Shown here one piece after another: positions 1 through 64,000 of a stretch of 64,000 bases of DNA. The position numbers were made by a program, and so were the translations under genes. The notes under the pieces are model-generated. The model ran no database searches. It saw only the letters and a list, made by a program, of their open reading frames with translations, and was not told the DNA's origin. How positions within the stretch are numbered: position 1 is the first letter of the stretch; each line of letters opens with the position of its first letter. Origin of the DNA: Larkinella soli (GTDB lineage Bacteria > Bacteroidota > Bacteroidia > Cytophagales > Spirosomataceae); contig NZ_QTJY01000005.1 of the NCBI RefSeq assembly GCF_003703975.1, positions 62,001 through 126,000 on the forward strand. The letters run 5' to 3'.

Positions 1-547
1 TCTGAAGATCGTACAGGTCGTCGGCCACCTCGTAGGTATGGTTATGCAGGTTCGGTACGACCCGGTTTTGTTGACAAATCGCCTGAATCCGTTTCAGCGT
101 GTCGGCCTGCGCGTCGAACTGCTCAGGCGTTTTCTTCTTCGGAGCGCTGCCGACCGAGATGCCGAGCGTCCGGCCTCCCAGTTTACCCAGCCGCTCCACC
201 ACCTTAGCCGCGTCGTCCAGAATTTCCGGCTGCCGGCTTTTATCCCACATTGGCTGGCTATACGACGCTCCGATGACCGGCACGCCCTGTTTCCGGGAAA
301 TCTCCCCGATCCGCTCGACGGCGTCGTCATGACGCAGGTTGACGTCCATCAGCTCCACGGCTCCGATCCCGGCGTATTTGACGTCCGCAAACACCTGATC
401 CAGCACCGGAAAACAGTCGAAACCGGGTTTGTCGGACGAATACACCCAGACGTGCATTCCGACTACGGGTTTATGGTTCTGAAAGGAAAGGGCATCCGTC
501 AGCGCGAAGGCTCCTGCGGCCGCCAGGAAGGAACGACGATTCAGCAT
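1..547 (-). CDS. Sugar phosphate isomerase/epimerase-like TIM barrel, Tat-exported (3' end beyond window)
   Basis: The gene starts at the ATG complementary to 545-547 and runs off the left edge, leaving about 182 N-terminal residues. The protein opens with MLNRRSFLAAAG, a twin-arginine signal, so it is probably exported folded. The mature part (VGMHVWVYSSDKPG, then GIGAVELMDV, then VPNLHNHTYEV) fits the xylose-isomerase-like TIM barrel (AP endonuclease 2 fold) used by sugar epimerases and 3-keto-sugar enzymes; the HNH segment is a usual metal-site strand. It lies 24 nt after the SIS gene and is the last visible gene of the minus-strand sugar operon. Substrate unknown; the fold call is firm, the reaction is not. 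Confidence 0.8.
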   Translation of the reverse strand, partial: MLNRRSFLAAAGAFALTDALSFQNHKPVVGMHVWVYSSDKPGFDCFPVLDQVFADVKYAGIGAVELMDVNLRHDDAVERIGEISRKQGVPVIGASYSQPMWDKSRQPEILDDAAKVVERLGKLGGRTLGISVGSAPKKKTPEQFDAQADTLKRIQAICQQNRVVPNLHNHTYEVADDLYDLQ

Positions 548-571
548 GAATTTGAAGGGATTGCCGGGATT

Positions 572-1396
572 TTAGCGGGTATTGGCAGGTACGCCGGATT
601 CGGCGGCCTCACTGACGTACGATGGAAAACCGACCTGGGCGTACAGCTTCGCGATCCGGTGGGCGTGTTCGTCGTAGGCGGCCTCGAACAGCTCGACGGC
701 CCGCTCCGAGCCGACCACGGCCGCGCTGCTCAGCACCTTCGGCGGCCGCCCGGCTTCGGTCAGCAGACGCGCCACCTCGGCTTTGAGGCAGTTGATGATC
801 AGCGCCCCGCCGACGGTGCTTCCCGGCGAAACCGGCGTATCCAGCCCCGGCACGCTCACCATGGCATCCCCCGCCGGAGCGCCGGTGTCCAGCACCAGAT
901 CGGCGAAATCGCCCAGCTTGAGGCCGTCGGCGCGTTTGCTGGTGCTTTGTTCCGAGTGTTCCTTCGTAATCAGCGCCACCACCCGGATCCCCCGCCGGCG
1001 GAAGCCTTCGGCCATCTCGACGGGCACGACATTACAGCCGCTCGACGAAATGACGAGGGCCGTATCCTGCCCGGACAGATCATAATTTCGCAGGATACGC
1101 TCGGCCAGGCCCGACACGTTCTCCAGAAACATGGCCTGCCGCTGCCCGTTGGCTCCGACCACCAGATTATGGAACGTCAGCGAAAGCTCGACGATGGGGT
1201 TGAAGCCGGGAAACGAACCGTAGCGCGGCCACATCTCCTCGACCATGATCCGGCTGTGTCCCGAGCCGAAGACGTGTACCATGCGGCCCGCCAGAATCGT
1301 ATCGGCAAACCACCGGGCCGCCTGCCGAAGCGGCTCCTCCTGCCGCTCCACGGCGTCGATGATCGCCCGGCTTTTTTTGAGATATTCCTGTATCAT
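572..1396 (-). CDS. SIS-domain sugar isomerase-like protein (UPF0309-like)
   Basis: A 274-aa cytoplasmic protein with one SIS (sugar isomerase) domain. The phosphosugar-binding strand is visible as HVFGSGHSR near residue 42, a second serine cluster as LVISSSGCN near residue 115, and a C-terminal stretch STVGGALIINCLKAEVA typical of the UPF0309/SIS group. Such proteins bind phosphorylated (amino) sugars and may isomerise them or split an ether side chain. It sits 25 nt downstream of the ROK kinase and 24 nt upstream of the TIM-barrel gene, so it probably acts on the kinase product. Family is clear; the exact reaction is not determinable here. Confidence 0.82.
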   Translation of the reverse strand: MIQEYLKKSRAIIDAVERQEEPLRQAARWFADTILAGRMVHVFGSGHSRIMVEEMWPRYGSFPGFNPIVELSLTFHNLVVGANGQRQAMFLENVSGLAERILRNYDLSGQDTALVISSSGCNVVPVEMAEGFRRRGIRVVALITKEHSEQSTSKRADGLKLGDFADLVLDTGAPAGDAMVSVPGLDTPVSPGSTVGGALIINCLKAEVARLLTEAGRPPKVLSSAAVVGSERAVELFEAAYDEHAHRIAKLYAQVGFPSYVSEAAESGVPANTR

Positions 1397-1421
1397 CCTG
1401 TTGGTTGTTATTTTTTGTTTT

Positions 1422-2306
1422 TCAACCCTCCCCCCCCACGGCCCCGGCGGCCCCGATCGCTCCGGCCCAGTCCTCGAAATGGGCCTTGCGGAGGGTGGTG
1501 AATTTACCGGCCGGACGCCACTCGAAAACGTCCAGAAACGCCTTCAGCGGCCCGAACAGGGCGTCGTCGGCCTGTACGATGCCGCCCCCCAGCACCACCA
1601 CCTCCGGCGAAAAGGCGTTCGCCAGACCGGCAATCGTGACGGCCAGCCGGCGGATCGAGGTCAGCCAGACCAGCGTCGCCAGCGGTTCGTTCTGCCGGTA
1701 GGCGTCCACCAGTTCGTGGGTGGTTTTGTAGCGGTCGTAGGAGCGCCGGGCCACCGTCGAGTTACCGATGGCATCTTCGATATTTCCCGGCATATTACTG
1801 ATTCCCAGATAGTCGCTGTCGGCATCGGTAGTAATGTGGCCCAGGTGGCCGGCCATCTGGAAATAGCCCTGATACAGTTGCCCGTTGACGAGCAGCCCCC
1901 CGCCCACCCCGGTTCCGAGCGTCAGCATGAGGGCGTTCCGGATGTCGCGGGCGGCTCCGTAGCGGGCTTCGGCCATGAGGGCTGCGTGCGCATCGTTCAG
2001 CACCCTGACCGGCGCACCGAAGTAGTCCGCCCAGACGAAGTGTTCCAGCCCCGGCAGGCGGCCGGGCATACAGAGAATGGCGTCGTTGGCGGGGTTCGGG
2101 ATGCCCGGCGCGGAAAGACCCACCCCGGTTACCGGCCCGCCGGCAGCGGCTTTCAATTGCCGGAACGTATCCAGTACGGCCGATTTCCACCGGCCGTCTT
2201 CGCTGTCGTTGGTCGGACAGACGACGCGGTGCAGAACGTTGCCGGTCGCTGCGTCGATGAGCACGCCCTTGATGCGGGTGCCGCCGATGTCGATGCCTAT
2301 CGTCAT
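1422..2306 (-). CDS. ROK-family sugar kinase lacking the usual zinc motif
   Basis: A 294-aa ROK-family protein. The N-terminal phosphate loop is DIGGTRIKGVL (from residue 5). The catalytic aspartate lies in VLNDAHAALMAEARYG, and a second ATP-binding segment is TLGTGVGGGLL. ROK kinases normally carry CxCGxxGCxE after GHxxh; here GHLGHITTD is followed by a segment without any cysteine (SNMPGNIEDAIGN), so the structural zinc site is absent. The start overlaps the SDR stop by 4 nt (ATGA), indicating translational coupling. Probably phosphorylates the sugar handled by the neighbouring SIS protein; glucose, N-acetylmannosamine or a rarer sugar cannot be told apart. Confidence 0.85.
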   Translation of the reverse strand: MTIGIDIGGTRIKGVLIDAATGNVLHRVVCPTNDSEDGRWKSAVLDTFRQLKAAAGGPVTGVGLSAPGIPNPANDAILCMPGRLPGLEHFVWADYFGAPVRVLNDAHAALMAEARYGAARDIRNALMLTLGTGVGGGLLVNGQLYQGYFQMAGHLGHITTDADSDYLGISNMPGNIEDAIGNSTVARRSYDRYKTTHELVDAYRQNEPLATLVWLTSIRRLAVTIAGLANAFSPEVVVLGGGIVQADDALFGPLKAFLDVFEWRPAGKFTTLRKAHFEDWAGAIGAAGAVGGEG

Positions 2307-3103
2307 GGTTGTCCGAATTGTCCTTCGCTGACTTCCCAGCCGCCGTCGACGGCCAGCACCTGCCCGGTGGTGTACCGCGAGAGGTCCGACATGAAGTAGA
2401 CGGCGGCCCCGTCGAGGTCGGCCGGCCGGCCGATGCGGCCGCCGTCCAGGGGCTGTTTGGTTTTGATGAAATCAAGAATGGCGGCATCATTGGCGGCCCG
2501 CTGCGCCATGGGCGTTTCCACGAGGGCGGGCGCCAGCACGTTCACCCGGATGTCGCTGGCCGCGTAATAGGCCGCAATCGATTTGGTGAATCCGATGATG
2601 GCGGCTTTGGTGGCGCCATAGGCATGGGTGGCGAAATACCGGGGCGAGGGCGAAAAGCCCAGCACCGACCCCATGTTCAGAATGGTGCCGCCGGTATTCT
2701 GCTCCAGAAATGCCCGGACGGCCGCCTGATTCGACAGCATAAGCGAGGTCAGGTTCAGTTCGAAGGTACGGTTCCAGCCGTCGAGGCTCAGCTCATGCAG
2801 CGGCCCGTCGCCGAAACGCCGACCGCTCCCGCCGGCCACATGATACAGCCCGTCGAAACGACCGAATTCACCCCGGCAGAGCGTGATGGCGGAGACCGCC
2901 GTGGCGGGGTCGGTCGCATCGCCGTTCAGGGCCCGTCCGTAACCGGCGAGCAGGGCTTCGGCGGCCTTACAACTCTCTTCATTCCGGCCGACGACCACCA
3001 CCCGGGCGCCCTGTTCGATGAAGGCCTGAGCGGCAGACAGCCCCAGACCGGTGGTTCCACCGACCACGACGATTGCCTTTCCGCCTAACCATTGCTGTTC
3101 CAT
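2303..3103 (-). CDS. SDR-family NAD(P)-dependent oxidoreductase
   Basis: A 266-aa classical short-chain dehydrogenase. The Rossmann glycine motif GGTTGLGLSAA lies near residues 14-25, the catalytic Tyr-x-x-x-Lys is in YGATKAA with serine upstream (NMGSVLGFSPS), and the C-terminal end DGGWEVSEGQ is typical. It is the first gene of the sugar operon and faces the GntR repressor gene across 131 bp. It probably oxidises or reduces a sugar or sugar acid as the first step of the pathway. The substrate is unknown. Confidence 0.87.
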   Translation of the reverse strand: MEQQWLGGKAIVVVGGTTGLGLSAAQAFIEQGARVVVVGRNEESCKAAEALLAGYGRALNGDATDPATAVSAITLCRGEFGRFDGLYHVAGGSGRRFGDGPLHELSLDGWNRTFELNLTSLMLSNQAAVRAFLEQNTGGTILNMGSVLGFSPSPRYFATHAYGATKAAIIGFTKSIAAYYAASDIRVNVLAPALVETPMAQRAANDAAILDFIKTKQPLDGGRIGRPADLDGAAVYFMSDLSRYTTGQVLAVDGGWEVSEGQFGQP

Positions 3104-3169
3104 ACGCGATAAAAACGACTGCTGAATTCCGGGTAACGAAGGTAGAAAGCGACATTCATAAATCCTACT

Positions 3170-3185
3170 ACTTATTATAATAAGT
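3170..3185. promoter_or_regulatory. 16-bp perfect palindrome, candidate GntR operator
   Basis: ACTTATTATAATAAGT is a perfect inverted repeat in the divergent intergenic region between the SDR-ROK-SIS-TIM operon (minus) and the GntR gene (plus). Its right end touches TTGG (3185-3188), the likely -33 element of the gntR promoter. Binding here could repress gntR itself and, 67 bp upstream of the SDR start, the operon as well. The sequence is visible; the assignment to this regulator is inferred from position. Confidence 0.55.
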
Positions 3186-3214
3186 TGGCGATTTTATCAT
3201 TTTTCGTATACTTG
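3185..3214 (+). promoter_or_regulatory. Candidate gntR promoter (-33 TTGG, -7 TATACTTG)
   Basis: TTGG at 3185-3188 and TATACTTG at 3207-3214 are 18 nt apart, close to the Bacteroidota consensus TTTG-N19-TAnnTTTG with one mismatch in each element. The start codon lies 20 nt after the -7 box. The -33 box adjoins the palindrome at 3170-3185, compatible with autorepression. Confidence 0.45.
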
Positions 3215-3234
3215 TTCAGCAATACCCTTTTTCG

Positions 3235-3966
3235 ATGAACGACCGGCCTACACGCATCCCTCAGTACCAGTATCTTTACGAAATCCTACGCCAGCAGATC
3301 ATCCGGGGCGATTTCAAGTCCGGCGACCTGCTGCCTTCCGAAAAAGACCTTCAGAACCAGTTTCGCCTGACCCAGCCCACCATCCGACAGGCGCTTTCGC
3401 TGCTCGTACAGGACGGTTACATCCGCAAGCACCAGGGCAAGGGCAGTATCGTGCAGCCGCTGCCGATCGGGCTGGGCGTGATGTCGATTGTCGGGCGGCT
3501 CGCCAATACGGGCACCAGCCGCCGGACCGAACGGATCACGACGGTGATTCTCCACAAGCCGCACGTGCAGGAATTTCCGGAAGAGGTGCTGTTTTCTCCC
3601 TCGGAGGAAGACGTCAAAACCGGCTTTTATTATCTGGAACGGGTGCGGGCCGTCGACGACGAACCGGTATTCTTCGAGCGGCTCATCCTGCCGAACCGGT
3701 ATCTGGCCGGCTTCTCGCGGCAGCGGCTTGAAAACCGCTCCCTGTTCGATCTGCTGCGGACCAAATACGGCCTGCTGGTGAAGGGCGGAGAACAGAAAGT
3801 GCTGGCCGCCGGCGCCGACGAAAAGCTGGCCCGCGTGCTGAACGTGCCGTCGGGAAGCCCCGTGCTGCGGCTCGACAAACGCATCGATACCAACCGCTCG
3901 GATTTTAGTTTCTATTCTTCGCTGTACGCCCGAACCGACTCCTTCATTCTGCACGGCCGGTTCTGA
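3235..3966 (+). CDS. GntR-family transcriptional regulator with UTRA effector domain (HutC type)
   Basis: A 243-aa cytoplasmic DNA-binding protein. Residues about 8-75 form the winged helix (YLYEILRQQIIRGDFKSGDLLPSEKDL, then PTIRQALSLLVQDGYIRKHQGKGS). Residues about 95-235 form a UTRA ligand-binding domain, the chorismate-lyase-like fold that senses small sugars or amino sugars in HutC-type regulators. It is divergent from the sugar operon and is its obvious candidate regulator. Its stop is 2 nt from that of the convergent histidine kinase, leaving no room for a separate terminator. Confidence 0.9.
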   Translation: MNDRPTRIPQYQYLYEILRQQIIRGDFKSGDLLPSEKDLQNQFRLTQPTIRQALSLLVQDGYIRKHQGKGSIVQPLPIGLGVMSIVGRLANTGTSRRTERITTVILHKPHVQEFPEEVLFSPSEEDVKTGFYYLERVRAVDDEPVFFERLILPNRYLAGFSRQRLENRSLFDLLRTKYGLLVKGGEQKVLAAGADEKLARVLNVPSGSPVLRLDKRIDTNRSDFSFYSSLYARTDSFILHGRF

Positions 3967-3968
3967 CC

Positions 3969-6425
3969 TCAGGCCGGCAGGACGATGGTGAAGGTGGCTC
4001 CCCGGTCGGGCGACCCGTCGGCCGTGATGACACCGCCGTGATTCTCGACGATCTTTTTACAGATTGCCAGACCGATGCCGGTTCCTTCGAACTCATTGCG
4101 GCCGTGCAGCCGCTGGAAAATGGCAAAGATCTTTCCGGCGAAGCGGTTGTCGAAGCCGATGCCGTTGTCGGAAAAGCAAAGCTGCAGATAGCGCCGGCCG
4201 GACAGCAGGCCGTACGGCGTTTCTTCTCCCGGGTGCAGATACCGGTGAGTAACCCGGATTTCCGGCGGCCGGTCCGTCCGGGCGAATTTCAGGGCGTTCG
4301 TCAGCAGGTTGAGAAATACCTGCCGGAACTGGGTCGGCACCACCGGCACCTGGGGCAGGCCGTCGGACCGGATCACGGCGGCCTTCTGTTCGATCTGGTG
4401 GTCGAGTGCCTGGAGCGTTTCGTCCAGAATGCCCTGCAGACTGACCGTCTCCTGCGATTGCTCGGAGGTGAGCTGCGAAACCGACAGCACGTCGCCGATC
4501 ATGGCGTGCATCCGGACGGCGGCATCGATGATTTTGGAAAGGTACAACTGCCCGTCGGCGTCCATTTTTTCGTGCTGCGTCTGGAGAATCCGGTCGCCGA
4601 AGGTCGAAATTTTGCGGAGCGGCTCCTTGAGGTCGTGGCTGGCGATGTAGGCAAACTCCCGCAGGCTGGCATTCGACTGCTCCAGCCGGCGTTGTTTTTC
4701 CTCCACTTTCTGCTCGGCCTCGACCTGGCCGGTAATATCGAGCGAGATGTTCAGGATATGTTCCACCAGGCCGTCGGGCGTCCGGTCGAAGACCGTTCCG
4801 AAAGTCTGAAGCCAGAGATACTGCCCGGAACGGTTTCGCATCCGGTACCGGAATTCGACCACTTTCTCGTCGGTTCCGGCGCCCTGCACCCGGTTGGCCT
4901 CTTCGACCGCCCGCTGGTTTTCCTCCATGATGCGGGTCAGGTCGTCGGGGTGGATCAGCGTCATCAGGAAACCGATTCCTTCGTCGAGAACCTGCCGGGC
5001 GGAGTAGCCCAGAATCTTTTCGATTCCCTGGCTGACGAACAGATAGCGGCCCGTCCGGACGTTGAAGGTCGTGATCAGCGAGGGGGCGGCATCCGCAATT
5101 TTCTGGATAAAAATCTGCTGCTGACGGAGTTCCTGCCCGGCCGTCCAGGGTTCCGTCACGTCCTGCCCCGTCCCGAGCATCCGCACCGGCCGGTGGTTGT
5201 CGTCCAGGATGACGCCCCCGCGGGCGTGAAGCACCCGGACGGTGCCGTCGACCCGGACGATGCGGTGGTGAAAGTCATTGGGCTGCCCGGTTTCCAGTGA
5301 CTCCCGGACCTGCCGCGTAACCGTCTCCCGGTCGTCGGGATGCACCAGACGGAGGAACCGCTCGAATGAAATCACTTCCGACTGCGGTTCAAGGCCGTAG
5401 ATCCGGAACAGTTCGTCGGACCAGTGTACCTGGTTGGTGGCGATGTCCCAGGTCCAGTTGCCGATGTGGGTCAGGGCCTGGGTCTGGTGATAGAGCCGGA
5501 CGGTTTCCTGAAGCTGGGCTTCGCGGTTCAGAAGCTGTTCGGTATTTTTCTTCTCGTTGTCGATGTTGAGGCCGATGCCGATGATCTGCCAGGGCCGGCC
5601 GTCGGTAGTTCGCCGGAACACGGATTCGTAATTCCGGATCCAGCGGTATTCACCGGATTTGGCCTTCAGGCGGTGTTCAAACGTCCGCACCTCGCCGTCG
5701 GCGGCCGTATCGAAGGCCTGGAAGTGGGCCAGCACGCGCGGAAGGTCTTCGGGATGCTGAACGATCTCCAGGTAGCGCGACCCCATCTCCAGCAGTTCCT
5801 CATGCGAGTAGCCCAGCAGCTGCTCCACTTTCCGGTTGGAGTAGACCTCCTGTTGCTGGAGCAGGTCGAAGACGTAAATGACGCCGGGGGAGGTCCCGGC
5901 CAGCTTCTCGTTGAAATAATGCTGTTCCTCGATGGCCTCCCGCATCAGGCCGACGTACATTTCCGTTCCGCGCGTCTGCAGGTAAAGGGCATAATCGTCG
6001 ATTTCCCGGATGATTCCGACCAGTTGAAGCGGGTCCTGGGTGTAGCGGGGCAGAAACGTCAGAAAGGCCTGTTTCCGAATGTAACCGATCAGGGAAATGT
6101 CTCTCGGAGAAATCTGTTCCCGCCCGACCAGCTTTAACTGGTTCTGCCGCCAGCGGTCGAGCGACTCCTCCACAAATTCGGTAGTACGGTTTTCGACGAA
6201 ACACTCCAGGAACTGGATCACCGACTGTTTCGTATAGGCCAGCAGTTCCTCCTCCGTCATCGACGGAAGGTACCGCAGCATGGGCAGATCGGCCTGACGG
6301 GAAAGCCGAAGCATCTCCCCCGCAAACTCGTCCGGACAGGAAGTCATCAGGAAACGGGCATACTCCGGCAATCCGGAAAAAACCAGCTCTGAGGATTGGG
6401 ATTCATGTACGGTCGGATTGATCAA
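3969..6425 (-). CDS. Multi-PAS sensor histidine kinase
   Basis: An 818-aa protein without membrane segments, so a cytoplasmic sensor. Residues about 20-170 are an all-helical N-terminal region resembling RsbR-type globin-like sensor domains (weak call). PAS domains lie at about 178-290, 315-425 and 440-568, each with a PAC-like tail. A HisKA helix follows with phospho-acceptor His597 (ASHDLKEPL), then an ATPase domain with N box Asn710, G1 DNGIGFD (753-759) and G2 GTGIGLA (781-787). All catalytic motifs are intact. No response regulator gene adjoins it, so the partner is elsewhere. Confidence 0.92.
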   Translation of the reverse strand: MINPTVHESQSSELVFSGLPEYARFLMTSCPDEFAGEMLRLSRQADLPMLRYLPSMTEEELLAYTKQSVIQFLECFVENRTTEFVEESLDRWRQNQLKLVGREQISPRDISLIGYIRKQAFLTFLPRYTQDPLQLVGIIREIDDYALYLQTRGTEMYVGLMREAIEEQHYFNEKLAGTSPGVIYVFDLLQQQEVYSNRKVEQLLGYSHEELLEMGSRYLEIVQHPEDLPRVLAHFQAFDTAADGEVRTFEHRLKAKSGEYRWIRNYESVFRRTTDGRPWQIIGIGLNIDNEKKNTEQLLNREAQLQETVRLYHQTQALTHIGNWTWDIATNQVHWSDELFRIYGLEPQSEVISFERFLRLVHPDDRETVTRQVRESLETGQPNDFHHRIVRVDGTVRVLHARGGVILDDNHRPVRMLGTGQDVTEPWTAGQELRQQQIFIQKIADAAPSLITTFNVRTGRYLFVSQGIEKILGYSARQVLDEGIGFLMTLIHPDDLTRIMEENQRAVEEANRVQGAGTDEKVVEFRYRMRNRSGQYLWLQTFGTVFDRTPDGLVEHILNISLDITGQVEAEQKVEEKQRRLEQSNASLREFAYIASHDLKEPLRKISTFGDRILQTQHEKMDADGQLYLSKIIDAAVRMHAMIGDVLSVSQLTSEQSQETVSLQGILDETLQALDHQIEQKAAVIRSDGLPQVPVVPTQFRQVFLNLLTNALKFARTDRPPEIRVTHRYLHPGEETPYGLLSGRRYLQLCFSDNGIGFDNRFAGKIFAIFQRLHGRNEFEGTGIGLAICKKIVENHGGVITADGSPDRGATFTIVLPA

Positions 6426-6524
6426 CGGTCGGAACGGATTAGGGTTCGGAAGGGCGGCACACTTTCCTAATTATACGCAAAAGCCGAATGAATTACGAGT
6501 GGAATGCCAATTTACGGACTTAAT

Positions 6525-6568
6525 TAAAAGATAGGAAAGCCACTTTTGCCGGTTTCGGCAAAAGTGGC
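6525..6568 (-). terminator. Rho-independent terminator of the Gfo/Idh/MocA gene
   Basis: A perfect 12-bp stem, GCCACTTTTGCC at 6539-6550 with GGCAAAAGTGGC at 6557-6568 and a 6-nt loop. Read on the minus strand it is followed by TTTCCTATCTTTT. It lies 22 nt beyond the stop codon of the dehydrogenase gene. Confidence 0.75.
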
Positions 6569-6590
6569 TGATCTCCAGGCAGATTTAGCT

Positions 6591-7784
6591 TCAGACGAGG
6601 TCGCGTTCGAGAATCTTGCCGGTCTGTTTGTCCTTCAGGATGACCTTATGGCGCCCGTCGTGGGTGACCTCCTCCTTAATCAGGTAATAATTCTCGTCGT
6701 AATCGACCAGCGTCGACTCCTGTGACAGCCCTTCGCGGCCCCGCCAGACGGGCAGGTGCACCGGCTCCCACTGTTTCGTTTCGGCCGAGCGGTAGGCCGC
6801 ATCCAGTACCGCATTCACGATATAACCGTCGTAGAAGGTTTCGGAAGGTGCGCGGCCCTCCTCGCAGGCGCTGAACATATCCGTAAACATATGGTTGTAA
6901 CCCAGGTCGTTGACTTCGTCGCCCACGGGAAACAGCCAGCCGGTGCTGCTCTCGGCTTTTTCGGCTACATAATCCGCGCCCTTGCCGGTCGTGAACATCT
7001 CGAAGCCCGTGCGCAGGAAGTTGTTGATCCAGATGGTTCCCTCGGTACCCATCACCTCGTCGCGCAGGTCCATGCCCCCCCGGAAGGTCCAGCTCACCTC
7101 AAACTGCCCGATGGCACCGTTTTCATATTTGACCAGCGCGATGGCGTGGTCTTCGGCGTCGATGGGTTTCACCTGGGTGGCGGCCCAGCACATCACCTCC
7201 ACCGGCCGGACATCCTTCCCGATGAAATTCCGCGCAATCTCCACGCAGTGACAGCCCAGGTCGAGCATACAGCCACCCCCGGCCTGCTCCTTGTCCCAGA
7301 ACCATTCGCTGTGCGGCCCCGGGTGCGTCTCCCGCGACTTGGCCCAGAGAATGCGTCCCAGCGCCCCGTTTCTGACGCTCTGCATCGCCTTCAGGAATTT
7401 GGGCGTATAGCAGAGGTCTTCCAGATATCCGGCAAAAATCCCGGCTTCCTCGACGGCCCTCATCATGCGCAGGGCCTCTTCGCCGTTCCGGCCCAGAGGT
7501 TTCGTGCTGACGACGGCTTTCTTATGCCGGGCGCACAGGTGGACGGCTTCTTCGTGGAGGTTGTTGGGCAGGGCGATGCAGACCATCGTCACTTCCGGAT
7601 GCGCAATGATCTCCTCCATATGGGTCGACCAGATCGGGCAGTCGTAATCGGCGGCAAACTTGCGGGCGCTTTCCTCCCGGCGGGCGTAGATGGCAACCAC
7701 ACGGTCGCGGCTGCGCTGGCCGTGGATTGACTCGGCGTAGAACCGGCCGATGAAGCCGGAACCCAGCATGGCGATTTTTTGCAT
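6591..7784 (-). CDS. Gfo/Idh/MocA-family oxidoreductase
   Basis: A 397-aa NAD(P)-dependent sugar (or cyclitol) dehydrogenase. I start at the ATG complementary to 7782-7784 because [13 protein letters not shown] puts the Rossmann GxGxxG at the very N-terminus; the ATG 39 nt upstream would add a non-conserved tail. STKPLGRN holds the family's Lys-Pro, and the C-terminal domain has the [13 protein letters not shown] helix with the conserved histidine. No signal peptide is visible, so it is probably cytoplasmic. It stands alone with its own terminator. Enzymes of this type often serve the 3-keto-glycoside or inositol pathways, which matches the TIM-barrel and cytochrome-dehydrogenase genes nearby. 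Substrate unknown. Confidence 0.88.
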
Positions 7785-7905
7785 TTTGAGACGTAAGGAT
7801 AAATTGAGAAAAGAATCGGCCAAATATAGCTTAAGTCCAAAAATGTACTGCCTGCTTTCTATTTAAAAAAACTATTAACCCCATTGTACGGCCGTTTGGA
7901 AAAGA

Positions 7906-7940
7906 AAATTTAGATTAGTCTAAATTTGTTTTGTATTTTG
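7906..7940 (+). promoter_or_regulatory. DtxR/IdeR-like palindrome overlapping a promoter
   Basis: Arms AAATTTAGA (7906-7914) and TCTAAATTT (7919-7927) are perfect inverted repeats around TTAG. The centre TTAGATTAGTCTAA differs from the DtxR/IdeR consensus TTAGGTTAGCCTAA at only two positions, one on each side. A -7-like element TATTTTG follows at 7934-7940, so the palindrome covers the expected -33 position. A metal-loaded DtxR-family repressor here would block transcription of the small His-rich gene and the TonB receptor. The regulator gene is not in the window. Confidence 0.55.
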
Positions 7941-7985
7941 CGGAACATGGTTACATTTGTGCTAATCAACTTCTTATAAAGAGCG

Positions 7986-8351
7986 ATGTACTGGCTTCCG
8001 GACTGCCGACGAAGGATCGCACGCGTGCTGCTGATTTTATTCAGCCTCATGCTGGTGAACTCCGTGGTGTTCCGACACGCCCACCGACTTGCCAGCGGAC
8101 GCATCATCGTCCACGCCCACCCCTACAAGCCGGTCGGCAACAGCCCCTACCAGCCCAACACCCACACGAACAACGAGCTGTTCTGGCTCGAAACCCTCTC
8201 GAACGTTCTTTACGACGGTTCGATGCCGCTGCTGTTCGTGTTGGCAGTCCGGCCGATGCCGGTCGTTCGGGTGTTCCAGGTCATTCAGACGCTCTTCTTC
8301 ACACATTACTTTCCCTTCTTTTCGCATCGCGGCCCGCCGGTTGTCGGGTAG
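7986..8351 (+). CDS. Small His-rich membrane protein preceding a TonB receptor
   Basis: A 121-aa protein of unrecognised family. A hydrophobic segment lies at about residues 11-28. It is followed by histidine-rich motifs (FRHAHRLASGRIIVHAHPY), then a Pro/Asn/Thr linker, a second hydrophobic stretch (about 80-95), and a third near the C-terminus with FFTHYFPFFSHRG. The histidine spacing suggests a periplasmic metal-binding loop. It is 146 bp upstream of the TonB receptor, in the same direction and behind the DtxR-like palindrome, so a role in metal acquisition is plausible. The ATG at 7986 is the only one that places the first hydrophobic segment correctly. Confidence 0.6.
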   Translation: MYWLPDCRRRIARVLLILFSLMLVNSVVFRHAHRLASGRIIVHAHPYKPVGNSPYQPNTHTNNELFWLETLSNVLYDGSMPLLFVLAVRPMPVVRVFQVIQTLFFTHYFPFFSHRGPPVVG

Positions 8352-8497
8352 CATTCCTGCGTTTGCGTCGCTACCCTGCGGCCTGATTGAACCTGCCCGC
8401 CGTCAATCGTTCCGGTAACCGCCCTGTTCGGCGCGGTGGATCGCCACGTTGGCGCGCGTCCGGGCCATCCCTTTATTCCATCCCTTTCAATACAACC

Positions 8498-10795
8498 ATG
8501 AAAAAATTCATTTACCTTTTTATCGCATTAGTAATCAGCGCCTTGTCTCTATCCCACGCTCAATCGCCGGCTACCGTCGAGGGACAGATCCTGTCGAATC
8601 AGAAGCCGGTCGAACTGGCAACGGTCGCCCTGAAAGGCACCCGGTTCGGGCTGCTGACCGACAGCGCGGGAAACTACCGGCTGACGGGCATCCCGCCGGG
8701 CCGCTACCAGCTGAACGTCTCGCTGGTCGGCTACGGCACCTACCAGAAAACCGTCACCCTGGCGGCCGGCCAGACGCTCCGGCAGAACGTCGAGCTGCGC
8801 GAGTCGCCGAACACGCTGGGCGAAGTGGTCGTGACGGGAACGATGAAGGAAGTTTCGAAGCTGGAAAGCGCCGTGCCGGTGGAGATTTTCACACCAAAGT
8901 TTTTCCAGAAAAACCCGACGCCCAACATCTATGACGCCCTCCAGAACATCAACGGCGTGCGGCCGCAGCTAAACTGCAACGTCTGCAATACCGGCGATAT
9001 CCACATCAACGGCCTCGAAGGACCATATACGATGGTGCTGCTGGACGGGATGCCCATCGTCAGCTCCCTGTCTACGGTCTACGGTCTTTCGGGGATCCCG
9101 AACTCGCTCGTCGAGCGGGTGGAGATCGTCAAGGGGCCGGCTTCGACGCTCTACGGCTCCGAAGCCGTGGCCGGTCTGATCAACATCATTACGAAGAACC
9201 CGCTGAAAGCTCCGACCGTGACGGCCGACGTGTTCGGTACGACCTGGCAGGAATACAATGCCGACCTCGGTGTGAAATTCCGGGCCGGAAAAGCCAACTC
9301 GCTGATCGGTCTGAACTATTTCAACTTTCAGCATCCCTACGACAAGAACGGCGACGGCTTCACGGACGTGACGCAGCAGAACCGAATTTCCCTGTTTAAC
9401 AAGTGGCAGTTCGAACGGGCCGAAAACCGGCTGGCGAATCTCGCGGCCCGGTATTATTACGAAGACCGCTGGGGCGGGCAGATCGGCTGGAACAAATCCT
9501 ACCGGGGCGGTGACCGGCTGTATGGGGAAAGCATCTTCACGGAGCGCGTCGAGCTGATCGGAGCCTACCAGCTGCCGACAGTCGAAAAAATCACGTTTCA
9601 GTCGTCGTTCAACAGCCATCATCAGAATTCGTATTACGGCACGACGGCCTACATGGCGACACAGCGGATTCTGTTCGGGCAGTTTCTGTGGGACAAGCAG
9701 TTCAACTCCCGGGTGAGCCTGCTGGTCGGGACGCCGTTCCGATACACCTTCTACGACGACAATACGCCGGCCACGGCTTCGGCCGACTCCCTGCGGCCCG
9801 AAAACCGCCCGGACCGGATCGTGCTGCCGGGGATTTTCGTCCAGCCGGAATTTACATTCAATGAAAAACATAAGCTGCTGCTCGGCCTGCGATACGACTA
9901 CAATTCGCGGCACGGCAGCATCCTGACGCCCCGCTTCTCCTACAAATGGTCGCCGAACAAGGATAATGTCATCCGCCTGAACGCCGGCACGGGCTACCGG
10001 GTGGTGAACTTGTTCACGGAAGACCATGCCGCCCTGACCGGAGCGCGTCAGGTGGTGGTGCAGGATGCACTCAAACCGGAACGGAGCTGGAACGTCAACC
10101 TGAACTACACGCGGCAGATCGTATTCAACAACGGTTTCCTGGGTATCGACGCTACCGCTTTTTACACGTATTTCACGAACCGCATCATCGCCGATTACGA
10201 CACCGATCCGAACAAGATCTTCTTCGACAACCTGAAGGGGCACTCAATCTCCAAGGGCGTGAGCGTGAACCTGGATGCGACGTTCGCCTTCCCGCTGAAG
10301 ATGGTAGTAGGGGCGACACTGATGGACGTCTATAAGGTAGAAGACGACGCCGACGGCCGCGAGGTCCGGACGCGCCAGCTGCTGACCGAGCGCATTACCG
10401 GTACCTGGAACGTTTCCTACGACTTCGGACGCGGGTTTTCGGCCGACTATACCGGCAACCTCTACGGTCCGATGCGGCTGCCGCGACTGAGTCCGGAAGA
10501 CCCCCGGGCGGCCTACTCGCCTACCTGGAGCATCCAGAACATCCAGCTGACCAAGAAGTTCGACAACGGATTCGAGGTCTACGGCGGCATCAAGAACCTG
10601 CTGAACTTTACGCCCCCGGCCAACAGCATCGCCCGGGCCTTCGACCCCTTCGACCGGGGGGTGGTGTTCGACCGGGAAGGGCAGGTGGTGGCGACGCCGG
10701 GCAATCCTTACCGGCTCACGTTCGATCCGAATTACGTGTTTGCCCCCAACCAGGGCATCCGGGGCTTTCTGGGAATCCGGTACACCGTTCGATAA
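8498..10795 (+). CDS. TonB-dependent outer-membrane receptor, probable metal/metallophore uptake
   Basis: A 765-aa receptor; the start at 8498 gives the signal peptide MKKFIYLFIALVISALSLSHAQ. Residues about 24-105 are a CarboxypepD-regulatory-like domain (VEGQILSNQKPV...YRLTGIPPGRYQL). The plug (about 110-230) contains CNVCNTGDIHING, then VERVEIVKGPASTLYGSEAVAGLINIITK. The rest is a 22-strand type barrel ending FLGIRYTVR. The Cys-x-x-Cys in the plug, the His-rich upstream protein and the DtxR-like operator point to a metal substrate rather than a glycan. No SusD gene follows. Confidence 0.9.
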   Translation: MKKFIYLFIALVISALSLSHAQSPATVEGQILSNQKPVELATVALKGTRFGLLTDSAGNYRLTGIPPGRYQLNVSLVGYGTYQKTVTLAAGQTLRQNVELRESPNTLGEVVVTGTMKEVSKLESAVPVEIFTPKFFQKNPTPNIYDALQNINGVRPQLNCNVCNTGDIHINGLEGPYTMVLLDGMPIVSSLSTVYGLSGIPNSLVERVEIVKGPASTLYGSEAVAGLINIITKNPLKAPTVTADVFGTTWQEYNADLGVKFRAGKANSLIGLNYFNFQHPYDKNGDGFTDVTQQNRISLFNKWQFERAENRLANLAARYYYEDRWGGQIGWNKSYRGGDRLYGESIFTERVELIGAYQLPTVEKITFQSSFNSHHQNSYYGTTAYMATQRILFGQFLWDKQFNSRVSLLVGTPFRYTFYDDNTPATASADSLRPENRPDRIVLPGIFVQPEFTFNEKHKLLLGLRYDYNSRHGSILTPRFSYKWSPNKDNVIRLNAGTGYRVVNLFTEDHAALTGARQVVVQDALKPERSWNVNLNYTRQIVFNNGFLGIDATAFYTYFTNRIIADYDTDPNKIFFDNLKGHSISKGVSVNLDATFAFPLKMVVGATLMDVYKVEDDADGREVRTRQLLTERITGTWNVSYDFGRGFSADYTGNLYGPMRLPRLSPEDPRAAYSPTWSIQNIQLTKKFDNGFEVYGGIKNLLNFTPPANSIARAFDPFDRGVVFDREGQVVATPGNPYRLTFDPNYVFAPNQGIRGFLGIRYTVR

Positions 10796-10958
10796 TTTTT
10801 TAACGCATGAAAGTCTGTAGTTTCAATGGATTTTTTAAATTATTGCACCGAACAATATGACTTTCTGAAGAAGTATTCGGTTTAATGATTTGATAACCAT
10901 TGCGTTACTGATTTATTTATATAAATTTGTAACCGCAAACCAAACACACATTCGCTAT

Positions 10959-11270
10959 ATGGCCCTTGCAAAGCAGTACCTGAAGAGCAAGCCTACAATT
11001 TGCAAAGTTACATTTTCGCTGCCGGCCGACACCGTCAATGGTGCCTCATCGGTAGCTCTGGTTGGCGAGTTCAACGGCTGGAACGCTGAAGCCGCTCCCC
11101 TCAAGAAGCAGAAAGACGGCTCCTATAAGACCACCCTTGAACTGCCGGTCGGTCAGGAGTTCCAGTTCCGATATCTGATCGATGGTGACAAATGGATCAA
11201 CGACCAGGAGGCCGACAAATTCGTCACCAGTGGCGTTTCATCCGAAGACAACTCGGTCGTCGTTCTCTAA
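10959..11270 (+). CDS. Isoamylase-early-set / CBM48-like glycogen-binding domain protein
   Basis: A 103-aa stand-alone domain, starting at the ATG at 10959 (MALAKQYLKSK); the in-frame upstream ATG at 10890 lies in AT-rich leader. The fold is the AMPK-beta/isoamylase N-terminal beta-sandwich: VALVGEFNGWN, PLKKQKDGSYKTTLELPVG, FQFRYLIDGDKWINDQEAD. These modules bind alpha-glucans. No signal peptide, so cytoplasmic. The lysine-rich N-terminus is unusual. It is monocistronic, with a strong terminator 22 nt downstream. Function beyond glycan binding is not known. Confidence 0.88.
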   Translation: MALAKQYLKSKPTICKVTFSLPADTVNGASSVALVGEFNGWNAEAAPLKKQKDGSYKTTLELPVGQEFQFRYLIDGDKWINDQEADKFVTSGVSSEDNSVVVL

Positions 11271-11292
11271 TCTGACCCGCTCATCGGTAACA

Positions 11293-11322
11293 AAAAAGCC
11301 CGGCCTTGCGGCCGGGCTTTTT
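11293..11322. terminator. Bidirectional rho-independent terminator
   Basis: GCCCGGCC/GGCCGGGC stem (11298-11305 and 11310-11317), loop TTGC, flanked by A5 on the left and T5 on the right. It therefore works for the plus-strand CBM48 gene and for the convergent TIM-barrel gene. Confidence 0.88.
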
Positions 11323-11339
11323 AATGGATTCCGTCCGGG

Positions 11340-12278
11340 TTAAACGACGAAGCTGTCGGACTCCACATAGGCCTGAATCAGCGCCGTTTCCCCTTCCTTC
11401 CCGGGTCTGGCATTTCCGTGTTCCATGCCCCAGATGAAGTCTTTGTTCTCGGCTTTGGCCTTCTTATAGCAGTGTTCGAACACTTTTTTGTAGTTGATTT
11501 CACCGGTCGTCGGTTCTTTCCGGCCGGGGTTATCGCCGATCTGAAAGTAACCGATCTCGCTCCAGCACCAGTTGATGTGCGGGATGATGTGTCCTTCGTT
11601 CTTCTGCATGTGATAGACGTCGAACAGAATCTTGCAGGCCGGGCTGTTGACGGCGCGGCAGATTTCGTAGGTCTGGTCGGAGGTGCGCAGAAACAGGTTG
11701 GGCGTATCGCTGAGCGGTTCGAGCACCATCGTCATGCCGTGCGGCTCCAGGATCTCGGCCCCCCGGCGCAGTGCGTCGATGACGTGGCCGGTCTGAATCC
11801 CGATGGGCAGGTTGCGCTCGAAGTCGCCCGGCACGACGGTCATCCATTTGGCGTTGACCCGCTTGGCCGTTTCGACGGCACGTTTGCAGCCGTTCAGGAA
11901 GATATCGATATGCTCCTGTTTACCGGCTGCGAGGGTGTTCTGCCCGTTGCCGCCCTTGTCGACGACGAACACGCCCATCTTCATCCCGAGCCGGGTCATT
12001 TCCTTCGCAATTTTCTCCTGCACTTCGGGCGTCCGGCCCATCATGCCGTTGTCTTCCAGCGCCATAAAACCCATGTCGGCCATGAATTTGAGCTGGTCGA
12101 TCAGGTCTTTGCCGGCACTGTTCTCAAACATTCCGAAGTGGGGAGCGTACCGTAACTTGAACTGGTTTTTCGCCATTGTGTGGGTTTTAGGGCCCGGATT
12201 TCCCGCTACGGCCACCCCCGTCAGGGCAGCACCGGCCAGGCCCAGCGTTGATTTGACAAAATCGCGTCGTTGAATCAT
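11340..12278 (-). CDS. Tat-exported hydroxypyruvate-isomerase-like TIM barrel protein
   Basis: A 312-aa protein whose N-terminus MIQRRDFVKSTLGLAGAALTG is a clear twin-arginine signal. The mature part is a xylose-isomerase-like barrel of the hydroxypyruvate isomerase group: MVLEPLSD carries the metal-ligand Glu, ILFDVYHMQ the Asp/His pair, and FIWGMEHGNARPG the C-terminal Glu. It follows the cytochrome-type dehydrogenase gene by 85 bp on the same strand and is probably co-transcribed or at least functionally linked, for example in epimerising or cleaving an oxidised sugar in the periplasm. Confidence 0.85.
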   Translation of the reverse strand: MIQRRDFVKSTLGLAGAALTGVAVAGNPGPKTHTMAKNQFKLRYAPHFGMFENSAGKDLIDQLKFMADMGFMALEDNGMMGRTPEVQEKIAKEMTRLGMKMGVFVVDKGGNGQNTLAAGKQEHIDIFLNGCKRAVETAKRVNAKWMTVVPGDFERNLPIGIQTGHVIDALRRGAEILEPHGMTMVLEPLSDTPNLFLRTSDQTYEICRAVNSPACKILFDVYHMQKNEGHIIPHINWCWSEIGYFQIGDNPGRKEPTTGEINYKKVFEHCYKKAKAENKDFIWGMEHGNARPGKEGETALIQAYVESDSFVV

Positions 12279-12314
12279 TGAAAATGGTGATTAGAGGAGT
12301 TGAGGAGGAAGGGA

Positions 12315-12352
12315 GGAAATCAGGCTAAGAGCCTCTCAGCCTGATTTCTTCC
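12315..12352 (-). other. Intergenic hairpin between the dehydrogenase and TIM-barrel genes
   Basis: GAAATCAGGCT (12316-12326) pairs with AGCCTGATTTC (12338-12348), and the flanking bases can extend the stem with a bulge. On the minus strand it is not followed by a U-run, so it may stabilise or process the mRNA rather than terminate it. Confidence 0.45.
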
Positions 12353-12363
12353 TTTCGGTTCTG

Positions 12364-15300
12364 TTATTTTCTCTTCAGGGAAGCCAGATATTCGACCAGG
12401 TCGACCAGCTCCTGCGTAGACATATTTTCATGAAGGCCGGTCGGCATCATGGACGAGTCCATCTGCTTCAGGGAGACGACGTCGCTCATTTTGTAGTTCG
12501 AGGTCGTTCCGCCCGGGAACTTCATCTGAAGGTCGGATTCGGTTTTGCTGGCGACGATGCCGGAAACCGTGCTGCCGTCCTTGAATTTCACTTCATACCC
12601 TTCGTAGCCGAAGCTGATCCCGGCATCCGGATACAGAATCGCCAGATACTGAGCCTCTTTCGGAAGTTTGCTGCCGATCTCCGACAGCTTCGGCCCGAAG
12701 TCCATGCCCTCGCCGTTGACCTGGTGGCAGATGGCGCAGTTGTTCTTATAGACGTTCAGACCCCGTCCGGCGTCACCGGTTTGGGCCAGTAATTCCGGAA
12801 TTACCGGCATTTTCTTCCCTTCGGTGCCTTTTCCGCCGTTAAGATAACCGGCGGCCTCCATCCGTACCTTCTTCCGCCAGCTGTTGGCGACGCCCTGAAC
12901 GGCGGCTTTCTTGTAGTCGTCCTTGATCTGGCCGGACTTGAGCAGGGCCAGAATCAGGTCCTCGCCGTTGTAGCTCCCTCCGATGGCCCGGACGGCGTCC
13001 CTCCGGAGCGCATCCGTCCGTTTTTCGTCGAGGGCCACGGTCTGGAGAATCTCCAGCGACTCCTTCGTGCCGACGCTGCGAAGCGCCGAGATCATCCTGG
13101 CGGCCGATTCGGCATTGCCGCCGTTGAGGGTTTCCCAGACCATCGGCCCGCCGTCCTGCACCAGCAACTGCCGGACGGCCTCCCGGCCGACGCGCTCCGT
13201 GGCTTTATCCATTGCCAGCTGCCGCAGCCGCTGGTTTTCGGTTTTCGGCTCATACCGGCTGACCAGTTCAAGGTATTCGGGCGTGCCGTACAGGTCGGTC
13301 AGCAGTTTACCGAGGGCCGCCGATGCCTCCGCCGATTGTTTGACGAAAGCCGGGTCGAGGTGGCGCAGGGCCAGTTTGCTGATTTGGGCGTCGTTCTGAT
13401 TCTGTTTCAGGATGCCGAGCAGCGCGTTGGATTTCTCCACCCCGCCGGGGTTGAAATCGAACGCCCGGAAATACCGCAGGCGGCTGTTCAGATCGGTTTG
13501 CGGGTCGGAGGCCAGCCGGGCCAGCAGGGGCACGGCGTCTTTGGTGCGGGCCCGCCAGACGATGTCTTTCCCGGCCGGGGTGCCGATCGGGTTGATGCCG
13601 GCATGTTTCAGCCAGGCGGGGTAGAACGTATCCCACTGGCCGTCGGCGCCGATGCCGAGTGCCTCCAGATACCAGCGGTCCTGCCCGTCGTGCTGCGAAG
13701 CCAGCTTCGCCCACAGGTCGGGCGCTTCGGGTGATTTGTTCCGGCGCAGGGCGATGGCGCACTCGCGACGTACCTGCGGGCTGGGGTCGTTCGCCAGTTG
13801 TTTTACGTATGGAATAATGTCGGTTTTCATCTGGCGGGCGGCCCGCAGGGCGGCCATGCGCAGATTCGGATCGGCGTCTTTCAGGGCGGTTTCCACGTAT
13901 TTCTTCCCTTTGCCTTCCAGTTTGCTCAGCAGCCAGAGGGCGCGGGCTTTCATGCGGGGGTCGGCGGCCGTCTTATACAGGTTTGCCAGGTCTTTTTCGG
14001 CTTTGGCACCCAGGCCATAGAGTGTGTTCCAGGCGGCATAGCGAATCGCCATGTTCGGGCTTTGCAGGGCCTCCACGGCGCCTTTGGTTGTGGTCAGATC
14101 GACCTTTGGCAGGCGGTACGGTGTGTTGGGAGGAGCGACGCGATAAACGCGGCCCCGGTTCTGATCGCCGGCCTGGTGACCGCCGACACCGGGGTCATAC
14201 CAGTCGGAGATGATCAGCGAGCCGTCGGGGGCCACGCAGACGTCCGAAGGCCGGAACCACTGGTCGCGGGCGCCTTCAAGAATCGGCACCATGCCGGCCT
14301 TGTAGCCGGCCCCGCTGTTCTGAACCGGGTAGGCCCGGACGACGTTCGGTCCGGCGTCGCAGTGGATCACCTGCCCCTGGAAGGTAGCCGGAAGCAGCTT
14401 GCCTTCATAAACGATAATACCGGTCGGGGAGCCGGCTCCGGTCTGGAGCAGGTTCGGCACGACGCCGGGGTCGTTGAGGTGCCAGTGGCGCAGCGGAATC
14501 TCCGGCTCGATGTTGGTCCGGTTGGCCTGCCAGCTCGCGCCGGTCATCTCGTCGGTGAAGCCGTAGTTACCGAATTCCATGACGTAGTTGATCCGCACGC
14601 CCTTGTTGCCGTCGTCGTCGTTGTCCGACTGCCAGAGGGCGCCGTAGGAGTCGACCGCCACCTCGTAGTTATTCCGGAAATTATGTCCGAGTACTTCCAG
14701 TTCGGTGCCGTCCGGGTTGCAGCGGAACACCATGCCCTGCCGGTAGTTCGGCTGGGTGATCTCCTTGCCGGTCGTGCGGTCGAAGAGAGGTTTACCGTCC
14801 TTGTCGCGGATCTGTTTGCCCTCGTTACCGAAGTTGAAATACCACTTTCCGTCCGGCCCGAACACGAAGGAGTGCATGCCGTGGTCGTGGTCGGTGCCGC
14901 TGATGCCGGTAAACAGGAGTTCTTTCTTATCGGCCTTGTCGTCGCCGTTCTCGTCCGTAAATACGAATACATTGGGGCTGTCGGAAACGATCACCTTATT
15001 GCCCTGCACCCAGATGCCGAGCGGAGAAACCAGATCGGTGCCCTGGTAGAAGGTCTTGGTGACGTCGGCCTGCCCGTCGCCGTTCTGGTCTTCCAGAATC
15101 AGAATGCGGTCGCCTTCGGGGCGGGTCGGGTTACCGTTGATGCCGGCGCGGTAATTATACGCTTCGCAGACCCACACCCGCCCTTTGGCATCGACGTCGA
15201 TGTTGGTCGGGTTGGTCAGCATGGGTTCGGCGGCAAACAGTTTCGCTTCCAGACCGGGAGCAATGTTCAGACTTCCGACGGCGTATTTGGGGTCGTGTTT

Positions 15301-15474
15301 GTCGTCGTCGCTGAGCTGAGAAAAAAGGCGTTCGAGGTACTCGCCGGATGCCTGGTTGAGGTTGGTATTCTGATACGCACCGATCAGAACGCCCCCGGCA
15401 AGCAGTCCGGCCGTTGAAAGTGCCCAGGCCCGGCGCGAAAAGCGGAAGCCCGAGGCAAAACGGTTTGATTTCAT
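12364..15474 (-). CDS. PVC-type haem-binding dehydrogenase (propeller + HEAT repeats + cytochrome c)
   Basis: A 1036-aa exported protein. An N-terminal membrane segment (AWALSTAGLLAGGVLIGAYQ, about residues 13-33) is followed by a six-bladed-propeller dehydrogenase domain (about 60-450) of the type described in Planctomycetes/Verrucomicrobia. Next come HEAT-like helical repeats (about 470-880), then a cytochrome c domain with CAICH at about residues 911-915 and a likely distal Met in the C-terminal part (MMPTG). It should oxidise a sugar or alcohol in the periplasm and pass electrons to its own haem. The TIM-barrel gene follows on the same strand. Confidence 0.88.
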   Translation of the reverse strand: MKSNRFASGFRFSRRAWALSTAGLLAGGVLIGAYQNTNLNQASGEYLERLFSQLSDDDKHDPKYAVGSLNIAPGLEAKLFAAEPMLTNPTNIDVDAKGRVWVCEAYNYRAGINGNPTRPEGDRILILEDQNGDGQADVTKTFYQGTDLVSPLGIWVQGNKVIVSDSPNVFVFTDENGDDKADKKELLFTGISGTDHDHGMHSFVFGPDGKWYFNFGNEGKQIRDKDGKPLFDRTTGKEITQPNYRQGMVFRCNPDGTELEVLGHNFRNNYEVAVDSYGALWQSDNDDDGNKGVRINYVMEFGNYGFTDEMTGASWQANRTNIEPEIPLRHWHLNDPGVVPNLLQTGAGSPTGIIVYEGKLLPATFQGQVIHCDAGPNVVRAYPVQNSGAGYKAGMVPILEGARDQWFRPSDVCVAPDGSLIISDWYDPGVGGHQAGDQNRGRVYRVAPPNTPYRLPKVDLTTTKGAVEALQSPNMAIRYAAWNTLYGLGAKAEKDLANLYKTAADPRMKARALWLLSKLEGKGKKYVETALKDADPNLRMAALRAARQMKTDIIPYVKQLANDPSPQVRRECAIALRRNKSPEAPDLWAKLASQHDGQDRWYLEALGIGADGQWDTFYPAWLKHAGINPIGTPAGKDIVWRARTKDAVPLLARLASDPQTDLNSRLRYFRAFDFNPGGVEKSNALLGILKQNQNDAQISKLALRHLDPAFVKQSAEASAALGKLLTDLYGTPEYLELVSRYEPKTENQRLRQLAMDKATERVGREAVRQLLVQDGGPMVWETLNGGNAESAARMISALRSVGTKESLEILQTVALDEKRTDALRRDAVRAIGGSYNGEDLILALLKSGQIKDDYKKAAVQGVANSWRKKVRMEAAGYLNGGKGTEGKKMPVIPELLAQTGDAGRGLNVYKNNCAICHQVNGEGMDFGPKLSEIGSKLPKEAQYLAILYPDAGISFGYEGYEVKFKDGSTVSGIVASKTESDLQMKFPGGTTSNYKMSDVVSLKQMDSSMMPTGLHENMSTQELVDLVEYLASLKRK

Positions 15475-15588
15475 AAACGACCCGTAGGTTTTGGGGTTGG
15501 AATATATCGTGTAAATGTACTAATAAACCTTCACAGTAAAGACAAGGCCGTATTTTTATGGCTGAATCCGTATAGATAAAGGAACAAT

Positions 15589-16377
15589 ATGTTAAATCTA
15601 CCCCTGTGGCAGCTCACGGGCTACCGCGCACTGGTCACCGGCGCCACGAAAGGCATCGGCGAAGCCATTGTCGATCAATTACTTAGCCTGGGCGCCGAGG
15701 TATTTCTCGTGGCCCGGGACAACGCGCTGCTGCAAGAGAAGCTGGAAAATTACCGGCAGGGCGGTTTTGCCGTGGAGGGGCTGGCCGAAGACGTCGGACG
15801 GCCGGGGGCTGCGGCCCGGATCATGGAGGAAGTAACCGCCCGCTGGGGCAGCCTGGACCTGCTCGTCAGCAACGCCGGAACGAACATCCGCAAGCCGACG
15901 GTCGAGTACAGCACCGACGAATTCGATTTCCTGTTGAATACCAACCTGAAGTCGGGATACGAACTCTGCCGGGCGGCCTATCCCCTGCTTAAGACGTCGG
16001 GGGGGCAGCAACCGGGGAAAGCAGCCATCGTATTCGTGTCGTCGGTATCGGGTTTCACCCACACCAGCAGCGGTTCAATCTACGGCATGACGAAAGCCGC
16101 GCTTCACCAGCTTGCCAAAAACCTCGGTGTCGAATGGGCTCCGGATGGTATCCGGGTCAACGCCGTGGCGCCCTGGTACGTACACACCCCGCTGGCCGAA
16201 CCGGTATTGAACAATCCGGAAAAACGGGCCGCCATCCTGGGCCGCACGCCGATGGGCCGGACCGGCCAACCGGAGGAAATCGCGGCCACCGTCGCCTTCC
16301 TCTGTATGCCCGCGGCCGGTTACATCACCGCTCAGTCACTGGCCGTCGACGGCGGTATGCTGGCCTGGGGGATGTGA
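15589..16377 (+). CDS. SDR-family oxidoreductase (tropinone-reductase-like)
   Basis: A 262-aa classical [14 protein letters not shown] near residue 18, NAGTNIR, the catalytic serine in FVSSVSGF and YGMTKAA carrying Tyr/Lys. The end [10 protein letters not shown] is typical. It is divergent from the cytochrome dehydrogenase gene (114 bp between starts) and convergent with the Hint gene. Cytoplasmic; substrate unknown. Confidence 0.88.
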
Positions 16378-16383
16378 GGCAGC

Positions 16384-16396
16384 GGGACCACCCCCC
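16384..16396. repeat. Fragment of the GGACCACCCCCC repeat arm
   Basis: GGGACCACCCCCC between two convergent stop codons matches the outer arm of the composite palindromic repeats described elsewhere in this window. AGCGGG/CCCGCT around it gives a weak hairpin. Confidence 0.45.
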
Positions 16397-16398
16397 GC

Positions 16399-17397
16399 TT
16401 ACTTATCCAGCACGACGACCTCGTTAATAAGAAAGCTACCGCGGTCGGTGACGAGGTTGTAGACTTTATCGACCGTTCGGACGGCAGCCTGCACCCCATC
16501 GACTTTCCAGGTTGTGACGCTCCGGGCAGCCCCGTCGAAACGGTAGAGAACGTCGCCCGGCCGCAGGTCACCCAGCTTCTTCGAACCGCCGGCGGTCTGA
16601 ACCGGGTGGTTGGGGGTGGCTTCGAGCAGCACCGGGGCCGTCAGGAAAGCCGCGCGGCCGGCGGATACTTCTTCCACCGGACGAAGCCAGACCCCGCTGA
16701 CGGCGACCGTTCCGCCCTCATGCACCTGCACCTGCTTCACGCCGGCCGGCACGAGCATCCGGGTGGCGGCATCGTAGGCCATTACTTCGTCGCCCGGTCG
16801 GACTTCGCTGATGGCTTTCGTCCGGCGGTCAGCCAGCGTAACCGGGGCGTCGGCGGGGAAGCAGAAGTTATATTCCTCTTTCTTTTTGTCGCCGCCTTCG
16901 CTTTTGGGGCCGCCCCCCATCAGCAGCGCCATTTCGCGGGAGATCACGAAGCTGAGCGTCGACATCAGGCCGGGTTCCTTTTCACCCACGTTTTTCAGAT
17001 CGTCGATGTAGGCGTCCCAGGCTTTCCGGTCGGCGGAGGCACCGGGAATGACGAACGATTTCGTCTCGTTGGTTTTGCCGTTCAGATAGATCGCCAGCAG
17101 GCCCAGTTCTTTCGTATCCCCGGCGTTGTAGACCTTGTAGAGATAAATCTTCCGCTGGATTCCGTCGCTGTAGTTGAACACGTAGGCCGGCCGTTCCTCG
17201 TAGCGGTCCAGGATGAAATCGCCTGATTTAAAATAGGTATCTTTCTCCAGATTGGCAACTTTGATCTCCCTGACGGCTTTCAGCTGGTCGACGCTCATGC
17301 CGGCCGTCGCCGTCTGGCCGAAAAGAAGCCGGGGAAAAAGACAGACGGCCAGCAGGCATCCGGCCACGAAACCGATTCGAACAAGGTTGGTCTTCAT
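16399..17397 (-). CDS. Secreted Hint-domain (Hedgehog/intein-type) protein
   Basis: A 332-aa protein with a signal peptide (about residues 1-28). Residues 35-165 form an N-terminal domain I do not recognise. A Lys-rich linker (GDKKKEEYNF) leads to Cys179, the first residue of a Hint domain: CFPADAPVTLADRRTKAISE, PGDEVMAYD, the TPNHPV block (Thr261/His264) and a C-terminal VYNLVTDRGSFLINEVVVLD strand. The terminal His-Asn of inteins is absent, as in Hedgehog-type domains, which can form the thioester but not excise. It is 23 nt downstream of the amine oxidase gene and is the last gene of that operon. Confidence 0.8.
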   Translation of the reverse strand: MKTNLVRIGFVAGCLLAVCLFPRLLFGQTATAGMSVDQLKAVREIKVANLEKDTYFKSGDFILDRYEERPAYVFNYSDGIQRKIYLYKVYNAGDTKELGLLAIYLNGKTNETKSFVIPGASADRKAWDAYIDDLKNVGEKEPGLMSTLSFVISREMALLMGGGPKSEGGDKKKEEYNFCFPADAPVTLADRRTKAISEVRPGDEVMAYDAATRMLVPAGVKQVQVHEGGTVAVSGVWLRPVEEVSAGRAAFLTAPVLLEATPNHPVQTAGGSKKLGDLRPGDVLYRFDGAARSVTTWKVDGVQAAVRTVDKVYNLVTDRGSFLINEVVVLDK

Positions 17398-17420
17398 TCC
17401 TGTTGTGCGTTTGATAAGGA

Positions 17421-18983
17421 TTATTTTTTCGTGTACTCTCCTACCCTCGAATGAATGGCTTCCACCGTGCGACGGGCGGAGTGGAAGGCCCCGGCCATCC
17501 AGGCCGTCAGGTAGGTCGTGTGTTCACCGGCAAAGTAAATGTTACCGTCCGGTTCGAGCAGCGCGGGGTAGTATTTCCGGCGGACAGGTTCGTCGTACAG
17601 CGCCCAGCCGCCCTCGTTGTGCGGTATCTTGTGCCAGGCCAGCGAGAACGCGTTGTCGAACTCCTGCCCATACTGCGGGTGGATTTTGCCCCCCTGCTCC
17701 AGCGCCAGCTTTTCGCGGCCGGCCGGCGGTAGCTCGCCCACGGCCTCGGCCCGGCTGTAGAAGTTATAATACCCAATCAGGACGCCTTTTTTGCCCATAA
17801 ACCCAAAGGATGGATACCAGATCTGGTTGATGTCCATGTTCGTGCGCGAAATACCGCCGTAAATATGGTCGTCCTCCTCCCAGAACCGCCGTTTGAATTG
17901 CAGGCCGATCTTGCCGGTTTTCATGTAGGGAATAAAGTCGGCGGCTCGCCTGACCATAGGCGAAAGGTCGGATTCCAGCTTTTTCAGAATGGGTAACGGT
18001 AACGTACATACGCAGAATTCGGCCGTCGTTTCGACGGTTTTGCCGTCTTTCCGATACACCACCCGAACGCCCGTTTCGGTTTTCCGAAGTTCTTTCACGG
18101 GGGCGTTGAACAGGATTTTGCCCGCCAGTTTCTTCTCGAAGGCTTTCGGAATGGCGTCCATCCCGCCGACCGGCTGCAGCAGCGTGGCCTGCTGTTCGTA
18201 GGTGTAGTCGCCCACGTTATGGAACACCGGCTGCATGAAGCCTGAGCGGAGCAGGTCCGTCAGGCCGTAGGGGTCGTTCAGTTCGCCCGGGACGGCACCG
18301 GCTCCGGGAGCGGTTTTGTACCCCCGGCGGCTGGTTCCCTTATAGAGCCGGCCGGTATTGAGGTCGCCCTCGTTTTTCAGAAAGTCGATCAGTTTCTCGA
18401 CGTCCTCCCTGGTAAGCTGCTGATCCAGCGCCGATTGATCCAGTGCCTTAGCGAGCAGTTCGCTGGTATACCCCCGCAGGTCGTTGTGGTATTCGCTGAT
18501 TCGCATCCGGCGGTTAGCGAGCGGGCCGGTGCCTCCGTCGTTGTACAGAAAAGCCGCTTCGTTGGCGCCGTTGAAGATTTCGAGCGGCACGCCCAGTTCG
18601 CGGCAGTAGTGCAGCGTCAGCTCGTGGTTGTGCGGAATCCGGGCGGCCCCGCCGTTGAAATAAAGCCCTTCGCCGAACCGGCAGACCTGCCCGCTTCCGC
18701 CCAGTTCGGTTTCCTTTGTGCCGCCCCGTACCGTCCAGACCCGGCCGCCGGAGCGGCTTCGCGCTTCCAGCACGGTGCAGTCATAGCCCAGTTTGCCGAG
18801 TTCATAGGCCGTGGTGAGGCCGGCCAGACCGGCTCCCAGAATGATCACTTTACGGGCCTTGCCGTCTCTGGTGCCGTTGGCTGGAAGGTTGAAAGCCCCG
18901 GCGGGTGCCGGCCGCAACAGCCCCCAGGCCATCAGAGCGGCATAACTCGCTCCGGTCGATTCGATGAAATTACGTCGGGTCAT
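17421..18983 (-). CDS. Tat-exported flavin monoamine oxidase family protein
   Basis: A 520-aa FAD amine oxidase. The start at 18983 gives MTRRNFIESTGASYAALMAWG, a twin-arginine signal, and agrees with the upstream gene ending at 19016; the longer reading frame would overlap that gene. The FAD dinucleotide-binding fold is VIILGAGLAGLTTAYELG, followed by the EARSRSGGRVWT motif. The C-terminus IYFAGEHTTYLTAWMAGAFHSARR is the family's second FAD contact. It oxidises primary amines or L-amino acids to imines with H2O2. It is linked to an exported aminotransferase (32-nt gap) and a Hint protein (23-nt gap). Confidence 0.9.
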   Translation of the reverse strand: MTRRNFIESTGASYAALMAWGLLRPAPAGAFNLPANGTRDGKARKVIILGAGLAGLTTAYELGKLGYDCTVLEARSRSGGRVWTVRGGTKETELGGSGQVCRFGEGLYFNGGAARIPHNHELTLHYCRELGVPLEIFNGANEAAFLYNDGGTGPLANRRMRISEYHNDLRGYTSELLAKALDQSALDQQLTREDVEKLIDFLKNEGDLNTGRLYKGTSRRGYKTAPGAGAVPGELNDPYGLTDLLRSGFMQPVFHNVGDYTYEQQATLLQPVGGMDAIPKAFEKKLAGKILFNAPVKELRKTETGVRVVYRKDGKTVETTAEFCVCTLPLPILKKLESDLSPMVRRAADFIPYMKTGKIGLQFKRRFWEEDDHIYGGISRTNMDINQIWYPSFGFMGKKGVLIGYYNFYSRAEAVGELPPAGREKLALEQGGKIHPQYGQEFDNAFSLAWHKIPHNEGGWALYDEPVRRKYYPALLEPDGNIYFAGEHTTYLTAWMAGAFHSARRTVEAIHSRVGEYTKK

Positions 18984-19015
18984 CTTCAAAAAGGGCCGGC
19001 GACTGTCGCACGAGG

Positions 19016-20203
19016 TCAGGCAATTTTTTTGAAGACGTCGAGGAACATTCCCATTTCGTCGGCAGTGCCGATGCTCACCCGGCAATAGGGCTGGGCGTTG
19101 TGTTCGCGGGTCGAGGTCATGATGCCGTTTTTGAACATCTGCTGTTCGAACGAGCGGGTTTTCATCCGAATCGGGAACAGCACAAAGTTGGCGTAGGAAG
19201 GCACGTATTCGTAGCCCTTCTCTTTCAGTCCTTTATACAAAATGTCACGGCCCCGGGCGTTTTCGGTCCGGCAGAAGTTCTGCCACTCCTCGTCCTGATA
19301 GCTCGCCATACCGGCCTTGAGGGTCGTCACGCTGGGGTTCCACTCGCCCCGGGAATACTTTTGCAGTTCTTCCAGAAAACCTTCAGGCGCGATGGCGTAG
19401 CCGAGCCGCAGCCCGGCAAAACCGTGAATCTTGGAGAACGTGCGCGTCAGGAACAGGTTGTGCCCCTCGGCCACCAGCTTCGGCAGGGCTGCGCGCTCCT
19501 CCGGTTTCAGGAAGTCGATATACGCTTCATCCACAAATACCGGCACTTTCGGCGACACCTCCCGGCAGAAGGCCGTCAGCTCGTCGGCCGGGACGATGGT
19601 CCCGGTCGGGTTGTTGGGGTTACAGATGTAGATCAGGCGGGTATCGGCGTTGATCCGGGCCTTCATGGCGGCCAGGTCGTAGCGGTATTCTTTGGTCAGC
19701 GGAACGGCGTCGATCTTCGCCCCGAAGTCTCTGGCGCAGCCGAGAAAATCGTCGTAGGTGAACTGGCTGGTCAGGATGGTTCCTCCTCCCCCTTTGGCTG
19801 CACTCCCGGTAAACAGAACCGCCATGGCCGTCAGCAGTTCCGATGACCCGGCCGAGAGCATGATGTTCTCCGGCTTGACGCCTTCCCGGCTACCGATGAG
19901 CCGTTTCAGTTCCCGTCCTTCGAACATGGCGTAGCGGTTTCCGGTTTCGGCGGCTTTGATCAGGGCTTCCTTCGCCTTCGGGGAAAGCCCGTGCGGATTC
20001 TCGTTGAAGGCGATGCGGGCTTTGACGGCAGGCAGGTCTTCGCCCAGGCGGGCAAACTCGTCGACCAGCGCCTGCTCATGACGGGCATTGGCGACGGTCG
20101 GATTCCAGTTTCCCAGACCGAAACCCGACCGACTCATCGTCAGCCCGGCGGTCAGGAGGGCGCCGGAACGGAGCAGGTCCCGGCGGCTACAGGAGTAGTC
20201 CAT
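19016..20203 (-). CDS. Tat-exported HisC-like PLP aminotransferase
   Basis: A 395-aa fold-type I aminotransferase of the histidinol-phosphate aminotransferase group. The start at 20203 gives MDYSCSRRDLLRSGALLTAGL, a twin-arginine signal, before the conserved FNENPHGLSP. The PLP sites are YICNPNNPTGT, FVDEAYIDF and the lysine in RTFSKIHGFAGLRLGYA; the phosphate-binding Arg is in CRVSIGT. Exporting such an enzyme by Tat fits its cofactor-bound folding. It heads the operon with the amine oxidase and Hint genes, so a periplasmic amino-acid or amine conversion is more likely than histidine synthesis. Confidence 0.88.
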   Translation of the reverse strand: MDYSCSRRDLLRSGALLTAGLTMSRSGFGLGNWNPTVANARHEQALVDEFARLGEDLPAVKARIAFNENPHGLSPKAKEALIKAAETGNRYAMFEGRELKRLIGSREGVKPENIMLSAGSSELLTAMAVLFTGSAAKGGGGTILTSQFTYDDFLGCARDFGAKIDAVPLTKEYRYDLAAMKARINADTRLIYICNPNNPTGTIVPADELTAFCREVSPKVPVFVDEAYIDFLKPEERAALPKLVAEGHNLFLTRTFSKIHGFAGLRLGYAIAPEGFLEELQKYSRGEWNPSVTTLKAGMASYQDEEWQNFCRTENARGRDILYKGLKEKGYEYVPSYANFVLFPIRMKTRSFEQQMFKNGIMTSTREHNAQPYCRVSIGTADEMGMFLDVFKKIA

Positions 20204-20508
20204 AGTGGTTGATGATTTTTGTACTAATCTACGTTTCGATTTTATTATTTCCGAATAAAACCAAATCCAATTTCGTATTTTCAATATTAGACAAAATTTA
20301 AAAAAGGCTTCTCCATAGGAAGCAGTTTTTTACTACGAGATGGTTTTTTCACGGAAACGTCTTGAAATGTAAACCTTTTTTTCAAAAATTCTTTAAACTC
20401 ATCGTTAACTTACCCCAAAAGCCAACGGCCGGCCCAGCCGGAAATTCATGAAAAAAGCTCCGCAGGTCTGGCCTGCGGAGCTTCATGAAAAGAAAGTATA
20501 TCGGAAGT
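20204..20508. other. AT-rich intergenic region
   Basis: Holds the upstream region of the aminotransferase operon (about 20204-20440, no clear TAnnTTTG promoter seen) and the terminator of the next minus-strand lipoprotein gene (20451-20481). No ORF or structured RNA is apparent in the remainder. Confidence 0.5.
20451..20481 (-). terminator. Rho-independent terminator of the lipoprotein gene
   Basis: GCTCCGCAGG (20457-20466) pairs perfectly with CCTGCGGAGC (20472-20481). On the minus strand the stem is followed by T6. It lies 27 nt after the stop codon. Confidence 0.88.
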
Positions 20509-20976
20509 TTACTGCTTGGTATAAACCAGTTGCAGGCTGTAGTTGACCACTTCTATCTTATTCGTCGTCGGATTTCGCAGCGAATCGCTGGTGGCGATGG
20601 TTTCGGAGAGCAGCTGCGCCGGGGTTTTGGTCGCATCCAGCGTATACCGGTCTTCGGCGCCCTGGTCATTTTTCAGAGAAAGCTGGGTACCTGAAAATTC
20701 CCAGTTTCCGTTATAGTCGACCACGCGGCCGCTGGTACGGACCGTTCCGGCGAACGTTTTATCGGTTTTGACCGTAAAGCTATCCTGATAGTCGAAAAGG
20801 GCCGGATCGTTATCACCGTTAAAGGAAGCGAAAGCGCCCGAGAAGCCGGCCGTACGGATTCTATCCAACTTCCAGGAACCCACCACCGGATCGGGCTGCG
20901 GGTCGCTATCTTTCTTACAGGAATTCAGCCCAGCCGTCAACACCACAAGGCTGAACAGGTACAGCAATCGTTTCAT
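20509..20976 (-). CDS. Hypothetical lipoprotein, lipocalin-like
   Basis: A 155-aa protein with a lipoprotein signal ending LNSC (Cys19), then KKDSDPQPDPVVGSWKLDRI. The GSW opening and later GNWEFSGTQLSLKND and DRYTLDATKTPAQL resemble the lipocalin-like eight-stranded barrels common in Bacteroidota lipoproteins. Ligand unknown. Single gene with its own terminator. Confidence 0.75.
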   Translation of the reverse strand: MKRLLYLFSLVVLTAGLNSCKKDSDPQPDPVVGSWKLDRIRTAGFSGAFASFNGDNDPALFDYQDSFTVKTDKTFAGTVRTSGRVVDYNGNWEFSGTQLSLKNDQGAEDRYTLDATKTPAQLLSETIATSDSLRNPTTNKIEVVNYSLQLVYTKQ

Positions 20977-21191
20977 AACTCGATTTTGTTTTGACGTAAA
21001 TTATTTTGTGTGAATGGATCGGATGAAAAGGTCATTCCGCGCCCCTGCGACGTAAGCTACAAAAAATTTGGCCTGAATGATAACTTAAAGTTAAAAAGCA
21101 AGGCAAATCATCTCCTATACGGCTTTCACGGTAACTTCGTTGCGTTCCCGGTGAAATCCATCCCAAAACCTTCGTTACCGGCTCCGTTCCC

Positions 21192-22544
21192 TCACCGCAG
21201 GCTTGGGCGCGGAAGCACCGGCAGACTCTCGTTCCCGTCTTCACTAACCGCCTGAACCGCAAAGAAATAGTGATCCTTCGAGTACGGCAGGGTCAGCCCG
21301 TTTTTATCGGTGAAAAATTTTTTCTGCCAGAACGGCCAGTGGGTTTCCCGCATCAGCACGTAATAGCCCTTCACCCGCCCGCTTTTCGGGGCCTGCCAGA
21401 ACAGGCTGGTGGTGTTGGTCAGGTTGCGGGCTTCCACCGTCACGTTCTGGGGCATGGCCGGCGCCTTCGCCAGGTTGGCCAGCACGGCCAGGTTCATTGC
21501 CGTATTCTTCCGGAGGTAGTCGAAATCCATGAACTTCAGGTAGTCGCCGTATTCGACGCCCTCCTGCGTGCGCAGGTCCTGATGCTGGTGCTGAAAATTC
21601 TCGTTCATTTCGGTGATCCGGACGGCCGGAAAACCGCGGGTAACAAACGGCGTATGGTCGCCCCCGCGCAGAAACCGGTCATTGCGGTAGACCATCACCA
21701 CTTCGAGCTGATCGACATACCGCTCGCCGACCTCTTTCGTATACCGGGCCAGCTGGCGGGATTTCCCGTCGTTTTCCAGCCCGTACTGCCGGATGTAGGC
21801 CGCCACCGAGTCGGTCTGGTAACCGGGCAGCCCCTCGCTGAATACCCGGACGCGGGTGTTGTCGATGACGCGGGTGTCGTGGCTGTGGTTCGAGCCCATG
21901 ATGTCGTTGTTGAGCAGGGCTTCCAGGTTCCAGTTTTCCTTTCGGGCGCGTTCGGCCAGATGCTCGGCGCCCAGCAGGCCCTGTTCCTCTCCGCTGACGG
22001 TCAGAAAGAGGATGGTGGCCGGAAAACCGCGTTTGCTCATGACCCGGCAGAGTTCGATCACGGCGGCCGTCCCGGAGCCGTCGTCGTTGGCCCCCGGCGC
22101 GTCGGCAGTGCGGTTCATGACGTCGGTAACCCGGCTGTCGAGGTGTCCGCTGACCAGAAAAATACGGTTATCGTTCGGGTCGGTGCCCTTCAGCGTCGCC
22201 ATGACGTTGCCCATCTCCACCGGCTTGTCGATGCGCCGGCCGTCGGGCTGGAGCGTCCAGGAGTCGATCTGGGCCGTCAACCGTCCGTTCGACTGTTTCG
22301 CATACTGCTGGAACTTGCTCAGAATCCACCGCCGGGCCGCGCCGATGCCGCGCCGGGGGTCGGTAGTGCTGCTGAGGGTATGCCGGGTGCCGAAGCTGAC
22401 CAGTTTTTCAATGTGCGCGCGCAGGCTGTCGCCCGACACCTCACCGACCATCTGGGTGATGAACGGGTCGCGGTTGACGACGGTCTGGGCGGAAAGGGCA
22501 AAAGAAAGCAGGCAACAATTCGTCAGAAGTAGCGCTTTTTTCAT
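21192..22544 (-). CDS. M28-family zinc aminopeptidase, secreted
   Basis: A 450-aa exported peptidase with signal MKKALLLTNCCLLSFALSAQ. Zinc ligands of the M28 core are visible: His134 (VSGHLDSR), the bridging Asp154 (PGANDDGSG), catalytic Glu and zinc Glu at 186-187 (SGEEQG), and a late His (GGDHTPF). A C-terminal fibronectin III-like domain (about 365-440: PQNVTVEARNLTNTTSLFW) probably aids substrate binding or sorting. It removes N-terminal residues from peptides in the periplasm or outside the cell. Confidence 0.9.
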   Translation of the reverse strand: MKKALLLTNCCLLSFALSAQTVVNRDPFITQMVGEVSGDSLRAHIEKLVSFGTRHTLSSTTDPRRGIGAARRWILSKFQQYAKQSNGRLTAQIDSWTLQPDGRRIDKPVEMGNVMATLKGTDPNDNRIFLVSGHLDSRVTDVMNRTADAPGANDDGSGTAAVIELCRVMSKRGFPATILFLTVSGEEQGLLGAEHLAERARKENWNLEALLNNDIMGSNHSHDTRVIDNTRVRVFSEGLPGYQTDSVAAYIRQYGLENDGKSRQLARYTKEVGERYVDQLEVVMVYRNDRFLRGGDHTPFVTRGFPAVRITEMNENFQHQHQDLRTQEGVEYGDYLKFMDFDYLRKNTAMNLAVLANLAKAPAMPQNVTVEARNLTNTTSLFWQAPKSGRVKGYYVLMRETHWPFWQKKFFTDKNGLTLPYSKDHYFFAVQAVSEDGNESLPVLPRPSLR

Positions 22545-22576
22545 GCGGAAAAAGTAAAAATCAGGAATGGAAGAAC

Positions 22577-22870
22577 TCAGCGCCGGTACGTTGCGGAACT
22601 GTTTTTAACCCGTTTAGCCGGAAGAATAGAGGCCTTTTTGGTGGATCGGCTGTCGGCTTTCGAACCGGGCTGCGGACGGCCCCGCTCCACGGCCCACGAA
22701 ACCACCAGCGCACAGGCGACGAGCAGGGACACCCCCGCCGACCAGATCGCGATCCGGTGCGTAGGCAGCCGGAACACCTCGGGCCGGGCAAACTGGCGGG
22801 CCTCCTCTTCGGAATACAGTGTCCGAAAGAGCCGTTCCGGGCGTTCCTCCATCGGTTCGGTATCGTTCAT
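22577..22870 (-). CDS. Small single-span membrane protein, hypothetical
   Basis: A 97-aa protein with an acidic N-terminus (MNDTEPMEERPERLF), one membrane segment at about residues 43-62 (IAIWSAGVSLLVACALVVSWAV) and a basic C-terminal tail. It lies 32 nt upstream of the M28 gene on the same strand. No family recognised; the hydrophobic segment and spacing are the only support. Confidence 0.5.
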   Translation of the reverse strand: MNDTEPMEERPERLFRTLYSEEEARQFARPEVFRLPTHRIAIWSAGVSLLVACALVVSWAVERGRPQPGSKADSRSTKKASILPAKRVKNSSATYRR

Positions 22871-22963
22871 CTTCCGTTCGGCCGATGGGTGATCGGCCCC
22901 TCCTGTGCGTTGGTTGTCGGTTTGAAAGAAAGCGGACCCCGACCGGCAGCGACACCGGGCCGG

Positions 22964-23494
22964 TTACCACCGGGGCCGGGCCGTCAGCCCTACGCCCAGA
23001 GCGGCATGACCACTGCCTGGCAGCGGCTCGACGGAAAAGCCGAAGCGCGCGTCGGCCAGTACCTTGTTATAGCGTGTAACCGCCTGGCGTACCTTTGTGT
23101 TCCCGATAATCGTAAAACCCAGCGTAGCGACGATGGAACCTACATAAACCGCCCAGTAGCCCCGTGGCCGGACGTAACCGCCCTTCGGTCGGGTCAGGAT
23201 ATAGGCCAGAGGCACCAGCGTGACGAGCTGACCGGCCGTAACCAGCGTCCGATAGGCCCGAAATTTGCGGTTGACCTCCGGGTCATCCAGCTCATTGAAC
23301 GGTATTTCCAGGGAATACGGCGAACGCAGCCGCTTGCCTCCGTAGTAATACACCGGCCCTATGGTCCGTTCGATGGGCTTCAGGTGGGCCGGAATGCCCG
23401 GGCGGGGCTGGAAGAACGTAGAGTCGGCGGGCCGCTGTCCAAAACCGGTACCGGTAAAACCTGCCACCAAAAAAAGGATATATAAAAATTTCAT
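22964..23494 (-). CDS. Hypothetical membrane protein with signal peptide
   Basis: A 176-aa protein beginning MKFLYILFLVAGFTGTGFGQ (signal peptide), which fixes the start at 23494. Two hydrophobic stretches follow (about 97-112 and 128-145), then a C-terminus ending VGLTARPRW. The Tyr/Gly-rich middle (PVYYYGGKRLRSPYSLEIPF) is typical of Cytophagales envelope proteins of unknown role. The start codon lies 3 nt from the inverted repeat shared with the divergent Rrf2 gene. Confidence 0.7.
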   Translation of the reverse strand: MKFLYILFLVAGFTGTGFGQRPADSTFFQPRPGIPAHLKPIERTIGPVYYYGGKRLRSPYSLEIPFNELDDPEVNRKFRAYRTLVTAGQLVTLVPLAYILTRPKGGYVRPRGYWAVYVGSIVATLGFTIIGNTKVRQAVTRYNKVLADARFGFSVEPLPGSGHAALGVGLTARPRW

Positions 23495-23497
23495 AGA

Positions 23498-23522
23498 TAA
23501 GTTTGCGGTCAGTACAAACTTA
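23498..23522. promoter_or_regulatory. Inverted repeat, candidate Rrf2 operator
   Basis: TAAGTTTG (23498-23505) and CAAACTTA (23515-23522) are perfect 8-bp arms with a 9-nt spacer. The site is 3 nt upstream of the membrane protein start (minus) and 75 bp upstream of the Rrf2 start (plus), so a bound dimer could control both. Assignment to the Rrf2 protein is by position only. Confidence 0.45.
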
Positions 23523-23596
23523 AAAATTCCGTCGACAAATCCTCTTATCGGAGGAAAGGGACCGGGCCTTCGTACTGCTTTAATCAACGTTATCGA

Positions 23597-24007
23597 ATGA
23601 ACAACGGGCGATTTTCCATTTCGATCCATATTCTCACCCTGCTGGCCAGAGCCGGAAACGACCTATTATCGTCCGAATACATTGCCGGAAGCGTCAACAT
23701 CAACCCGGTGCTGGTTCGGAAAGAACTCATCAACCTGCGGAAACACGGCCTGATCGTCAGCAAGGAAGGCAAAAGCGGAGGCAGCATGCTGGCCCGGCCC
23801 GCCGATCGGATTCTGCTCTCGTCGGTGTATCAGGCCGTCCGGCAAAACCCGCTGCTGGGCCAACAGAAGAACCTCCCGAACCCCGCCTGCCCGGTCGGCC
23901 GCCGAATCAACGAACACCTGGACCGGCTCTATCAGGATGCCGAAGAAGCCCTTCTGCGAAACCTGGGCTCGGTGACCCTGGCCGACTTCAGCCGCCGGTT
24001 TGAGTGA
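23597..24007 (+). CDS. Rrf2-family transcriptional regulator (no Fe-S cysteines)
   Basis: A 136-aa winged-helix protein: FSISIHILTLLARAGNDLLSSEYIAGSVNINPVLVRKELINLRKHGLIVSKEGKSGGSML is the Rrf2 DNA-binding domain with its Gly-Gly wing. Rrf2 sensors such as IscR and NsrR use three cysteines. Here only one is present (NPACPVG), so this is a YwnA/CymR-like member that does not bind a cluster. The stop codon TGA is immediately part of the repeat arm TGACCACCCCC. Confidence 0.87.
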   Translation: MNNGRFSISIHILTLLARAGNDLLSSEYIAGSVNINPVLVRKELINLRKHGLIVSKEGKSGGSMLARPADRILLSSVYQAVRQNPLLGQQKNLPNPACPVGRRINEHLDRLYQDAEEALLRNLGSVTLADFSRRFE

Positions 24008-24180
24008 CCACCCCCGACCGGGGCAGTCCGCTTTGTCATCCCGACGCAGGAGGGATCCTGCGGCTGAATTTCTCATTCCCTGAAGCGCCCAGGCACCAGA
24101 TCCCTCGTTCCTCGGGATGACAAGAATTACCCCCTCCTTACCAAGGAGGGGTCGGACCGGCGCTCCGGCCGGGGGTGGTT
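24006..24180. repeat. Composite palindromic repeat R1, filling a convergent gap
   Basis: Outer arms GACCACCCCCG (24006-24016) and CCGGCCGGGGGTGGTT (24165-24180) bracket two inner palindromes. One is TTGTCATCCCGA (24033-24044) with TCGGGATGACAA (24112-24123), further matched by AGGGATC/GATCCCT inside. The other is CCCCTCCTT-acc-AAGGAGGGG (24131-24151). The element runs from the Rrf2 stop codon to the base before the stop codon of the convergent cupredoxin gene. Confidence 0.75.
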
Positions 24181-26190
24181 TTATTTCACCACCTTCAGCG
24201 TACCCTGCATCAGCGTGTGGTGGCCGGGGAACGTGCAGACGTACTGGTAGTCGCCGGGGGTAGCCGGGGCCACGAAGTAGATGGCTTCCGAACTCTCCGG
24301 CTGAAGCAGGTTCGTGTGGTAAAGCACGTTCGGCGTCACCGGCACATACTGCATCTTCGAGCCGTTCAGGTTCAGCTTCAGGGCCGCATCCCCGACAGGA
24401 TTGGCGGTTCCGGGCTTCACGATCACGCAGTTATGCAGCATATCGTCGACGTTGTTGAACACCCATTTGATGCGGCTTCCGGCTTTCACCTGCACCTGCG
24501 TCTGATCGAATTTCAGCCCCGGCTGGGTGCTGATCGTGATGACCTGATCCGGGCCTCCGGTCCAGTCGGCAGGCTGTTCGGTGATGCGTTTGGCACTCAC
24601 CGCCGGTTTGCCTTTTCCGGCAGACGGAGCCGGCGTGTTTTTGGTCGAGGCCGTGGCCGCCATGTCGGCATGATTATGTTTGGCCGGTGCGGCAATGGTC
24701 AGGCGCGTGCCGGGCGCAATGGCGTTCAGGGTGTAATAACCGGTATTGTGCAGCAGCGACAGGCCGGTCGTCGATTTGACGCCTTCCGCTTTTACCTCAT
24801 GAATGTACCCCTCGCGGAGCGTCGTATCGACCACGATGCGGGCTTTCAGACCGTTGTCCGACACCACCACGCCCCGGATCGGCACCGGCCGGGCATCTTC
24901 GACGGGGCTGCCGTAGGTCTTGTGGTATTTATAGGTGAAGCTGTTCAGGCTGTAAGACTCCGGATTCTCGGCGGTTTTCCGGTCGGCGGGCAGCGTAAAC
25001 TCCACCTCGAAGCCGTCGGGCATCGACCGGATGGACTTCATCTCGAACGGCATCTGACCGGTCCAGACCAGCCGCTGAACACCGTAAGGATCTTTTCCGG
25101 TGGCGGACCAGCCCCGGCTCGTCTGTCCGACGAACATCGAGCCGTCGAGGCCCCAGGCCATCCGCAGAATACCGGACTGGAAGCCGGAACGGAAGGGGAA
25201 ACAGGCGCCCTGATACTTGCCGTTCACTTTTTCCAGGAACACGCGCATCACCTTGCTGTGCCCCTGATCGCCGACGAACAGCTGCCCCTCGAACGGTCCG
25301 AAACGGCTGGACGTCGTATCTTCCAGAATATCGGAGGTCGAAATGCCCATAAGCGTGTGCGGGAACCACACGGCCGGCACCTTCAGGTTCGGAACGGTTT
25401 TCGCCACCTCATGCATCGGCTTTCCGGTGCTGGGCACGTCTTCCGGCTTCAGTTTCAGGGGAGAACCCGGCTCCGACGACCAGCGCAGACCGGCCGGGTT
25501 GCCGGCGAAATCGCCCCGTTCGAGGTGGGTCATCCGGCCGGAGCCGACCCAGTCGCCCTGGTTTTCGGCGTAGAAGATGCTCCCGTCGCGGAGCATGGTG
25601 AAACCGGCCGGGGAGCGCAGGCCGGTGGCCCAGGGCTTCAATTCGCCCTTCTCGTTCACCTTCAGCATCCAGCCCCGCCATTTCGCCAGAGAGGCCCCGA
25701 AACCGATCCAGTCGAGGTTGAGCGTAATGAGCATATCGCCGTCGGGCAGGAACAGCGGCCCGTAGGAATATTCGTGGTAGTTGCCCGACAGCGGCCACTT
25801 CACGATCGACTGATACTCGTTCGCTTCACCGTCGCCGTCGGTGTCGATCATCTTCGTGATTTCGCCCCGCTGGGTGGCGTAAAAGGCGCCTTTGTGGTAG
25901 GTAAGCCCCAGCGGCTCGTGGAGGCCGTAGCCAAACCGCCGGAACTGCGGCTGGCGGCTGCCCTGCATATAGGGGTTGCTGATGAGCCACACCTCACCCC
26001 GGCGGGTCGAAACACCCAGCCGGCCGTCGGGGATGACCGTCATCCCGCCCACTTCCAGCAGGACGCCTTCCGGAATGGGAAGGGTGATAAGCCGGTAATA
26101 ATCATCTTCCGTCATGGGCCGGCCGGTCTGTGCCGACACGCCCGCAGCAAGAAGAAAGGTTGAAAGGAAAAGGCCGATAATTTTTTTCAT
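24181..26190 (-). CDS. Secreted beta-propeller fused to a type 1 copper (azurin-like) domain
   Basis: A 669-aa protein with signal MKKIIGLFLSTFLLAAGVSAQ. Residues about 30-400 form a sorbosone-dehydrogenase-like propeller (GVSTRRGEVWLISNP, LGLTYHKGAFYATQRGEI, FVGDQGHSKVMRV). After a Pro/Ala/Lys linker (about 505-540) comes a cupredoxin with type 1 copper ligands His586, Cys652, His657 and Met661 (C-x4-H-x3-M as in azurin/auracyanin). The propeller would oxidise a substrate or bind a partner while the copper domain carries electrons. It is the third gene of an operon with PA14 and CsaA-like genes. Confidence 0.88.
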   Translation of the reverse strand: MKKIIGLFLSTFLLAAGVSAQTGRPMTEDDYYRLITLPIPEGVLLEVGGMTVIPDGRLGVSTRRGEVWLISNPYMQGSRQPQFRRFGYGLHEPLGLTYHKGAFYATQRGEITKMIDTDGDGEANEYQSIVKWPLSGNYHEYSYGPLFLPDGDMLITLNLDWIGFGASLAKWRGWMLKVNEKGELKPWATGLRSPAGFTMLRDGSIFYAENQGDWVGSGRMTHLERGDFAGNPAGLRWSSEPGSPLKLKPEDVPSTGKPMHEVAKTVPNLKVPAVWFPHTLMGISTSDILEDTTSSRFGPFEGQLFVGDQGHSKVMRVFLEKVNGKYQGACFPFRSGFQSGILRMAWGLDGSMFVGQTSRGWSATGKDPYGVQRLVWTGQMPFEMKSIRSMPDGFEVEFTLPADRKTAENPESYSLNSFTYKYHKTYGSPVEDARPVPIRGVVVSDNGLKARIVVDTTLREGYIHEVKAEGVKSTTGLSLLHNTGYYTLNAIAPGTRLTIAAPAKHNHADMAATASTKNTPAPSAGKGKPAVSAKRITEQPADWTGGPDQVITISTQPGLKFDQTQVQVKAGSRIKWVFNNVDDMLHNCVIVKPGTANPVGDAALKLNLNGSKMQYVPVTPNVLYHTNLLQPESSEAIYFVAPATPGDYQYVCTFPGHHTLMQGTLKVVK

Positions 26191-26211
26191 GATGTCTGAT
26201 GGCTTCGCTAT

Positions 26212-26550
26212 TTACGCTATTCTCAAACCGTTTTCAGTTTTTCGTTCGGTCTGCAGCAGGGTGACTTCTCCCTCCGCGCCTACCGCTCCCAGGACCAGAC
26301 ATTCGCTGCGGAACGTCGCGATCTGTTTGGGAGGGAAGTTAATGACCGCCACGATCTGCATCCCGACCAGGTCATCGGGCCGGTACAGTTTCGTCAACTG
26401 GGCCGACGACCGCCGGATGCCCTTCGATCCGAAATCGATGGTCAGTTGATAGGCCGGTTTGCGGGCCTGCGGGAAGGGATCGACGGCGAGGATGGTGCCG
26501 GTCACCATCTCCACGTTTTCAAACTCCTCCCAGGTCAGGTTATTTTCCAT
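26212..26550 (-). CDS. csaA: CsaA-like tRNA-binding domain protein
   Basis: A 112-aa stand-alone OB-fold protein of the EMAP/Trbp111/CsaA family: VEMVTGTILAVDPFPQARKPAYQLTIDFG, SSAQLTKLY, IVAVINFPPKQIATFRSECLVLGA. The length matches CsaA (about 110 aa), and the start at 26550 (MENNLTWEEF) fits known N-termini. CsaA is a cytoplasmic tRNA-binding, chaperone-like protein linked to export. It lies 7 nt after the PA14 gene and 21 nt before the cupredoxin gene, an operon otherwise made of exported proteins. Confidence 0.85.
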   Translation of the reverse strand: MENNLTWEEFENVEMVTGTILAVDPFPQARKPAYQLTIDFGSKGIRRSSAQLTKLYRPDDLVGMQIVAVINFPPKQIATFRSECLVLGAVGAEGEVTLLQTERKTENGLRIA

Positions 26551-26557
26551 GTCCGGA

Positions 26558-28315
26558 TTACCAGAGTAGGGCATACTGAATGGTGGCCGCTCCGTTTTTC
26601 AGGCCGACAGGCAGGATCAGTTCCTGACGCCCGCCACTGGGCCGCACGGTCGCTTTCGTTTTCGGATCGAGCCGTACATAATACCGTCCGTCGACGACGT
26701 ACAGCCCCTTCGCCACCTCCTCGATCGACTGGCCCGAACCCAGGCGGCAGTAGAGCGAGCCGGTGTCGGGGCCGGTCAGCGTCAGCGTCCGGGTGAGGGC
26801 CTTTCCGTCGGCGTCGGGCAGAATCGCGTCCGTAACGTCCATCTGCTGAAAGCGGTATTGCGTAATCGGGAAGCCCTGGGCATTCATCCGCAGCCCTTTG
26901 TAGGTCAGCTCCCGGTCGGACAGGCTGTCGGGCCAGAACTGGGTCGGGTTCGCCAGCAGGGCCAGCGGGTTCTGGGCCGACAGGACGGCCGGAGCGCCCA
27001 GCGGCTTGAGCAGCTGCGGCTCCCCGCGTTCGTACCACATCTCGGTGACGTCGGCGAACGGGCCGCGCCAGACCTGGAGCAGGGCACCCTGGTTCAGATC
27101 GACGGTATAGTTCAGGCCGCCGGGGCCGCCCACCGACAGACAGTGGGTTTTCTTCTTCCCGTTAAAATTCACGAACGACCGGATCACGGACGGTTTGGTG
27201 CCGGGTTCGACGGCAATCTGCCCGACGGGGTCCGGCTCGGGCAGTGAGGCCCGGGCGTGCAGCGCCTGGAACTTGGTGTCGGGCGCAGAAATGAACATCC
27301 CGAAACCCGGCCGGGGCCACGAACGGCCGTAGAACAGGGTGAACGGATGCCGGCCCGCCGTCAGATTGACCTTGGCGGCATTCATCGAGCCGAGGCCCTG
27401 ATAAGTGTTCGGGATGGCGTCCCGGCCGTCGATCTGCAACCCGGCATAGCCGCCGTTCTGCAGGGCGACGGTATAGGTCCCGGCCTCGTCGACGATCAGG
27501 TCGCCGGTATAGACGATGGCGTGCCAGCGCGGCTGGCCGTAAGCCACTTCGTAGGTCAGGGCGGAGGTGGTATCTTCCTTCACCAGCTTCAGGTTGGACA
27601 GAGCGGCCGGGGAAGTGGTCTCGGTTTTGGCTTCGTAGAATTTATACCTGAGGTTGGCCAGCCGCGCCACCGGGCGGTCCTTAATGAGCTGATAGGCGAT
27701 GTTCCGAACGGCCACCGTGCCGTTTTTCACGTTCAACGCCACCGTGCCGGGTGCGCCGGTTCCCGAGCGGGGCAGCACCAGGTTCTCATGCAGGAGACTG
27801 TTGTTGAGCGTCATCCGGGTCAGCGTCGCCGGTCCTTTGCCCGACTGCACCGACACCTCCAGACGCTGCCACAAACCGGGGGCTTCGGCCGCGTTCTGAA
27901 GCGGCAGCAGGGCCGGACTGGCCTCCACACTGCCGAAGGTGGAACCGTTCAGGGTCGGCTGTCCCCAGCTGTCGGTCAGACGGATGCCGGCCGGGCCGAA
28001 GGAGAGCGTCGCATCGGCACCGGGTGACAGCAGCACGTCCATGACCACGCGAACGTCGGCGGCATTGGTCAGGAGCGTTAGGGGCTGGCCGGGCGAACCC
28101 ACCAGCACGCCGTTGCCGGCCTTGGTTTTCACCTCCGGACGAAACGGGTTGACCTGCACGGAGGCCGCCTGCTTCCAGCTGGAAGGCAGACCGGAGAGCT
28201 TGTCGGCGGGAAGAAGCGTCAAGGATTCGTCAACGGATTGTGCCCGGACCGGGACTGCGGCCGCCATCAGCAGCAGGGCAGTTCCGTAACCGAACCGTCG
28301 GAGAAAGGGATTCAT
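26558..28315 (-). CDS. Secreted PA14-domain protein with laminin-like N-terminal domain
   Basis: A 585-aa protein; the start at 28315 gives the signal MNPFLRRFGYGTALLLMAAAVPVRAQS. Residues about 30-210 look like the jelly-roll of 3-keto-disaccharide hydrolases (DUF1080): VVMDVLLSPGADATLSFG, WQRLEVSVQSG. A PA14-like domain follows (about 215-355: LRYKFYEA, YTGDLIVDEAGTYTVALQNGGYAGLQIDGR, PFTLFYGRSWPRPGFGMFIS). The C-terminal third is unrecognised and includes LQVWRGPFADVTEMWYERG, seen in proteins near cytochrome-type dehydrogenases. Probably binds or acts on carbohydrate outside the cell. First gene of the operon. Confidence 0.75.
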   Translation of the reverse strand: MNPFLRRFGYGTALLLMAAAVPVRAQSVDESLTLLPADKLSGLPSSWKQAASVQVNPFRPEVKTKAGNGVLVGSPGQPLTLLTNAADVRVVMDVLLSPGADATLSFGPAGIRLTDSWGQPTLNGSTFGSVEASPALLPLQNAAEAPGLWQRLEVSVQSGKGPATLTRMTLNNSLLHENLVLPRSGTGAPGTVALNVKNGTVAVRNIAYQLIKDRPVARLANLRYKFYEAKTETTSPAALSNLKLVKEDTTSALTYEVAYGQPRWHAIVYTGDLIVDEAGTYTVALQNGGYAGLQIDGRDAIPNTYQGLGSMNAAKVNLTAGRHPFTLFYGRSWPRPGFGMFISAPDTKFQALHARASLPEPDPVGQIAVEPGTKPSVIRSFVNFNGKKKTHCLSVGGPGGLNYTVDLNQGALLQVWRGPFADVTEMWYERGEPQLLKPLGAPAVLSAQNPLALLANPTQFWPDSLSDRELTYKGLRMNAQGFPITQYRFQQMDVTDAILPDADGKALTRTLTLTGPDTGSLYCRLGSGQSIEEVAKGLYVVDGRYYVRLDPKTKATVRPSGGRQELILPVGLKNGAATIQYALLW

Positions 28316-28473
28316 TGAATATAAATAAGGTTTCAGGATTTCAAAGTTAACAATAAATCGGGTTTCGGTTTCAAAAGTCCGCCGGCCTGAATACCAAAAT
28401 TCCAAAACTACTAACTTGCAAACCGGAATTAACCTGTTTTCCCTGTTTCCATGGGCCTTAACTTTACACTCCA

Positions 28474-29862
28474 ATGAAAAACCCATTTCGTTCCGGCACC
28501 GGCCCGAGCCTGCTCGCCGGGGTGGCCCTGACCGCCGTACTGATGTCCTTTACGGGAAAAAATGAAGGTCCGAAAGACAAAACCGCCCTTTCGAAAACAC
28601 CGGCCCGCCCGGCGCTCCCCGCTCCCGATCCCGACAACGGCGGCCTGAAACTGATGAGCGGCTTCGGGGCGCTCACCGTGGCCGACAACCTCGGCAGCGC
28701 CCGCCATATCGCCGTCGACCCGCAGGGCACGATCTTCGTCAAACTGAACCGGCTGAAGGAAGGCAAGGGCATCGTCGGGCTGCAGGACGGCAACGGCGAC
28801 GGCAAAGCCGATAAAACCACAATGTTCGGCAACTACGGCGGCACCGGCCTGGCGATCTACAACGGTTATCTGTATGCCTCCTCCGACACGTCGGTGTACC
28901 GCTACAAGATGACCAACGGGATGGTGGCCGAGGACGCCAAAGCCGAGCCGATCGTGACCGGCCTGACCCTCCAGCGCCAGCATGCCTCCAAGCCGCTGGC
29001 GATCTCGCCCGACGGCAAGCTGTACGTCACCTTCGGCGCGCCCTCCAATGCCTGCCAGGAAAAAGACCGCCAGCCGGGTTCGAAGGGCCAGGAACCCTGT
29101 CCGCTGCTGGAAGAATACGGCGGCATCTGGGAGTTCGACGCCAACAAACCGAACCAGCGGCAGAAGGACGGCTCGCGCTATGCGACCGGCATCCGCAACG
29201 CCGTCGCCCTCGACTGGAATACGGCCAACAACACCCTTTATGCCCTCCAGCACGGCCGCGACGCCCTCAACAACTGGGGCGGTGTGTTCACCAACGAGGT
29301 AAGCGCCGAGCTGCCTTCCGAAGAGTTCATGATGGTGAAGAAAGGCTCCGACTTCGGCTGGCCCTACTGCTACAACGACCATAACCAGAACAAAAAGGTG
29401 CTGGCTCCTGAGTACGGCGGTGACGGCAAAAAGATCGAGCGCTGCGAAGGCAAGGACAAGCCCATCATGGCCTTCCCCGGCCACTGGGCGCCCAACGACG
29501 TGCTGTTCTACACCGGCAGCCAGTTCCCGGCCCGCTACAAAAACGGCGCGTTCATCTGCTTCCACGGTTCCTGGAACCGCGCTCCGCTGAAGCAGGGCGG
29601 CTATTTCGTGGCCTTCGTGCCGTTCGGAAAAGACGGAAAACCGTCCGGGAAATATGAAGTCTTCGCGGAGAATTTCGCGGGAGTTGCCGAAGTCGCCAAA
29701 CCCGGCGACAGCGGCCCGAACGCCGGCAAGCTCGATCTGGCCAGCCCCGGCGACGCCAAACACCGCCCGATGGGCCTCGCCCAGGGTCCGGACGGCTCGC
29801 TCTACATCTCCGACTCGGTCAAAGGCACCGTCTGGCGGGTGATGTACACGGCGAAGAAATAA
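28474..29862 (+). CDS. Glucose/sorbosone dehydrogenase-like secreted beta-propeller
   Basis: A 462-aa exported protein; an N-terminal hydrophobic segment (about residues 11-27) acts as signal or anchor. The propeller blades include HIAVDPQGTIFVKL, GIVGLQDGNGDGKAD, YATGIRNAVALDWN and MGLAQGPDGSLYISDS, matching soluble PQQ-dependent aldose/sorbosone dehydrogenases. GIRNA and the FCFHGSWNRAP region contain residues usually near the cofactor. It is divergent from the PA14-CsaA-cupredoxin operon, suggesting a shared role in periplasmic sugar oxidation. Cofactor use is inferred. Confidence 0.87.
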   Translation: MKNPFRSGTGPSLLAGVALTAVLMSFTGKNEGPKDKTALSKTPARPALPAPDPDNGGLKLMSGFGALTVADNLGSARHIAVDPQGTIFVKLNRLKEGKGIVGLQDGNGDGKADKTTMFGNYGGTGLAIYNGYLYASSDTSVYRYKMTNGMVAEDAKAEPIVTGLTLQRQHASKPLAISPDGKLYVTFGAPSNACQEKDRQPGSKGQEPCPLLEEYGGIWEFDANKPNQRQKDGSRYATGIRNAVALDWNTANNTLYALQHGRDALNNWGGVFTNEVSAELPSEEFMMVKKGSDFGWPYCYNDHNQNKKVLAPEYGGDGKKIERCEGKDKPIMAFPGHWAPNDVLFYTGSQFPARYKNGAFICFHGSWNRAPLKQGGYFVAFVPFGKDGKPSGKYEVFAENFAGVAEVAKPGDSGPNAGKLDLASPGDAKHRPMGLAQGPDGSLYISDSVKGTVWRVMYTAKK

Positions 29863-29886
29863 CCAGAACCGCCTGACCGGTTTTCA

Positions 29887-29914
29887 GAACGGCCCTCCAG
29901 TGAGAGGGCCGTTC
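29887..29914 (+). terminator. Putative terminator of the sorbosone dehydrogenase-like gene
   Basis: GAACGGCCCTC (29887-29897) pairs with GAGGGCCGTTC (29904-29914) across a 6-nt loop. The following GCGTTCTTAGG is only weakly U-rich, so termination efficiency is uncertain. Confidence 0.6.
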
Positions 29915-29972
29915 GCGTTCTTAGGAAAAGCGGGGTGAAAATTCGTAGGTTTGGGAAACCAATTTCCGGAAG

Positions 29973-30401
29973 ATGCACGATGACGTTCGCTGGATTCAGC
30001 GGTTTGGCAATTACAAAAAAGCCCTTTCGCAGCTCAATCGATTCATCGAAAAAGGCGAACTGAACGAGTTTGAGGAACAGGGCCTGATCAAGGCGTTCGA
30101 ATCTACGTATGAACTGGCCTGGAAGACCCAGCAGGATCTGCTTCAGGACAAAGGCTACCGTGACCTCTTCGGGCCGCGCCCGGTCATCGAACAGGCCTTC
30201 CAGGACGGTTATATCGACGGTCTGGCCTGGGCCAGAATGCACAAAAGCCGCAATCTGACGAGCCATAGCTACAACGAGGAAACCGCCAACGAAATCGTTA
30301 CCGATATCGAAAATGAGTACGTTGGTTTATTGAATCAGCTGGCCGCCCGGCTGGAAGCGGAACAGCACGGAAGGCAATTGTCTCCCCTTGACTCCGAATA
30401 A
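29973..30401 (+). CDS. hepT: HEPN toxin HepT of a type VII toxin-antitoxin system
   Basis: A 142-aa all-helical protein of the HI0074/HepT family (nucleotidyltransferase substrate-binding). The RNase motif R-x4-H-x-Y is intact as Arg93, His98 and Tyr100 in RNLTSHSY. In studied HepT-MntA pairs the Tyr is adenylylated by the antitoxin to silence the RNase. The mntA gene begins 3 nt after its stop, the usual gene order. The target RNA is unknown. Confidence 0.87.
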   Translation: MHDDVRWIQRFGNYKKALSQLNRFIEKGELNEFEEQGLIKAFESTYELAWKTQQDLLQDKGYRDLFGPRPVIEQAFQDGYIDGLAWARMHKSRNLTSHSYNEETANEIVTDIENEYVGLLNQLAARLEAEQHGRQLSPLDSE

Positions 30402-30404
30402 GCC

Positions 30405-30701
30405 ATGTCGTTCGGTCTAAGCCCGGAAATCCTTTCCAATATCACCGGTATTCTGGCGACTAACAGCCGGGTTCACCAGGCCGTCCTGTTTGGGTCAAGG
30501 GCAAAGGGAACGTTCCGGCCCGGATCGGATATCGACATCGCTCTTATCGGCAACCAACTGACCCTGGACGATATCCGGACGCTTTCCTTAAAACTCGATG
30601 ACCTTTGGCTTCTCTACCGGTTTGACCTCGTCATCTACGATCGTATCGACGAACCGGCGTTAAAAGACCACATTGACCGGGTAGGCCAACCGCTTCTTTA
30701 A
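30405..30701 (+). CDS. mntA: MNT-type nucleotidyltransferase antitoxin MntA
   Basis: A 98-aa minimal nucleotidyltransferase. The signature GS-x10-D-x-D is complete: Gly30-Ser31, then Asp42 and Asp44 (VLFGSRAKG then SDIDIALIG). The size and position directly after hepT identify it as the AMP-transferring antitoxin of a type VII module. Its stop is 4 nt from that of the convergent creatininase-like gene. Confidence 0.87.
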   Translation: MSFGLSPEILSNITGILATNSRVHQAVLFGSRAKGTFRPGSDIDIALIGNQLTLDDIRTLSLKLDDLWLLYRFDLVIYDRIDEPALKDHIDRVGQPLL

Positions 30702-30705
30702 ACAC

Positions 30706-31470
30706 TTACTCGTACAACTCCTTCAAATCCAGCCTGGCCAGTTCGACGAAGAAACCGCCGAGCTTTTGGGTCACGTCTTCGAAATACCGGCGGCCTTTTT
30801 CGGCGGTGGCCTGCGAGGGGTCGCCGATGCCGGTGTCGGCCGTCACCTGCGACCATTTCCGCTCGGCCCAGGCCCAGCCTTCCCGCAGCGCCTGCACCTT
30901 CCATGTTTTAGCTGCGCCGTCGCCGGCCTGCTCCAGCGGCAGCACGAGGTCCGGGCGCAGATGGAGCAGCAGGCTTGTTTCCATCTCGTCGGCATGGTCG
31001 CCTTTGGGCTGGTCGAAATACCGGCTTTTGTCGAGCGTCTGGAACCAGGAGCAGGTACTCAGAAACATCTCCGGGTACCGGACGCCCAGCTCCCGCAGCA
31101 TGGTTTTGAAATCGTTGCCTCCGTGGCTGTTCAGGATCAGCAGCTTGCGGATGCCCTGCCGGTTCAGCACCTCGATGATGTCGTTCAGGATGGCCTTCTG
31201 CGTACTCGGGTACAGGTTGATGTCGAGCAGGATGTCGGTCTGGCCGGTATTGACCCCGAACGGGATCGTCGGCAGCACCATCACCCGGGCGCCCTGCTCC
31301 CAGGCCCGCCGGGCGGCTTCGGCGGCAATGTGGTCGGCCTCGATCACGTCGGTGGCATAAGGCAGATGATAATTGTGGGCCTCGGTGGCTCCCCAGGGCA
31401 GAATCGCCAGTTCAACCGGCTGATCGTGAATGTGTTTCCAGTTGGCTTCGGCCAGAATATAAGGGCGCAT
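30706..31470 (-). CDS. Creatininase-family amidohydrolase
   Basis: A 254-aa member of the creatininase/FapyGua deformylase family. Metal and catalytic motifs are LPWGATEAHNYHLPYATDVIEA (Glu, His, Asp ligands), ILNSHGGND and the later GDHADEMETS. These enzymes hydrolyse cyclic amides or formamides with two metal ions in the cytoplasm; the substrate here is unknown. It is monocistronic and divergent from cydA. Confidence 0.88.
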   Translation of the reverse strand: MRPYILAEANWKHIHDQPVELAILPWGATEAHNYHLPYATDVIEADHIAAEAARRAWEQGARVMVLPTIPFGVNTGQTDILLDINLYPSTQKAILNDIIEVLNRQGIRKLLILNSHGGNDFKTMLRELGVRYPEMFLSTCSWFQTLDKSRYFDQPKGDHADEMETSLLLHLRPDLVLPLEQAGDGAAKTWKVQALREGWAWAERKWSQVTADTGIGDPSQATAEKGRRYFEDVTQKLGGFFVELARLDLKELYE

Positions 31471-31642
31471 GGAGTCGGGTTAAAGGGTCGGTCTTGCTGT
31501 TCGGGACGGCGCTTCGGCCGCCGGGTCCGTAAAAATACCGCCTTTTGAGTTACCGGTAATAAAACTTGTTCCGGACCAGGATTTCATGTCGGGTTGCACC
31601 GTAACTTGCGGGCGATCCTCCACTTCCCAATCACCACCGGCC

Positions 31643-33028
31643 ATGGACAACGTTGAAATCCTCTCCCGCATCCAGTTCGCCTTCACCATTGCCTTCCATT
31701 ATATCTATCCTCCACTGAGCATCGGCCTCGGGGTCTGTCTGGTCATCATGGAAGGTCTTTTCCTGAAAACCGGCAACGTGGTTTATGAAGAACTGACCCG
31801 GTTCTGGGTCAAAATCTTCGCCCTGATCTTCGGCATCGGCGTCGCGACGGGCATCGTCATGGAGTTTGAATTCGGCACCAACTGGGCGGTCTATTCCCGC
31901 TATGTCGGCGACATTTTCGGCTCCGCGCTGGCGGCCGAGGGCATTTTCGCCTTCGCGCTCGAATCCGGTTTTCTCGGGATTCTGATTTTCGGCTGGAACC
32001 GCGTTAGTCCGCGGGTTCACTTTCTTTCCACGGTCCTGGTGGCGTTGGGGTCGATGTTTTCGGCGCTCTGGATCGTGGTCGCCAACTCCTGGCAGCAGAC
32101 CCCGGCGGGTTACCGCATCGAGGGCGAGGGCCTGAAAGCCCGGGCCGTAGTAACCAACTTCTGGGACATGGTATTCAACCCGTCGTCCGTCGAGCGGTAT
32201 TCGCACGTGCTGATCGGCGCTTTTCTGGCCGGGGCCTTTCTGGTGCTGAGCGTCAGTGCGTGGTATATTCTCAAAGGGCGGTTCGAGGATCATTCCCGAA
32301 AAGCCTTCAGAATTGCCCTCTGGGTGGCGGCCGTGGCCTCGCTGGGGCAGTTGTTCACGGGTCATCAATCGGCCGAGGTCGTGACGAAATACCAGCCGGC
32401 CAAGCTGGCGGCCATGGAAGGCCACTTCGAAAAATCCGCCCCGGCCGACGCCTGGCTGTTCGGCTGGGTCGATGCGGAGAAGCAGGAGGTCAAAGGGCTG
32501 AAAATACCGGGCGGCCTCTCGTTTCTGGTGCATCAGGATTTCACGAAACCCATTCCCGGCCTCAACAGCATCCCGCCCGAAAACCGTCCGACGGCCGTCA
32601 ATTTCGTGTTTCAGACCTACCACCTGATGGTCATGATCGGCATGACGCTGATCGGCCTTTCGTGGCTGGCGCTTTTTCTCCTTTACCGGAAAAAACTGTT
32701 TCAGACCCGCTGGCTGATGGCGGTGTTCGTGCCGTCGGTGCTGCTGCCGCAGATCGCCAACCAGGTCGGCTGGTACACGGCGGAGGTGGGCCGCCAGCCG
32801 TGGGTGGTGTACGGGCACCTGCGTACGTCCGACGCGCTTTCCCAGGCCGTCAGGGCGGAGCACGTGCTGATCTCCCTCCTCCTGTTCACCTTCATTTACG
32901 TGGTACTGTTCGGACTGTTCCTGTATCTGCTGAACAAGAAAATCCAGCACGGCCCCGACACCGACCTGATGACCGACGAAAACGCTCCGTTCTCCAAGCG
33001 AAACCCCGACCTGTTCGAGATTCACTAA
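31643..33028 (+). CDS. cydA: Cytochrome bd ubiquinol oxidase subunit I
   Basis: A 461-aa, multi-span inner-membrane protein; I start at 31643 ([20 protein letters not shown]) since the upstream extension is hydrophilic and unconserved. The haem b595/d ligand His lies in [15 protein letters not shown]. The quinol-binding segment begins [23 protein letters not shown]. At 461 residues it belongs to the short Q-loop class rather than the 522-residue E. coli type. It reduces O2 with very high affinity and is paired with cydB 110 bp downstream. Confidence 0.93.
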
Positions 33029-33030
33029 AG

Positions 33031-33128
33031 GGAATAAAAGAATAAATGAATAAAAGAATGAATGAATAGCGAAACTGCCGGCACTCATCCATTCAACAAT
33101 TCAATCATTCAACCACTCAATCATTCAA
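33031..33128 (+). repeat. Low-complexity inverted repeat region between cydA and cydB
   Basis: The left part (33031-33068) is built from GAATAAA/GAATGAAT units and the right part (33090-33128) from ATTCAATC/ATTCAACC units. The two halves are roughly complementary and can fold over the central gap (33069-33089). The tandem units invite slippage, and the fold lies in the cydAB mRNA just before the cydB start. Confidence 0.7.
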
Positions 33129-33138
33129 GAACTCCCCC

Positions 33139-34173
33139 ATGGATACGGTTCTCGGTATCGATCTTCCCACCTGGTGGTTTCTGCTGATCGGCGCGCTCAT
33201 CAGCGGCTACGGCATTCTGGACGGCTTCGACCTGGGCGCGGGGGCGCTGCACCTGTTTTTCCGGAAAGAACAGAGCCGGCGCATCGTCCTGAACGCCATC
33301 GGGCCGGTCTGGGACGGCAACGAAGTCTGGCTCATCATCGGTGCCGGGGCGCTGTTTGCGGCTTTTCCGCTGGTCTACGGCACCATCCTGTCGGCGTTTT
33401 ACCTGCCGTTCATGATCCTGCTGGTGGCGATCATCTTCCGGGCCATTTCCATCGAGTTCCGGAGCAAGGAGCCGATGGCCTGGTGGCGCACTTTCTGGGA
33501 CGTCAGCTACTGCCTGTCCAGCACGCTCATCTCCCTGCTGTTCGGGCTGGTGCTGGGCAATCTGATCCAGGGCATCCCGCTCGACAAAGATCACCAGTTC
33601 GTCGGGCGGCTGAGGGATTTCTTCAACCCGTACGCCCTGCTGATCGCCGTGACGGTACTGTCGCTGTTCATGCTGCACGGAGCCATGTATCTGGCCATGA
33701 AAACCGAAGACCGGCTGTATGCGAAGATGACCGTCCTGATCAACCAGACGAGCAAGTTCTTCATTCTCTGCTTCATCACGGCCAGCATGGCGACGCTCAT
33801 CTACGTGCCGCACATGGAAGCCATATTTCACAAGCACCCGGTTCTGTTCGTGTTTCCGGTCACGGCCGTGCTGATCGTGCTCAACATCCGGCGGATGGTC
33901 GAGCAGCGCCGGTACCTGCGCGGGTTCATCTCGTCGGGCGTCACGACGGCGCTGCTGATGGTGCTGTTCGCGCTGGGGCTGTACCCGAATCTGGTGCTGT
34001 CGCGGACGCATCCCGAAGGCCACATCAGCATTTACGAAGCGGCCTCCACCGACCAGTCGCTCCGGACCATGCTGCTGTTTGCCGCCATCGGCATGCCCCT
34101 CGTACTGACCTACACAGTATTCGTCTTCTGGACCTTCCGCGGCAAAGTAAAGCTGGAGGAAACCAGTTATTGA
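33139..34173 (+). CDS. cydB: Cytochrome bd ubiquinol oxidase subunit II
   Basis: A 344-aa, eight-to-nine-span membrane protein. MDTVLGIDLPTWWFLLIGALISGYGILDGFDLGAGALHLF is the family's N-terminal signature, followed by AIGPVWDGNEVWLIIGAGALFAAFP. It forms the heterodimeric terminal oxidase with CydA. The 3' end abuts a fragment of a HigB toxin gene (from 34176), so the DNA just past this gene was rearranged. No cydX-like small ORF is evident. Confidence 0.93.
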   Translation: MDTVLGIDLPTWWFLLIGALISGYGILDGFDLGAGALHLFFRKEQSRRIVLNAIGPVWDGNEVWLIIGAGALFAAFPLVYGTILSAFYLPFMILLVAIIFRAISIEFRSKEPMAWWRTFWDVSYCLSSTLISLLFGLVLGNLIQGIPLDKDHQFVGRLRDFFNPYALLIAVTVLSLFMLHGAMYLAMKTEDRLYAKMTVLINQTSKFFILCFITASMATLIYVPHMEAIFHKHPVLFVFPVTAVLIVLNIRRMVEQRRYLRGFISSGVTTALLMVLFALGLYPNLVLSRTHPEGHISIYEAASTDQSLRTMLLFAAIGMPLVLTYTVFVFWTFRGKVKLEETSY

Positions 34174-34175
34174 GA

Positions 34176-34244
34176 GCGGACCGAATCATGGCCGGGTTTA
34201 AAAACGGTGACGTACTGGATGCTGCTTACGTTGATTATCACTAA
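34176..34244 (+). pseudogene. C-terminal remnant of a HigB toxin gene
   Basis: In the frame ending TAA at 34242-34244 the sequence encodes ADRIMAGFKNGDVLDAAYVD followed by YH, matching the C-terminus of HigB/RelE-type toxins (RICFRFENGDAYDVEYVDYH-like). The rest of the toxin is missing: the frame runs into the cydB 3' end. The intact higA starts 10 nt after the stop, as in complete higBA operons. Confidence 0.75.
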
Positions 34245-34254
34245 ACTAAACGTC

Positions 34255-34569
34255 ATGTTAAAGAGGGGACTTCCGCCGGTACATCCGGGCGAAATTTTAA
34301 GGGAAGAATATATTAAGGAACGTGGCGTAACCATTACTCAGGTAGCGAAAGGTCTGGGTATTGCCTGCGAAAACCTGTCGGCCATCGTCAATGGTCATGC
34401 GGGGATCAGCCCGGAACTGGCTGTGAAACTATTGGAGGCCTTCGGAAATACCACTCAATTTTGGGTAAACCTTCAGAAGAACTACGAAGTTTGGCATGCG
34501 GAGCGAAAGGTAGACCGCAGAAAAATTCAACATTTCGGGCTTTCCGATTCAAGATTCAAGTCGGCCTGA
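34255..34569 (+). CDS. higA: HigA-type antitoxin, orphaned
   Basis: A 104-aa XRE-type helix-turn-helix protein of the HigA addiction-module family: RGLPPVHPGEILREEYI is the signature, followed by the HTH (TITQVAKGLGIACENLSAIVNGHAGISPELAVKLLEAFG) and TTQFWVNLQKNYEVWHA. The start at 34255 gives the conserved N-terminus. Its toxin survives only as the fragment just upstream, so it may now repress its own promoter, act on a related toxin elsewhere, or be decaying. Confidence 0.88.
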   Translation: MLKRGLPPVHPGEILREEYIKERGVTITQVAKGLGIACENLSAIVNGHAGISPELAVKLLEAFGNTTQFWVNLQKNYEVWHAERKVDRRKIQHFGLSDSRFKSA

Positions 34570-34587
34570 AGGCCGCTTTTCTCCCTA

Positions 34588-36072
34588 TCACATCATCCTG
34601 CGCAGCACTTCCCCCAGCCGGGTGACGGCCGTCTGCATCTGTTCCTTCGTGAAGGCCGCGTAGCCCAGCAGCAGGGCGGGCGGCTGGCGGTGTTCGAGGG
34701 TATAGTTGGAAAGCGGGGGCGCTATGATGCCCTCCTTCGCCAGCTCGGCCGAAACCGCCCGGTCATCCAGCGATTCGGGCAACCGCACCAATAGGTTCAT
34801 CCCCGCATTCGAGCCGAGGGGTCCATGCGGGGTCGGGATGGCTTTCAGCATGTCCAGCAGCCCGTTCTGACGGGTTTCGTACAGCTGCTGCATCCGCCGG
34901 ATGTGCCGCCCGAAGTGGCCCTCCTCCATGAATTTCGTCAGAATCAACTGCTCCACCACCGGCCCCTGCCGGTCGAGCAGGACCTTGCCGCGGGCGAAAA
35001 GCCGGGCCATCTCCGCATCGGGCAGAATCAGATAGGCCATCCGCAGGGCCGGGAACAGCGTTTTGCTGAACGTACCGACGTAAATTACCCGCCCGGCGGG
35101 GTCCAGCCCCTGGAGAGAAGGCAGCGGGCGGCCGCTGAAACGCAGTTCGCTGTCGTAATCGTCTTCGAGAATCCAGGCGTTGCGCTGCTGCGCCCAGTCG
35201 AGCAGTCGCTTCCGAACCGGGTACGGCATGGCTCCTCCCATCGGATACTGGTGCGAAGGCGTCACGTACACCAGCCGTGCGCGGGGGTACCGGGTGAGCG
35301 CATAATCCAGGTCCAGCCCCTGGCTCCCGACCGGCACCGGGCAGGCCACCGCCCCCACCGCCTGAAAGCTCGCGTGAGCCGCCGGATAGCCGGGGTCTTC
35401 CATCCAGTACGCGTCGCCGGGTTCGAGCAGCAGGGAAGCCGTCAGAAACAGCGCCTGCTGCGTACCCTGCACGATAACCACCTGCTCGGGCGTACAGCGA
35501 ACGGCCCGGTTGACCCCGACGTGCCGCGCGATGGCCTCCCGCAGGGGCCCGTGCCCGGCGGCATCCCCGTAGCCCAGATGCTGGATGTGCAGCCCCCGGT
35601 ACACCTGCACGGCCAGCCGGTTCCAGATCGAAAACGGAAAATCACGCAGGGAAGGCAGCGAGGTCTGGAACGGCCGGATGGCTTCTCGCTCGGTATTGCG
35701 GGGCAGCACATAGGCTTCGGCCGCCTGCCGGAAGGCACTGCGGGGAGTCGGTTCGGCCGGTTTGACCGGAACCCGACGCGGAGGGGGCGCCGAAAGCCGG
35801 GCGGGCTGGTCGGCCACGAAGGTTCCGGAACCGGTGCGGGCCACGAGGTATCCTTCCAGCAGCAGCTGCTCGAAGGCCAGAAGGACGATGTTGCGGGAAA
35901 TCCCCCAGTCGGCGGCCAGCATCCGTGTAGCCGGCAGCCGGAGCCGGGGCTGGAGCCGCCCGTCGACGATGGCCTGGCGGATGTGCTCATAAACCTGCTG
36001 ATGCAGGGGGAGGTCCGCTTTCCGTTCCAAGGCCGGACCGGGCAGATCAATCTTGGGCGCCTGCTTGCTCAT
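34588..36072 (-). CDS. MocR/PdxR-type regulator (GntR wHTH fused to PLP aminotransferase)
   Basis: A 494-aa fusion. Residues about 18-80 are a GntR winged helix (LHQQVYEHIRQAIVDGRLQPRLRLPATRMLAADWG). Residues about 125-490 are a fold-type I aminotransferase domain with VTPSHQYPMGG, ILEDDYDSELRFSGRPLPSLQG and the PLP lysine in GTFSKTLFPALRMAY. Such proteins sense PLP or an amino acid aldimine and control vitamin B6, GABA or taurine genes. It is divergent from the rhodanese gene (130 bp), its nearest candidate target. Confidence 0.9.
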   Translation of the reverse strand: MSKQAPKIDLPGPALERKADLPLHQQVYEHIRQAIVDGRLQPRLRLPATRMLAADWGISRNIVLLAFEQLLLEGYLVARTGSGTFVADQPARLSAPPPRRVPVKPAEPTPRSAFRQAAEAYVLPRNTEREAIRPFQTSLPSLRDFPFSIWNRLAVQVYRGLHIQHLGYGDAAGHGPLREAIARHVGVNRAVRCTPEQVVIVQGTQQALFLTASLLLEPGDAYWMEDPGYPAAHASFQAVGAVACPVPVGSQGLDLDYALTRYPRARLVYVTPSHQYPMGGAMPYPVRKRLLDWAQQRNAWILEDDYDSELRFSGRPLPSLQGLDPAGRVIYVGTFSKTLFPALRMAYLILPDAEMARLFARGKVLLDRQGPVVEQLILTKFMEEGHFGRHIRRMQQLYETRQNGLLDMLKAIPTPHGPLGSNAGMNLLVRLPESLDDRAVSAELAKEGIIAPPLSNYTLEHRQPPALLLGYAAFTKEQMQTAVTRLGEVLRRMM

Positions 36073-36202
36073 GGAGGATATTCAAGGGTTTCAGCCGACG
36101 GTAAAGGTACCGGTTTTTTCCAAATTGGCCCTATCGGTTTACACAAAAACGGCTCTTTCACCGTAGCCACTTTCCGGCGATTTTTGCAAAAATAAATCAC
36201 CG

Positions 36203-36658
36203 ATGGAAACCTTTACGATCTCCACCACGCGCAGCGGGCGCGTTGCCCAGTACCAGCCCGGCGACACCGTAACGGCCCTGGCCCATTTCTACCACAAGCT
36301 CTGCTTCGAAACCGACGCTTCCGACGTTTTTCACGACCAGCGCGACGGCATCGACACCTTTGTGGTGGTGGATGCCCGCTCGGCCGAAAGCTACCGGCAG
36401 GAACACATTCCGGGGGCCGTCAGCCTGCCCCACCGACAGATGAATGCCGAAACCACCGAAGAACTGCCCCGGGATAAAATTATCGTGGTCTACTGCGACG
36501 GCATCGGCTGCAATGCCTCCACCAAAGGAGCCGCCAAACTCGTTTCGCTCGGTTTTCGGTGCAAGGAACTGCTCGGCGGCATCGACTGGTGGAAACGCGA
36601 CGGCTTCCCGACCAGCACCGGCGAAGCGCCCGGCAGCCTGATCGAGTGCGGCTGCTGA
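36203..36658 (+). CDS. Rhodanese-like sulfurtransferase domain protein
   Basis: A 151-aa single-domain rhodanese. The CH2A-like segment is VVVDARSAESYRQEHIPGAVSLP, and the active site Cys98 sits in YCDGIGCNASTKGA, with a second cysteine five residues on that could form a disulfide. The C-terminus ends ECGC. No signal peptide. Likely a sulfur-transfer or detoxification enzyme, possibly under control of the divergent MocR regulator. Confidence 0.87.
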   Translation: METFTISTTRSGRVAQYQPGDTVTALAHFYHKLCFETDASDVFHDQRDGIDTFVVVDARSAESYRQEHIPGAVSLPHRQMNAETTEELPRDKIIVVYCDGIGCNASTKGAAKLVSLGFRCKELLGGIDWWKRDGFPTSTGEAPGSLIECGC

Positions 36659-36714
36659 CCCCGCCCGAACGCTCATTTTCAGAACTATCCGGTGAACAAC
36701 TCACAAATACGACG

Positions 36715-37230
36715 ATGAACAGACGGACTACCGACCGGGCTTCACTTCCGGGTGAAGCCCAACTTACCCGTCCGCCGGGCCTCCGGCGGATCGGCCTTGC
36801 GGTGCTGGTGACGATTCTCCTGCCGGTCTGGGTGACCGGCCAGACGGCCTCGGTTATCCGGGAAGCGGGCTGGGCCGCCATGCAGAACCCCGACGGCGCG
36901 TCGGGCGAGCGGACGAGCGTTCCGCTCTACGAGGAGCCCGATTTTCAGGTGCTGCTGTTCCCTTCCAAAAATCCGCTGCTTCTTAAACTGCTGATCGGTA
37001 ACAAGAGAGGACGGAAATGGATGCTGAAGCTGGAAACCGAACGCGGTGATCTGCTGCACGTCGACTCCGGTCGGGCCGACTGGGCCTGGCAGCGGCTTAA
37101 CCTGACGGACCTGCCCGAAGGCCGGTACCAATTGGTCATCCATTCAGGGCCTCACCGCCTGAGGCATCTTTTCACCATTGCCGCCCCGTCCCTGATCCAG
37201 GTGTCCGCCGAACGATCCATTTTATTCTGA
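36715..37230 (+). CDS. Hypothetical secreted protein
   Basis: A 171-aa protein with an internal hydrophobic signal or anchor (IGLAVLVTILLPVWVTGQ, about residues 26-43) after a basic N-terminus. The mature part (PLYEEPDFQVLLFPSKNPLLLKLLIGN...LNLTDLPEGRYQLVIHSG) looks like a small beta-sandwich of the type used as a sorting or adhesion module in Bacteroidota. It is 56 nt after the rhodanese gene and is followed by a strong hairpin. No family assigned. Confidence 0.65.
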   Translation: MNRRTTDRASLPGEAQLTRPPGLRRIGLAVLVTILLPVWVTGQTASVIREAGWAAMQNPDGASGERTSVPLYEEPDFQVLLFPSKNPLLLKLLIGNKRGRKWMLKLETERGDLLHVDSGRADWAWQRLNLTDLPEGRYQLVIHSGPHRLRHLFTIAAPSLIQVSAERSILF

Positions 37231-37254
37231 CCAATCCAACCTTTCCGACGACCT

Positions 37255-37296
37255 GAGGGTCTGTTGCGACAGAAAGCCATCTCGCAACAGGCCCTC
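37255..37296 (+). terminator. Long hairpin between the hypothetical gene and the di-haem peroxidase
   Basis: GAGGGTCTGTTGCGA (37255-37269) pairs with TCGCAACAGGCCCTC (37282-37296) as a 15-bp stem with one G-U. The following TTATGTGTTT is moderately U-rich but contains the peroxidase start codon at 37299, only 2 nt beyond the stem. It could be a terminator, an attenuator or a translational block. Confidence 0.65.
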
Positions 37297-37298
37297 TT

Positions 37299-38441
37299 AT
37301 GTGTTTCGGAAACCTGACCCCGACCTCCGTACGAATCGCCGTCGTCCTCCTTTCGCTGTCTTCCGTAGGACTGTTCCAGTGCAGCCGCGACAATGCGCCT
37401 GACCCGGGGCCCGGAATCAGTACGGTCGGTGACACCCTGAAGACCCCGCTGAACTACACCGACCTGCCCGACCTGAAGCCCACCGGCTTCACCGGTTTTT
37501 CGGGACGTTCCGTCGCCGTCTGGCAGTTGAAAATGAGGCTGAAAACCAACCAGGATTCGATCACCAACTGGGGCGCCACGCTCGGCCGGTTCATCTTTTA
37601 CGACAAACAGCTCTCGGCCAACGGCACCATCGCCTGCGCCGGCTGCCACCACCAGGACAAGGCCTTCACCGACGGCAAGGCGTTCAGCACCGGCTTTCTG
37701 GGCGGTCAGACCCACTTCAGCGCCATGTCGACCGTGAACTTGGGCCTGATCGAGGACAACGACCCGGGGTATTTCTGGGACGGCCGCGCCAAACGACTCC
37801 GTGATCAGGTGCTGGCCCCCTTTCAGGACCCGACCGAAATGGGCATGACGCTGCCCGGCCTGATCGGCAAAATGAAATCGCTGACCTATTATCCGGCGCT
37901 GTTTGAGAAGGCCTATGGCAGCCGCGACATCACGGCCCCCAAAGTGGCCGACGCGCTCAACCAGTTTCTGCTTTCCCTGATCAGCTACCGCTCGAAATTC
38001 CATACCGGAACCCACCTCAAAGTGCCCTCCGCCGACGACCGGCCGGGTGAAGTCTATGTGAAGGAGTTCAGCGAACTGGAAAACCGGGGGTATTATTCCT
38101 ACGTCGTAGGCGGCTGCGACCAGTGCCATTTTCTGGACGGAAGACTCGTACTTCAGCACCTGAGCAACGGGGTAAACCGGCAGGCATTCAAAGATGGGAA
38201 GAGCAAGATTCCGACCCTGTTCAACATCGCTCTGACGGCGCCCTACATGCACGACGGACGGTTTACCAGCCTCGGCGAGGTCATCGACCATTACCGGCAG
38301 GGCGAAGCCGTCACCACGATCCGGAAGGAAGCGCTGGACCCCGACAAGATCGATAAGGAGGCCCTGATCGCCTTCCTGAAAACCCTGACCGATGAAGAAC
38401 TGACCAAAGATCAACGCTTTTCAGACCCCTTTAAAAAGTAA
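37299..38441 (+). CDS. Di-haem cytochrome c peroxidase (MauG/CcpA family) lipoprotein
   Basis: A 380-aa lipoprotein: signal VRIAVVLLSLSSVGLFQC with lipobox Cys28, which supports the start at 37299. Two c-type haem sites are visible, CAGCH (113-117) and CDQCH (273-277). Conserved segments are LGRFIFYDKQLSANGTIACAGCH, FWDGRAKRLRDQ and FKTLR-type ends (PYMHDGRFTSLGEVIDHY). It reduces H2O2 in the periplasm or acts as a MauG-like oxidase. The next lipoprotein gene follows by 13 nt. Confidence 0.9.
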   Translation: MCFGNLTPTSVRIAVVLLSLSSVGLFQCSRDNAPDPGPGISTVGDTLKTPLNYTDLPDLKPTGFTGFSGRSVAVWQLKMRLKTNQDSITNWGATLGRFIFYDKQLSANGTIACAGCHHQDKAFTDGKAFSTGFLGGQTHFSAMSTVNLGLIEDNDPGYFWDGRAKRLRDQVLAPFQDPTEMGMTLPGLIGKMKSLTYYPALFEKAYGSRDITAPKVADALNQFLLSLISYRSKFHTGTHLKVPSADDRPGEVYVKEFSELENRGYYSYVVGGCDQCHFLDGRLVLQHLSNGVNRQAFKDGKSKIPTLFNIALTAPYMHDGRFTSLGEVIDHYRQGEAVTTIRKEALDPDKIDKEALIAFLKTLTDEELTKDQRFSDPFKK

Positions 38442-38454
38442 GTAACAACAACGG

Positions 38455-39258
38455 ATGAACACCATGTCCACTACCATCTCCCGGGCCGGCCTGCTGCTGG
38501 GTATTGTATTTCTGCTGTCGGCCTGCCGGAAAACGGAAGAACCGGCGGCCACCCAGGTAACGAAATACCGCCTGAGCAGCAGCCGGTTCTATTATGTCGA
38601 CGGCTCGTATTACAACGTAAAGTATGTCTATTCCGACGCAGGCCGCCTGATCCGCGAGGAGCAGACCCGGTCCGACGGCGCTCCGATGGCCTTCAAGGAT
38701 TTCCAGTATGTAGACGGTAAACTGTCGGTCATGACCCTCCGGTCGGCGAGCGCCGTGGTGGCCGAATTCCGGTATCTGTACGAAGGCGACCGTCTGGCAA
38801 AAACCGAATATCTGGAACTGAACAATAAGGTGGCTTCCGTCCCGGTGTTCGACCGTACCCTGACCTACGAGGGCGATCAGGTAGTTCGGATCACCACCCG
38901 GTACCGCACCGATTCGGCCTCGTATTATGACCGGTTCACCTACGCGGGCAGCAACGTCGCTTCCGTGAAAACCTACAGCCTCATCGGAGACAAACTGCTG
39001 CACGAGACGACGCTGGAATACGACAGCCACCTCAACCCTTTCTTCGCCCTGACGCTGGCCGAACCCGGAAATGCCCGGTATTCCTCAAAGAACAACATTC
39101 TGAAAATGAAGACCGTGCGCTCCAGCCAAACCACCATGGATGATTTCAGGATGTCCTACGAGTATAATACCGCCGGCTACCCGACCCGCCAGTTCATCGA
39201 ATTTCCCGACGGAAAAAAGCACTCCGAGCAGACCTTCGAGTATACCACAATCCCATGA
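38455..39258 (+). CDS. Hypothetical lipoprotein with YD/RHS-like strands
   Basis: A 267-aa protein with signal and lipobox LLSAC (Cys24 from the ATG at 38455; an alternative start at 38464 also works). The mature part is a series of Tyr-rich beta strands such as NVKYVYSDAGRLIREEQ, FKDFQYVDGKLSVMT, RYLYEGDRLAKTEYLE and MSYEYNTAGYPTRQFIEFPDG, like the single-chain RHS-type repeats of Bacteroidota lipoproteins (DUF4595-like). Probably exposed on the cell surface. Co-transcribed with the peroxidase. Confidence 0.75.
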   Translation: MNTMSTTISRAGLLLGIVFLLSACRKTEEPAATQVTKYRLSSSRFYYVDGSYYNVKYVYSDAGRLIREEQTRSDGAPMAFKDFQYVDGKLSVMTLRSASAVVAEFRYLYEGDRLAKTEYLELNNKVASVPVFDRTLTYEGDQVVRITTRYRTDSASYYDRFTYAGSNVASVKTYSLIGDKLLHETTLEYDSHLNPFFALTLAEPGNARYSSKNNILKMKTVRSSQTTMDDFRMSYEYNTAGYPTRQFIEFPDGKKHSEQTFEYTTIP

Positions 39259-39302
39259 TTGCCTAAAAACCCCCACCCCCCCGACTCCTAAACCCCCAAA
39301 CT

Positions 39303-40334
39303 CTAAAACCGCCCCACGGCTGCTTCCAGCACCCGGTCTTTGCCGGCGGCCAGGTCCTCTTTGGTGTTGACGACACGAATTTTGGGGGCGATGCCGACGC
39401 CTTCGTAGCTTTTTCCGTCGGCGGCCCGGAAGTCGCCGGTGCTGACGGAGTAGATCCAGCCGTTGGGCAGTTCGCGTTTGGGGTTGTCGGAGAAGACACC
39501 GAAGGTGGTGTCGCCGAGTTGGGTTACCTTCGGATTCTGGTTCATCGCCAGCGTGAAGGTTTCGCCGGCGCTCTGGGTGATGCGGTTCGTCAGCAGGACC
39601 ACCGGGCCGGTAAAGCGGCTTCGGCCTGAGGGTTCGACATACCATTCGATGGGGGCCGTGAAGTCCGTATGGGCGGGGCCGTTGCGAAAGCGCGTCGTCA
39701 TGAACAGCCGGCGCTCCGAAGCAAACCGCCCGGCCACCTGACGACTCGACCGGTCTTCCCCGCCCGGCAGGTTCCGCACGTCGACCACCATGCCTTTCAC
39801 GCCCGCCAGGGACGCCAGAGCCTCGTCCATCGCCTTGTCGTAGTAGCCCGGGTCGAGGCCGAGGTCGGCCAGGTAGATATAACCAAGATTGCCCGCCAGT
39901 TTGCCGTACACCACCCTGACGCCCTCCGGCGAACCGACTTCGTGCATGTCCTGAAGGTATTTTTTCACGACGTCCAGGCTGAATTGGTCCGTCGCGTAGG
40001 TCGGGCCGCTGTCGTACCGGCGGTAGTTGGGGCCGGGTTTGAGCAGCCACACGTGGCCGTCGTTCAGTTCGCCCAGCATGGCCGAAGCGACGTCGAACAA
40101 CTGGTCGTCGGTAAGGTGGGCATGGACCTGCGGGCGGTATTTTTTATAAACCGCGTCCCAGTCGATCTCTTTCACTTCAAACTGGCCGTACATCCGGTCG
40201 AACTCCTGCCACAGCAGCTCAAAATTTTTCTCCGGCGTGTTGGCCGGTTCCGGCCCCGGGGTCAGGTCGTTGCAGGCCGCCAGCGCCACGGCCAGCAGGC
40301 TCATAATCAGGGATTTTATGGTAGTGGATTTCAT
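39303..40334 (-). CDS. S41-family serine peptidase, lipoprotein
   Basis: A 343-aa lipoprotein (MKSTTIKSLIMSLLAVALAAC, lipobox Cys21). It is a tail-type/tricorn-core-like S41 peptidase: KNFELLWQEFDRMYG at the N-terminus, GVKGMVVDVRNLPGGE, and the nucleophile Ser in VLLTNRITQSAGETF. The usual Lys lies three helical turns later. It is the last gene of an S41-barrel-S41 operon, 4 nt after the barrel gene. Confidence 0.87.
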   Translation of the reverse strand: MKSTTIKSLIMSLLAVALAACNDLTPGPEPANTPEKNFELLWQEFDRMYGQFEVKEIDWDAVYKKYRPQVHAHLTDDQLFDVASAMLGELNDGHVWLLKPGPNYRRYDSGPTYATDQFSLDVVKKYLQDMHEVGSPEGVRVVYGKLAGNLGYIYLADLGLDPGYYDKAMDEALASLAGVKGMVVDVRNLPGGEDRSSRQVAGRFASERRLFMTTRFRNGPAHTDFTAPIEWYVEPSGRSRFTGPVVLLTNRITQSAGETFTLAMNQNPKVTQLGDTTFGVFSDNPKRELPNGWIYSVSTGDFRAADGKSYEGVGIAPKIRVVNTKEDLAAGKDRVLEAAVGRF

Positions 40335-40338
40335 CGTC

Positions 40339-41166
40339 TTAACGGAATTGATATTGAAATTTATAAACCAGGGAAAGGTTCAGCGAATGGGTGGCCGTCC
40401 GGATCGGGCGCGGTTCGGGATACTGCATCCAGTTGAAGCGGTAACCGGCTCCGAAAGCCGTCCGCCGGCTCAGATCGAACCGGTAGGCCAGGCCGACCTG
40501 CGGGTTCAGAAAGCGGTTCAGCGAGGTCCAGCGGGTATTGCCGAAGAACGTGGCTGCCCTGGTGCGGCCGGGTTCCGAGACGACGTTGCTGTAGGGCAAC
40601 CGGCTCACGGCCGCCAGCACCGGCAGCGAAGCATCGGCGGTCAGGACGTGTTTGCGGCCCAGTTGAAGCCGGGTCTGGTACAGGACGGCGGCTGAGGCCG
40701 TGTTGATCACCCAGGTGCCGAGCGCCAGACCGTCGGCATACCCGAAGGTGTCGTGCAGGCCCAGCCCGAGCCAGGCGGTCCGGTGGGCCGTCCGGCCGAT
40801 CTGCCGAAGGTATTCCAGTTCGATCCGGCCCCGGTAGACCGTCGGCACCAGCCAGAGCGGTTCCCGCTGGTCAGGCGCGAATTTGATGCCCCGGATGCCC
40901 AGCGAGGGCGCGATGAAGTCGGCCAGTCCGGCCTGGAGACCGGCATTCCAGCGATTGCGGAGGCCCAGGCGGCTGTAGGTGATGCGGGCGCCGTTCAGGT
41001 TGGCGACATACCGCACCGGCGACGCCTGAAGGTCGTGCATTTTGAACGTTTCCCGCGCATAACTCACCTGAAGCTCGGAGCCGGGGCGCGGTGTCCGGTC
41101 GGGCGCCTGACCGAAGGCCAACAGGCTCCCCAGCGACAGGCAGACTGTCGAAATAAACGGTTTCAT
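40339..41166 (-). CDS. Outer-membrane beta-barrel-like hypothetical protein
   Basis: A 275-aa protein with signal MKPFISTVCLSLGSLLAFGQ. The rest alternates short amphipathic strands ending in aromatic residues (RITYSRLGLRNRWNAGLQAG, LAYRFDLSRRTAFGAGYRFNWMQY, LNLSLVYKFQYQFR), the last ending in Arg/Phe as barrel proteins do. It is sandwiched between two S41 peptidase genes with 22- and 4-nt gaps. Role unknown. Confidence 0.72.
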   Translation of the reverse strand: MKPFISTVCLSLGSLLAFGQAPDRTPRPGSELQVSYARETFKMHDLQASPVRYVANLNGARITYSRLGLRNRWNAGLQAGLADFIAPSLGIRGIKFAPDQREPLWLVPTVYRGRIELEYLRQIGRTAHRTAWLGLGLHDTFGYADGLALGTWVINTASAAVLYQTRLQLGRKHVLTADASLPVLAAVSRLPYSNVVSEPGRTRAATFFGNTRWTSLNRFLNPQVGLAYRFDLSRRTAFGAGYRFNWMQYPEPRPIRTATHSLNLSLVYKFQYQFR

Positions 41167-41188
41167 ACTATTAAGTATTTGTTGTTTC

Positions 41189-42637
41189 TCAGTTGGTTGC
41201 AGCAGACCTGGCCGGAACGGTTCCCGTTTGGGAGATCATGTGCAGAGCGGTTTTCAGCACCGGATCGTTGCCGGTCAGGATATCGTCCGCCGTCGGGATG
41301 ACGGTGCGGTCGGGCAAAATGCCCCGGTCTTTGGGCCCTTCGGCGGGCAGGTTGGCCATGTGAAAGCCGAACATCCCGATGCCGAGGTCGATTTTGGAAT
41401 GCGGCAGTTGGGTGATGGTGAAAATACCGCTGGTGTTGCCTTCGTAGCCGCCCCCGGTTTCCTGCCCCAGAAAGACGGCCCGGCGGTCGGCATGGGCGCG
41501 GGCGGAGAACTCGGTCGTCACGGAAAAACAGCCGCCGTTGATCAGCACATACAGCTTTCCGGCAAAGGCGTCGCGGTCCGGTTTGAGCGTTTTCAGGCCC
41601 GGTTGTTTGGTAAACACGTAGCCGTCACCGCGTTTCTTTACCACCAGCCACCGCAGTTTCGTGTAGAGTTTGGGCGTCCAGGCCGGGAAGGAATACTTCT
41701 TCTTCTGCCGGACGGAGATGTGATCGTAATACCGGAACGGCTTCAGGGCGAGGTAACGGTACAGCAGAACGCCGTATTTCTCCTCTCCGCCTTCGTTGCT
41801 TCGGAGGTCGAGAACGAGGTTTTGAATGTTTTTTTGCCGCATTTCCCGGAACGAATCCTCCAGAAACTTCCGGTAGTCCTGCTCTTTGGGGTCGTCCCAG
41901 AACCGCTCGATGGTCATGAGGGCCGTCCGGTCGGCGGGATACGTCAGCCGGAACGGTTTGCGGCCGGCCGGCTTCTGCCGCTCCACGAAGGCTGTTATCT
42001 GTTTGAGGGTGACGGCCGAAACCCGCACCGACCGGTTTTCATTCCCGGCCCGGTAGTCGATCTCGAACGCATCGGGCGCGCCGATGAAGGTGGCGTAATA
42101 GCCGGAGAAAAAGTGGTTGAGATCTTCGTATTTACCGTTGACGGTATGGCCGTCGGCAAAGGTCATGTTCGGGAGCAGCCTTCGGATGACGGTTTCGGTG
42201 GAAAGCCCGTTGATGGCGGTCACTTCGGCGCCGTTCGGGATGCGGTTCTCTCCGCCGTAATCCCCGACCACCCAGGCCCGGTTCCCCACAAAATACAGCC
42301 GGAAGGGGAACAGGCTTTCCGTCGAGAAGGGATAGTGTTCGTCCTGCCCGGCCCGAATCCATTTGATGTGGCCGTCTTTCAGCGCCGTCAGCAGCGGCAG
42401 CATGCGGACGTAAAATTCGTGCTGGGTCATGGGCCGGTTCAGCCCGGCTTCGGCGGCCGTAAAGAGAGAATCGAAGGTGGTTTTGGGCGTATACCGGTAC
42501 ATTTCGGGGTGTACCTCGTGGAGGGCCGTCCGGAAGCGGCCGAAATCTTCTTTCAGCTGTTCGGGGGTGAGGGTCTGCGCCGACAGGCGGGTAGCGGCCA
42601 GCAGCAGGAGCAGGCAGAGTCGGAGTGTTGTTTTCAT
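41189..42637 (-). CDS. S41-family serine peptidase, secreted
   Basis: A 482-aa exported peptidase with signal MKTTLRLCLLLLLAATRLSAQ; the ATG at 42637 is preferred because upstream in-frame codons fall in the repeat element. S41 core segments are GAEVTAINGLSTETVIRRLLPNM (PDZ-like), IQNLVLDLRSNEGGEEKYG, and the nucleophile region LYVLINGGCFSVTTEFSARAH (Ser after Cys). The Gly-rich GQETGGGYEGN loop follows. First gene of the S41-barrel-S41 operon, immediately after repeat R2. Confidence 0.87.
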   Translation of the reverse strand: MKTTLRLCLLLLLAATRLSAQTLTPEQLKEDFGRFRTALHEVHPEMYRYTPKTTFDSLFTAAEAGLNRPMTQHEFYVRMLPLLTALKDGHIKWIRAGQDEHYPFSTESLFPFRLYFVGNRAWVVGDYGGENRIPNGAEVTAINGLSTETVIRRLLPNMTFADGHTVNGKYEDLNHFFSGYYATFIGAPDAFEIDYRAGNENRSVRVSAVTLKQITAFVERQKPAGRKPFRLTYPADRTALMTIERFWDDPKEQDYRKFLEDSFREMRQKNIQNLVLDLRSNEGGEEKYGVLLYRYLALKPFRYYDHISVRQKKKYSFPAWTPKLYTKLRWLVVKKRGDGYVFTKQPGLKTLKPDRDAFAGKLYVLINGGCFSVTTEFSARAHADRRAVFLGQETGGGYEGNTSGIFTITQLPHSKIDLGIGMFGFHMANLPAEGPKDRGILPDRTVIPTADDILTGNDPVLKTALHMISQTGTVPARSAATN

Positions 42638-42653
42638 CGATTTGTTGTTTTGG

Positions 42654-42761
42654 GGACCACCCCCCAGCCCCCTCCTTGGTAAGGAGGGGGAGTGCTCCGC
42701 CATGTTCAGCAATCTGCGAAGCCACCCCCTCCTTTCCAAGGAGGGGGCCGGGGGGTGGTCC
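42654..42761. repeat. Composite palindromic repeat R2 (108 bp)
   Basis: Outer arms GGACCACCCCCCAG (42654-42667) and CCGGGGGGTGGTCC (42748-42761) are inverted. Hairpin 1 is CCCCCTCCTT-ggt-AAGGAGGGGG (42668-42690), hairpin 2 CCCCCTCCTT-tcc-AAGGAGGGGG (42725-42747). The 34-bp core between them (42691-42724) shares AGTGCTCCGCCA and CTGCGAAGCCA with R3, which carries it in the opposite orientation. It lies between tandem minus-strand genes, 16 bp upstream of the S41 start. Confidence 0.85.
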
Positions 42762-42841
42762 TGCAAAGTTGCCCCGAAAACCGCCCACCCGAAACCCACT
42801 GCCCACCGAAGTGCCGGGGAGCCGGACCGAAGTGTCGAATT

Positions 42842-43672
42842 TCACTCCCCTAACCACTGCCTGAATTCGGCGGACTTCTCGCGGCTGACGATGACCTCTT
42901 CCTCTGCGGCCGGCCGCAGGCTGATTTTCAGCTTCCCGTTGAAATACAGATGCACCTTATCGACGGACCGCAGTTCGGCGATGATCTGGCGGTTGAGCCG
43001 GAAAAACCGCCGGGGGTCGAGCATGGCGGCCAGTTCGTCCATCGTATAATCGACCATCCAGTCGTGTTCGTCGCGGGTTTTCAGGAACGACATCTTGTTG
43101 CGGCTGAAGAAATAAGCCACCTCGTCGATGCCGACCGAGAACAGCCGCTGGCCCTGCCGGATCAGAAACCGGTCGCGGTAGGGCGCGGGCGGGAAGGGCG
43201 TTTCAGGGGAGGGCGGAGCGGCCGCCGGCACGACGGCCTGAAGCTGGCGGAGCAGCCCCGCCAGCGAGGCTTCCAGGTTGGGCGCCGGGCCGCCGGTCGC
43301 CGGACCTCCGAGGGCCTGACGCATGGCTTGCAGTTTGGACAGGGCGCTGCGGAGGTCTTCTTCCTTGACGGGTTTCAGCAGATAGTCGATGCTGTTGACC
43401 TTGAAGGCCTTGATGGCAAATTCGTCGTAGGCGGTCGTGAAGATGACCGGCGAGGTCACCCGGATGCGGTTGAAAATATCGAAACTCTGGCCGTCGGCCA
43501 GTTCGATGTCCATCAAAATAAGGTCGGGTCCGGGCTGGGTCCGGAGCCATTCGACGGACTCCTCCACGCTGCCGGTGATGCCGACCACCTGAGCCGTCGG
43601 CTCCACCTCCTGAACCAGCCGCCGGAGCTTGCGGGCGGTCAGTTCTTCGTCTTCAATGATGAGAATATTCAT
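42842..43672 (-). CDS. LytTR-family response regulator
   Basis: A 276-aa regulator; the start at 43672 (MNILIIEDEE) gives the usual N-terminus. The receiver domain (1-120) has Glu8-Asp9, the phospho-acceptor Asp55 (LILMDIEL), the Thr in VIFTTAYDEFA and KPVKEEDL. After a Pro/Ala linker a LytTR DNA-binding domain follows (about 175-275: YRDRFLIRQGQRLFSVGIDEVAYFFSRNKMSFLKT, RFFRLNRQIIAELRSV). It overlaps the kinase gene by 20 nt and is its cognate partner. Confidence 0.92.
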   Translation of the reverse strand: MNILIIEDEELTARKLRRLVQEVEPTAQVVGITGSVEESVEWLRTQPGPDLILMDIELADGQSFDIFNRIRVTSPVIFTTAYDEFAIKAFKVNSIDYLLKPVKEEDLRSALSKLQAMRQALGGPATGGPAPNLEASLAGLLRQLQAVVPAAAPPSPETPFPPAPYRDRFLIRQGQRLFSVGIDEVAYFFSRNKMSFLKTRDEHDWMVDYTMDELAAMLDPRRFFRLNRQIIAELRSVDKVHLYFNGKLKISLRPAAEEEVIVSREKSAEFRQWLGE

Positions 43673-44699
43673 AGCGGGTTGCTTCAATCAGCGGGATCAT
43701 CACCTGAAAGCATTCGTCGGTTTGCCGGATCACCACGTCAGGCTGGCCCAGGAGCCGGTATTTGGAGCGGATGTTCGCCAGGCCGGTCCGGTTCGACGGC
43801 ACGACGTTCTGCTTCTTCCGCAAGGTATTGACGACAAACAGGTTATTGGCCTCGTCGGTATAAATCCGGACCAGCAGCGGGCGGGTTGGCAGGGCGGTGT
43901 TGTGTTTGACGGCATTCTCGACCAGCAGTTGCAGCGTCAGGGGCGGCAGCAGAAAGCCGTTGCAGCGTTCGTCGACGGCCACCTCCAGCTCCACGCTCCG
44001 CCCGAACCGCATCTGGAGCAGGTGAAAATAGGCCCGGATGAACTGCAACTCGCTCGTCAGGGTGGTCAGGGGCTGTTCGTTGGTCTGGAGCACGTAGCGG
44101 TAGACCGAGGCCAGTTCGTCGATGAACTTCTCGGCCAGTTTGGGGTCTTCGGTTACCAGCGAGGAAAGCGTACTGAGGCTGTTGAACAGAAAGTGCGGGT
44201 TGATCTGCGACTTGAGCGAGTCGAGCTGGCTTTGCAGGTTTTCCTTCTTGAGCCGTTCGGCTTCGTAGTAGGTGGTCCACCACTGCCGGTAGAGATACCG
44301 CCCCTCGTAAATGGCCGCAATCGGGACCGTGAACAGGAACGGCACCAGCGTATTGATCCAGTAGGCCCGGAAGGACATCGGATAGCCCCAGAAGCGGGTC
44401 ACGTCGTAGATATACGTCGTTCCGACCCGCAGAATCACGATCACGACGATGAACCACCCCGCCTGGGTCAGAATCCGGGGGGTGGTCTGGTTCAGCCTCG
44501 GAAAGCGCCGGCGGCCGAGGATGATGCCCCAGCGGACGGCCTCCCAGACCATCACGCTCTCGGCCAGACTCAGGCCCAGCGCCAGCCAGCGGCTGATGTG
44601 GTGGGCGTCGTTGTCGGGTTGAAAAAATATAAAGTTACCGAGGATGGCCGTCAGCGGAATGCCCACGAACCGCAGCCACCGGTCGTTCAGTTGTTCCAT
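43653..44699 (-). CDS. LytS-type sensor histidine kinase
   Basis: A 348-aa membrane kinase. Four hydrophobic segments (about 12-28, 36-58, 72-90 and 110-130) are followed by a His_kinase domain with the phospho-acceptor in LKSQINPHFLFNSLSTLSSLV and an ATPase domain (LLVENAVKHNTAL, GLANIRSKYRLLG). There is no large periplasmic domain, so it senses the membrane or a small molecule. Its 3' end overlaps the response regulator gene by 20 nt. Confidence 0.92.
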   Translation of the reverse strand: MEQLNDRWLRFVGIPLTAILGNFIFFQPDNDAHHISRWLALGLSLAESVMVWEAVRWGIILGRRRFPRLNQTTPRILTQAGWFIVVIVILRVGTTYIYDVTRFWGYPMSFRAYWINTLVPFLFTVPIAAIYEGRYLYRQWWTTYYEAERLKKENLQSQLDSLKSQINPHFLFNSLSTLSSLVTEDPKLAEKFIDELASVYRYVLQTNEQPLTTLTSELQFIRAYFHLLQMRFGRSVELEVAVDERCNGFLLPPLTLQLLVENAVKHNTALPTRPLLVRIYTDEANNLFVVNTLRKKQNVVPSNRTGLANIRSKYRLLGQPDVVIRQTDECFQVMIPLIEATRYEYSHH

Positions 44700-44885
44700 C
44701 GTACCCTAAAGATGTCACAAAAGCCGCTGAACCGAAAGACCGGGAGGCCCGAAGTGTCGGAAAGGGAAGCCGGGCACCCGGAAAACCGGGCCCGAAGAAA
44801 AATGTGGAGAAGAAATAATGGCCGGGAGGAACTGAACACTTACCTTTAGGCAGCAGTTTATAATCAGTCATTTAACCCCTGCCGA

Positions 44886-45059
44886 ATGGAAGCCTTTCTC
44901 TTTTTTCTGACTGTGTTCGTGATCCTGGTCAACCTATGGCTGGCCGACCAAAAAGGCCGGGATTCGATCACCTGGTTCTGGCTCACGATCTTTTTCGGCC
45001 CCGTCGCCACGGTGATGCTGCTGCTGATGGGAAAACTGGGGCCGCATCCGGCTAAATAA
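44886..45059 (+). CDS. 57-aa two-span membrane protein, hypothetical
   Basis: The frame from ATG 44886 to TAA 45059 encodes MEAFLFFLTVFVILVNLWLA, then DQKGRDSITWFWLTIFFGPV and ATVMLLLMGKLGPHPAK. Two membrane helices (about 3-19 and 29-47) flank a charged loop, and the composition is clearly that of a real membrane peptide. It stands alone between the kinase gene and the convergent catalase gene. It is similar in layout to the small phospholipase-D-N-like/PLDc_N membrane peptides, but that is only a guess. Confidence 0.72.
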   Translation: MEAFLFFLTVFVILVNLWLADQKGRDSITWFWLTIFFGPVATVMLLLMGKLGPHPAK

Positions 45060-45062
45060 ATA

Positions 45063-45095
45063 GATTGGGCGTCTTCCGACGGAAAACGCCCAATC
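45063..45095 (-). terminator. Terminator between convergent small gene and Mn catalase
   Basis: GATTGGGCGT (45063-45072) pairs with ACGCCCAATC (45086-45095), and TTCC/GGAA continue the stem inside. On the minus strand the stem is followed by TATTTATTTAG, so it most likely terminates the catalase transcript. Confidence 0.7.
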
Positions 45096-45104
45096 CACTT
45101 GTCA

Positions 45105-46007
45105 TCAGAATTTAACGCCCAGCTTTTTGGCGATATCGGCGAACATTTCGGGGTCGATTTCGTCGGCACCCGGTGCATTGAGCTGCGGCTCCTCGTCGAG
45201 GTCCGGCGCCGGGAAGCCTTCAGGGCTGCCCTGAATAAACTCCAGCGGCTGGCCGTCTTCGGGGTGTGTGCCGGTCCAGATCAGTCCGGCCTGCTTGTAA
45301 TCCTCCTGACTGAACGTATAGAGTTTCAGGTGTACTTTGTTCTGCATGTGCTTCTTCGCTTCCGGGAACGCGTCGTTGCTCAGGTCCGGAATCGGCAGCA
45401 GTTTGGTCACGTCGACACCCGTCAGTTTTTCAAGCGCTTTGGCATACGCCACGATGTGAATACCGCCCCGAACGAGCAGGTAGCCCACCATTTCGCGGGC
45501 GGTGCGGTCTTCCACCATCTCATAGACCCGCATTTTGTTGCCGCGGGCACCACACTCCAGGAAGAAGTTGTGGAGCAGGTCCAGCTTCAGGTTGCCGCTG
45601 CTGAACACGTTGCCGCCCGTCCAGAAATCTCCTTGTGAGTCCATTGGCAGGGCGGTTTGTCCGCTCGCGATGAAGTGCCGCGTGTTGCGGGCGTCGGTTC
45701 CATTGGCGAGGGGCGTCACGGTCGGGTCGATGCCGCGTTTGGTCACGCCCGAAAGCAGCAGGTTGATCGTGTAGGAAACCACCTCGATGTGGCCGTACTC
45801 CTCCCCGGCGATGCTGCAGATCAGGTCGTAGAACGGCCGCAGTTTCTTGCGTCCGCGGAAGTTGAACGACTGATAGGTGTAGTTCATCAGCGTCGACATC
45901 TCCCCGAACTTGCCGCCGAGAAGTTCCTGAACGGCAGCCGCACTGTTGGGCGAGGGGTTTTTGGGTGTGGGCAGCTCAATCGGCAGCCGGTCCATCTTCA
46001 AAATCAT
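45105..46007 (-). CDS. Manganese catalase
   Basis: A 300-aa non-haem, dimanganese catalase. Ligand segments are GKFGEMSTLMNYTYQSFNFRGRKK (first Glu) and IAGEEYGHIEVVSY (Glu and His), then GARGNKMRVYEMVEDRTAREMVGYLLVRGGIHIVAYAKAL (Glu and His in the second helix pair). The C-terminal tail (PDLDEEPQLNAPGADEIDP) is acidic. It disproportionates H2O2 in the cytoplasm. A candidate promoter lies about 150 bp upstream. Confidence 0.92.
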   Translation of the reverse strand: MILKMDRLPIELPTPKNPSPNSAAAVQELLGGKFGEMSTLMNYTYQSFNFRGRKKLRPFYDLICSIAGEEYGHIEVVSYTINLLLSGVTKRGIDPTVTPLANGTDARNTRHFIASGQTALPMDSQGDFWTGGNVFSSGNLKLDLLHNFFLECGARGNKMRVYEMVEDRTAREMVGYLLVRGGIHIVAYAKALEKLTGVDVTKLLPIPDLSNDAFPEAKKHMQNKVHLKLYTFSQEDYKQAGLIWTGTHPEDGQPLEFIQGSPEGFPAPDLDEEPQLNAPGADEIDPEMFADIAKKLGVKF

Positions 46008-46155
46008 AATCTGAGCTGGTTAAAGATGAAAAGATGAGTAAGAGGGACCGGCTGTCTTCGGCCGGAATCTCAAAAAATGAACCCTCCCCTATATAGGTTG
46101 TTTCCGTTTTCCTATCCTGAGTTCATTGATTCTCTCGATACCTGATCGATATTTT

Positions 46156-46183
46156 CAATATAAGAACTGTATCCTGCTATCAA
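46156..46183 (-). promoter_or_regulatory. Candidate Mn-catalase promoter
   Basis: On the minus strand TTG (46183-46181) and TATATTG (46162-46156) are 18 nt apart, close to the Bacteroidota -33/-7 pattern. It would give a leader of about 140 nt before the start at 46007. Confidence 0.35.
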
Positions 46184-46283
46184 TCAACCACTTGTACTTT
46201 TTCCAAATGACTTATTAATTTTCCTTTACCAACTTGAGTGTGCGGTATTTTTTGCAATCATTTTTATTTTGTGCACAAGCAAT

Positions 46284-46291
46284 TATATTTG
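46284..46291 (+). promoter_or_regulatory. Perfect -7 element TATATTTG before the structured leader
   Basis: TATATTTG matches the Bacteroidota -7 consensus TAnnTTTG exactly; TTTT at 46261-46264, 19 nt upstream, is a weak -33. Transcription would start near 46297, at the first bases of the closing helix of the leader RNA. Confidence 0.6.
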
Positions 46292-46295
46292 CAGC

Positions 46296-46456
46296 GGCTA
46301 ACTATCTAATACTTGTACCAAGTAAACTCTTAAGGCGGGCCTGCTTTATGGAGAAGGAAAAGCCTTGGCCGGCAAAAGGGTGAAAGTCCCCCTCTCCATT
46401 TAGCAGGCACTTTAGAGTGGTGTTATATAGTTAGCCAGTGACCGGCCTCTTTTTTG
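46296..46456 (+). ncRNA. Structured leader RNA with riboswitch-like alternative pairing
   Basis: A perfect 10-bp closing helix pairs GGCTAACTAT (46296-46305) with ATAGTTAGCC (46427-46436). Inside it are hairpin ACTTG-tac-CAAGT (46311-46323) and helix ACTCT/AGAGT (46326-46330 with 46414-46418). A long arm follows, GCCTGCT/AGCAGGC (46339-46345 with 46402-46408), then ATGGAGA/TCTCCAT (46348-46354 with 46393-46399), topped by two small hairpins. The loop GGCCGG (46367-46372) can pair with CCGGCC (46442-46447), just before a T6 run. GTTAGCC (46430-46436) can alternatively pair with GGCTAAC (46467-46473), covering the start of the next gene. I recognise no family. Confidence 0.6.
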
Positions 46457-46464
46457 CTTTTCCA

Positions 46465-46833
46465 ATGGCTAACCAGAACAACCCCCTGCGGCATCTGCCT
46501 ACCTCGCAGCGCCCGCTGACCAACCATCAGGTTGCGCACGCCCGCTGTTTCCGACTCCCCGACTTCGACATGACGCCTTTGCTGCCCCGGGGGGCCATCG
46601 TCGTCGGCTTTCCCATCGACCTCGCCGACCGTGAAATGGCCTCCGGCCTGCTCCTGATCGAAACCACCGACGGCCGCATCGTCTGCGGCCGCACCATCTG
46701 CGTGACGCCCTTCGCCGTCGTCCTGCGCTTCGACCGCCCCAACTGCCCCTCCAGATCCTTTCTGCACCGGGAGATTCACCAGTTGTACCAGGCCTTCCCC
46801 ATCGACGGGCAGGGCATCCCGCCGTATTTCTGA
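46465..46833 (+). CDS. Degenerate S24/LexA-peptidase-like domain protein
   Basis: A 122-aa cytoplasmic protein, starting at 46465 (MANQNNPLRHLPTS). FRLPDFDMTPLLPRGAIVVGFPID resembles the start of S24 peptidase domains (GDSMxPxxxxGxxV), but the serine is replaced by Asp. In the later GLLLIETTDGRIVCGRTICV the general-base Lys is not present. It has no helix-turn-helix. So it is probably a non-catalytic relative of phage-repressor C-terminal domains, or a different beta fold. Its start codon is the alternative partner of the leader RNA. Repeat R3 begins 1 nt after the stop. Confidence 0.65.
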   Translation: MANQNNPLRHLPTSQRPLTNHQVAHARCFRLPDFDMTPLLPRGAIVVGFPIDLADREMASGLLLIETTDGRIVCGRTICVTPFAVVLRFDRPNCPSRSFLHREIHQLYQAFPIDGQGIPPYF

Positions 46834-46834
46834 G

Positions 46835-46956
46835 GGACCACCCCCCAGCCCCCTCCTTGCTAAGGAGGGGGTGGCTTCGCAGAGCGTTGAAAGTGGCGGA
46901 GCACTCCCCCTCCTTGGTAAGGAGGGGGCTGGGGGGTGGTCCGGCTGGGGGTGGTC
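46835..46956. repeat. Composite palindromic repeat R3 (108 bp plus an extra arm)
   Basis: GGACCACCCCCCAG begins at 46835 and GGGGGGTGGTCC ends at 46942. The two hairpins are CCCCCTCCTT-gct-AAGGAGGGGG and CCCCCTCCTT-ggt-AAGGAGGGGG. The core, read on the minus strand, matches that of R2, so the two copies are inverted relative to each other. A further arm GGCTGGGGGTGGTC follows (46943-46956). The rest of the convergent gap to 47066 shows nothing else. Confidence 0.85.
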
Positions 46957-47066
46957 TCCCCGGCGCCAGGATGCCAAAAGACTGCCAATCTCCATCAGCC
47001 TTCCAGTTCTTCACCGCTTATTACCCCCAACCGCATCGGCGGCCCCTGAGAGGTTGGGAGTAATAC

Positions 47067-48056
47067 TCAAATTTTCACGACAATCTTCCCGAACTGCTCG
47101 GAGTGGTCCATTTTCCGAATGCCGCGCTCGGCTTCTTCGAGGGGCAGGATTTCGTCGATGGTCGGGTGAAGCCGGTGCTGTTCGTAAAACCGGATCATGG
47201 CCGCAAACTCCTCGGCGGTGCCCATCGTGGTACCCAGGATGGAAAGCTGTTTCCAGTAAATGGTGCGGGTGGTCAGTTCGGGCAGGTTGCCGCGCGTGGC
47301 CCCGAACATGACGATCCGCCCGCCCGGTATCGCCAGATCGATCAGTTGCGCAAAACCGGGTCCGCCGGCACTGTCGACGATTAGCTCGAAACCGCCCCCG
47401 GCCAGCGTCTGCAACTCGTGCACCCAGTCGGCACCCCGGTAATTGACGCCCCCGCTGGCCCCCATCTGTTTCGCCCGTTCGATCTTTTCGTCGGAACCGC
47501 TGGTGACGTACACCTCCGCCCCGGCCGTGGTCGCCAGTTGAAGCATGGCCAGGGCCGCCCCACCCCCGATGCCGGTCAGCAGGACTCGCTCACCGGCCTG
47601 AAGACCGCCCCGGCTGAACAGGGCACGGTAGCCGGTCAGCGTCGCCAGCGGCACGGCCGCGGCTTCTTCGATGGTCAGATGCGCCGGCTTCGGGTGAACG
47701 TATTCCTGCGGGATGGCGATCATTTCGGCGAAGGTTCCGTGCCGCGGGATGCCCAGAATCTGGAAATCCGGCCCCTGCGCCCGGCCACTCTCTCCGAAAT
47801 TCAGCGACGGGTTGATGATCACCTCCCGCCCGACCCAGTTGGCCGGAACCTCTTCGCCCACCGCCGACACGACTCCCGCACCGTCGGACCCCAAAATCGT
47901 GGGCTGCCGGGCGCTGCCGTGCTGCAAGCCCCAGTCCCGTCGGTTGAAGGCGGCCGCTTTCAGCTGGATGAGAACGTCGCCCGGCCCGGGCTCGGGGGCC
48001 GGCATATCCATAAGCCGCAGGGGTTTCCCCTCCCCTTCCAGGACAATTGCTTTCAT
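47067..48056 (-). CDS. Zinc-type alcohol dehydrogenase / quinone oxidoreductase (MDR family)
   Basis: A 329-aa medium-chain dehydrogenase; the start at 48056 (MKAIVLEGEGKPLRL) is the family N-terminus. The GroES-like domain has GSDGAGVVSAVGEEV, the Rossmann domain VLLTGIGGGAALAMLQLA. No catalytic or structural zinc cysteines are present, so it belongs to the zinc-free quinone/enone reductase branch using NADPH. Monocistronic and cytoplasmic. Confidence 0.87.
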   Translation of the reverse strand: MKAIVLEGEGKPLRLMDMPAPEPGPGDVLIQLKAAAFNRRDWGLQHGSARQPTILGSDGAGVVSAVGEEVPANWVGREVIINPSLNFGESGRAQGPDFQILGIPRHGTFAEMIAIPQEYVHPKPAHLTIEEAAAVPLATLTGYRALFSRGGLQAGERVLLTGIGGGAALAMLQLATTAGAEVYVTSGSDEKIERAKQMGASGGVNYRGADWVHELQTLAGGGFELIVDSAGGPGFAQLIDLAIPGGRIVMFGATRGNLPELTTRTIYWKQLSILGTTMGTAEEFAAMIRFYEQHRLHPTIDEILPLEEAERGIRKMDHSEQFGKIVVKI

Positions 48057-48151
48057 TTTTTGTATCGATTTAAGATGAAGGACTGCACAATAGGTTTCTA
48101 CGTCCAACTCCGGCCTATTTCCCTAAATTACAGGCAAAAACACAAGCGCTT

Positions 48152-49018
48152 ATGCGAATTCCGAGAGCGATTGCGGGCCTGGCCGCGGTTTTCCTGCTGA
48201 CGTATTGTTCGCGAAATAAAGACATGAAACCGGCTGAACCGGCCCCGCAGGAAAATATTTTAAATGTGGCCTACGGCTCCGACGCCAAGCAGACCTTTAA
48301 CATCTACCTTCCTGCCGGCCGCACGGAGGAAACGACACCCACCCTGTTCTTCATTTTCGGGGGCGCCTGGATCGAAGGCGATAAAGATTCCATCACGGCG
48401 GCCGTTCCGTATCTGCGCAGTCTCTTTCCGACTTCCGCCATCGTTCTTTTTAACTACCGACTTTATGACCAGGGGAAAGGTAACTTTAAGTTTCCGGCGC
48501 AGGAACAGGACGTAAAGGACTGCATTGAGAAGGTGCTCAACAACAGCAGTACCTATAAAATTTCGAAAAACTTCGTGCTCTGGGGACAGAGTGCCGGGGC
48601 TCAACTGGCGATGCTGTATGCCTACAAGTACGGGAAGACCTCGTTCAAACCGCTGGCCGTGGTCGAGCAGGTAGGGCCGTCGGATATGCTCTCGTTCTAT
48701 AAGCAGTCCAAAGACAAGGAACTGAAAAAGCTGCTGGTCGAACTGATGGGCAACCCCAACTCGGCCGATACGGTATTGTACAACAGTTCGAGCCCGCTGA
48801 AATACATCACCGCCGACAGCCCCCCGACGCTCGTCATGCACGGCACCGCCGACGACGTGGTACCCTACCAGCAGGCCGAACTTCTCCGGCGGAAACTGGA
48901 GCAATACGGCGTTCCGCACGTCTATAAACTGTATCCGAACGAAGGCCATGAACTCTCCGGCGTCGACGACGAATCGACCGAAGAAGTGCTCGCTTTCCTG
49001 AAAAAGTACCTGAAATAG
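48152..49018 (+). CDS. Alpha/beta-hydrolase lipoprotein (BD-FAE/esterase-like)
   Basis: A 288-aa lipoprotein with signal ending LLTYC (Cys19). The hydrolase core has FFIFGGAWIEGDK (oxyanion loop), the nucleophile Ser147 in GQSAG, Asp235 (HGTADDVVP) and His266 (NEGHEL). Related lipoproteins are carboxylesterases, including acetyl or feruloyl esterases. Divergent from the quinone oxidoreductase (95 bp between starts). Confidence 0.87.
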   Translation: MRIPRAIAGLAAVFLLTYCSRNKDMKPAEPAPQENILNVAYGSDAKQTFNIYLPAGRTEETTPTLFFIFGGAWIEGDKDSITAAVPYLRSLFPTSAIVLFNYRLYDQGKGNFKFPAQEQDVKDCIEKVLNNSSTYKISKNFVLWGQSAGAQLAMLYAYKYGKTSFKPLAVVEQVGPSDMLSFYKQSKDKELKKLLVELMGNPNSADTVLYNSSSPLKYITADSPPTLVMHGTADDVVPYQQAELLRRKLEQYGVPHVYKLYPNEGHELSGVDDESTEEVLAFLKKYLK

Positions 49019-49020
49019 CC

Positions 49021-49710
49021 TCAGTTGGCCGGGCGTTCTCCCCGCCGGAGGGCGTTGACGAGGTTATGCGCCCGGCGGGTCGGCTCGGGAATCCGGTAGC
49101 CGCCGTCGCACTGAAGCGTCAGTTGGAGGGCCGTGGGCAGGTCGATCCGGTGGCCGGGGGAGACATAAACCGGGTTCGTGCGGTTTTTGGTCCGCAGGGC
49201 CGCGCCGATCACCTCGCCGTAATGCGTCATCGGCGACCAGTTGCCCCGCTCCGGGGCGGGTTCCTCGTATTTGCCGACCAGCACCGACTTGGCGCAGCCG
49301 AAGGTCGGGCGGTCCAGAAACAGCCCCCCGTGCGAAGCGATCCCGATCCGGCGCGGGTGGGCGATGCCCTGCCCGTCGAACATCACCACGTCGGGTTCGG
49401 TCGTCAGCTTTTGCCAGGCCTCCAGCAGCGACGGAATCTCGCGGAACGACAGCAGCCCCGGAATGTAAGGGAACGTGGCCCGGCTGATGACTCCTACCTC
49501 CTCGATCACCTCCAGCGTGGCAAGCCGCAGAACGATGATCCCGGCATACACCGTCTCCTCGAATTTATTGAAGGAAATATCGCAGCCGGCGATGGTTTCG
49601 AACGGCCGGTCGGGCGGCTCGATGCGAATCCGGCTGCGGAGTTGTTTCTGTAGCTCGACGGCCCCTTCGGGCGTCACGTTCCATTCGTGGAGGTTCTGAT
49701 AGTCGGCCAT
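49021..49710 (-). CDS. nfi: Endonuclease V
   Basis: A 229-aa protein with all family marks: IAGCDISFNKFEETVYAGIIVL (catalytic Asp), YIPGLLSFREIPSLLEAW and VVMFDGQGIAHPRRIGIASHGG (second Asp), then FGCAKSVLVGKY. It nicks DNA near deaminated bases (deoxyinosine) and can act on inosine RNA. Cytoplasmic. Its stop is 2 nt from that of the convergent esterase gene. Confidence 0.92.
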   Translation of the reverse strand: MADYQNLHEWNVTPEGAVELQKQLRSRIRIEPPDRPFETIAGCDISFNKFEETVYAGIIVLRLATLEVIEEVGVISRATFPYIPGLLSFREIPSLLEAWQKLTTEPDVVMFDGQGIAHPRRIGIASHGGLFLDRPTFGCAKSVLVGKYEEPAPERGNWSPMTHYGEVIGAALRTKNRTNPVYVSPGHRIDLPTALQLTLQCDGGYRIPEPTRRAHNLVNALRRGERPAN

Positions 49711-49847
49711 GCGGTTCTGCGCTGATGCGTATACCTAACGACCGGAACGGCGGGATGGTTGATTAATCGACGGAAATGTTCTACTTTGACCTCCTGTCCG
49801 AAACGTCAGGAAACAAACCGTTGACCCTTCTCCTTCTTCCAGAAATT

Positions 49848-50564
49848 ATGAAAAAGCTCGCAATCCTTCTGCTGTTTCTCTCCGGAGCGTTCGGCCAGAC
49901 CGTCCGCGCCCAGAACAACCCCACGGCCGACGAGGTCATGAACAACTACCTGACGGCCATCGGCGGGAAAGACTTTCTTTCCAAAATCGAGAACCTGACG
50001 ATCCAGATGTCAACCGAGATGCAGGGCAACCCGATGCTCGTCACCCGGAAGCAGAAAGCGCCCAATAAATTCACGCAGGTCATGAACGCCGGCGGCATGG
50101 AGGTCTTCAAAATGGTCAGCGACGGCTCGAAGATTTCGATGATCAGCCCGCGGGGCAACCAGACCATGGAAGGCAAGGACGCCCAGCAGGCGATCATGAT
50201 GGGCACGCTGTTTCCGGAACTTCACATGGCCGCTCTGGGCGTTAAAAACACCCTCGACGGGGTCGAGAAAATCGACGGCAAGGATGCCTACAAGATCACC
50301 CACACGGCCGCCGACGGCAGCTACGCCTGGACGGACTTCTACGACACCGGCACGGGCCTGAAGGTGCAGACCGTGGCGATGCAGAAAACACCCCGCGGGG
50401 AGATGCAGCAGACCATCCGCTACGGCGACTACAAAGATTTCAAGGGACTCAAATACCCGACTACGATCAGCCAGGGCAACGGCCAGTTCCAGATGCAGCT
50501 GACCGTCGACAAGGTCCGGGTCAACGAGGGCGTCAAAGACTCCGACTTCGTCGTCAGCCAGTAA
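49848..50564 (+). CDS. LolA-like outer-membrane lipoprotein sorting-type protein
   Basis: A 238-aa exported protein; the start at 49848 gives signal MKKLAILLLFLSGAFGQTVRAQ. The mature part begins TADEVMNNYLTAIGGKDFLSKIENLTIQM, a common opening in Bacteroidota periplasmic proteins with a half-barrel LolA/LolB fold. YGDYKDFKGLKYPTTISQ and KDSDFVVSQ end the domain. It may carry a lipid or hydrophobic ligand. Monocistronic. Confidence 0.8.
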   Translation: MKKLAILLLFLSGAFGQTVRAQNNPTADEVMNNYLTAIGGKDFLSKIENLTIQMSTEMQGNPMLVTRKQKAPNKFTQVMNAGGMEVFKMVSDGSKISMISPRGNQTMEGKDAQQAIMMGTLFPELHMAALGVKNTLDGVEKIDGKDAYKITHTAADGSYAWTDFYDTGTGLKVQTVAMQKTPRGEMQQTIRYGDYKDFKGLKYPTTISQGNGQFQMQLTVDKVRVNEGVKDSDFVVSQ

Positions 50565-50647
50565 TAGCCTATCGACGGGAGGAGTGAACGGACATCCGAA
50601 TCTTTCTTTCATTCCTCCCGTTTACAGTTGAGAAAACTGATTTTCCT

Positions 50648-50863
50648 ATGAATGCGATTGAAATTCATGACCAGTCGGATCGGTACATCATCAGTCTCGA
50701 TAAAAGTGTCATCGAAAAAGAGCAACTGATCGAGGTACTCGAAAGGCTTCAGTTGGAGCGGCTCGCCAAAAAAGTCGACATCGATGATTCCATCCTTGCT
50801 CTTGCGGAGGAAATCAATGCCGGCTGGTGGCAGCAGAATAAACATCGCTTCATCAGGGAATAA
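50648..50863 (+). CDS. Putative antitoxin of a PIN-domain pair
   Basis: A 71-aa acidic protein: MNAIEIHDQSDRYIISLDKS, then a helical coiled segment IEKEQLIEVLERLQLERLAKKVDI and a Trp-rich end (EINAGWWQQNKHRF). The layout (short strand, helix, tail) fits antitoxins of VapB-like modules. The stop overlaps the start of the PIN gene by 1 nt (TAATG), so they are translationally coupled. No family assigned with certainty. Confidence 0.6.
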   Translation: MNAIEIHDQSDRYIISLDKSVIEKEQLIEVLERLQLERLAKKVDIDDSILALAEEINAGWWQQNKHRFIRE

Positions 50864-51285
50864 TGTTGAAAAAAGTAATTATCGACCATAACGTCCACTT
50901 TTCGGCCATCTACACCCAAGACTCCCTCACCCGGCAGAAGCTGATGACCGCCCCTTTCCCGGTTTACACCCCGAATTATCTCATCCTCGAATTATTCAAA
51001 CACCGGCAGCGTATCGTTTCACGGTCGAAGGCATCGGAGGAAGAAATCTTAAGTTATCTCGATAAAGTTATCCAGAAGGTTCATTTCTTCAACGAGGAGC
51101 TGATGAGCATTGAGAAATTCGTTGAAGCTTATCATTTGTGCAGGGAGGTGGACGAAAACGACACCACTTACGTGGCACTCACGCTCGAAATGGACGGCCT
51201 GCTCTGGACCCGGGACGAAGAACTAAAAAACGGTCTTCGTCAGAAAGGATTCGACAACTTCTTCGACGAGTCTTCATTGCCCTAA
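50863..51285 (+). CDS. PIN-domain ribonuclease, putative toxin
   Basis: A 140-aa PIN-fold protein. The acidic site is Asp8 (VIIDHNVHFSAI), Glu43 (YLILELFKH), Asp100 (ENDTTYVALTLEMDG) and Asp118 (LLWTRDEEL). It has the length and start of VapC-like or PIN_2-type proteins and is coupled to the small gene upstream, so a type II toxin-antitoxin role is likely, with single-stranded RNA as substrate. Its stop is 1 nt from that of the convergent serine hydrolase. Confidence 0.75.
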   Translation: MLKKVIIDHNVHFSAIYTQDSLTRQKLMTAPFPVYTPNYLILELFKHRQRIVSRSKASEEEILSYLDKVIQKVHFFNEELMSIEKFVEAYHLCREVDENDTTYVALTLEMDGLLWTRDEELKNGLRQKGFDNFFDESSLP

Positions 51286-51286
51286 T

Positions 51287-52672
51287 CTACATCCGCTTCG
51301 CTTCGTGGTCTCCGCCCTGGTGGACGACCATGCGGGAGACGTTGCCGCCGGCGTCGCGGTGGAAGGTCAGCTGGGCGTCGACGACCTTCAGGAAAAAGTC
51401 GGTTTCGCTTTCCGGGAACAGTTCGAAACGGTCCTGGCCGGTCACCTGGAGGAACAGCCGCCCGGATTCCAGCGTGATGGCGATGGTCTTGTCGGGCGAC
51501 AGCCGGTAATTACCGACATACTGCCGCAGCACGGTTTCGCTCACCGAAATCACCTTGCGGTTTTTGGGTAGCTGGTACGGAAAGCCGTAGACGATGCTGA
51601 GAAGGTCGCGGGCGATGGGTTCGGTCGAGGTGAGGTCGGAGACGTCGTCGGTGTTCCCGAGCAGGATGATCGTGACGTCGTCCTGGGGGATCTGGATAAA
51701 GTAGGTGCCGAAACCGGGCAGGTTGCCGTTCTGAAAAATGAGCTTTTTATCGCCGGGCATTTTATTGACGCCCCATCCGTAGCCCCACATGCCCCCGTTC
51801 GGCGGGCTGAGGGCCGCTTCCCAGCTTTCGGGCCGGAGCCTCTGTCGGTTCTGCACCACCCTCGACCAGCGGTAGAGATCCCCTGTGGAACTGTACATCC
51901 CGCCCGCGGCATAGCCGACCGTCGAATCGACCACGGCCACCGGCACGAAGGCCGAGTCCTTCTCGAACGAATAGCCGACCGACTTCCCCGGCTGCCGGGT
52001 GTGGATGAAATCGAAACCGGTTCGGGTCAGGTTCAGCGGGCGGAGAAACCGCTCCCGGACGACGGTTTCAAACGGCTTTCCGGTCACTTTTTCGATGATC
52101 ATGCCCAGCAGATAATAGCCTGAATTGGTATAATGAACCTCGGTTCCTGGCTGGGAGGCCAGCGGTTTGTCGCGAAACCGGGACACCAGCCACTCCCGGG
52201 CGACGGGCCGGGTCAGGGCGTCGCGCTCGGCGGGGTCGGTGCTGTAGAGCAGGTTCTTGAAGTCGTACAGGCCCGACGTATGAAAAAACAACTGGTCGAG
52301 CGTGATGCGGTCGCCGTTCGGGAAATCGGGGAAAAACCGGCTCAGTTTGTCCTGCATCGTCAGCTTTTTCTCCTCCTGTAGCTGCAGGATCACGGCCCCG
52401 ACAAAAGTCTTGGTAATGGAGCCTACCTGAAACAGACTGCTGGTATCGTGCGGAACCTGCCTCGCCCGGTCGCGGAGGCCATAAGCCCGGTGAAGCAGCA
52501 CTTCGCCTTTCCGGGCCACGAGCACCGAGCCGTTGAAGCGGTTCAGCCCACTGGCCGCAGTCAGGTATTCATCCAGTTTTTCCGAAATCGGCCGGGCCGG
52601 GCCGGAAGGTTGCTGCGCCGGGGCGGAAAAGGTCAGGAGCAGGGCGGCAAAGGCCGGAAGGAAAGATCGCAT
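51287..52672 (-). CDS. Serine beta-lactamase-like hydrolase, secreted
   Basis: A 461-aa exported protein; the start at 52672 gives signal MRSFLPAFAALLLTFSAPAQ, and longer reading frames upstream are unconserved. The class C/serine-hydrolase motifs are Ser85-x-x-Lys88 (GSITK) and Tyr-x-Asn (YTNSGYYLLG). A third motif (HxG or KTG) is less clear. A C-terminal domain (about 365-461: YVGNYRLSPDKTIAITLESGRLFLQVTGQ) is the DUF3471-like beta module often attached to these enzymes. Probably a peptidase or esterase rather than a resistance enzyme. Confidence 0.87.
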   Translation of the reverse strand: MRSFLPAFAALLLTFSAPAQQPSGPARPISEKLDEYLTAASGLNRFNGSVLVARKGEVLLHRAYGLRDRARQVPHDTSSLFQVGSITKTFVGAVILQLQEEKKLTMQDKLSRFFPDFPNGDRITLDQLFFHTSGLYDFKNLLYSTDPAERDALTRPVAREWLVSRFRDKPLASQPGTEVHYTNSGYYLLGMIIEKVTGKPFETVVRERFLRPLNLTRTGFDFIHTRQPGKSVGYSFEKDSAFVPVAVVDSTVGYAAGGMYSSTGDLYRWSRVVQNRQRLRPESWEAALSPPNGGMWGYGWGVNKMPGDKKLIFQNGNLPGFGTYFIQIPQDDVTIILLGNTDDVSDLTSTEPIARDLLSIVYGFPYQLPKNRKVISVSETVLRQYVGNYRLSPDKTIAITLESGRLFLQVTGQDRFELFPESETDFFLKVVDAQLTFHRDAGGNVSRMVVHQGGDHEAKRM

Positions 52673-52761
52673 GGCGTGTCGGTTTTGCCGTGAAGGAAGG
52701 TAAAAACCGTCTGCCAGTCTGCTCAAATCCGGATTTGACAGCCCTTTTGGAGCAAAACCGC

Positions 52762-53913
52762 CTATTCGCTCTGCTCGGCGGGCTGGCGGCTGAGGTATTC
52801 GCGGGGGGAGCAGCCGGTGATCTGTTTGAACGTCCGCTGGAAAGTAGCCTGCGAGTTGAACCCGCACTCGAACGCGATCCCGGTCAGGGTCAGGTGCGAA
52901 AGGCAGGGGTCGGTCAGCCGCCGTTTGATCTCTTCGACGCGGTGCTCGTTGACGAAGGCATTGAAGCTTCTGCCGAGATGCTGGTTCAGGACGGCCGAGA
53001 CGGTTTTGGGGGCTATGCCCAGATGCCGCCCGACTTTGTCGACGGTCAGTTCGGGGTCGAGAAAAAGCCGGTCGGTGGTCATGGCCTGCCGCAGCCGGTC
53101 GGCGGTGTCGCGGGCCAGCGGGTCGGCCAGGGCGGTCGATGCGGCTTTTCGGGCGGGGATGGCGAAGGGCAGCGTCCGCGAGTGCAGGTAGCCCCGCAGC
53201 CCGAGCCAGTAGATCATGATCACGATGGGAATATAGATCGGATACCAGCCGAACGCATCCAGCAGCGGATTGCGGGAAGCCGGGATGATGTAGGGCACCA
53301 GAAACAGCAGCCAGATGCCCTGAAACACCATGAAAACCGTCAGGTACACCCGCATCCAGCGCCGGTGGGCCTGCTGGGTTTCGTCCGTTTCCTTCGAGGT
53401 TCCGGCCTGGAATCGTTTCAGCCAGCGGAGCGACAGCAGGAGGTAGGTCGTGACCGAAATCCAGCGCGGAATATCGGCATAGGTATTGTATTCGTCCATG
53501 ACGTCTCCCCAACGGGGCCCGTCCTGCCGCGGAATAAACCCGAGCAGCATGCCGATGATGAAGGTCCAGCCGATCAGGTCGGCGCCCCAGTCGATCACCA
53601 CCGGGTAGAAGTGCCGCCGTTCCCGACGGCCCAGCCGGAAATCAGGGTCGAGCAGCGAGCGGGTGTAAAAGTAGAGCAGCGGCCCCATCGGCATAACCAT
53701 GATCAGGGGCAGCAGTTCGGTCGCCAGCCGCAGGTACGGATTATTCATCGGCATGCCTACACACAGGCTCGCCATCGCCAGCAGGCCGATCAGCACGGCC
53801 AGCAGCCGGTTGGAAAGACGCCGGCCTTTTCCGTCGAACCACAATAAAGCCGCCAGGATGAAACCCTGCCCGGCCCCCAGCAGGAGAACCAGATCCAGTA
53901 CCGAAATCGTCAT
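52762..53913 (-). CDS. Membrane-anchored AraC-family regulator
   Basis: A 383-aa protein with about seven hydrophobic segments over residues 1-245 (LDLVLLLGAGQGFILAALLW at the start, WTFIIGMLLGFI, YIPIVIMIYWLGLRGYL). A cytoplasmic AraC domain follows at about 285-375 (LTVDKVGRHLGIAPKTVSAVLNQHLGRSFNAFVNEHRV, LTGIAFECGFNSQATFQRTFKQITGCSPREY). It probably senses an envelope signal directly. Target unknown. Confidence 0.88.
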   Translation of the reverse strand: MTISVLDLVLLLGAGQGFILAALLWFDGKGRRLSNRLLAVLIGLLAMASLCVGMPMNNPYLRLATELLPLIMVMPMGPLLYFYTRSLLDPDFRLGRRERRHFYPVVIDWGADLIGWTFIIGMLLGFIPRQDGPRWGDVMDEYNTYADIPRWISVTTYLLLSLRWLKRFQAGTSKETDETQQAHRRWMRVYLTVFMVFQGIWLLFLVPYIIPASRNPLLDAFGWYPIYIPIVIMIYWLGLRGYLHSRTLPFAIPARKAASTALADPLARDTADRLRQAMTTDRLFLDPELTVDKVGRHLGIAPKTVSAVLNQHLGRSFNAFVNEHRVEEIKRRLTDPCLSHLTLTGIAFECGFNSQATFQRTFKQITGCSPREYLSRQPAEQSE

Positions 53914-53972
53914 ATGGGCAAAATACGAAAAAGAAGCGTCGGCGAAGCCGTTCGGCCGGAGAACTTATCGAC

Positions 53973-54003
53973 AAAAAACCGCCCCCTGGAAATGGGGGCG
54001 GTT
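53973..54003 (-). terminator. Terminator of the small secreted protein gene
   Basis: AACCGCCCCC (53977-53986) pairs with GGGGGCGGTT (53994-54003) over a 7-nt loop. On the minus strand it is followed by T6. It lies 26 nt after the stop codon at 54030. Confidence 0.88.
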
Positions 54004-54029
54004 CGTTACGGTGGAAAAGGGCGTATCGG

Positions 54030-54440
54030 TTAGCTCCGGCGGCCGAAGCCGTTGCCGCGTCCGAAGCGTCCGGACTCCTGGAAGGCCATCCATTTCTGCC
54101 GCTGTGCCGGAGTCAGCACATCCATCATTTCCCGCTGTTTGCGGGCCAGAATGCGCCGGTAAGCCTGCGGGGACCGGCGTTGCGTGGCCGCCAGTTCGCG
54201 GGCGTCGTAGCGGTCTTCGATGCGTTTCAGGTCGCGTTCCTGCTTGCGCGACAGCTTCACGACGTCGTCGAGCCGGTCGATGCGCAGGTCTTCCCGGTAA
54301 TCGTCGTAGCGGGTGTCGGCCGGGGTTGAATACGGGGCCGGGTTGCGACGGCCGGCTTCGGGATTATACGTACGCTGGGCGAAAGCGCCGGTGGTGGTGA
54401 AGGCGGCCAGGGCCAGCAGAGTGATGATCGTCTTTTTCAT
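54030..54440 (-). CDS. Secreted Arg/Asp-rich protein, paralogue A (Spy-like helices)
   Basis: A 136-aa protein with signal MKKTIITLLALAAFTTTGAFAQ. The mature part has YDDYREDLRIDRLDDVV, KLSRKQERDLKRIEDRYDAREL, SPQAYRRILARKQREMM and DVLTPAQRQKWMAFQES, resembling the helix hairpins of Spy/CpxP chaperones with their LTxxQ motifs. The Arg/Asp density is much higher. Close to the protein at 60807-61259, including the same 5' leader bases around the start. Role unknown; periplasmic. Confidence 0.78.
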   Translation of the reverse strand: MKKTIITLLALAAFTTTGAFAQRTYNPEAGRRNPAPYSTPADTRYDDYREDLRIDRLDDVVKLSRKQERDLKRIEDRYDARELAATQRRSPQAYRRILARKQREMMDVLTPAQRQKWMAFQESGRFGRGNGFGRRS

Positions 54441-54777
54441 GGTTGGTTCGTTTTTTTTAGCGAAACTGTGGATTAGAACGGCCCGGCGCCCCCGCGTTTA
54501 AGCCCCTTTACCCTCATTCGACCCAGCGGGCGGTTTCACCGATCAGCCGTACGAATTCACCGATGAACCGCTTCCGGAACCCGTTTTTTGCATGGCCGAT
54601 TACCAACGGGGGCCGCAAGCTGTTAACTTGTTTCCGCTACTTATCAACTCCTGCTGGAAATCGTTGCCGTTCCCTCACATCTTCGTGCCACGGTGTAATA
54701 GCGTTTGCTTTCGCCAAACTGTATATTACCCCCGCATTCCTCTGAGAACCAGACAACAAAAACACTGAATCGGCCCT
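54441..54777. other. Divergent intergenic region with a 21-bp-period direct repeat
   Basis: TTCACCGATCAGCCG (54535-54549) and TTCACCGATGAACCG (54556-54570) are direct repeats 21 bp apart, two helical turns, a spacing typical of cooperative regulator sites. No promoter consensus is convincing on either strand and no ORF or RNA is seen. Confidence 0.4.
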
Positions 54778-57297
54778 ATGGAACTGACTTTGCTTGTTAT
54801 TTTGCTTGTATTTGTCATCCTGCTGAACAACAAGTTCGGTGACGTCAAACAGTTGATCCAGCAGCAGAAAGACGAAATCAGCCGCCTGCGGGCCGATTTC
54901 AGGGCTTTCCAGCTTGTCCCTCCCCCGCCGGCGCCCGGTCCCGAACCGGCCGTCTCGGAGGCACCGACCGCCGAACCGCCGACCGAATGGTACCGGCTGG
55001 ACGAACGGGGCTTCCCGCTCCGGGTCGAAGAAGAACCGCTGCCGGCCCCGACCCCGGAACCGGCCCGAATTCCGGAACCGGAACCCGAGCCCATTCTGGC
55101 CGCAACGCCGACGCCCGAGCCGGTCGAAATGCCGTTGATCCCGGTTATGCAGACCCCGCCCCCGGTGCGCCCGGTTCCGGCCGAGCCGCAGCCTTCGTTC
55201 TTCCAGCGTTTCCTGAAGGAAAACCCCGACCTGGAAAAATTCATCGGCGAAAACCTCATGAACAAGATCGGGATCGGGATTCTGGTGCTGGGCATCGGGT
55301 ATTTCGTCAAATTCGCCATTGACCAGGAGTGGATCAACGAGATCGGCCGCGTGCTGATCGGCATCCTGTCGGGCGGTCTGCTCATCGGGGTGGCCCACCG
55401 CATCCGCCGTTCGTTTGCGGCCTTCAGTTCGGTGCTGGTGGGTGGCGGTCTGGCGGTGCTGTACTTCACCATCACCATCGCTTTCCATGAATACGGTATC
55501 TTCAGCCAGAGCGCGGCCTTTGCGCTCATGGTGGTCATCACGGCCTTCTCGATCCTGCTTTCGATCTCCTATAACCGCGTCGAGCTGGCGGTGCTGTCGC
55601 TGGTGGGTGGTTTTGCCACGCCGTTCATGGTCAGCACGGGGGCCGGCGACTACCGGGTGCTGCTCACCTACATTCTGATGCTGGACCTGGGCATGCTGGT
55701 GCTGGCGTATTTCAGGAAATGGAATCTGGTGCACATCGTGGCCTACGGCTTTACGGTGCTGATCTTCGGCGGCTGGCTGGCAAGCATCGAGGGTACCCCC
55801 AATGCTCCCTATGTCGGGGCGCTGGTATATGGAACGCTGTTCTACGCGGTGTTCATGGCCATGAACATCATCCATAACCTGAAAAACAAAACGAAATTCT
55901 CGGCGCTGGAAATCAGCCTGCTGCTCAGCAACACCTTCTTTTACTTCGGGGCCGGCATGGTCATCCTGAGCCAGCTCGGGCAGGGCGCCTACCAGGGCCT
56001 GTTCACGGTAGCGCTCGGGGTACTGAACTTCGCCCTGGCGGCCGTACTGTACCGCCGGGAGGCCGTCGACCGGACGCTGATCTACCTGCTCATCGGGCTG
56101 GTCATTACTTTCGTCAGCCTGGCCGTACCGGTTCAGCTCGACGGCAACTTCATCACCATGTTCTGGGCGCTGGAGGCCGTGCTGCTGCTGTGGCTGGCGC
56201 AGAAGTCGGGCCTGCGGCTGGTGTCGTCGGCCTCGGTGGTGGTGCTGGGCCTGATGCTGATCAGCCTGTTCATGGACTGGGCCGATCTGTACAGCACGAC
56301 GTCCGTGCCGCCCCTGTCCCTGCTGCTGAACGAAGCCTTCATCACCAGCCTGCTCGCCATCGCCGGGCTGGTCGGGACGCGCCGGCTCCTGACCCGGCAG
56401 GAAACGCCCATTTCGTTCTGGCTGGGGCAGCTCGACCCCGTTGTCTACCGCCGGATTCTCGGTTTCCTGACGGGCGCGGTCATCTACCTGGCCGGCGCGC
56501 TGGAACTGGACTACCAACTCGTCAACGCCTACGGCTTCGGCCCCAACCGCACCATCCTGACGGGCTGTTATAACCTGGCCTTCGTCGTCGGCCTGATGCT
56601 GTCGGCCCGGCGCAGTCCGAGTCCGACGCAGTTCCGGAATGCCGCTGCGCTGGGCATTGTCGCCATCTTGCTTTACATTCTGAACTTCAGTCCGGAGGTG
56701 ATGCGTCTGCTGAGTGACTATTACCTGAATACCGAACCCAGCCTGATCGGCTTTCCGGTTCACTACCTGAGCCTGCTGCTCGTGGCCGGGATTCTGGTGC
56801 TGATCGTCCGGAACCGCGAGCGGCTCGGTACCCTGCCGCCCTTCGTTCGGCGGGCCTGGCCGTGGTTCCTCGGGTTTACCGTGGTGTATATCGCCAGTTC
56901 GGAGCTATTCCAGCATCTTATTTACCTGAATTTCTCCGGCACGCGGACGCCGGGCGTCGCGCTGAGTCCGGTCCGGCAGGCAGCGGCCTACGACCAGTTC
57001 GACGCCCTGCTGACCCAGACCAACAAGGTCGGCCTGCCGATCCTGTGGGGCCTGTGTGCGTTCCTGTTCATGTGGGTGGGCCTGAACCGTCGTAACCGCG
57101 ACCTGCGCATCCTCTCCCTGAGTTTGTTTGCGCTCACCCTCGCCAAGCTCTTTCTGTATGATATTCAGGGTATTTCGGAGGGCGGCAAAATTGCGGCATT
57201 CATCTCCCTCGGGGTCATTCTGCTGATCATTTCGTTCATGTACCAGAAAATCAAGAAATTGCTTCTGGCCGACACTCCGAACCAACCGCTGGCCTGA
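54778..57297 (+). CDS. DUF2339 multi-span membrane protein
   Basis: An 839-aa protein. The first residues form a short membrane segment and coiled coil (NKFGDVKQLIQQQKDEISRLRADF), then a Pro/Glu-rich linker (about 45-130), a conserved FLKENPDLEKFIGENLMNKIGIGILVLGIGYFVKFAID and some 20 further membrane helices to the C-terminus (FMYQKIKKLLLAD). This is the DUF2339 family. The DUF3999 gene follows after 3 nt, a conserved pairing. Function is unknown; a flippase or polymer-handling role has been guessed for such proteins, without evidence here. Confidence 0.9.
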   Translation: MELTLLVILLVFVILLNNKFGDVKQLIQQQKDEISRLRADFRAFQLVPPPPAPGPEPAVSEAPTAEPPTEWYRLDERGFPLRVEEEPLPAPTPEPARIPEPEPEPILAATPTPEPVEMPLIPVMQTPPPVRPVPAEPQPSFFQRFLKENPDLEKFIGENLMNKIGIGILVLGIGYFVKFAIDQEWINEIGRVLIGILSGGLLIGVAHRIRRSFAAFSSVLVGGGLAVLYFTITIAFHEYGIFSQSAAFALMVVITAFSILLSISYNRVELAVLSLVGGFATPFMVSTGAGDYRVLLTYILMLDLGMLVLAYFRKWNLVHIVAYGFTVLIFGGWLASIEGTPNAPYVGALVYGTLFYAVFMAMNIIHNLKNKTKFSALEISLLLSNTFFYFGAGMVILSQLGQGAYQGLFTVALGVLNFALAAVLYRREAVDRTLIYLLIGLVITFVSLAVPVQLDGNFITMFWALEAVLLLWLAQKSGLRLVSSASVVVLGLMLISLFMDWADLYSTTSVPPLSLLLNEAFITSLLAIAGLVGTRRLLTRQETPISFWLGQLDPVVYRRILGFLTGAVIYLAGALELDYQLVNAYGFGPNRTILTGCYNLAFVVGLMLSARRSPSPTQFRNAAALGIVAILLYILNFSPEVMRLLSDYYLNTEPSLIGFPVHYLSLLLVAGILVLIVRNRERLGTLPPFVRRAWPWFLGFTVVYIASSELFQHLIYLNFSGTRTPGVALSPVRQAAAYDQFDALLTQTNKVGLPILWGLCAFLFMWVGLNRRNRDLRILSLSLFALTLAKLFLYDIQGISEGGKIAAFISLGVILLIISFMYQKIKKLLLADTPNQPLA

Positions 57298-57300
57298 TCG

Positions 57301-58533
57301 ATGCATAAGCTTACTGGACTTTTGTGGATTCTGCTGCTGCCCGGGATGCAGGCTCCGGCGCAAACGTTCCGGTACCGGGCGCAGGTACCCTCCCCTCAAA
57401 AAACCGGCTACCACCGGATTCTGCTGCCGCCCGGCGTCGTGGGCCGACTGAACGACGGCCTCACCGACCTCCGTCTGTTCGACGGAAACCGGCACGAAAT
57501 TCCGTATCTGATCACCCGAGAACGGCCGCTCCGGCAGACCCGGTTTCAGGAGTTTCGGACGGTCAGCCACGTCATCACCCCCCGGGTTGCGACGACGCTG
57601 GTGCTGCAGCCACCCGCCAAAAGCCGCATCAGTTCGCTCGGGCTGGTCATCAAGAATGCCAACGTGCGGAAGCGGGCGCGGCTGAGCGGCAGCAACGACG
57701 CCCGGACCTGGTACGGCATCGAGGACGAATACCTGATCGAGCCGGTCACCAATCCCGACTCGACCTCCGAACTCCGGCTGATCGACTTTCCGCTCAGCGA
57801 CTATGCCTATTACCGGCTGGAAATCAACGACTCCCTGTCGGCGCCCCTGAACATCCTGAAAGCCGGCTTCTATGCGAGTACGCCCTCCCCGACCGGCTAC
57901 ACGGCGATTCCGGTTGCTTCCGTAACCCGGAAGGACAGCCTTCGGCAGAGCTTTGTCCGCATCGGCCTGCAGGATGAAGGCCGGGTGGACAAACTGACGC
58001 TGCGCGTGCAGGCGCCGGCGCAATACCGGCGCCGGGCCTCGCTGGTCCGGGAACACACCCGGAAAGGACGGCGCGGGCGGGTCGAAACCGTTACGGAAGT
58101 CCTGCGCTCGTTTGAACTGAACTCGTCCGCCGGGCCGGTGCATACGGTTTTTCTGAACGGGCCGGCCGGGAAGGAACTGCACCTGATCATCGAAAATCTC
58201 GACAGCCCTCCGCTCGAACTCGGTCCGGTGGAAGCGTTTCAGGCCACCACTTACCTGACCGCCGAACTGAAGCCGGGCGCAGCTTATGAACTCCGGTTTT
58301 CCGACCCGAACGCGGGAGCGCCGGCCTACGACCTGGTCTACTTCAAAGACAAAATCCCTGCCGACGCTCCCCTGCTCCGGGTGGGCCGCATCGAAACCAT
58401 TCAGCCGGGCGAACCGGCCTCCGCCGGGCCGTTCCTTACGAGTCCGGTGCTGATCTGGGGCGCCATCGGGCTGGTGCTCGTGCTGCTGACCTTTCTCTCC
58501 CACCGGATGCTGTCGGACATGAAAAGCCGGTGA
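57301..58533 (+). CDS. DUF3999 protein
   Basis: A 410-aa protein: signal MHKLTGLLWILLLPGMQAPAQ, then a large periplasmic beta-rich region starting FRYRAQVPSPQKTGYHRILLPPGVVGRLNDGLTDLRLFDG and one C-terminal membrane helix (about 382-402: LTSPVLIWGAIGLVLVLLTFLS). The domain order and its position directly after DUF2339 identify DUF3999. The two proteins probably form an envelope complex. The stop codon lies in repeat R4. Confidence 0.87.
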   Translation: MHKLTGLLWILLLPGMQAPAQTFRYRAQVPSPQKTGYHRILLPPGVVGRLNDGLTDLRLFDGNRHEIPYLITRERPLRQTRFQEFRTVSHVITPRVATTLVLQPPAKSRISSLGLVIKNANVRKRARLSGSNDARTWYGIEDEYLIEPVTNPDSTSELRLIDFPLSDYAYYRLEINDSLSAPLNILKAGFYASTPSPTGYTAIPVASVTRKDSLRQSFVRIGLQDEGRVDKLTLRVQAPAQYRRRASLVREHTRKGRRGRVETVTEVLRSFELNSSAGPVHTVFLNGPAGKELHLIIENLDSPPLELGPVEAFQATTYLTAELKPGAAYELRFSDPNAGAPAYDLVYFKDKIPADAPLLRVGRIETIQPGEPASAGPFLTSPVLIWGAIGLVLVLLTFLSHRMLSDMKSR

Positions 58534-58577
58534 ACCACCCCCCAACCCCCTCCTTACCAAGGAGGGGGTGGTTTCAC
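58530..58577. repeat. Palindromic repeat R4 (single-hairpin form)
   Basis: GTGAACCACCCCCC and GGGGGTGGTTTCAC bracket CCCCCTCCTT-acc-AAGGAGGGGG, giving one long inverted repeat. It includes the DUF3999 stop codon (58531-58533) and ends 1 nt before the stop codon of the convergent gene (58579), filling the gap. Confidence 0.8.
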
Positions 58578-58578
58578 T

Positions 58579-59229
58579 TTACCCATTCGCTACGAAGGGC
58601 GCTTTGCGGAAATACCGGGTGTCGAAAAGTTGCTCCGACACGAAAGCCGCCAGGTCCGATGCGCCGGTTTTACCGCCGGGCGGGCTGTCGAGCCGGGCCT
58701 GTAACGCTCCGGCAACCGGCGAAGGCGAAAGGAATGCAATCCGGACCAGCGTCCAGTCGGCTTCGCTTTCCGAGAGAAGCCGGTATTCCTGCTGTTTATC
58801 GGCAATGACGCCGGGAAAAAGCAGCCGCATCAGGGCCGACTGAAACCGGTAGCCGAAGCGTTTCCGGTCGCCGGGTACCGCGATGGTCAGGCCGGTGATG
58901 ACGATGTATCGCCGGATGCCCAGCCGCTTCATTTCGGCCAGAACGCGGGCGGTGGCTGCACTCAGGATCGGCTCCTTTTCGCCCCTGGGCCGGCCGAGGG
59001 CGCTGACCACGGCCGAGCATCCCGCCAGCAGGGCGGGCAGGGCTTCCGGGTCGCGGAGGTCGCCCCGGATCACCTCCAGCCGGTCGTCTTTCAGTGGAAA
59101 GGCTTCCGGTCGGCGCAGGAGTAACCGCAGCCGGTAGCCGTCCTTCAGCAGTTGTCGAACAACGGCGCTCCCGGCTTTGCCGGAACCACCGATGACGGCG
59201 ATTTTCAAGTCATTTTGATTTATTTTCAT
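58579..59229 (-). CDS. NAD(P)H-binding atypical SDR (NmrA/YwnB-like)
   Basis: A 216-aa protein; the start at 59229 gives MKINQNDLKIAVIGGSGKAGSAVVRQLL with the GGSGxxG dinucleotide-binding motif. It continues RLLLRRPEAFPLKDDRLEVIRGDLRDPEALPALLAGCSAVVSALG, typical of SDR_a5-type reductases. No catalytic Tyr-Lys pair of classical SDRs is evident. It may reduce flavins or quinones or act as a redox sensor. Cytoplasmic. Confidence 0.82.
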   Translation of the reverse strand: MKINQNDLKIAVIGGSGKAGSAVVRQLLKDGYRLRLLLRRPEAFPLKDDRLEVIRGDLRDPEALPALLAGCSAVVSALGRPRGEKEPILSAATARVLAEMKRLGIRRYIVITGLTIAVPGDRKRFGYRFQSALMRLLFPGVIADKQQEYRLLSESEADWTLVRIAFLSPSPVAGALQARLDSPPGGKTGASDLAAFVSEQLFDTRYFRKAPFVANG

Positions 59230-59506
59230 GCGATTGAAATGCAAATGCCGGGTCCGTTCCGTGAGAAGCGGCATAAGACGCCCTGCCGAACCCGGATGAC
59301 TGGTTGGAAAATCAGGAAATAAGGAAGAAGTAAACGGACAGGCACGAGAAAACGTACCTGCCTTAAGCCACTACGCTAAGGCCGGGAACAGGGAGTCGAT
59401 AGGAAGGGGAAAGCAGTTTCAATCGCTGCGAAGATAGCATTTGGAACCCGGACGCCAAACGAACCCGAAAGAAAATCGGTTAAGGGGATGAATCCGTCCC
59501 GGTCTA

Positions 59507-60562
59507 TTGCCTGTGAAAAACGTTGTACCCCCTCTTATTCCCCCGCCGTCGCGTCTGTCCGGCTTCCGTTCCCTGGCCGCCCGGGCCGGTCTGGACTGGT
59601 TTCTGCTGGCCCTGCTGGCGATGATCGGGCTGGCTTACCTCTGGCCGAAGCCGGGCATTCAGGAGGGGCCGTTTTCTCTGTCGAGTCTGGCCGGTTATGG
59701 CGTGTCGCTCATTTTTTTCTTCTACGGACTTCGGCTGAGCCTGGAAAAACTGCGCGTCGGGCTGAGCAACTGGCGGCTTCACCTGACCGTTCACCTGACC
59801 ACCTTCGTGCTGTTTCCGCTGCTAATTCTGGCGGCCCGGAGCCTGTTTGCCGATGATCCGGCCGACCCCCTGTGGCTGGGCGCGTTCTACATGGCCGCCC
59901 TGCCCTCGACGGTTTCCTCCTCGGTGGTGATGGTGTCGATTGCAGGCGGCAATCTGCCCGCAGCCATCTTCAACGCCAGCATTTCCAGCCTGATCGGGGT
60001 GTTTCTGACACCGGTCTGGATGGGGCTGGTGCTGGCGGCCGGCTCGGGCGACTACGATCTCGGCAGCATCATCGGCAAGCTGGCCCTGCAGGTGATCGCC
60101 CCGGTCATTCTCGGGATGCTGCTCAACCGCTGGGGAGGGGCCTTCGCCGAGCGGCACAAAAAAGCGCTGCGGTATTTTGACCAGACCGTCATTCTGCTGA
60201 TCGTCTACACCTCCTTCTGCGAATCGTTTTCGCGACGTATGTTCCAGAACCTGTCGCTGGAAGATTTTCTGGTGCTGAGCGCCTGCATGCTCGGCCTGTT
60301 TTTCCTTGTTTTCGGGATGGTCCTCCTGATCAGCCGGCTTATGGGCTTCAGCCGGGAAGATCGGATTACGGCTCTTTTCTGCGGCTCCAAGAAATCGCTG
60401 GTGCAGGGCAGCGTCATGGTCAACGTGCTGTTTCCGGGCACCATCGCCGGGATTGCCCTGCTGCCCATCATGATCTACCACGGACTCCAGTTGATTGCGG
60501 CCAGCATCCTGGCCCAGGCAATGGCGCGGGCCGCCCCCCAGCCCCCTAAAGGGGGAGTCTGA
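59507..60562 (+). CDS. SBF-like (SLC10A7-type) bile acid:sodium symporter family transporter
   Basis: A transporter of up to 351 aa. No ATG precedes the first helix; the start must be TTG (59507) or GTG (59513). About ten membrane helices follow, with LDWFLLALLAMIGLAYLWPKPGIQ, LIFFFYGLRLSLEKLRVGL and the family's crossover segment FYMAALPSTVSSSVVMVSIAGGNLPAAIFNASISSLIG. It belongs to the PF13593 branch that imports organic anions with sodium. The last 10 residues (AAPQPPKGGV) and the stop codon are supplied by repeat R5. Confidence 0.85.
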   Translation: MPVKNVVPPLIPPPSRLSGFRSLAARAGLDWFLLALLAMIGLAYLWPKPGIQEGPFSLSSLAGYGVSLIFFFYGLRLSLEKLRVGLSNWRLHLTVHLTTFVLFPLLILAARSLFADDPADPLWLGAFYMAALPSTVSSSVVMVSIAGGNLPAAIFNASISSLIGVFLTPVWMGLVLAAGSGDYDLGSIIGKLALQVIAPVILGMLLNRWGGAFAERHKKALRYFDQTVILLIVYTSFCESFSRRMFQNLSLEDFLVLSACMLGLFFLVFGMVLLISRLMGFSREDRITALFCGSKKSLVQGSVMVNVLFPGTIAGIALLPIMIYHGLQLIAASILAQAMARAAPQPPKGGV

Positions 60563-60728
60563 TCCGGCGGAGCTAAGCTCCCCCTTTAGAGGTTGTTTGG
60601 GGAAGCGGTTTGTCATCCCGCCGACCCCCTCCGGCCCCCTCCTAAAACAGGAGGGGGAGAGGGCGCTGCCCTTTTTCAGTCCTGCAGAGCCACCCCCTCC
60701 TGTTTTAGGAGGGGGCCGGGGGGTGGTC
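60530..60728. repeat. Composite palindromic repeat R5 (two units)
   Basis: A first unit (60533-60600) contains GCCCCCTAAAGGGGGAG and CTCCCCCTTTAG as inverted copies. A second (60622-60728) has hairpins CCCCCTCCT-aaaac-AGGAGGGGG (60635-60657) and CCCCCTCCT-gtttt-AGGAGGGGG (60693-60715), which are exact reverse complements of each other. The core between them matches the R2 layout, and the unit ends CCGGGGGGTGGTC. TTTGTCATCCCG at 60609-60620 is shared with R1. Confidence 0.85.
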
Positions 60729-60762
60729 AAAAAAAATGGTGAAGCGAAGTCGCTTCACCATT
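60729..60762 (-). terminator. Terminator of paralogue B gene
   Basis: AATGGTGAAGCGA (60735-60747) pairs perfectly with TCGCTTCACCATT (60750-60762); in practice a GAAG-type loop closes it. On the minus strand the stem is followed by T8. Confidence 0.88.
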
Positions 60763-60806
60763 CCGGTCGTGGTAGTAAGTTGTATGTACTCGATTCTCAG
60801 ATTTTC

Positions 60807-61259
60807 TCAGCCCCGGCGACCGTAGTAGCCTCCGCCCCGGCGGGATTGGTAATAGGCAAACAGGCGGTCGCGCTGGAAGGGAGTCAGGACGGACATCATT
60901 TCGTCGCGTTTCTGCCGCAGCGTGCGCTGGTAGGCGTAGGGCGAGCGGCTCCGCATGGCGTTCAGTTCCCGGTAGTCGTAGCGGTCTTCGATGCGTTTCA
61001 GGTCGCGCTCCTGCCGGCGGGTCAGTCCGACGATGGCATCCAGACGGTCGATGCGCAGGTCTTCCTGATAGTCGTCGTAGCGCTCGTTCTGGCGGGGATT
61101 GCCGTAGCGGGAGTCGTCGTAGCGCCGGTCATCGTAGCGGGGATTATCGTAGCGCGGGTCGCCCTGCGGGTTACGGTCGCGGTCGTAGGGGCGCTGGGCC
61201 ATGACACCGCCGGTGGTCAGTAAGGCTAAGGTTACGAGGGCAATGATCGTCTTTTTCAT
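60807..61259 (-). CDS. Secreted Arg/Asp/Tyr-rich protein, paralogue B
   Basis: A 150-aa protein with signal MKKTIIALVTLALLTTGGVMAQ. A low-complexity section of RYDN/RYDD units (about residues 28-60) precedes YDDYQEDLRIDRLDAIVGLTRRQERDLKRIEDRYDYREL and MMSVLTPFQRDRLFAYYQSRRGGGYYGRRG. It shares most of its second half with the protein at 54030-54440. A Spy/CpxP-like periplasmic role is possible. The Gly/Tyr/Arg tail is unusual. Confidence 0.78.
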   Translation of the reverse strand: MKKTIIALVTLALLTTGGVMAQRPYDRDRNPQGDPRYDNPRYDDRRYDDSRYGNPRQNERYDDYQEDLRIDRLDAIVGLTRRQERDLKRIEDRYDYRELNAMRSRSPYAYQRTLRQKRDEMMSVLTPFQRDRLFAYYQSRRGGGYYGRRG

Positions 61260-61517
61260 GGTTGGTTGTTGTTTTTTCGTTGTTTTTCTGCGCTAACTGA
61301 CTCTTAGAGGAGCCTGCCCCTTCTTCGTTTAATCCCTCCGAAAATATTTTCGATAAAAAGCCCAACTTTATCTGGGAACGAGTCAATTCCTGCACTTATT
61401 CCCTCCTGATGGCCTGATTTGCCGCTTTGCGGGCAAGCCATTCCCTCGGTTCGACCCGTCGGCGACAACATTCGGAGGTACGAAAAGTTGAATAGATTGG
61501 CTACAAACGATCGAACT

Positions 61518-62567
61518 ATGAATACATCCGGAAAAAGCAGTGGGCCGGGTCTGCCGACCTGGTTATGGGGACTGGCGGGCGTGGGGACCCTGATGGCCGT
61601 CAATTCCATCCTGAGACAACGGCGAAAAACCGACTTTCGGGGGAAAACCGTAGTGATCACGGGCGGATCGCGGGGTCTGGGGCTGGTGATGGCCCGCCAG
61701 TTCGCGCAGGAAGGCGCCCGCATCGCCATCTGCGCCCGCAGCGAGCCGGAACTCGAACGCGCCAAGGCTGATCTGGAAGTGTTCAATGTGGAGGTCAATA
61801 CGTACGTCTGTGACCTGAGGCAGCCCGTCGATATCCGGCGGTTCATTCAGGCCGTGCAGCAGGATATGGGCGACATCGACGTGCTGGTCAACAATGCCGG
61901 CATCATTATGGTGTCACCGATCGAACACTTCACCGAAACGGATTTCAGGGAGGCCCTGGAAACTAATTTCTGGGCCGCTTACCATACGACTGAGGCCGTG
62001 CTGCCCCAGATGCGCCGGAACCGCTCCGGACGCATCATCAACGTCTCCTCATTCGGCGGCCGGGTGCCGTTTCCGCACCTGCTGCCTTACATCACGGGCA
62101 AATTCGCCATCGTCGGCTATTCGGAGGGGCTGCGGGGCGAGTTGTTGAAGGACGGCATTTATGTGACGACGGCCTGCCCGGGGCTGATCCGGACGGGCAG
62201 CCCCCGCAACGCCATCTTCAAGGGACAGAACGAGAAGGAATACGCCTGGTTCAAGATCGGCGATTCGCTGCCGGGCCTGTCGCTGAGTGCGGAGGAAACC
62301 GCCCGCCAGATCATCGACGCCTGCCGATACGGGGAGGCCGTCCGGATCACGACGGTTCCGGCTAAAGTCATCACGGCCCTCCACGGCTTGTTTCCGAGCC
62401 TGACCGGCGAGGTGCTGGCCGTCATCAACAACCTGCTGCCCGAACCTGGCGGCATCGGCGAGCAGCGGGCGCAGGGCAAAGACAGTGAGACGGACCTCTC
62501 CTATTCGTTCCTGGCCGGCCCGACCGACGAAGCCGCCGACCGCAACAACCAGCTCGGCCCGAAATAA
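61518..62567 (+). CDS. Membrane-anchored SDR oxidoreductase
   Basis: A 349-aa protein; the start at 61518 gives MNTSGKSSGPGLPTWLWG. A single N-terminal hydrophobic stretch (about 12-28) precedes a classical SDR domain: VVITGGSRGLGLVMARQFAQ, VLVNNAGIIMVSP, the catalytic Ser in VSSFGG and Tyr-Lys in YITGKFA. A C-terminal extension beyond the usual 250 residues (VITALHGLFPSLTGEVLAVIN) may contact the membrane. Similar proteins reduce acyl or polyketide substrates. No operon partner. Confidence 0.87.
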   Translation: MNTSGKSSGPGLPTWLWGLAGVGTLMAVNSILRQRRKTDFRGKTVVITGGSRGLGLVMARQFAQEGARIAICARSEPELERAKADLEVFNVEVNTYVCDLRQPVDIRRFIQAVQQDMGDIDVLVNNAGIIMVSPIEHFTETDFREALETNFWAAYHTTEAVLPQMRRNRSGRIINVSSFGGRVPFPHLLPYITGKFAIVGYSEGLRGELLKDGIYVTTACPGLIRTGSPRNAIFKGQNEKEYAWFKIGDSLPGLSLSAEETARQIIDACRYGEAVRITTVPAKVITALHGLFPSLTGEVLAVINNLLPEPGGIGEQRAQGKDSETDLSYSFLAGPTDEAADRNNQLGPK

Positions 62568-62570
62568 ATC

Positions 62571-62996
62571 TCAGTCGACGAAAAAGATGTAGTACTGAGT
62601 CAGAAGAACGGCGATTCCTCCGAGCAGCATGCAGATGGCGTAGATGCGGTAAACCTGCGCGGTGGTGTCCCGGCCATTGGGCATGACGGCAATTTTCTCC
62701 GGGTTATTTGGGTCGTACCGGATCTGTAAGGTCTGCCCCACCGCCACTTTTTTGGGTTGCAGCAGCAGGTCCGGCTTAGCTTCATAGGCTTTGCGGTTGA
62801 CGGTGTACTGCATGATGGGTGCAACCATATAGCCGTTGTTGGTTTCGACGCTGGACAGGGCGATCACTTCGCCGTGCGTAATCTGGGCGGTTTCCATGAA
62901 CCGGCGGTGCCGACGGAGTCTGGACCAGAAATACCAGGCCAGCCCGAAAGGGCAAATAATAACGACACAAAGCAGAACAATCAGAAAAATTTCCAT
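62571..62996 (-). CDS. DUF3592 membrane protein
   Basis: A 141-aa protein with a membrane helix at each end (about 3-24 and 115-135). Between them lies a beta domain (AQITHGEVIALSSVETNNGYMVAPIMQYTVNRKAYEAKPDLLLQPKKVAVGQTLQIRYDPNNPEKI), the DUF3592 signature with its YDPxNP motif. Function unknown. Its stop is 3 nt from that of the convergent SDR gene. Confidence 0.87.
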   Translation of the reverse strand: MEIFLIVLLCVVIICPFGLAWYFWSRLRRHRRFMETAQITHGEVIALSSVETNNGYMVAPIMQYTVNRKAYEAKPDLLLQPKKVAVGQTLQIRYDPNNPEKIAVMPNGRDTTAQVYRIYAICMLLGGIAVLLTQYYIFFVD

Positions 62997-63149
62997 GAGG
63001 TAGCAGGGCTGGTGAATGACGGAAGCAAAGTTCGGTCATTCACCGGCCCCTGTAAATCCGCAGGAACCTGTATTTCGCCTACGGGAAAACCTGTATTTTC
63101 AGCCGCAGAGTTGTTAACTTGCTGTTTCAAAATCGCTCCTGACCCAACC

Positions 63150-64000
63150 CATGAAAAAAATAGCCCGGTGGCCGGCGCTGTCCCTGATCCTGATCTCTCT
63201 CGCCGTCGGTTCGGCCTTTAGCCAGACGGCCCCCGCCCGGCGCGGTACCGTCGAACGCATCAAAGTTCACGGGAAAGCCCTTGAAGGCAATCTGGAAGGG
63301 GATTCTCCCGACCGCGACGTGTCGGTTTATCTGCCGCCGAGCTACAAAACCGACTCGAAACGGCGGTATCCGGTGGTGTATTTCCTGCACGGTTTTACGG
63401 ACAGCGACGATAAATGGTACGGCTTCACCAAACACTGGATCAACCTGCCCGAAGTCGTCGATCAGGCTCTCGCCGACCCGAACCTGCGCGAGATGATCCT
63501 CGTGACGCCCAACGCCTTCACCCGGTATCAGGGCAGTATGTATTCGAACTCCGTGACGACGGGCAACTGGGAAGAATACGTGGCGAAGGAACTGGTGGGG
63601 TATATCGACAGCCACTACCGCACGCTGGCCCGGCCCGAAAGCCGCGGGCTGGCGGGCCACTCGATGGGCGGCTACGGCTCGATGCGCATCGGCCAGAAAT
63701 ACCCCGACATCTTTTCGAGCGTCTACCTGCTCAGCCCCTGCTGCCTGACGCCGAACATGAACGCCCCCCAGAACCCGGCTGCGATGGCCAAACTGGAGGC
63801 CGTCAAAACCCCGGAAGACATCGAGAAGGCCGATTTTATGACCAAGGCGGCTTTTGCCTCGGCCGCGGCCTGGTCGCCCAACCCCTCCAACGGGCCGTTT
63901 TTCCTGGACCTGCCGGTGAAGGACGGACAACCGCAACCGATGGTAACGGCCAAATGGGCCGCCAACGCCCCGCTGGCTGCCATCGACCAGAACATCGGCA
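63150..64000 (+). CDS. Secreted esterase of the putative esterase (esterase D) family, 3' end beyond window
   Basis: About 283 residues are visible from the ATG at 63150, with signal peptide [20 protein letters not shown]. The enzyme has [34 protein letters not shown] and the nucleophile in [12 protein letters not shown] (G-x-S-x-G). The Asp and His of the triad lie downstream of the edge. The family includes feruloyl and acyl esterases and mycolyltransferases; secretion suggests it acts on carbohydrate esters. Confidence 0.85.

Follow-up and report, generated by a model that had tools for sequence, protein, structure and literature searches.

A multi-copy, phage-associated leader RNA of Larkinella soli with an antisense segment complementary to the downstream start codon

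Described antisense leaders and the Larkinella soli locus

Phages of the P1/P7 type are known to carry an RNA layer of control, and their C4 RNA (RF01695, with RF03163 c4-a1b1 in clan CL00128) has the same order of parts as the RNA reported here. In the P1 record AF234172 these parts are annotated in the order a1, b1, C4, a2, b2 and icd. PMC5320573 describes C4 as being cut by RNase P and repressing via short a' and b' pairings, presents a' and b' as loops, and reports multi-copy chromosomal C4 relatives in Acinetobacter, and a table in PMC2864571 lists RF01695 for Proteobacteria and phages. A second precedent is IsrK of the Salmonella prophage Gifsy-1 (RF01394), which PMC4825925 describes as a read-through mRNA that is silent in cis and that its short form activates in trans.

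The window, by which we mean the whole analysed stretch of 64,000 nucleotides from Larkinella soli, contains a leader that an initial annotation had described as riboswitch-like, with a closing helix competing with the start codon of the next gene. All elements named there were found where they had been placed, and their pattern is not due to chance. The parts of the leader are as follows.

46284..46291 (+): TATATTTG, judged from sequence to be the putative −7 box (Bacteroidota type) of the promoter for the leader; most other copies have such a box as well
46296..46305 (+): strand 1, GGCTAACTAT, which repeats the target letters at the transcript's putative 5' end and pairs with strand 2
46306..46365 (+): 5' side of the long hairpin, with the inner stems, from arm-swap energies
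46367..46374 (+): 5' strand of the closing stem, GGCCGG plus CA, covarying in the alignments A5 and A8
46378..46390 (+): T-loop hairpin GGG[TGAAAGT]CCC with covarying stem and the loop consensus UGNRAGU
46427..46436 (+): strand 2, the antisense segment ATAGTTAGCC, complementary to strand 1 (10 bp) and strand 3 (8 bp)
46437..46441 (+): conserved AGTGA; T46439 and G46440 lengthen the closing stem and A46441 is its bulge
46442..46447 (+): 3' strand of the closing stem, CCGGCC, covarying
46448..46455 (+): T-rich run TCTTTTTT behind the closing stem, at which a short RNA may have a terminator-like 3' end
46465..46833 (+): downstream ORF of 122 aa, with a near paralogue behind another copy of the RNA
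46466..46473 (+): strand 3, TGGCTAAC, which begins at the T of the ATG, reaches into codons 2–3 and pairs with strand 2

The heptamer GGCTAAC (46467–46473) begins on the G of the ATG (46465–46467), and A46437 gives strand 2 one extra pair to strand 3. Folding of 46296–46500 yielded −68.5 kcal/mol with z = −2.33, and as 5 of 200 shuffles folded equally well, this signal is modest when taken alone. The L. soli genome contains nine copies of a structured RNA, the window leader among them, and it is the comparison across copies, going beyond folding energy, that confirms the leader as real.

As in C4, an upstream copy of the target is followed by a compact hairpin RNA with an antisense stretch and by the target at the start of the next ORF, so that strand 1 is the positional counterpart of a1/b1 of phage P1. 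In both RNAs a closing stem joins the ends, a hairpin lies directly behind its 5' strand and the antisense stretch precedes its 3' strand; the body comprises 65–85 nt here and 77 nt in the annotation of C4. Occurrence in several chromosomal copies is a further trait common to our RNA and the Acinetobacter relatives. Where P1 C4 has its UUCG hairpin, however, the RNA described here has a T-loop; strand 2, unlike the looped a' and b' of C4, pairs with strand 1 in the long hairpin of the uncut transcript, and the target overlaps the ATG itself, 29–46 nt behind strand 2. The genomes concerned are of the Bacteroidota type, unlike those listed for RF01695. The RF01695 model, with which P1 itself scores 68.8 bits, found no match in 46100–46900 at E values up to 10 or in six other loci at E values up to 1, and in the reverse direction our covariance model R2 reached at best 4.2 bits on the C4 of P1, which is no match. 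We have filed the RNA as one that works like C4 without being a member of RF01695. It also resembles IsrK in being a putative prophage leader that may serve both as small RNA and as mRNA, with alternative structures at the start site; it differs in the direction of control, which in IsrK is activation by the short form, and none of the RNA copies tested had an Rfam match.

Copies, distribution and the covarying body

The nine copies in the L. soli genome were found with a sequence pattern, a looser version of it and a paralogue of the downstream ORF, and model R2 returns all nine at 53 bits or more along with a single match of 14.9 bits that we take as chance. They have in common the −7 box, the first letters, a conserved core, the reverse complement of the first letters, GTGACCGGCC with a T-run, and finally an ATG at which the first letters are repeated. 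T-rich stretches of varying length stand behind the closing stem in many copies. When 59 genomes including that of L. soli were searched with the DNA, convincing matches were confined to the latter (best elsewhere E = 0.02). The strict pattern was absent from the eight other Larkinella species searched (0/8), and model R1 gave only one match in these congeners, which at 15.9 bits and E = 0.87 was again taken as chance. Convincing relatives sit in other genera instead; homologous leaders, which the initial annotation had proposed to collect from related genomes, thus exist in other genera and were not convincingly found in the eight Larkinella species searched.

Model R1 was run over 222 genomes of the family and model R2 over 390 genomes of the order, where 42 genomes matched at E ≤ 0.01, 35 of these with at least 34 bits; together the two models extend the RNA over many genera. 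Across the phylum 9 of 395 genomes matched, of which four, L. soli included, were kept after inspection. The filters of these large genome searches are stricter, so that weak copies can be missed. Fibrisoma limi BUZ 3 carries one copy, which is also present in an IMG/VR contig and by eye adjoins phage-like genes; it was the only real one among pattern matches in 13 genome stretches, the other 12 lying, by eye, in unrelated sequence. A homing-endonuclease-like ORF (L077, 244–1272, − strand) adjoins the F. limi copy beside the phage-like genes (by eye). In total the RNA is found in at least four IMG/VR contigs, as model R2, applied to 86 of 126 pattern-matched viral stretches, revealed at least three copies among the matches listed (L188, L189 and L190), all of which show new letters in all three strands. 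BLAST searches of phages and plasmids with three RNA stretches gave no matches or short and weak ones.

Rfam 15 at its gathering threshold had no match in the whole 64 kb window, group II introns and known riboswitches included. Around the leader (46100–46900) only weak, off-family matches appeared at E values up to 10, and at six other loci nothing was found at the RNA at E values up to 1. This agrees with the initial proposal of an unclassified cis-regulatory RNA. A group II intron fragment and an HDV-like ribozyme were considered and dropped. Among the openly licensed papers listed in literature searches, none describes such an RNA in its title or the opening of its abstract. The present family adds a strongly covarying, phage-associated and putatively regulatory RNA that lacks an Rfam 15 match, from host bacteria in which little work has been done on translation signals or on the regulation of phages.

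For comparison, 92 of the fetched matches were entered in a table, and the removal of three that lack a GYGA motif left 89 copies. Eleven fetched matches had been excluded beforehand as chance by eye (L104–L107, L126, L127, L148–L152), and the doubtful L187 (30.6 bits) was retained. Two elements make up the body of the RNA: the closing stem, which has nine pairs and one bulged A and includes GGCCGG:CCGGCC, and the T-loop hairpin. Both covary heavily. In the 44-sequence alignment A5 the closing stem appears as GGAGAGG:CCTCTCC, GGAAAGG:CCTTTCC, GGCAGG:CCTGCC, ACGACGG:CCGTCGT, CGGTTGG:CCAACCG, CGGTAAG:CTTACCG and others, with a covariation score of 0.521 against 0.159 in shuffled alignments (reached by 0/500) and at most 0.144 in slid versions; further pair types were as numerous in 9 of 500 shuffles. 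A8, an alignment of 68 bodies of 65–85 nt, behaves in the same way: 97.7 % of cells in the closing stem and small hairpin are paired, and the score is 0.524 against 0.166 (0/500 shuffles; slid versions at most 0.143). On the weaker measures, 23 of 500 shuffles of A8 reached the observed changes on both sides and 7 of 500 the further pair types. RNAalifold applied to A8 itself yields the closing stem, the T-loop hairpin and a weak two-pair stem, with double changes in 12 of 15 predicted pairs.

In A8 the closing stem continues beyond a single bulged A with two further pairs, in which C and R face the YG of GYGA; of the 68 sequences, 59 have AU and 9 have GC at the R–Y pair of columns 9 and 78, which is never broken. 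The hairpin loop follows the consensus UGNRAGU, which we take to fit the T-loop motif of tRNA, and most of its positions are invariant, L121 lacking the first U. The long-range pair GGCCGG:CCGGCC singled out by the initial annotation is thus real and lies inside the most strongly covarying stem, whose covariation is present in both A5 and A8.

Complementarity of strand 2 to the start codon and to strand 1

In 66 of the 89 copies strand 2 forms at least seven consecutive Watson–Crick pairs with mRNA 25–60 nt downstream, and 58 of these matches, that of the window among them, lie at an ATG. When strand 2 was swapped in from dissimilar copies, such a match arose in 96 of 4,612 cases (2.1 %). The 66 copies contain 23 distinct strand-2 9-mers. 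The competition between closing helix and start codon that had been read from the single leader persists in 58 of 89 copies even though the letters differ. Of the ten positions counted from the G of the ATG, nine change jointly with strand 2 in the 58 copies, mismatches occurring from position 6 onwards; since these copies were preselected for a run of at least seven, the swap test serves as the control for the joint changes. The pairing extends into the protein, as a change from ATGCGAAC in some copies to ATGCAAAC in others turns codon 2 from Arg to Gln, giving start codons whose first protein letters obey an RNA pairing code. As the competition is preserved with different letters, the two kinds of evidence to which the initial annotation had tied its proposal, homologous leaders and covariation, are both in place.

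In three copies of the L. soli genome (L033, L034, L063) strand 2 matches strand 3 over 11–12 nt and strand 1 over only 6–7, and strand 3 is for this reason no mere by-product of strand 1. We are highly confident that the first class of copies represents a real structured RNA with a conserved complement between strand 2 and the start codon. Strand 2 also varies within genomes. Among 54 copies of genus g52, 1 of 51 pairs from the same genome agrees in all 10 nt, compared with 12.2 % of pairs between genomes (permutation 0.0074; 0.067 over 8 nt and 0.019 over 12 nt), which is weak evidence as older paralogues compared with orthologues would yield the same pattern.

Of the 85 copies in which strand 1 forms a run of at least five, 68 have the motif TAnnTTTG at a distance of 3–5 nt ahead of strand 1, compared with 11 of 1,700 control windows, and this fixed short distance makes strand 1 probably the 5' end of the transcript. 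Strands 1 and 2 match over a run of at least six in 80 of 89 copies. The long arms that include them were analysed by swapping arms in 84 of the 89 copies, five having failed the length filters. They fold with a mean of −31.7 kcal/mol compared with −14.2 kcal/mol for swapped arms, and own arms beat 95 % of the swaps in 82 of 84 copies, or in 57 of 84 when strands 1 and 2 are removed. In the window copy the arms reach −51.3 kcal/mol, whereas swapped ones average −16.7 kcal/mol; for the inner part the values are −34.4 and −12.6 kcal/mol. Closing stem and long arms are both kept, and jointly they would form a pseudoknot.

The 23 copies without the downstream match comprise seventeen of a second class, the doubtful L187 and five degenerate or changed ones (L060, L083, L084, L092, L121). 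The second class lacks strand 3 and numbers at least 17 copies from the genera g2, g3, g9 or g5, g12, g22, g26, g40 and g55. L141 and L142 also belong to it, the former with an 8-nt match inside its ORF, the latter dropped for lack of GYGA. In seven second-class copies (L140–L145 and L147) the next ATG follows about 8–22 nt behind the closing stem. By eye, seven of nine second-class loci inspected have neighbours in common, and two second-class clusters (19.5 kb) contain capsid-like genes, one of them with a head maturation protease (phrog_53). In the phage-like cluster of G019, UmuD/UmuC-like ORFs (L162, 141–1867, reverse orientation) lie upstream of capsid-like genes (by eye). About a dozen first-class copies have, by eye, kept the RNA next to an ORF that is short, absent or without ATG.

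Downstream genes and candidate mechanisms

The ORF behind the window leader belongs to no Pfam and no PHROG family, and no sequence relatives of it were found in the PDB or by a peptide-pattern search of the genome contigs. An 80 % identical paralogue stands behind the RNA copy on contig C4 of the same genome, three distant paralogues (29–31 % identical, one truncated) stand behind other RNA copies, and a further one (25 %) has no RNA and a different gene context. Over 119 codons the window ORF and its near paralogue differ by 25 synonymous and 22 non-synonymous codons, with 15, 13 and 30 differences at the three codon positions, which suggests moderate selection on the protein. AlphaFold predicts a beta-rich core at a mean pLDDT of 70.6 (two of five models confident). 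Foldseek found nothing at E ≤ 0.001, the best matches being Hfq/Sm-like (E = 0.012) and LexA (E = 0.042), and in view of these ambiguous matches we name no fold; an S24/LexA-like domain is at most a speculative assignment. ORFs behind the RNA in genus g52 measure about 95 aa and are predicted to form three helices after a disordered start. A single scanned downstream ORF has a Pfam family above cut-off, namely the Bro-N (antirepressor-type) ORF behind the phage copy L188 (PF02498, E = 2.1e-25, first 180 of 244 residues), and no other scanned one is a recognised phage regulator. Judged by eye, the downstream genes seem to come from several families that are not related to one another.

We find it reasonably probable that the RNA is a C4-like self-antisense leader of phage origin, in which a freed strand 2 blocks translation; repression of translation in the manner of a C4-like antisense RNA, whether in cis or in trans, appears somewhat probable. 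A transcript starting at strand 1 would fold into a long hairpin, formed by strands 1 and 2 and the inner stems, that surrounds the rigid body of closing stem, bulged A and T-loop hairpin. While strand 1 holds strand 2 the downstream start codon would be free. With strand 2 unheld, either as the 5' arm is cut off or refolded or as a short RNA ending at the T-run supplies it, the freed strand would pair with the ATG and the next codons and thereby block translation. Because strand 1 occupies strand 2 as long as the transcript is uncut, this reading has to assume that the transcript is cut or refolds. From this anatomy we infer repression by ATG pairing, along with release of strand 2 by processing, action in trans and a physiological role. 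If C4-like, the RNA would provide these prophages with an RNA layer of control. More speculatively, it may belong to a phage immunity or compatibility system of Cytophagales-like Bacteroidota, with antisense RNAs of ~75 nt cut or terminated from T-loop leaders, superinfection or co-residence specificity set by a rapidly changing 10-nt segment present three times per unit, first amino acids of the protein that follow the RNA code, and a T-loop recognised by a tRNA-processing enzyme such as RNase P; this wider proposal we regard as tentative.

Computed energies of the two states were compared, disregarding the pseudoknot, in 57 copies, nine of the 66 being dropped as they lack an exact closing-stem partner. 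On average the strand 1/2 and strand 2/3 states differ by 0.95 kcal/mol, and the open state is favoured in 39 of 57 copies. For the window the values are −61.0 kcal/mol (open) and −60.6 kcal/mol, a difference of only 0.4 kcal/mol; a longer 3' end favours the open state by 15 kcal/mol. Because the uniform comparison is near balance, our claim is limited to a competition between the states, and the earlier suggestion that folding decides whether the start codon is free is compatible with these near-balanced model energies. In bodies excised in silico, strand 2 has a mean unpaired probability of 0.43 (57 copies; 0.70 for the window), and this predicted, only partial opening counts against the C4-like reading.

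Such close two-state energies, together with the conserved alternative pairing, would equally suit a conformational switch acting in cis only, riboswitch-like or protein-sensing, in which pseudoknot and T-loop form an aptamer or protein site: binding would steady the strand 1/2 pairing and leave the ATG free, and in the unbound RNA strand 2 would take the ATG. T-loops occur in known riboswitches, and the retention of both closing stem and long arms fits this idea as well. Pseudoknotted riboswitches that control translation likewise combine a core of pseudoknot and T-loop with alternative pairing of the start codon; the RNA described here differs from them in having no ligand, shared pathway or Rfam family. 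The riboswitch-like reading of the initial annotation was not supported in this respect, as the downstream ORFs revealed neither a ligand or pathway nor a common metabolic gene, nor indeed any common function. In other genera, seventeen copies do without strand 3, and the diversity of strand 2 within genomes is not needed for a cis switch, although older paralogy also explains the latter. We consider this alternative rather unlikely.

Activation as in IsrK appears improbable. Here strand 2 would cover the start codon and keep the full transcript silent, until a short isoform with its 3' end at the T-run opened the start in trans by supplying strand 1 or a partner. The T-run behind the closing stem and the 18 of 57 copies in which the silent state is computed as more stable are in line with this, as is the Gifsy-1 precedent of PMC4825925, but in the majority of copies, and by a small difference in the window too, the open state is computed as more stable even without the closing stem being counted. 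Finally, a mobile DNA repeat of inverted and direct repeats without an RNA role would account for the multi-copy, dispersed and sporadic occurrence and for about a dozen copies without intact ORF, yet it is very improbable and refuted as far as the changes in the helices are compensated, given that pairing is kept with different letters in the closing stem, hairpin stem, arms and start-codon complement, that the −7 box keeps a fixed spacing and that most T-loop positions are invariant.

Four neighbouring ORFs scanned around the window leader gave no recognised phage gene. A manganese catalase (PF05067, E = 7e-72) is encoded at 45105–46007 (− strand), divergent from the leader. In the L188 contig, positions 1066–3114 hold a reverse-transcriptase-like ORF and two upstream ORFs with a common RPSGFGFS stretch, by eye an arrangement that looks like a diversity-generating retroelement. 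Behind the copy on contig C7, an Xre/MbcA-like ORF is followed by a RES-like ORF (L033, 3439–4382; by eye), probably a toxin-antitoxin pair. The window further contains seven perfect palindromes CCCCCTCCT...AGGAGGGGG at 42668–42747, 46849–46928, 58546–58568 and 60635–60715, compared with none in 100 shuffles. They are paired three times at a distance of 57–58 nt, two of them lie directly behind the window ORF, and by eye similar palindromes stand upstream of the RNA copies on L031, L033 and L036.
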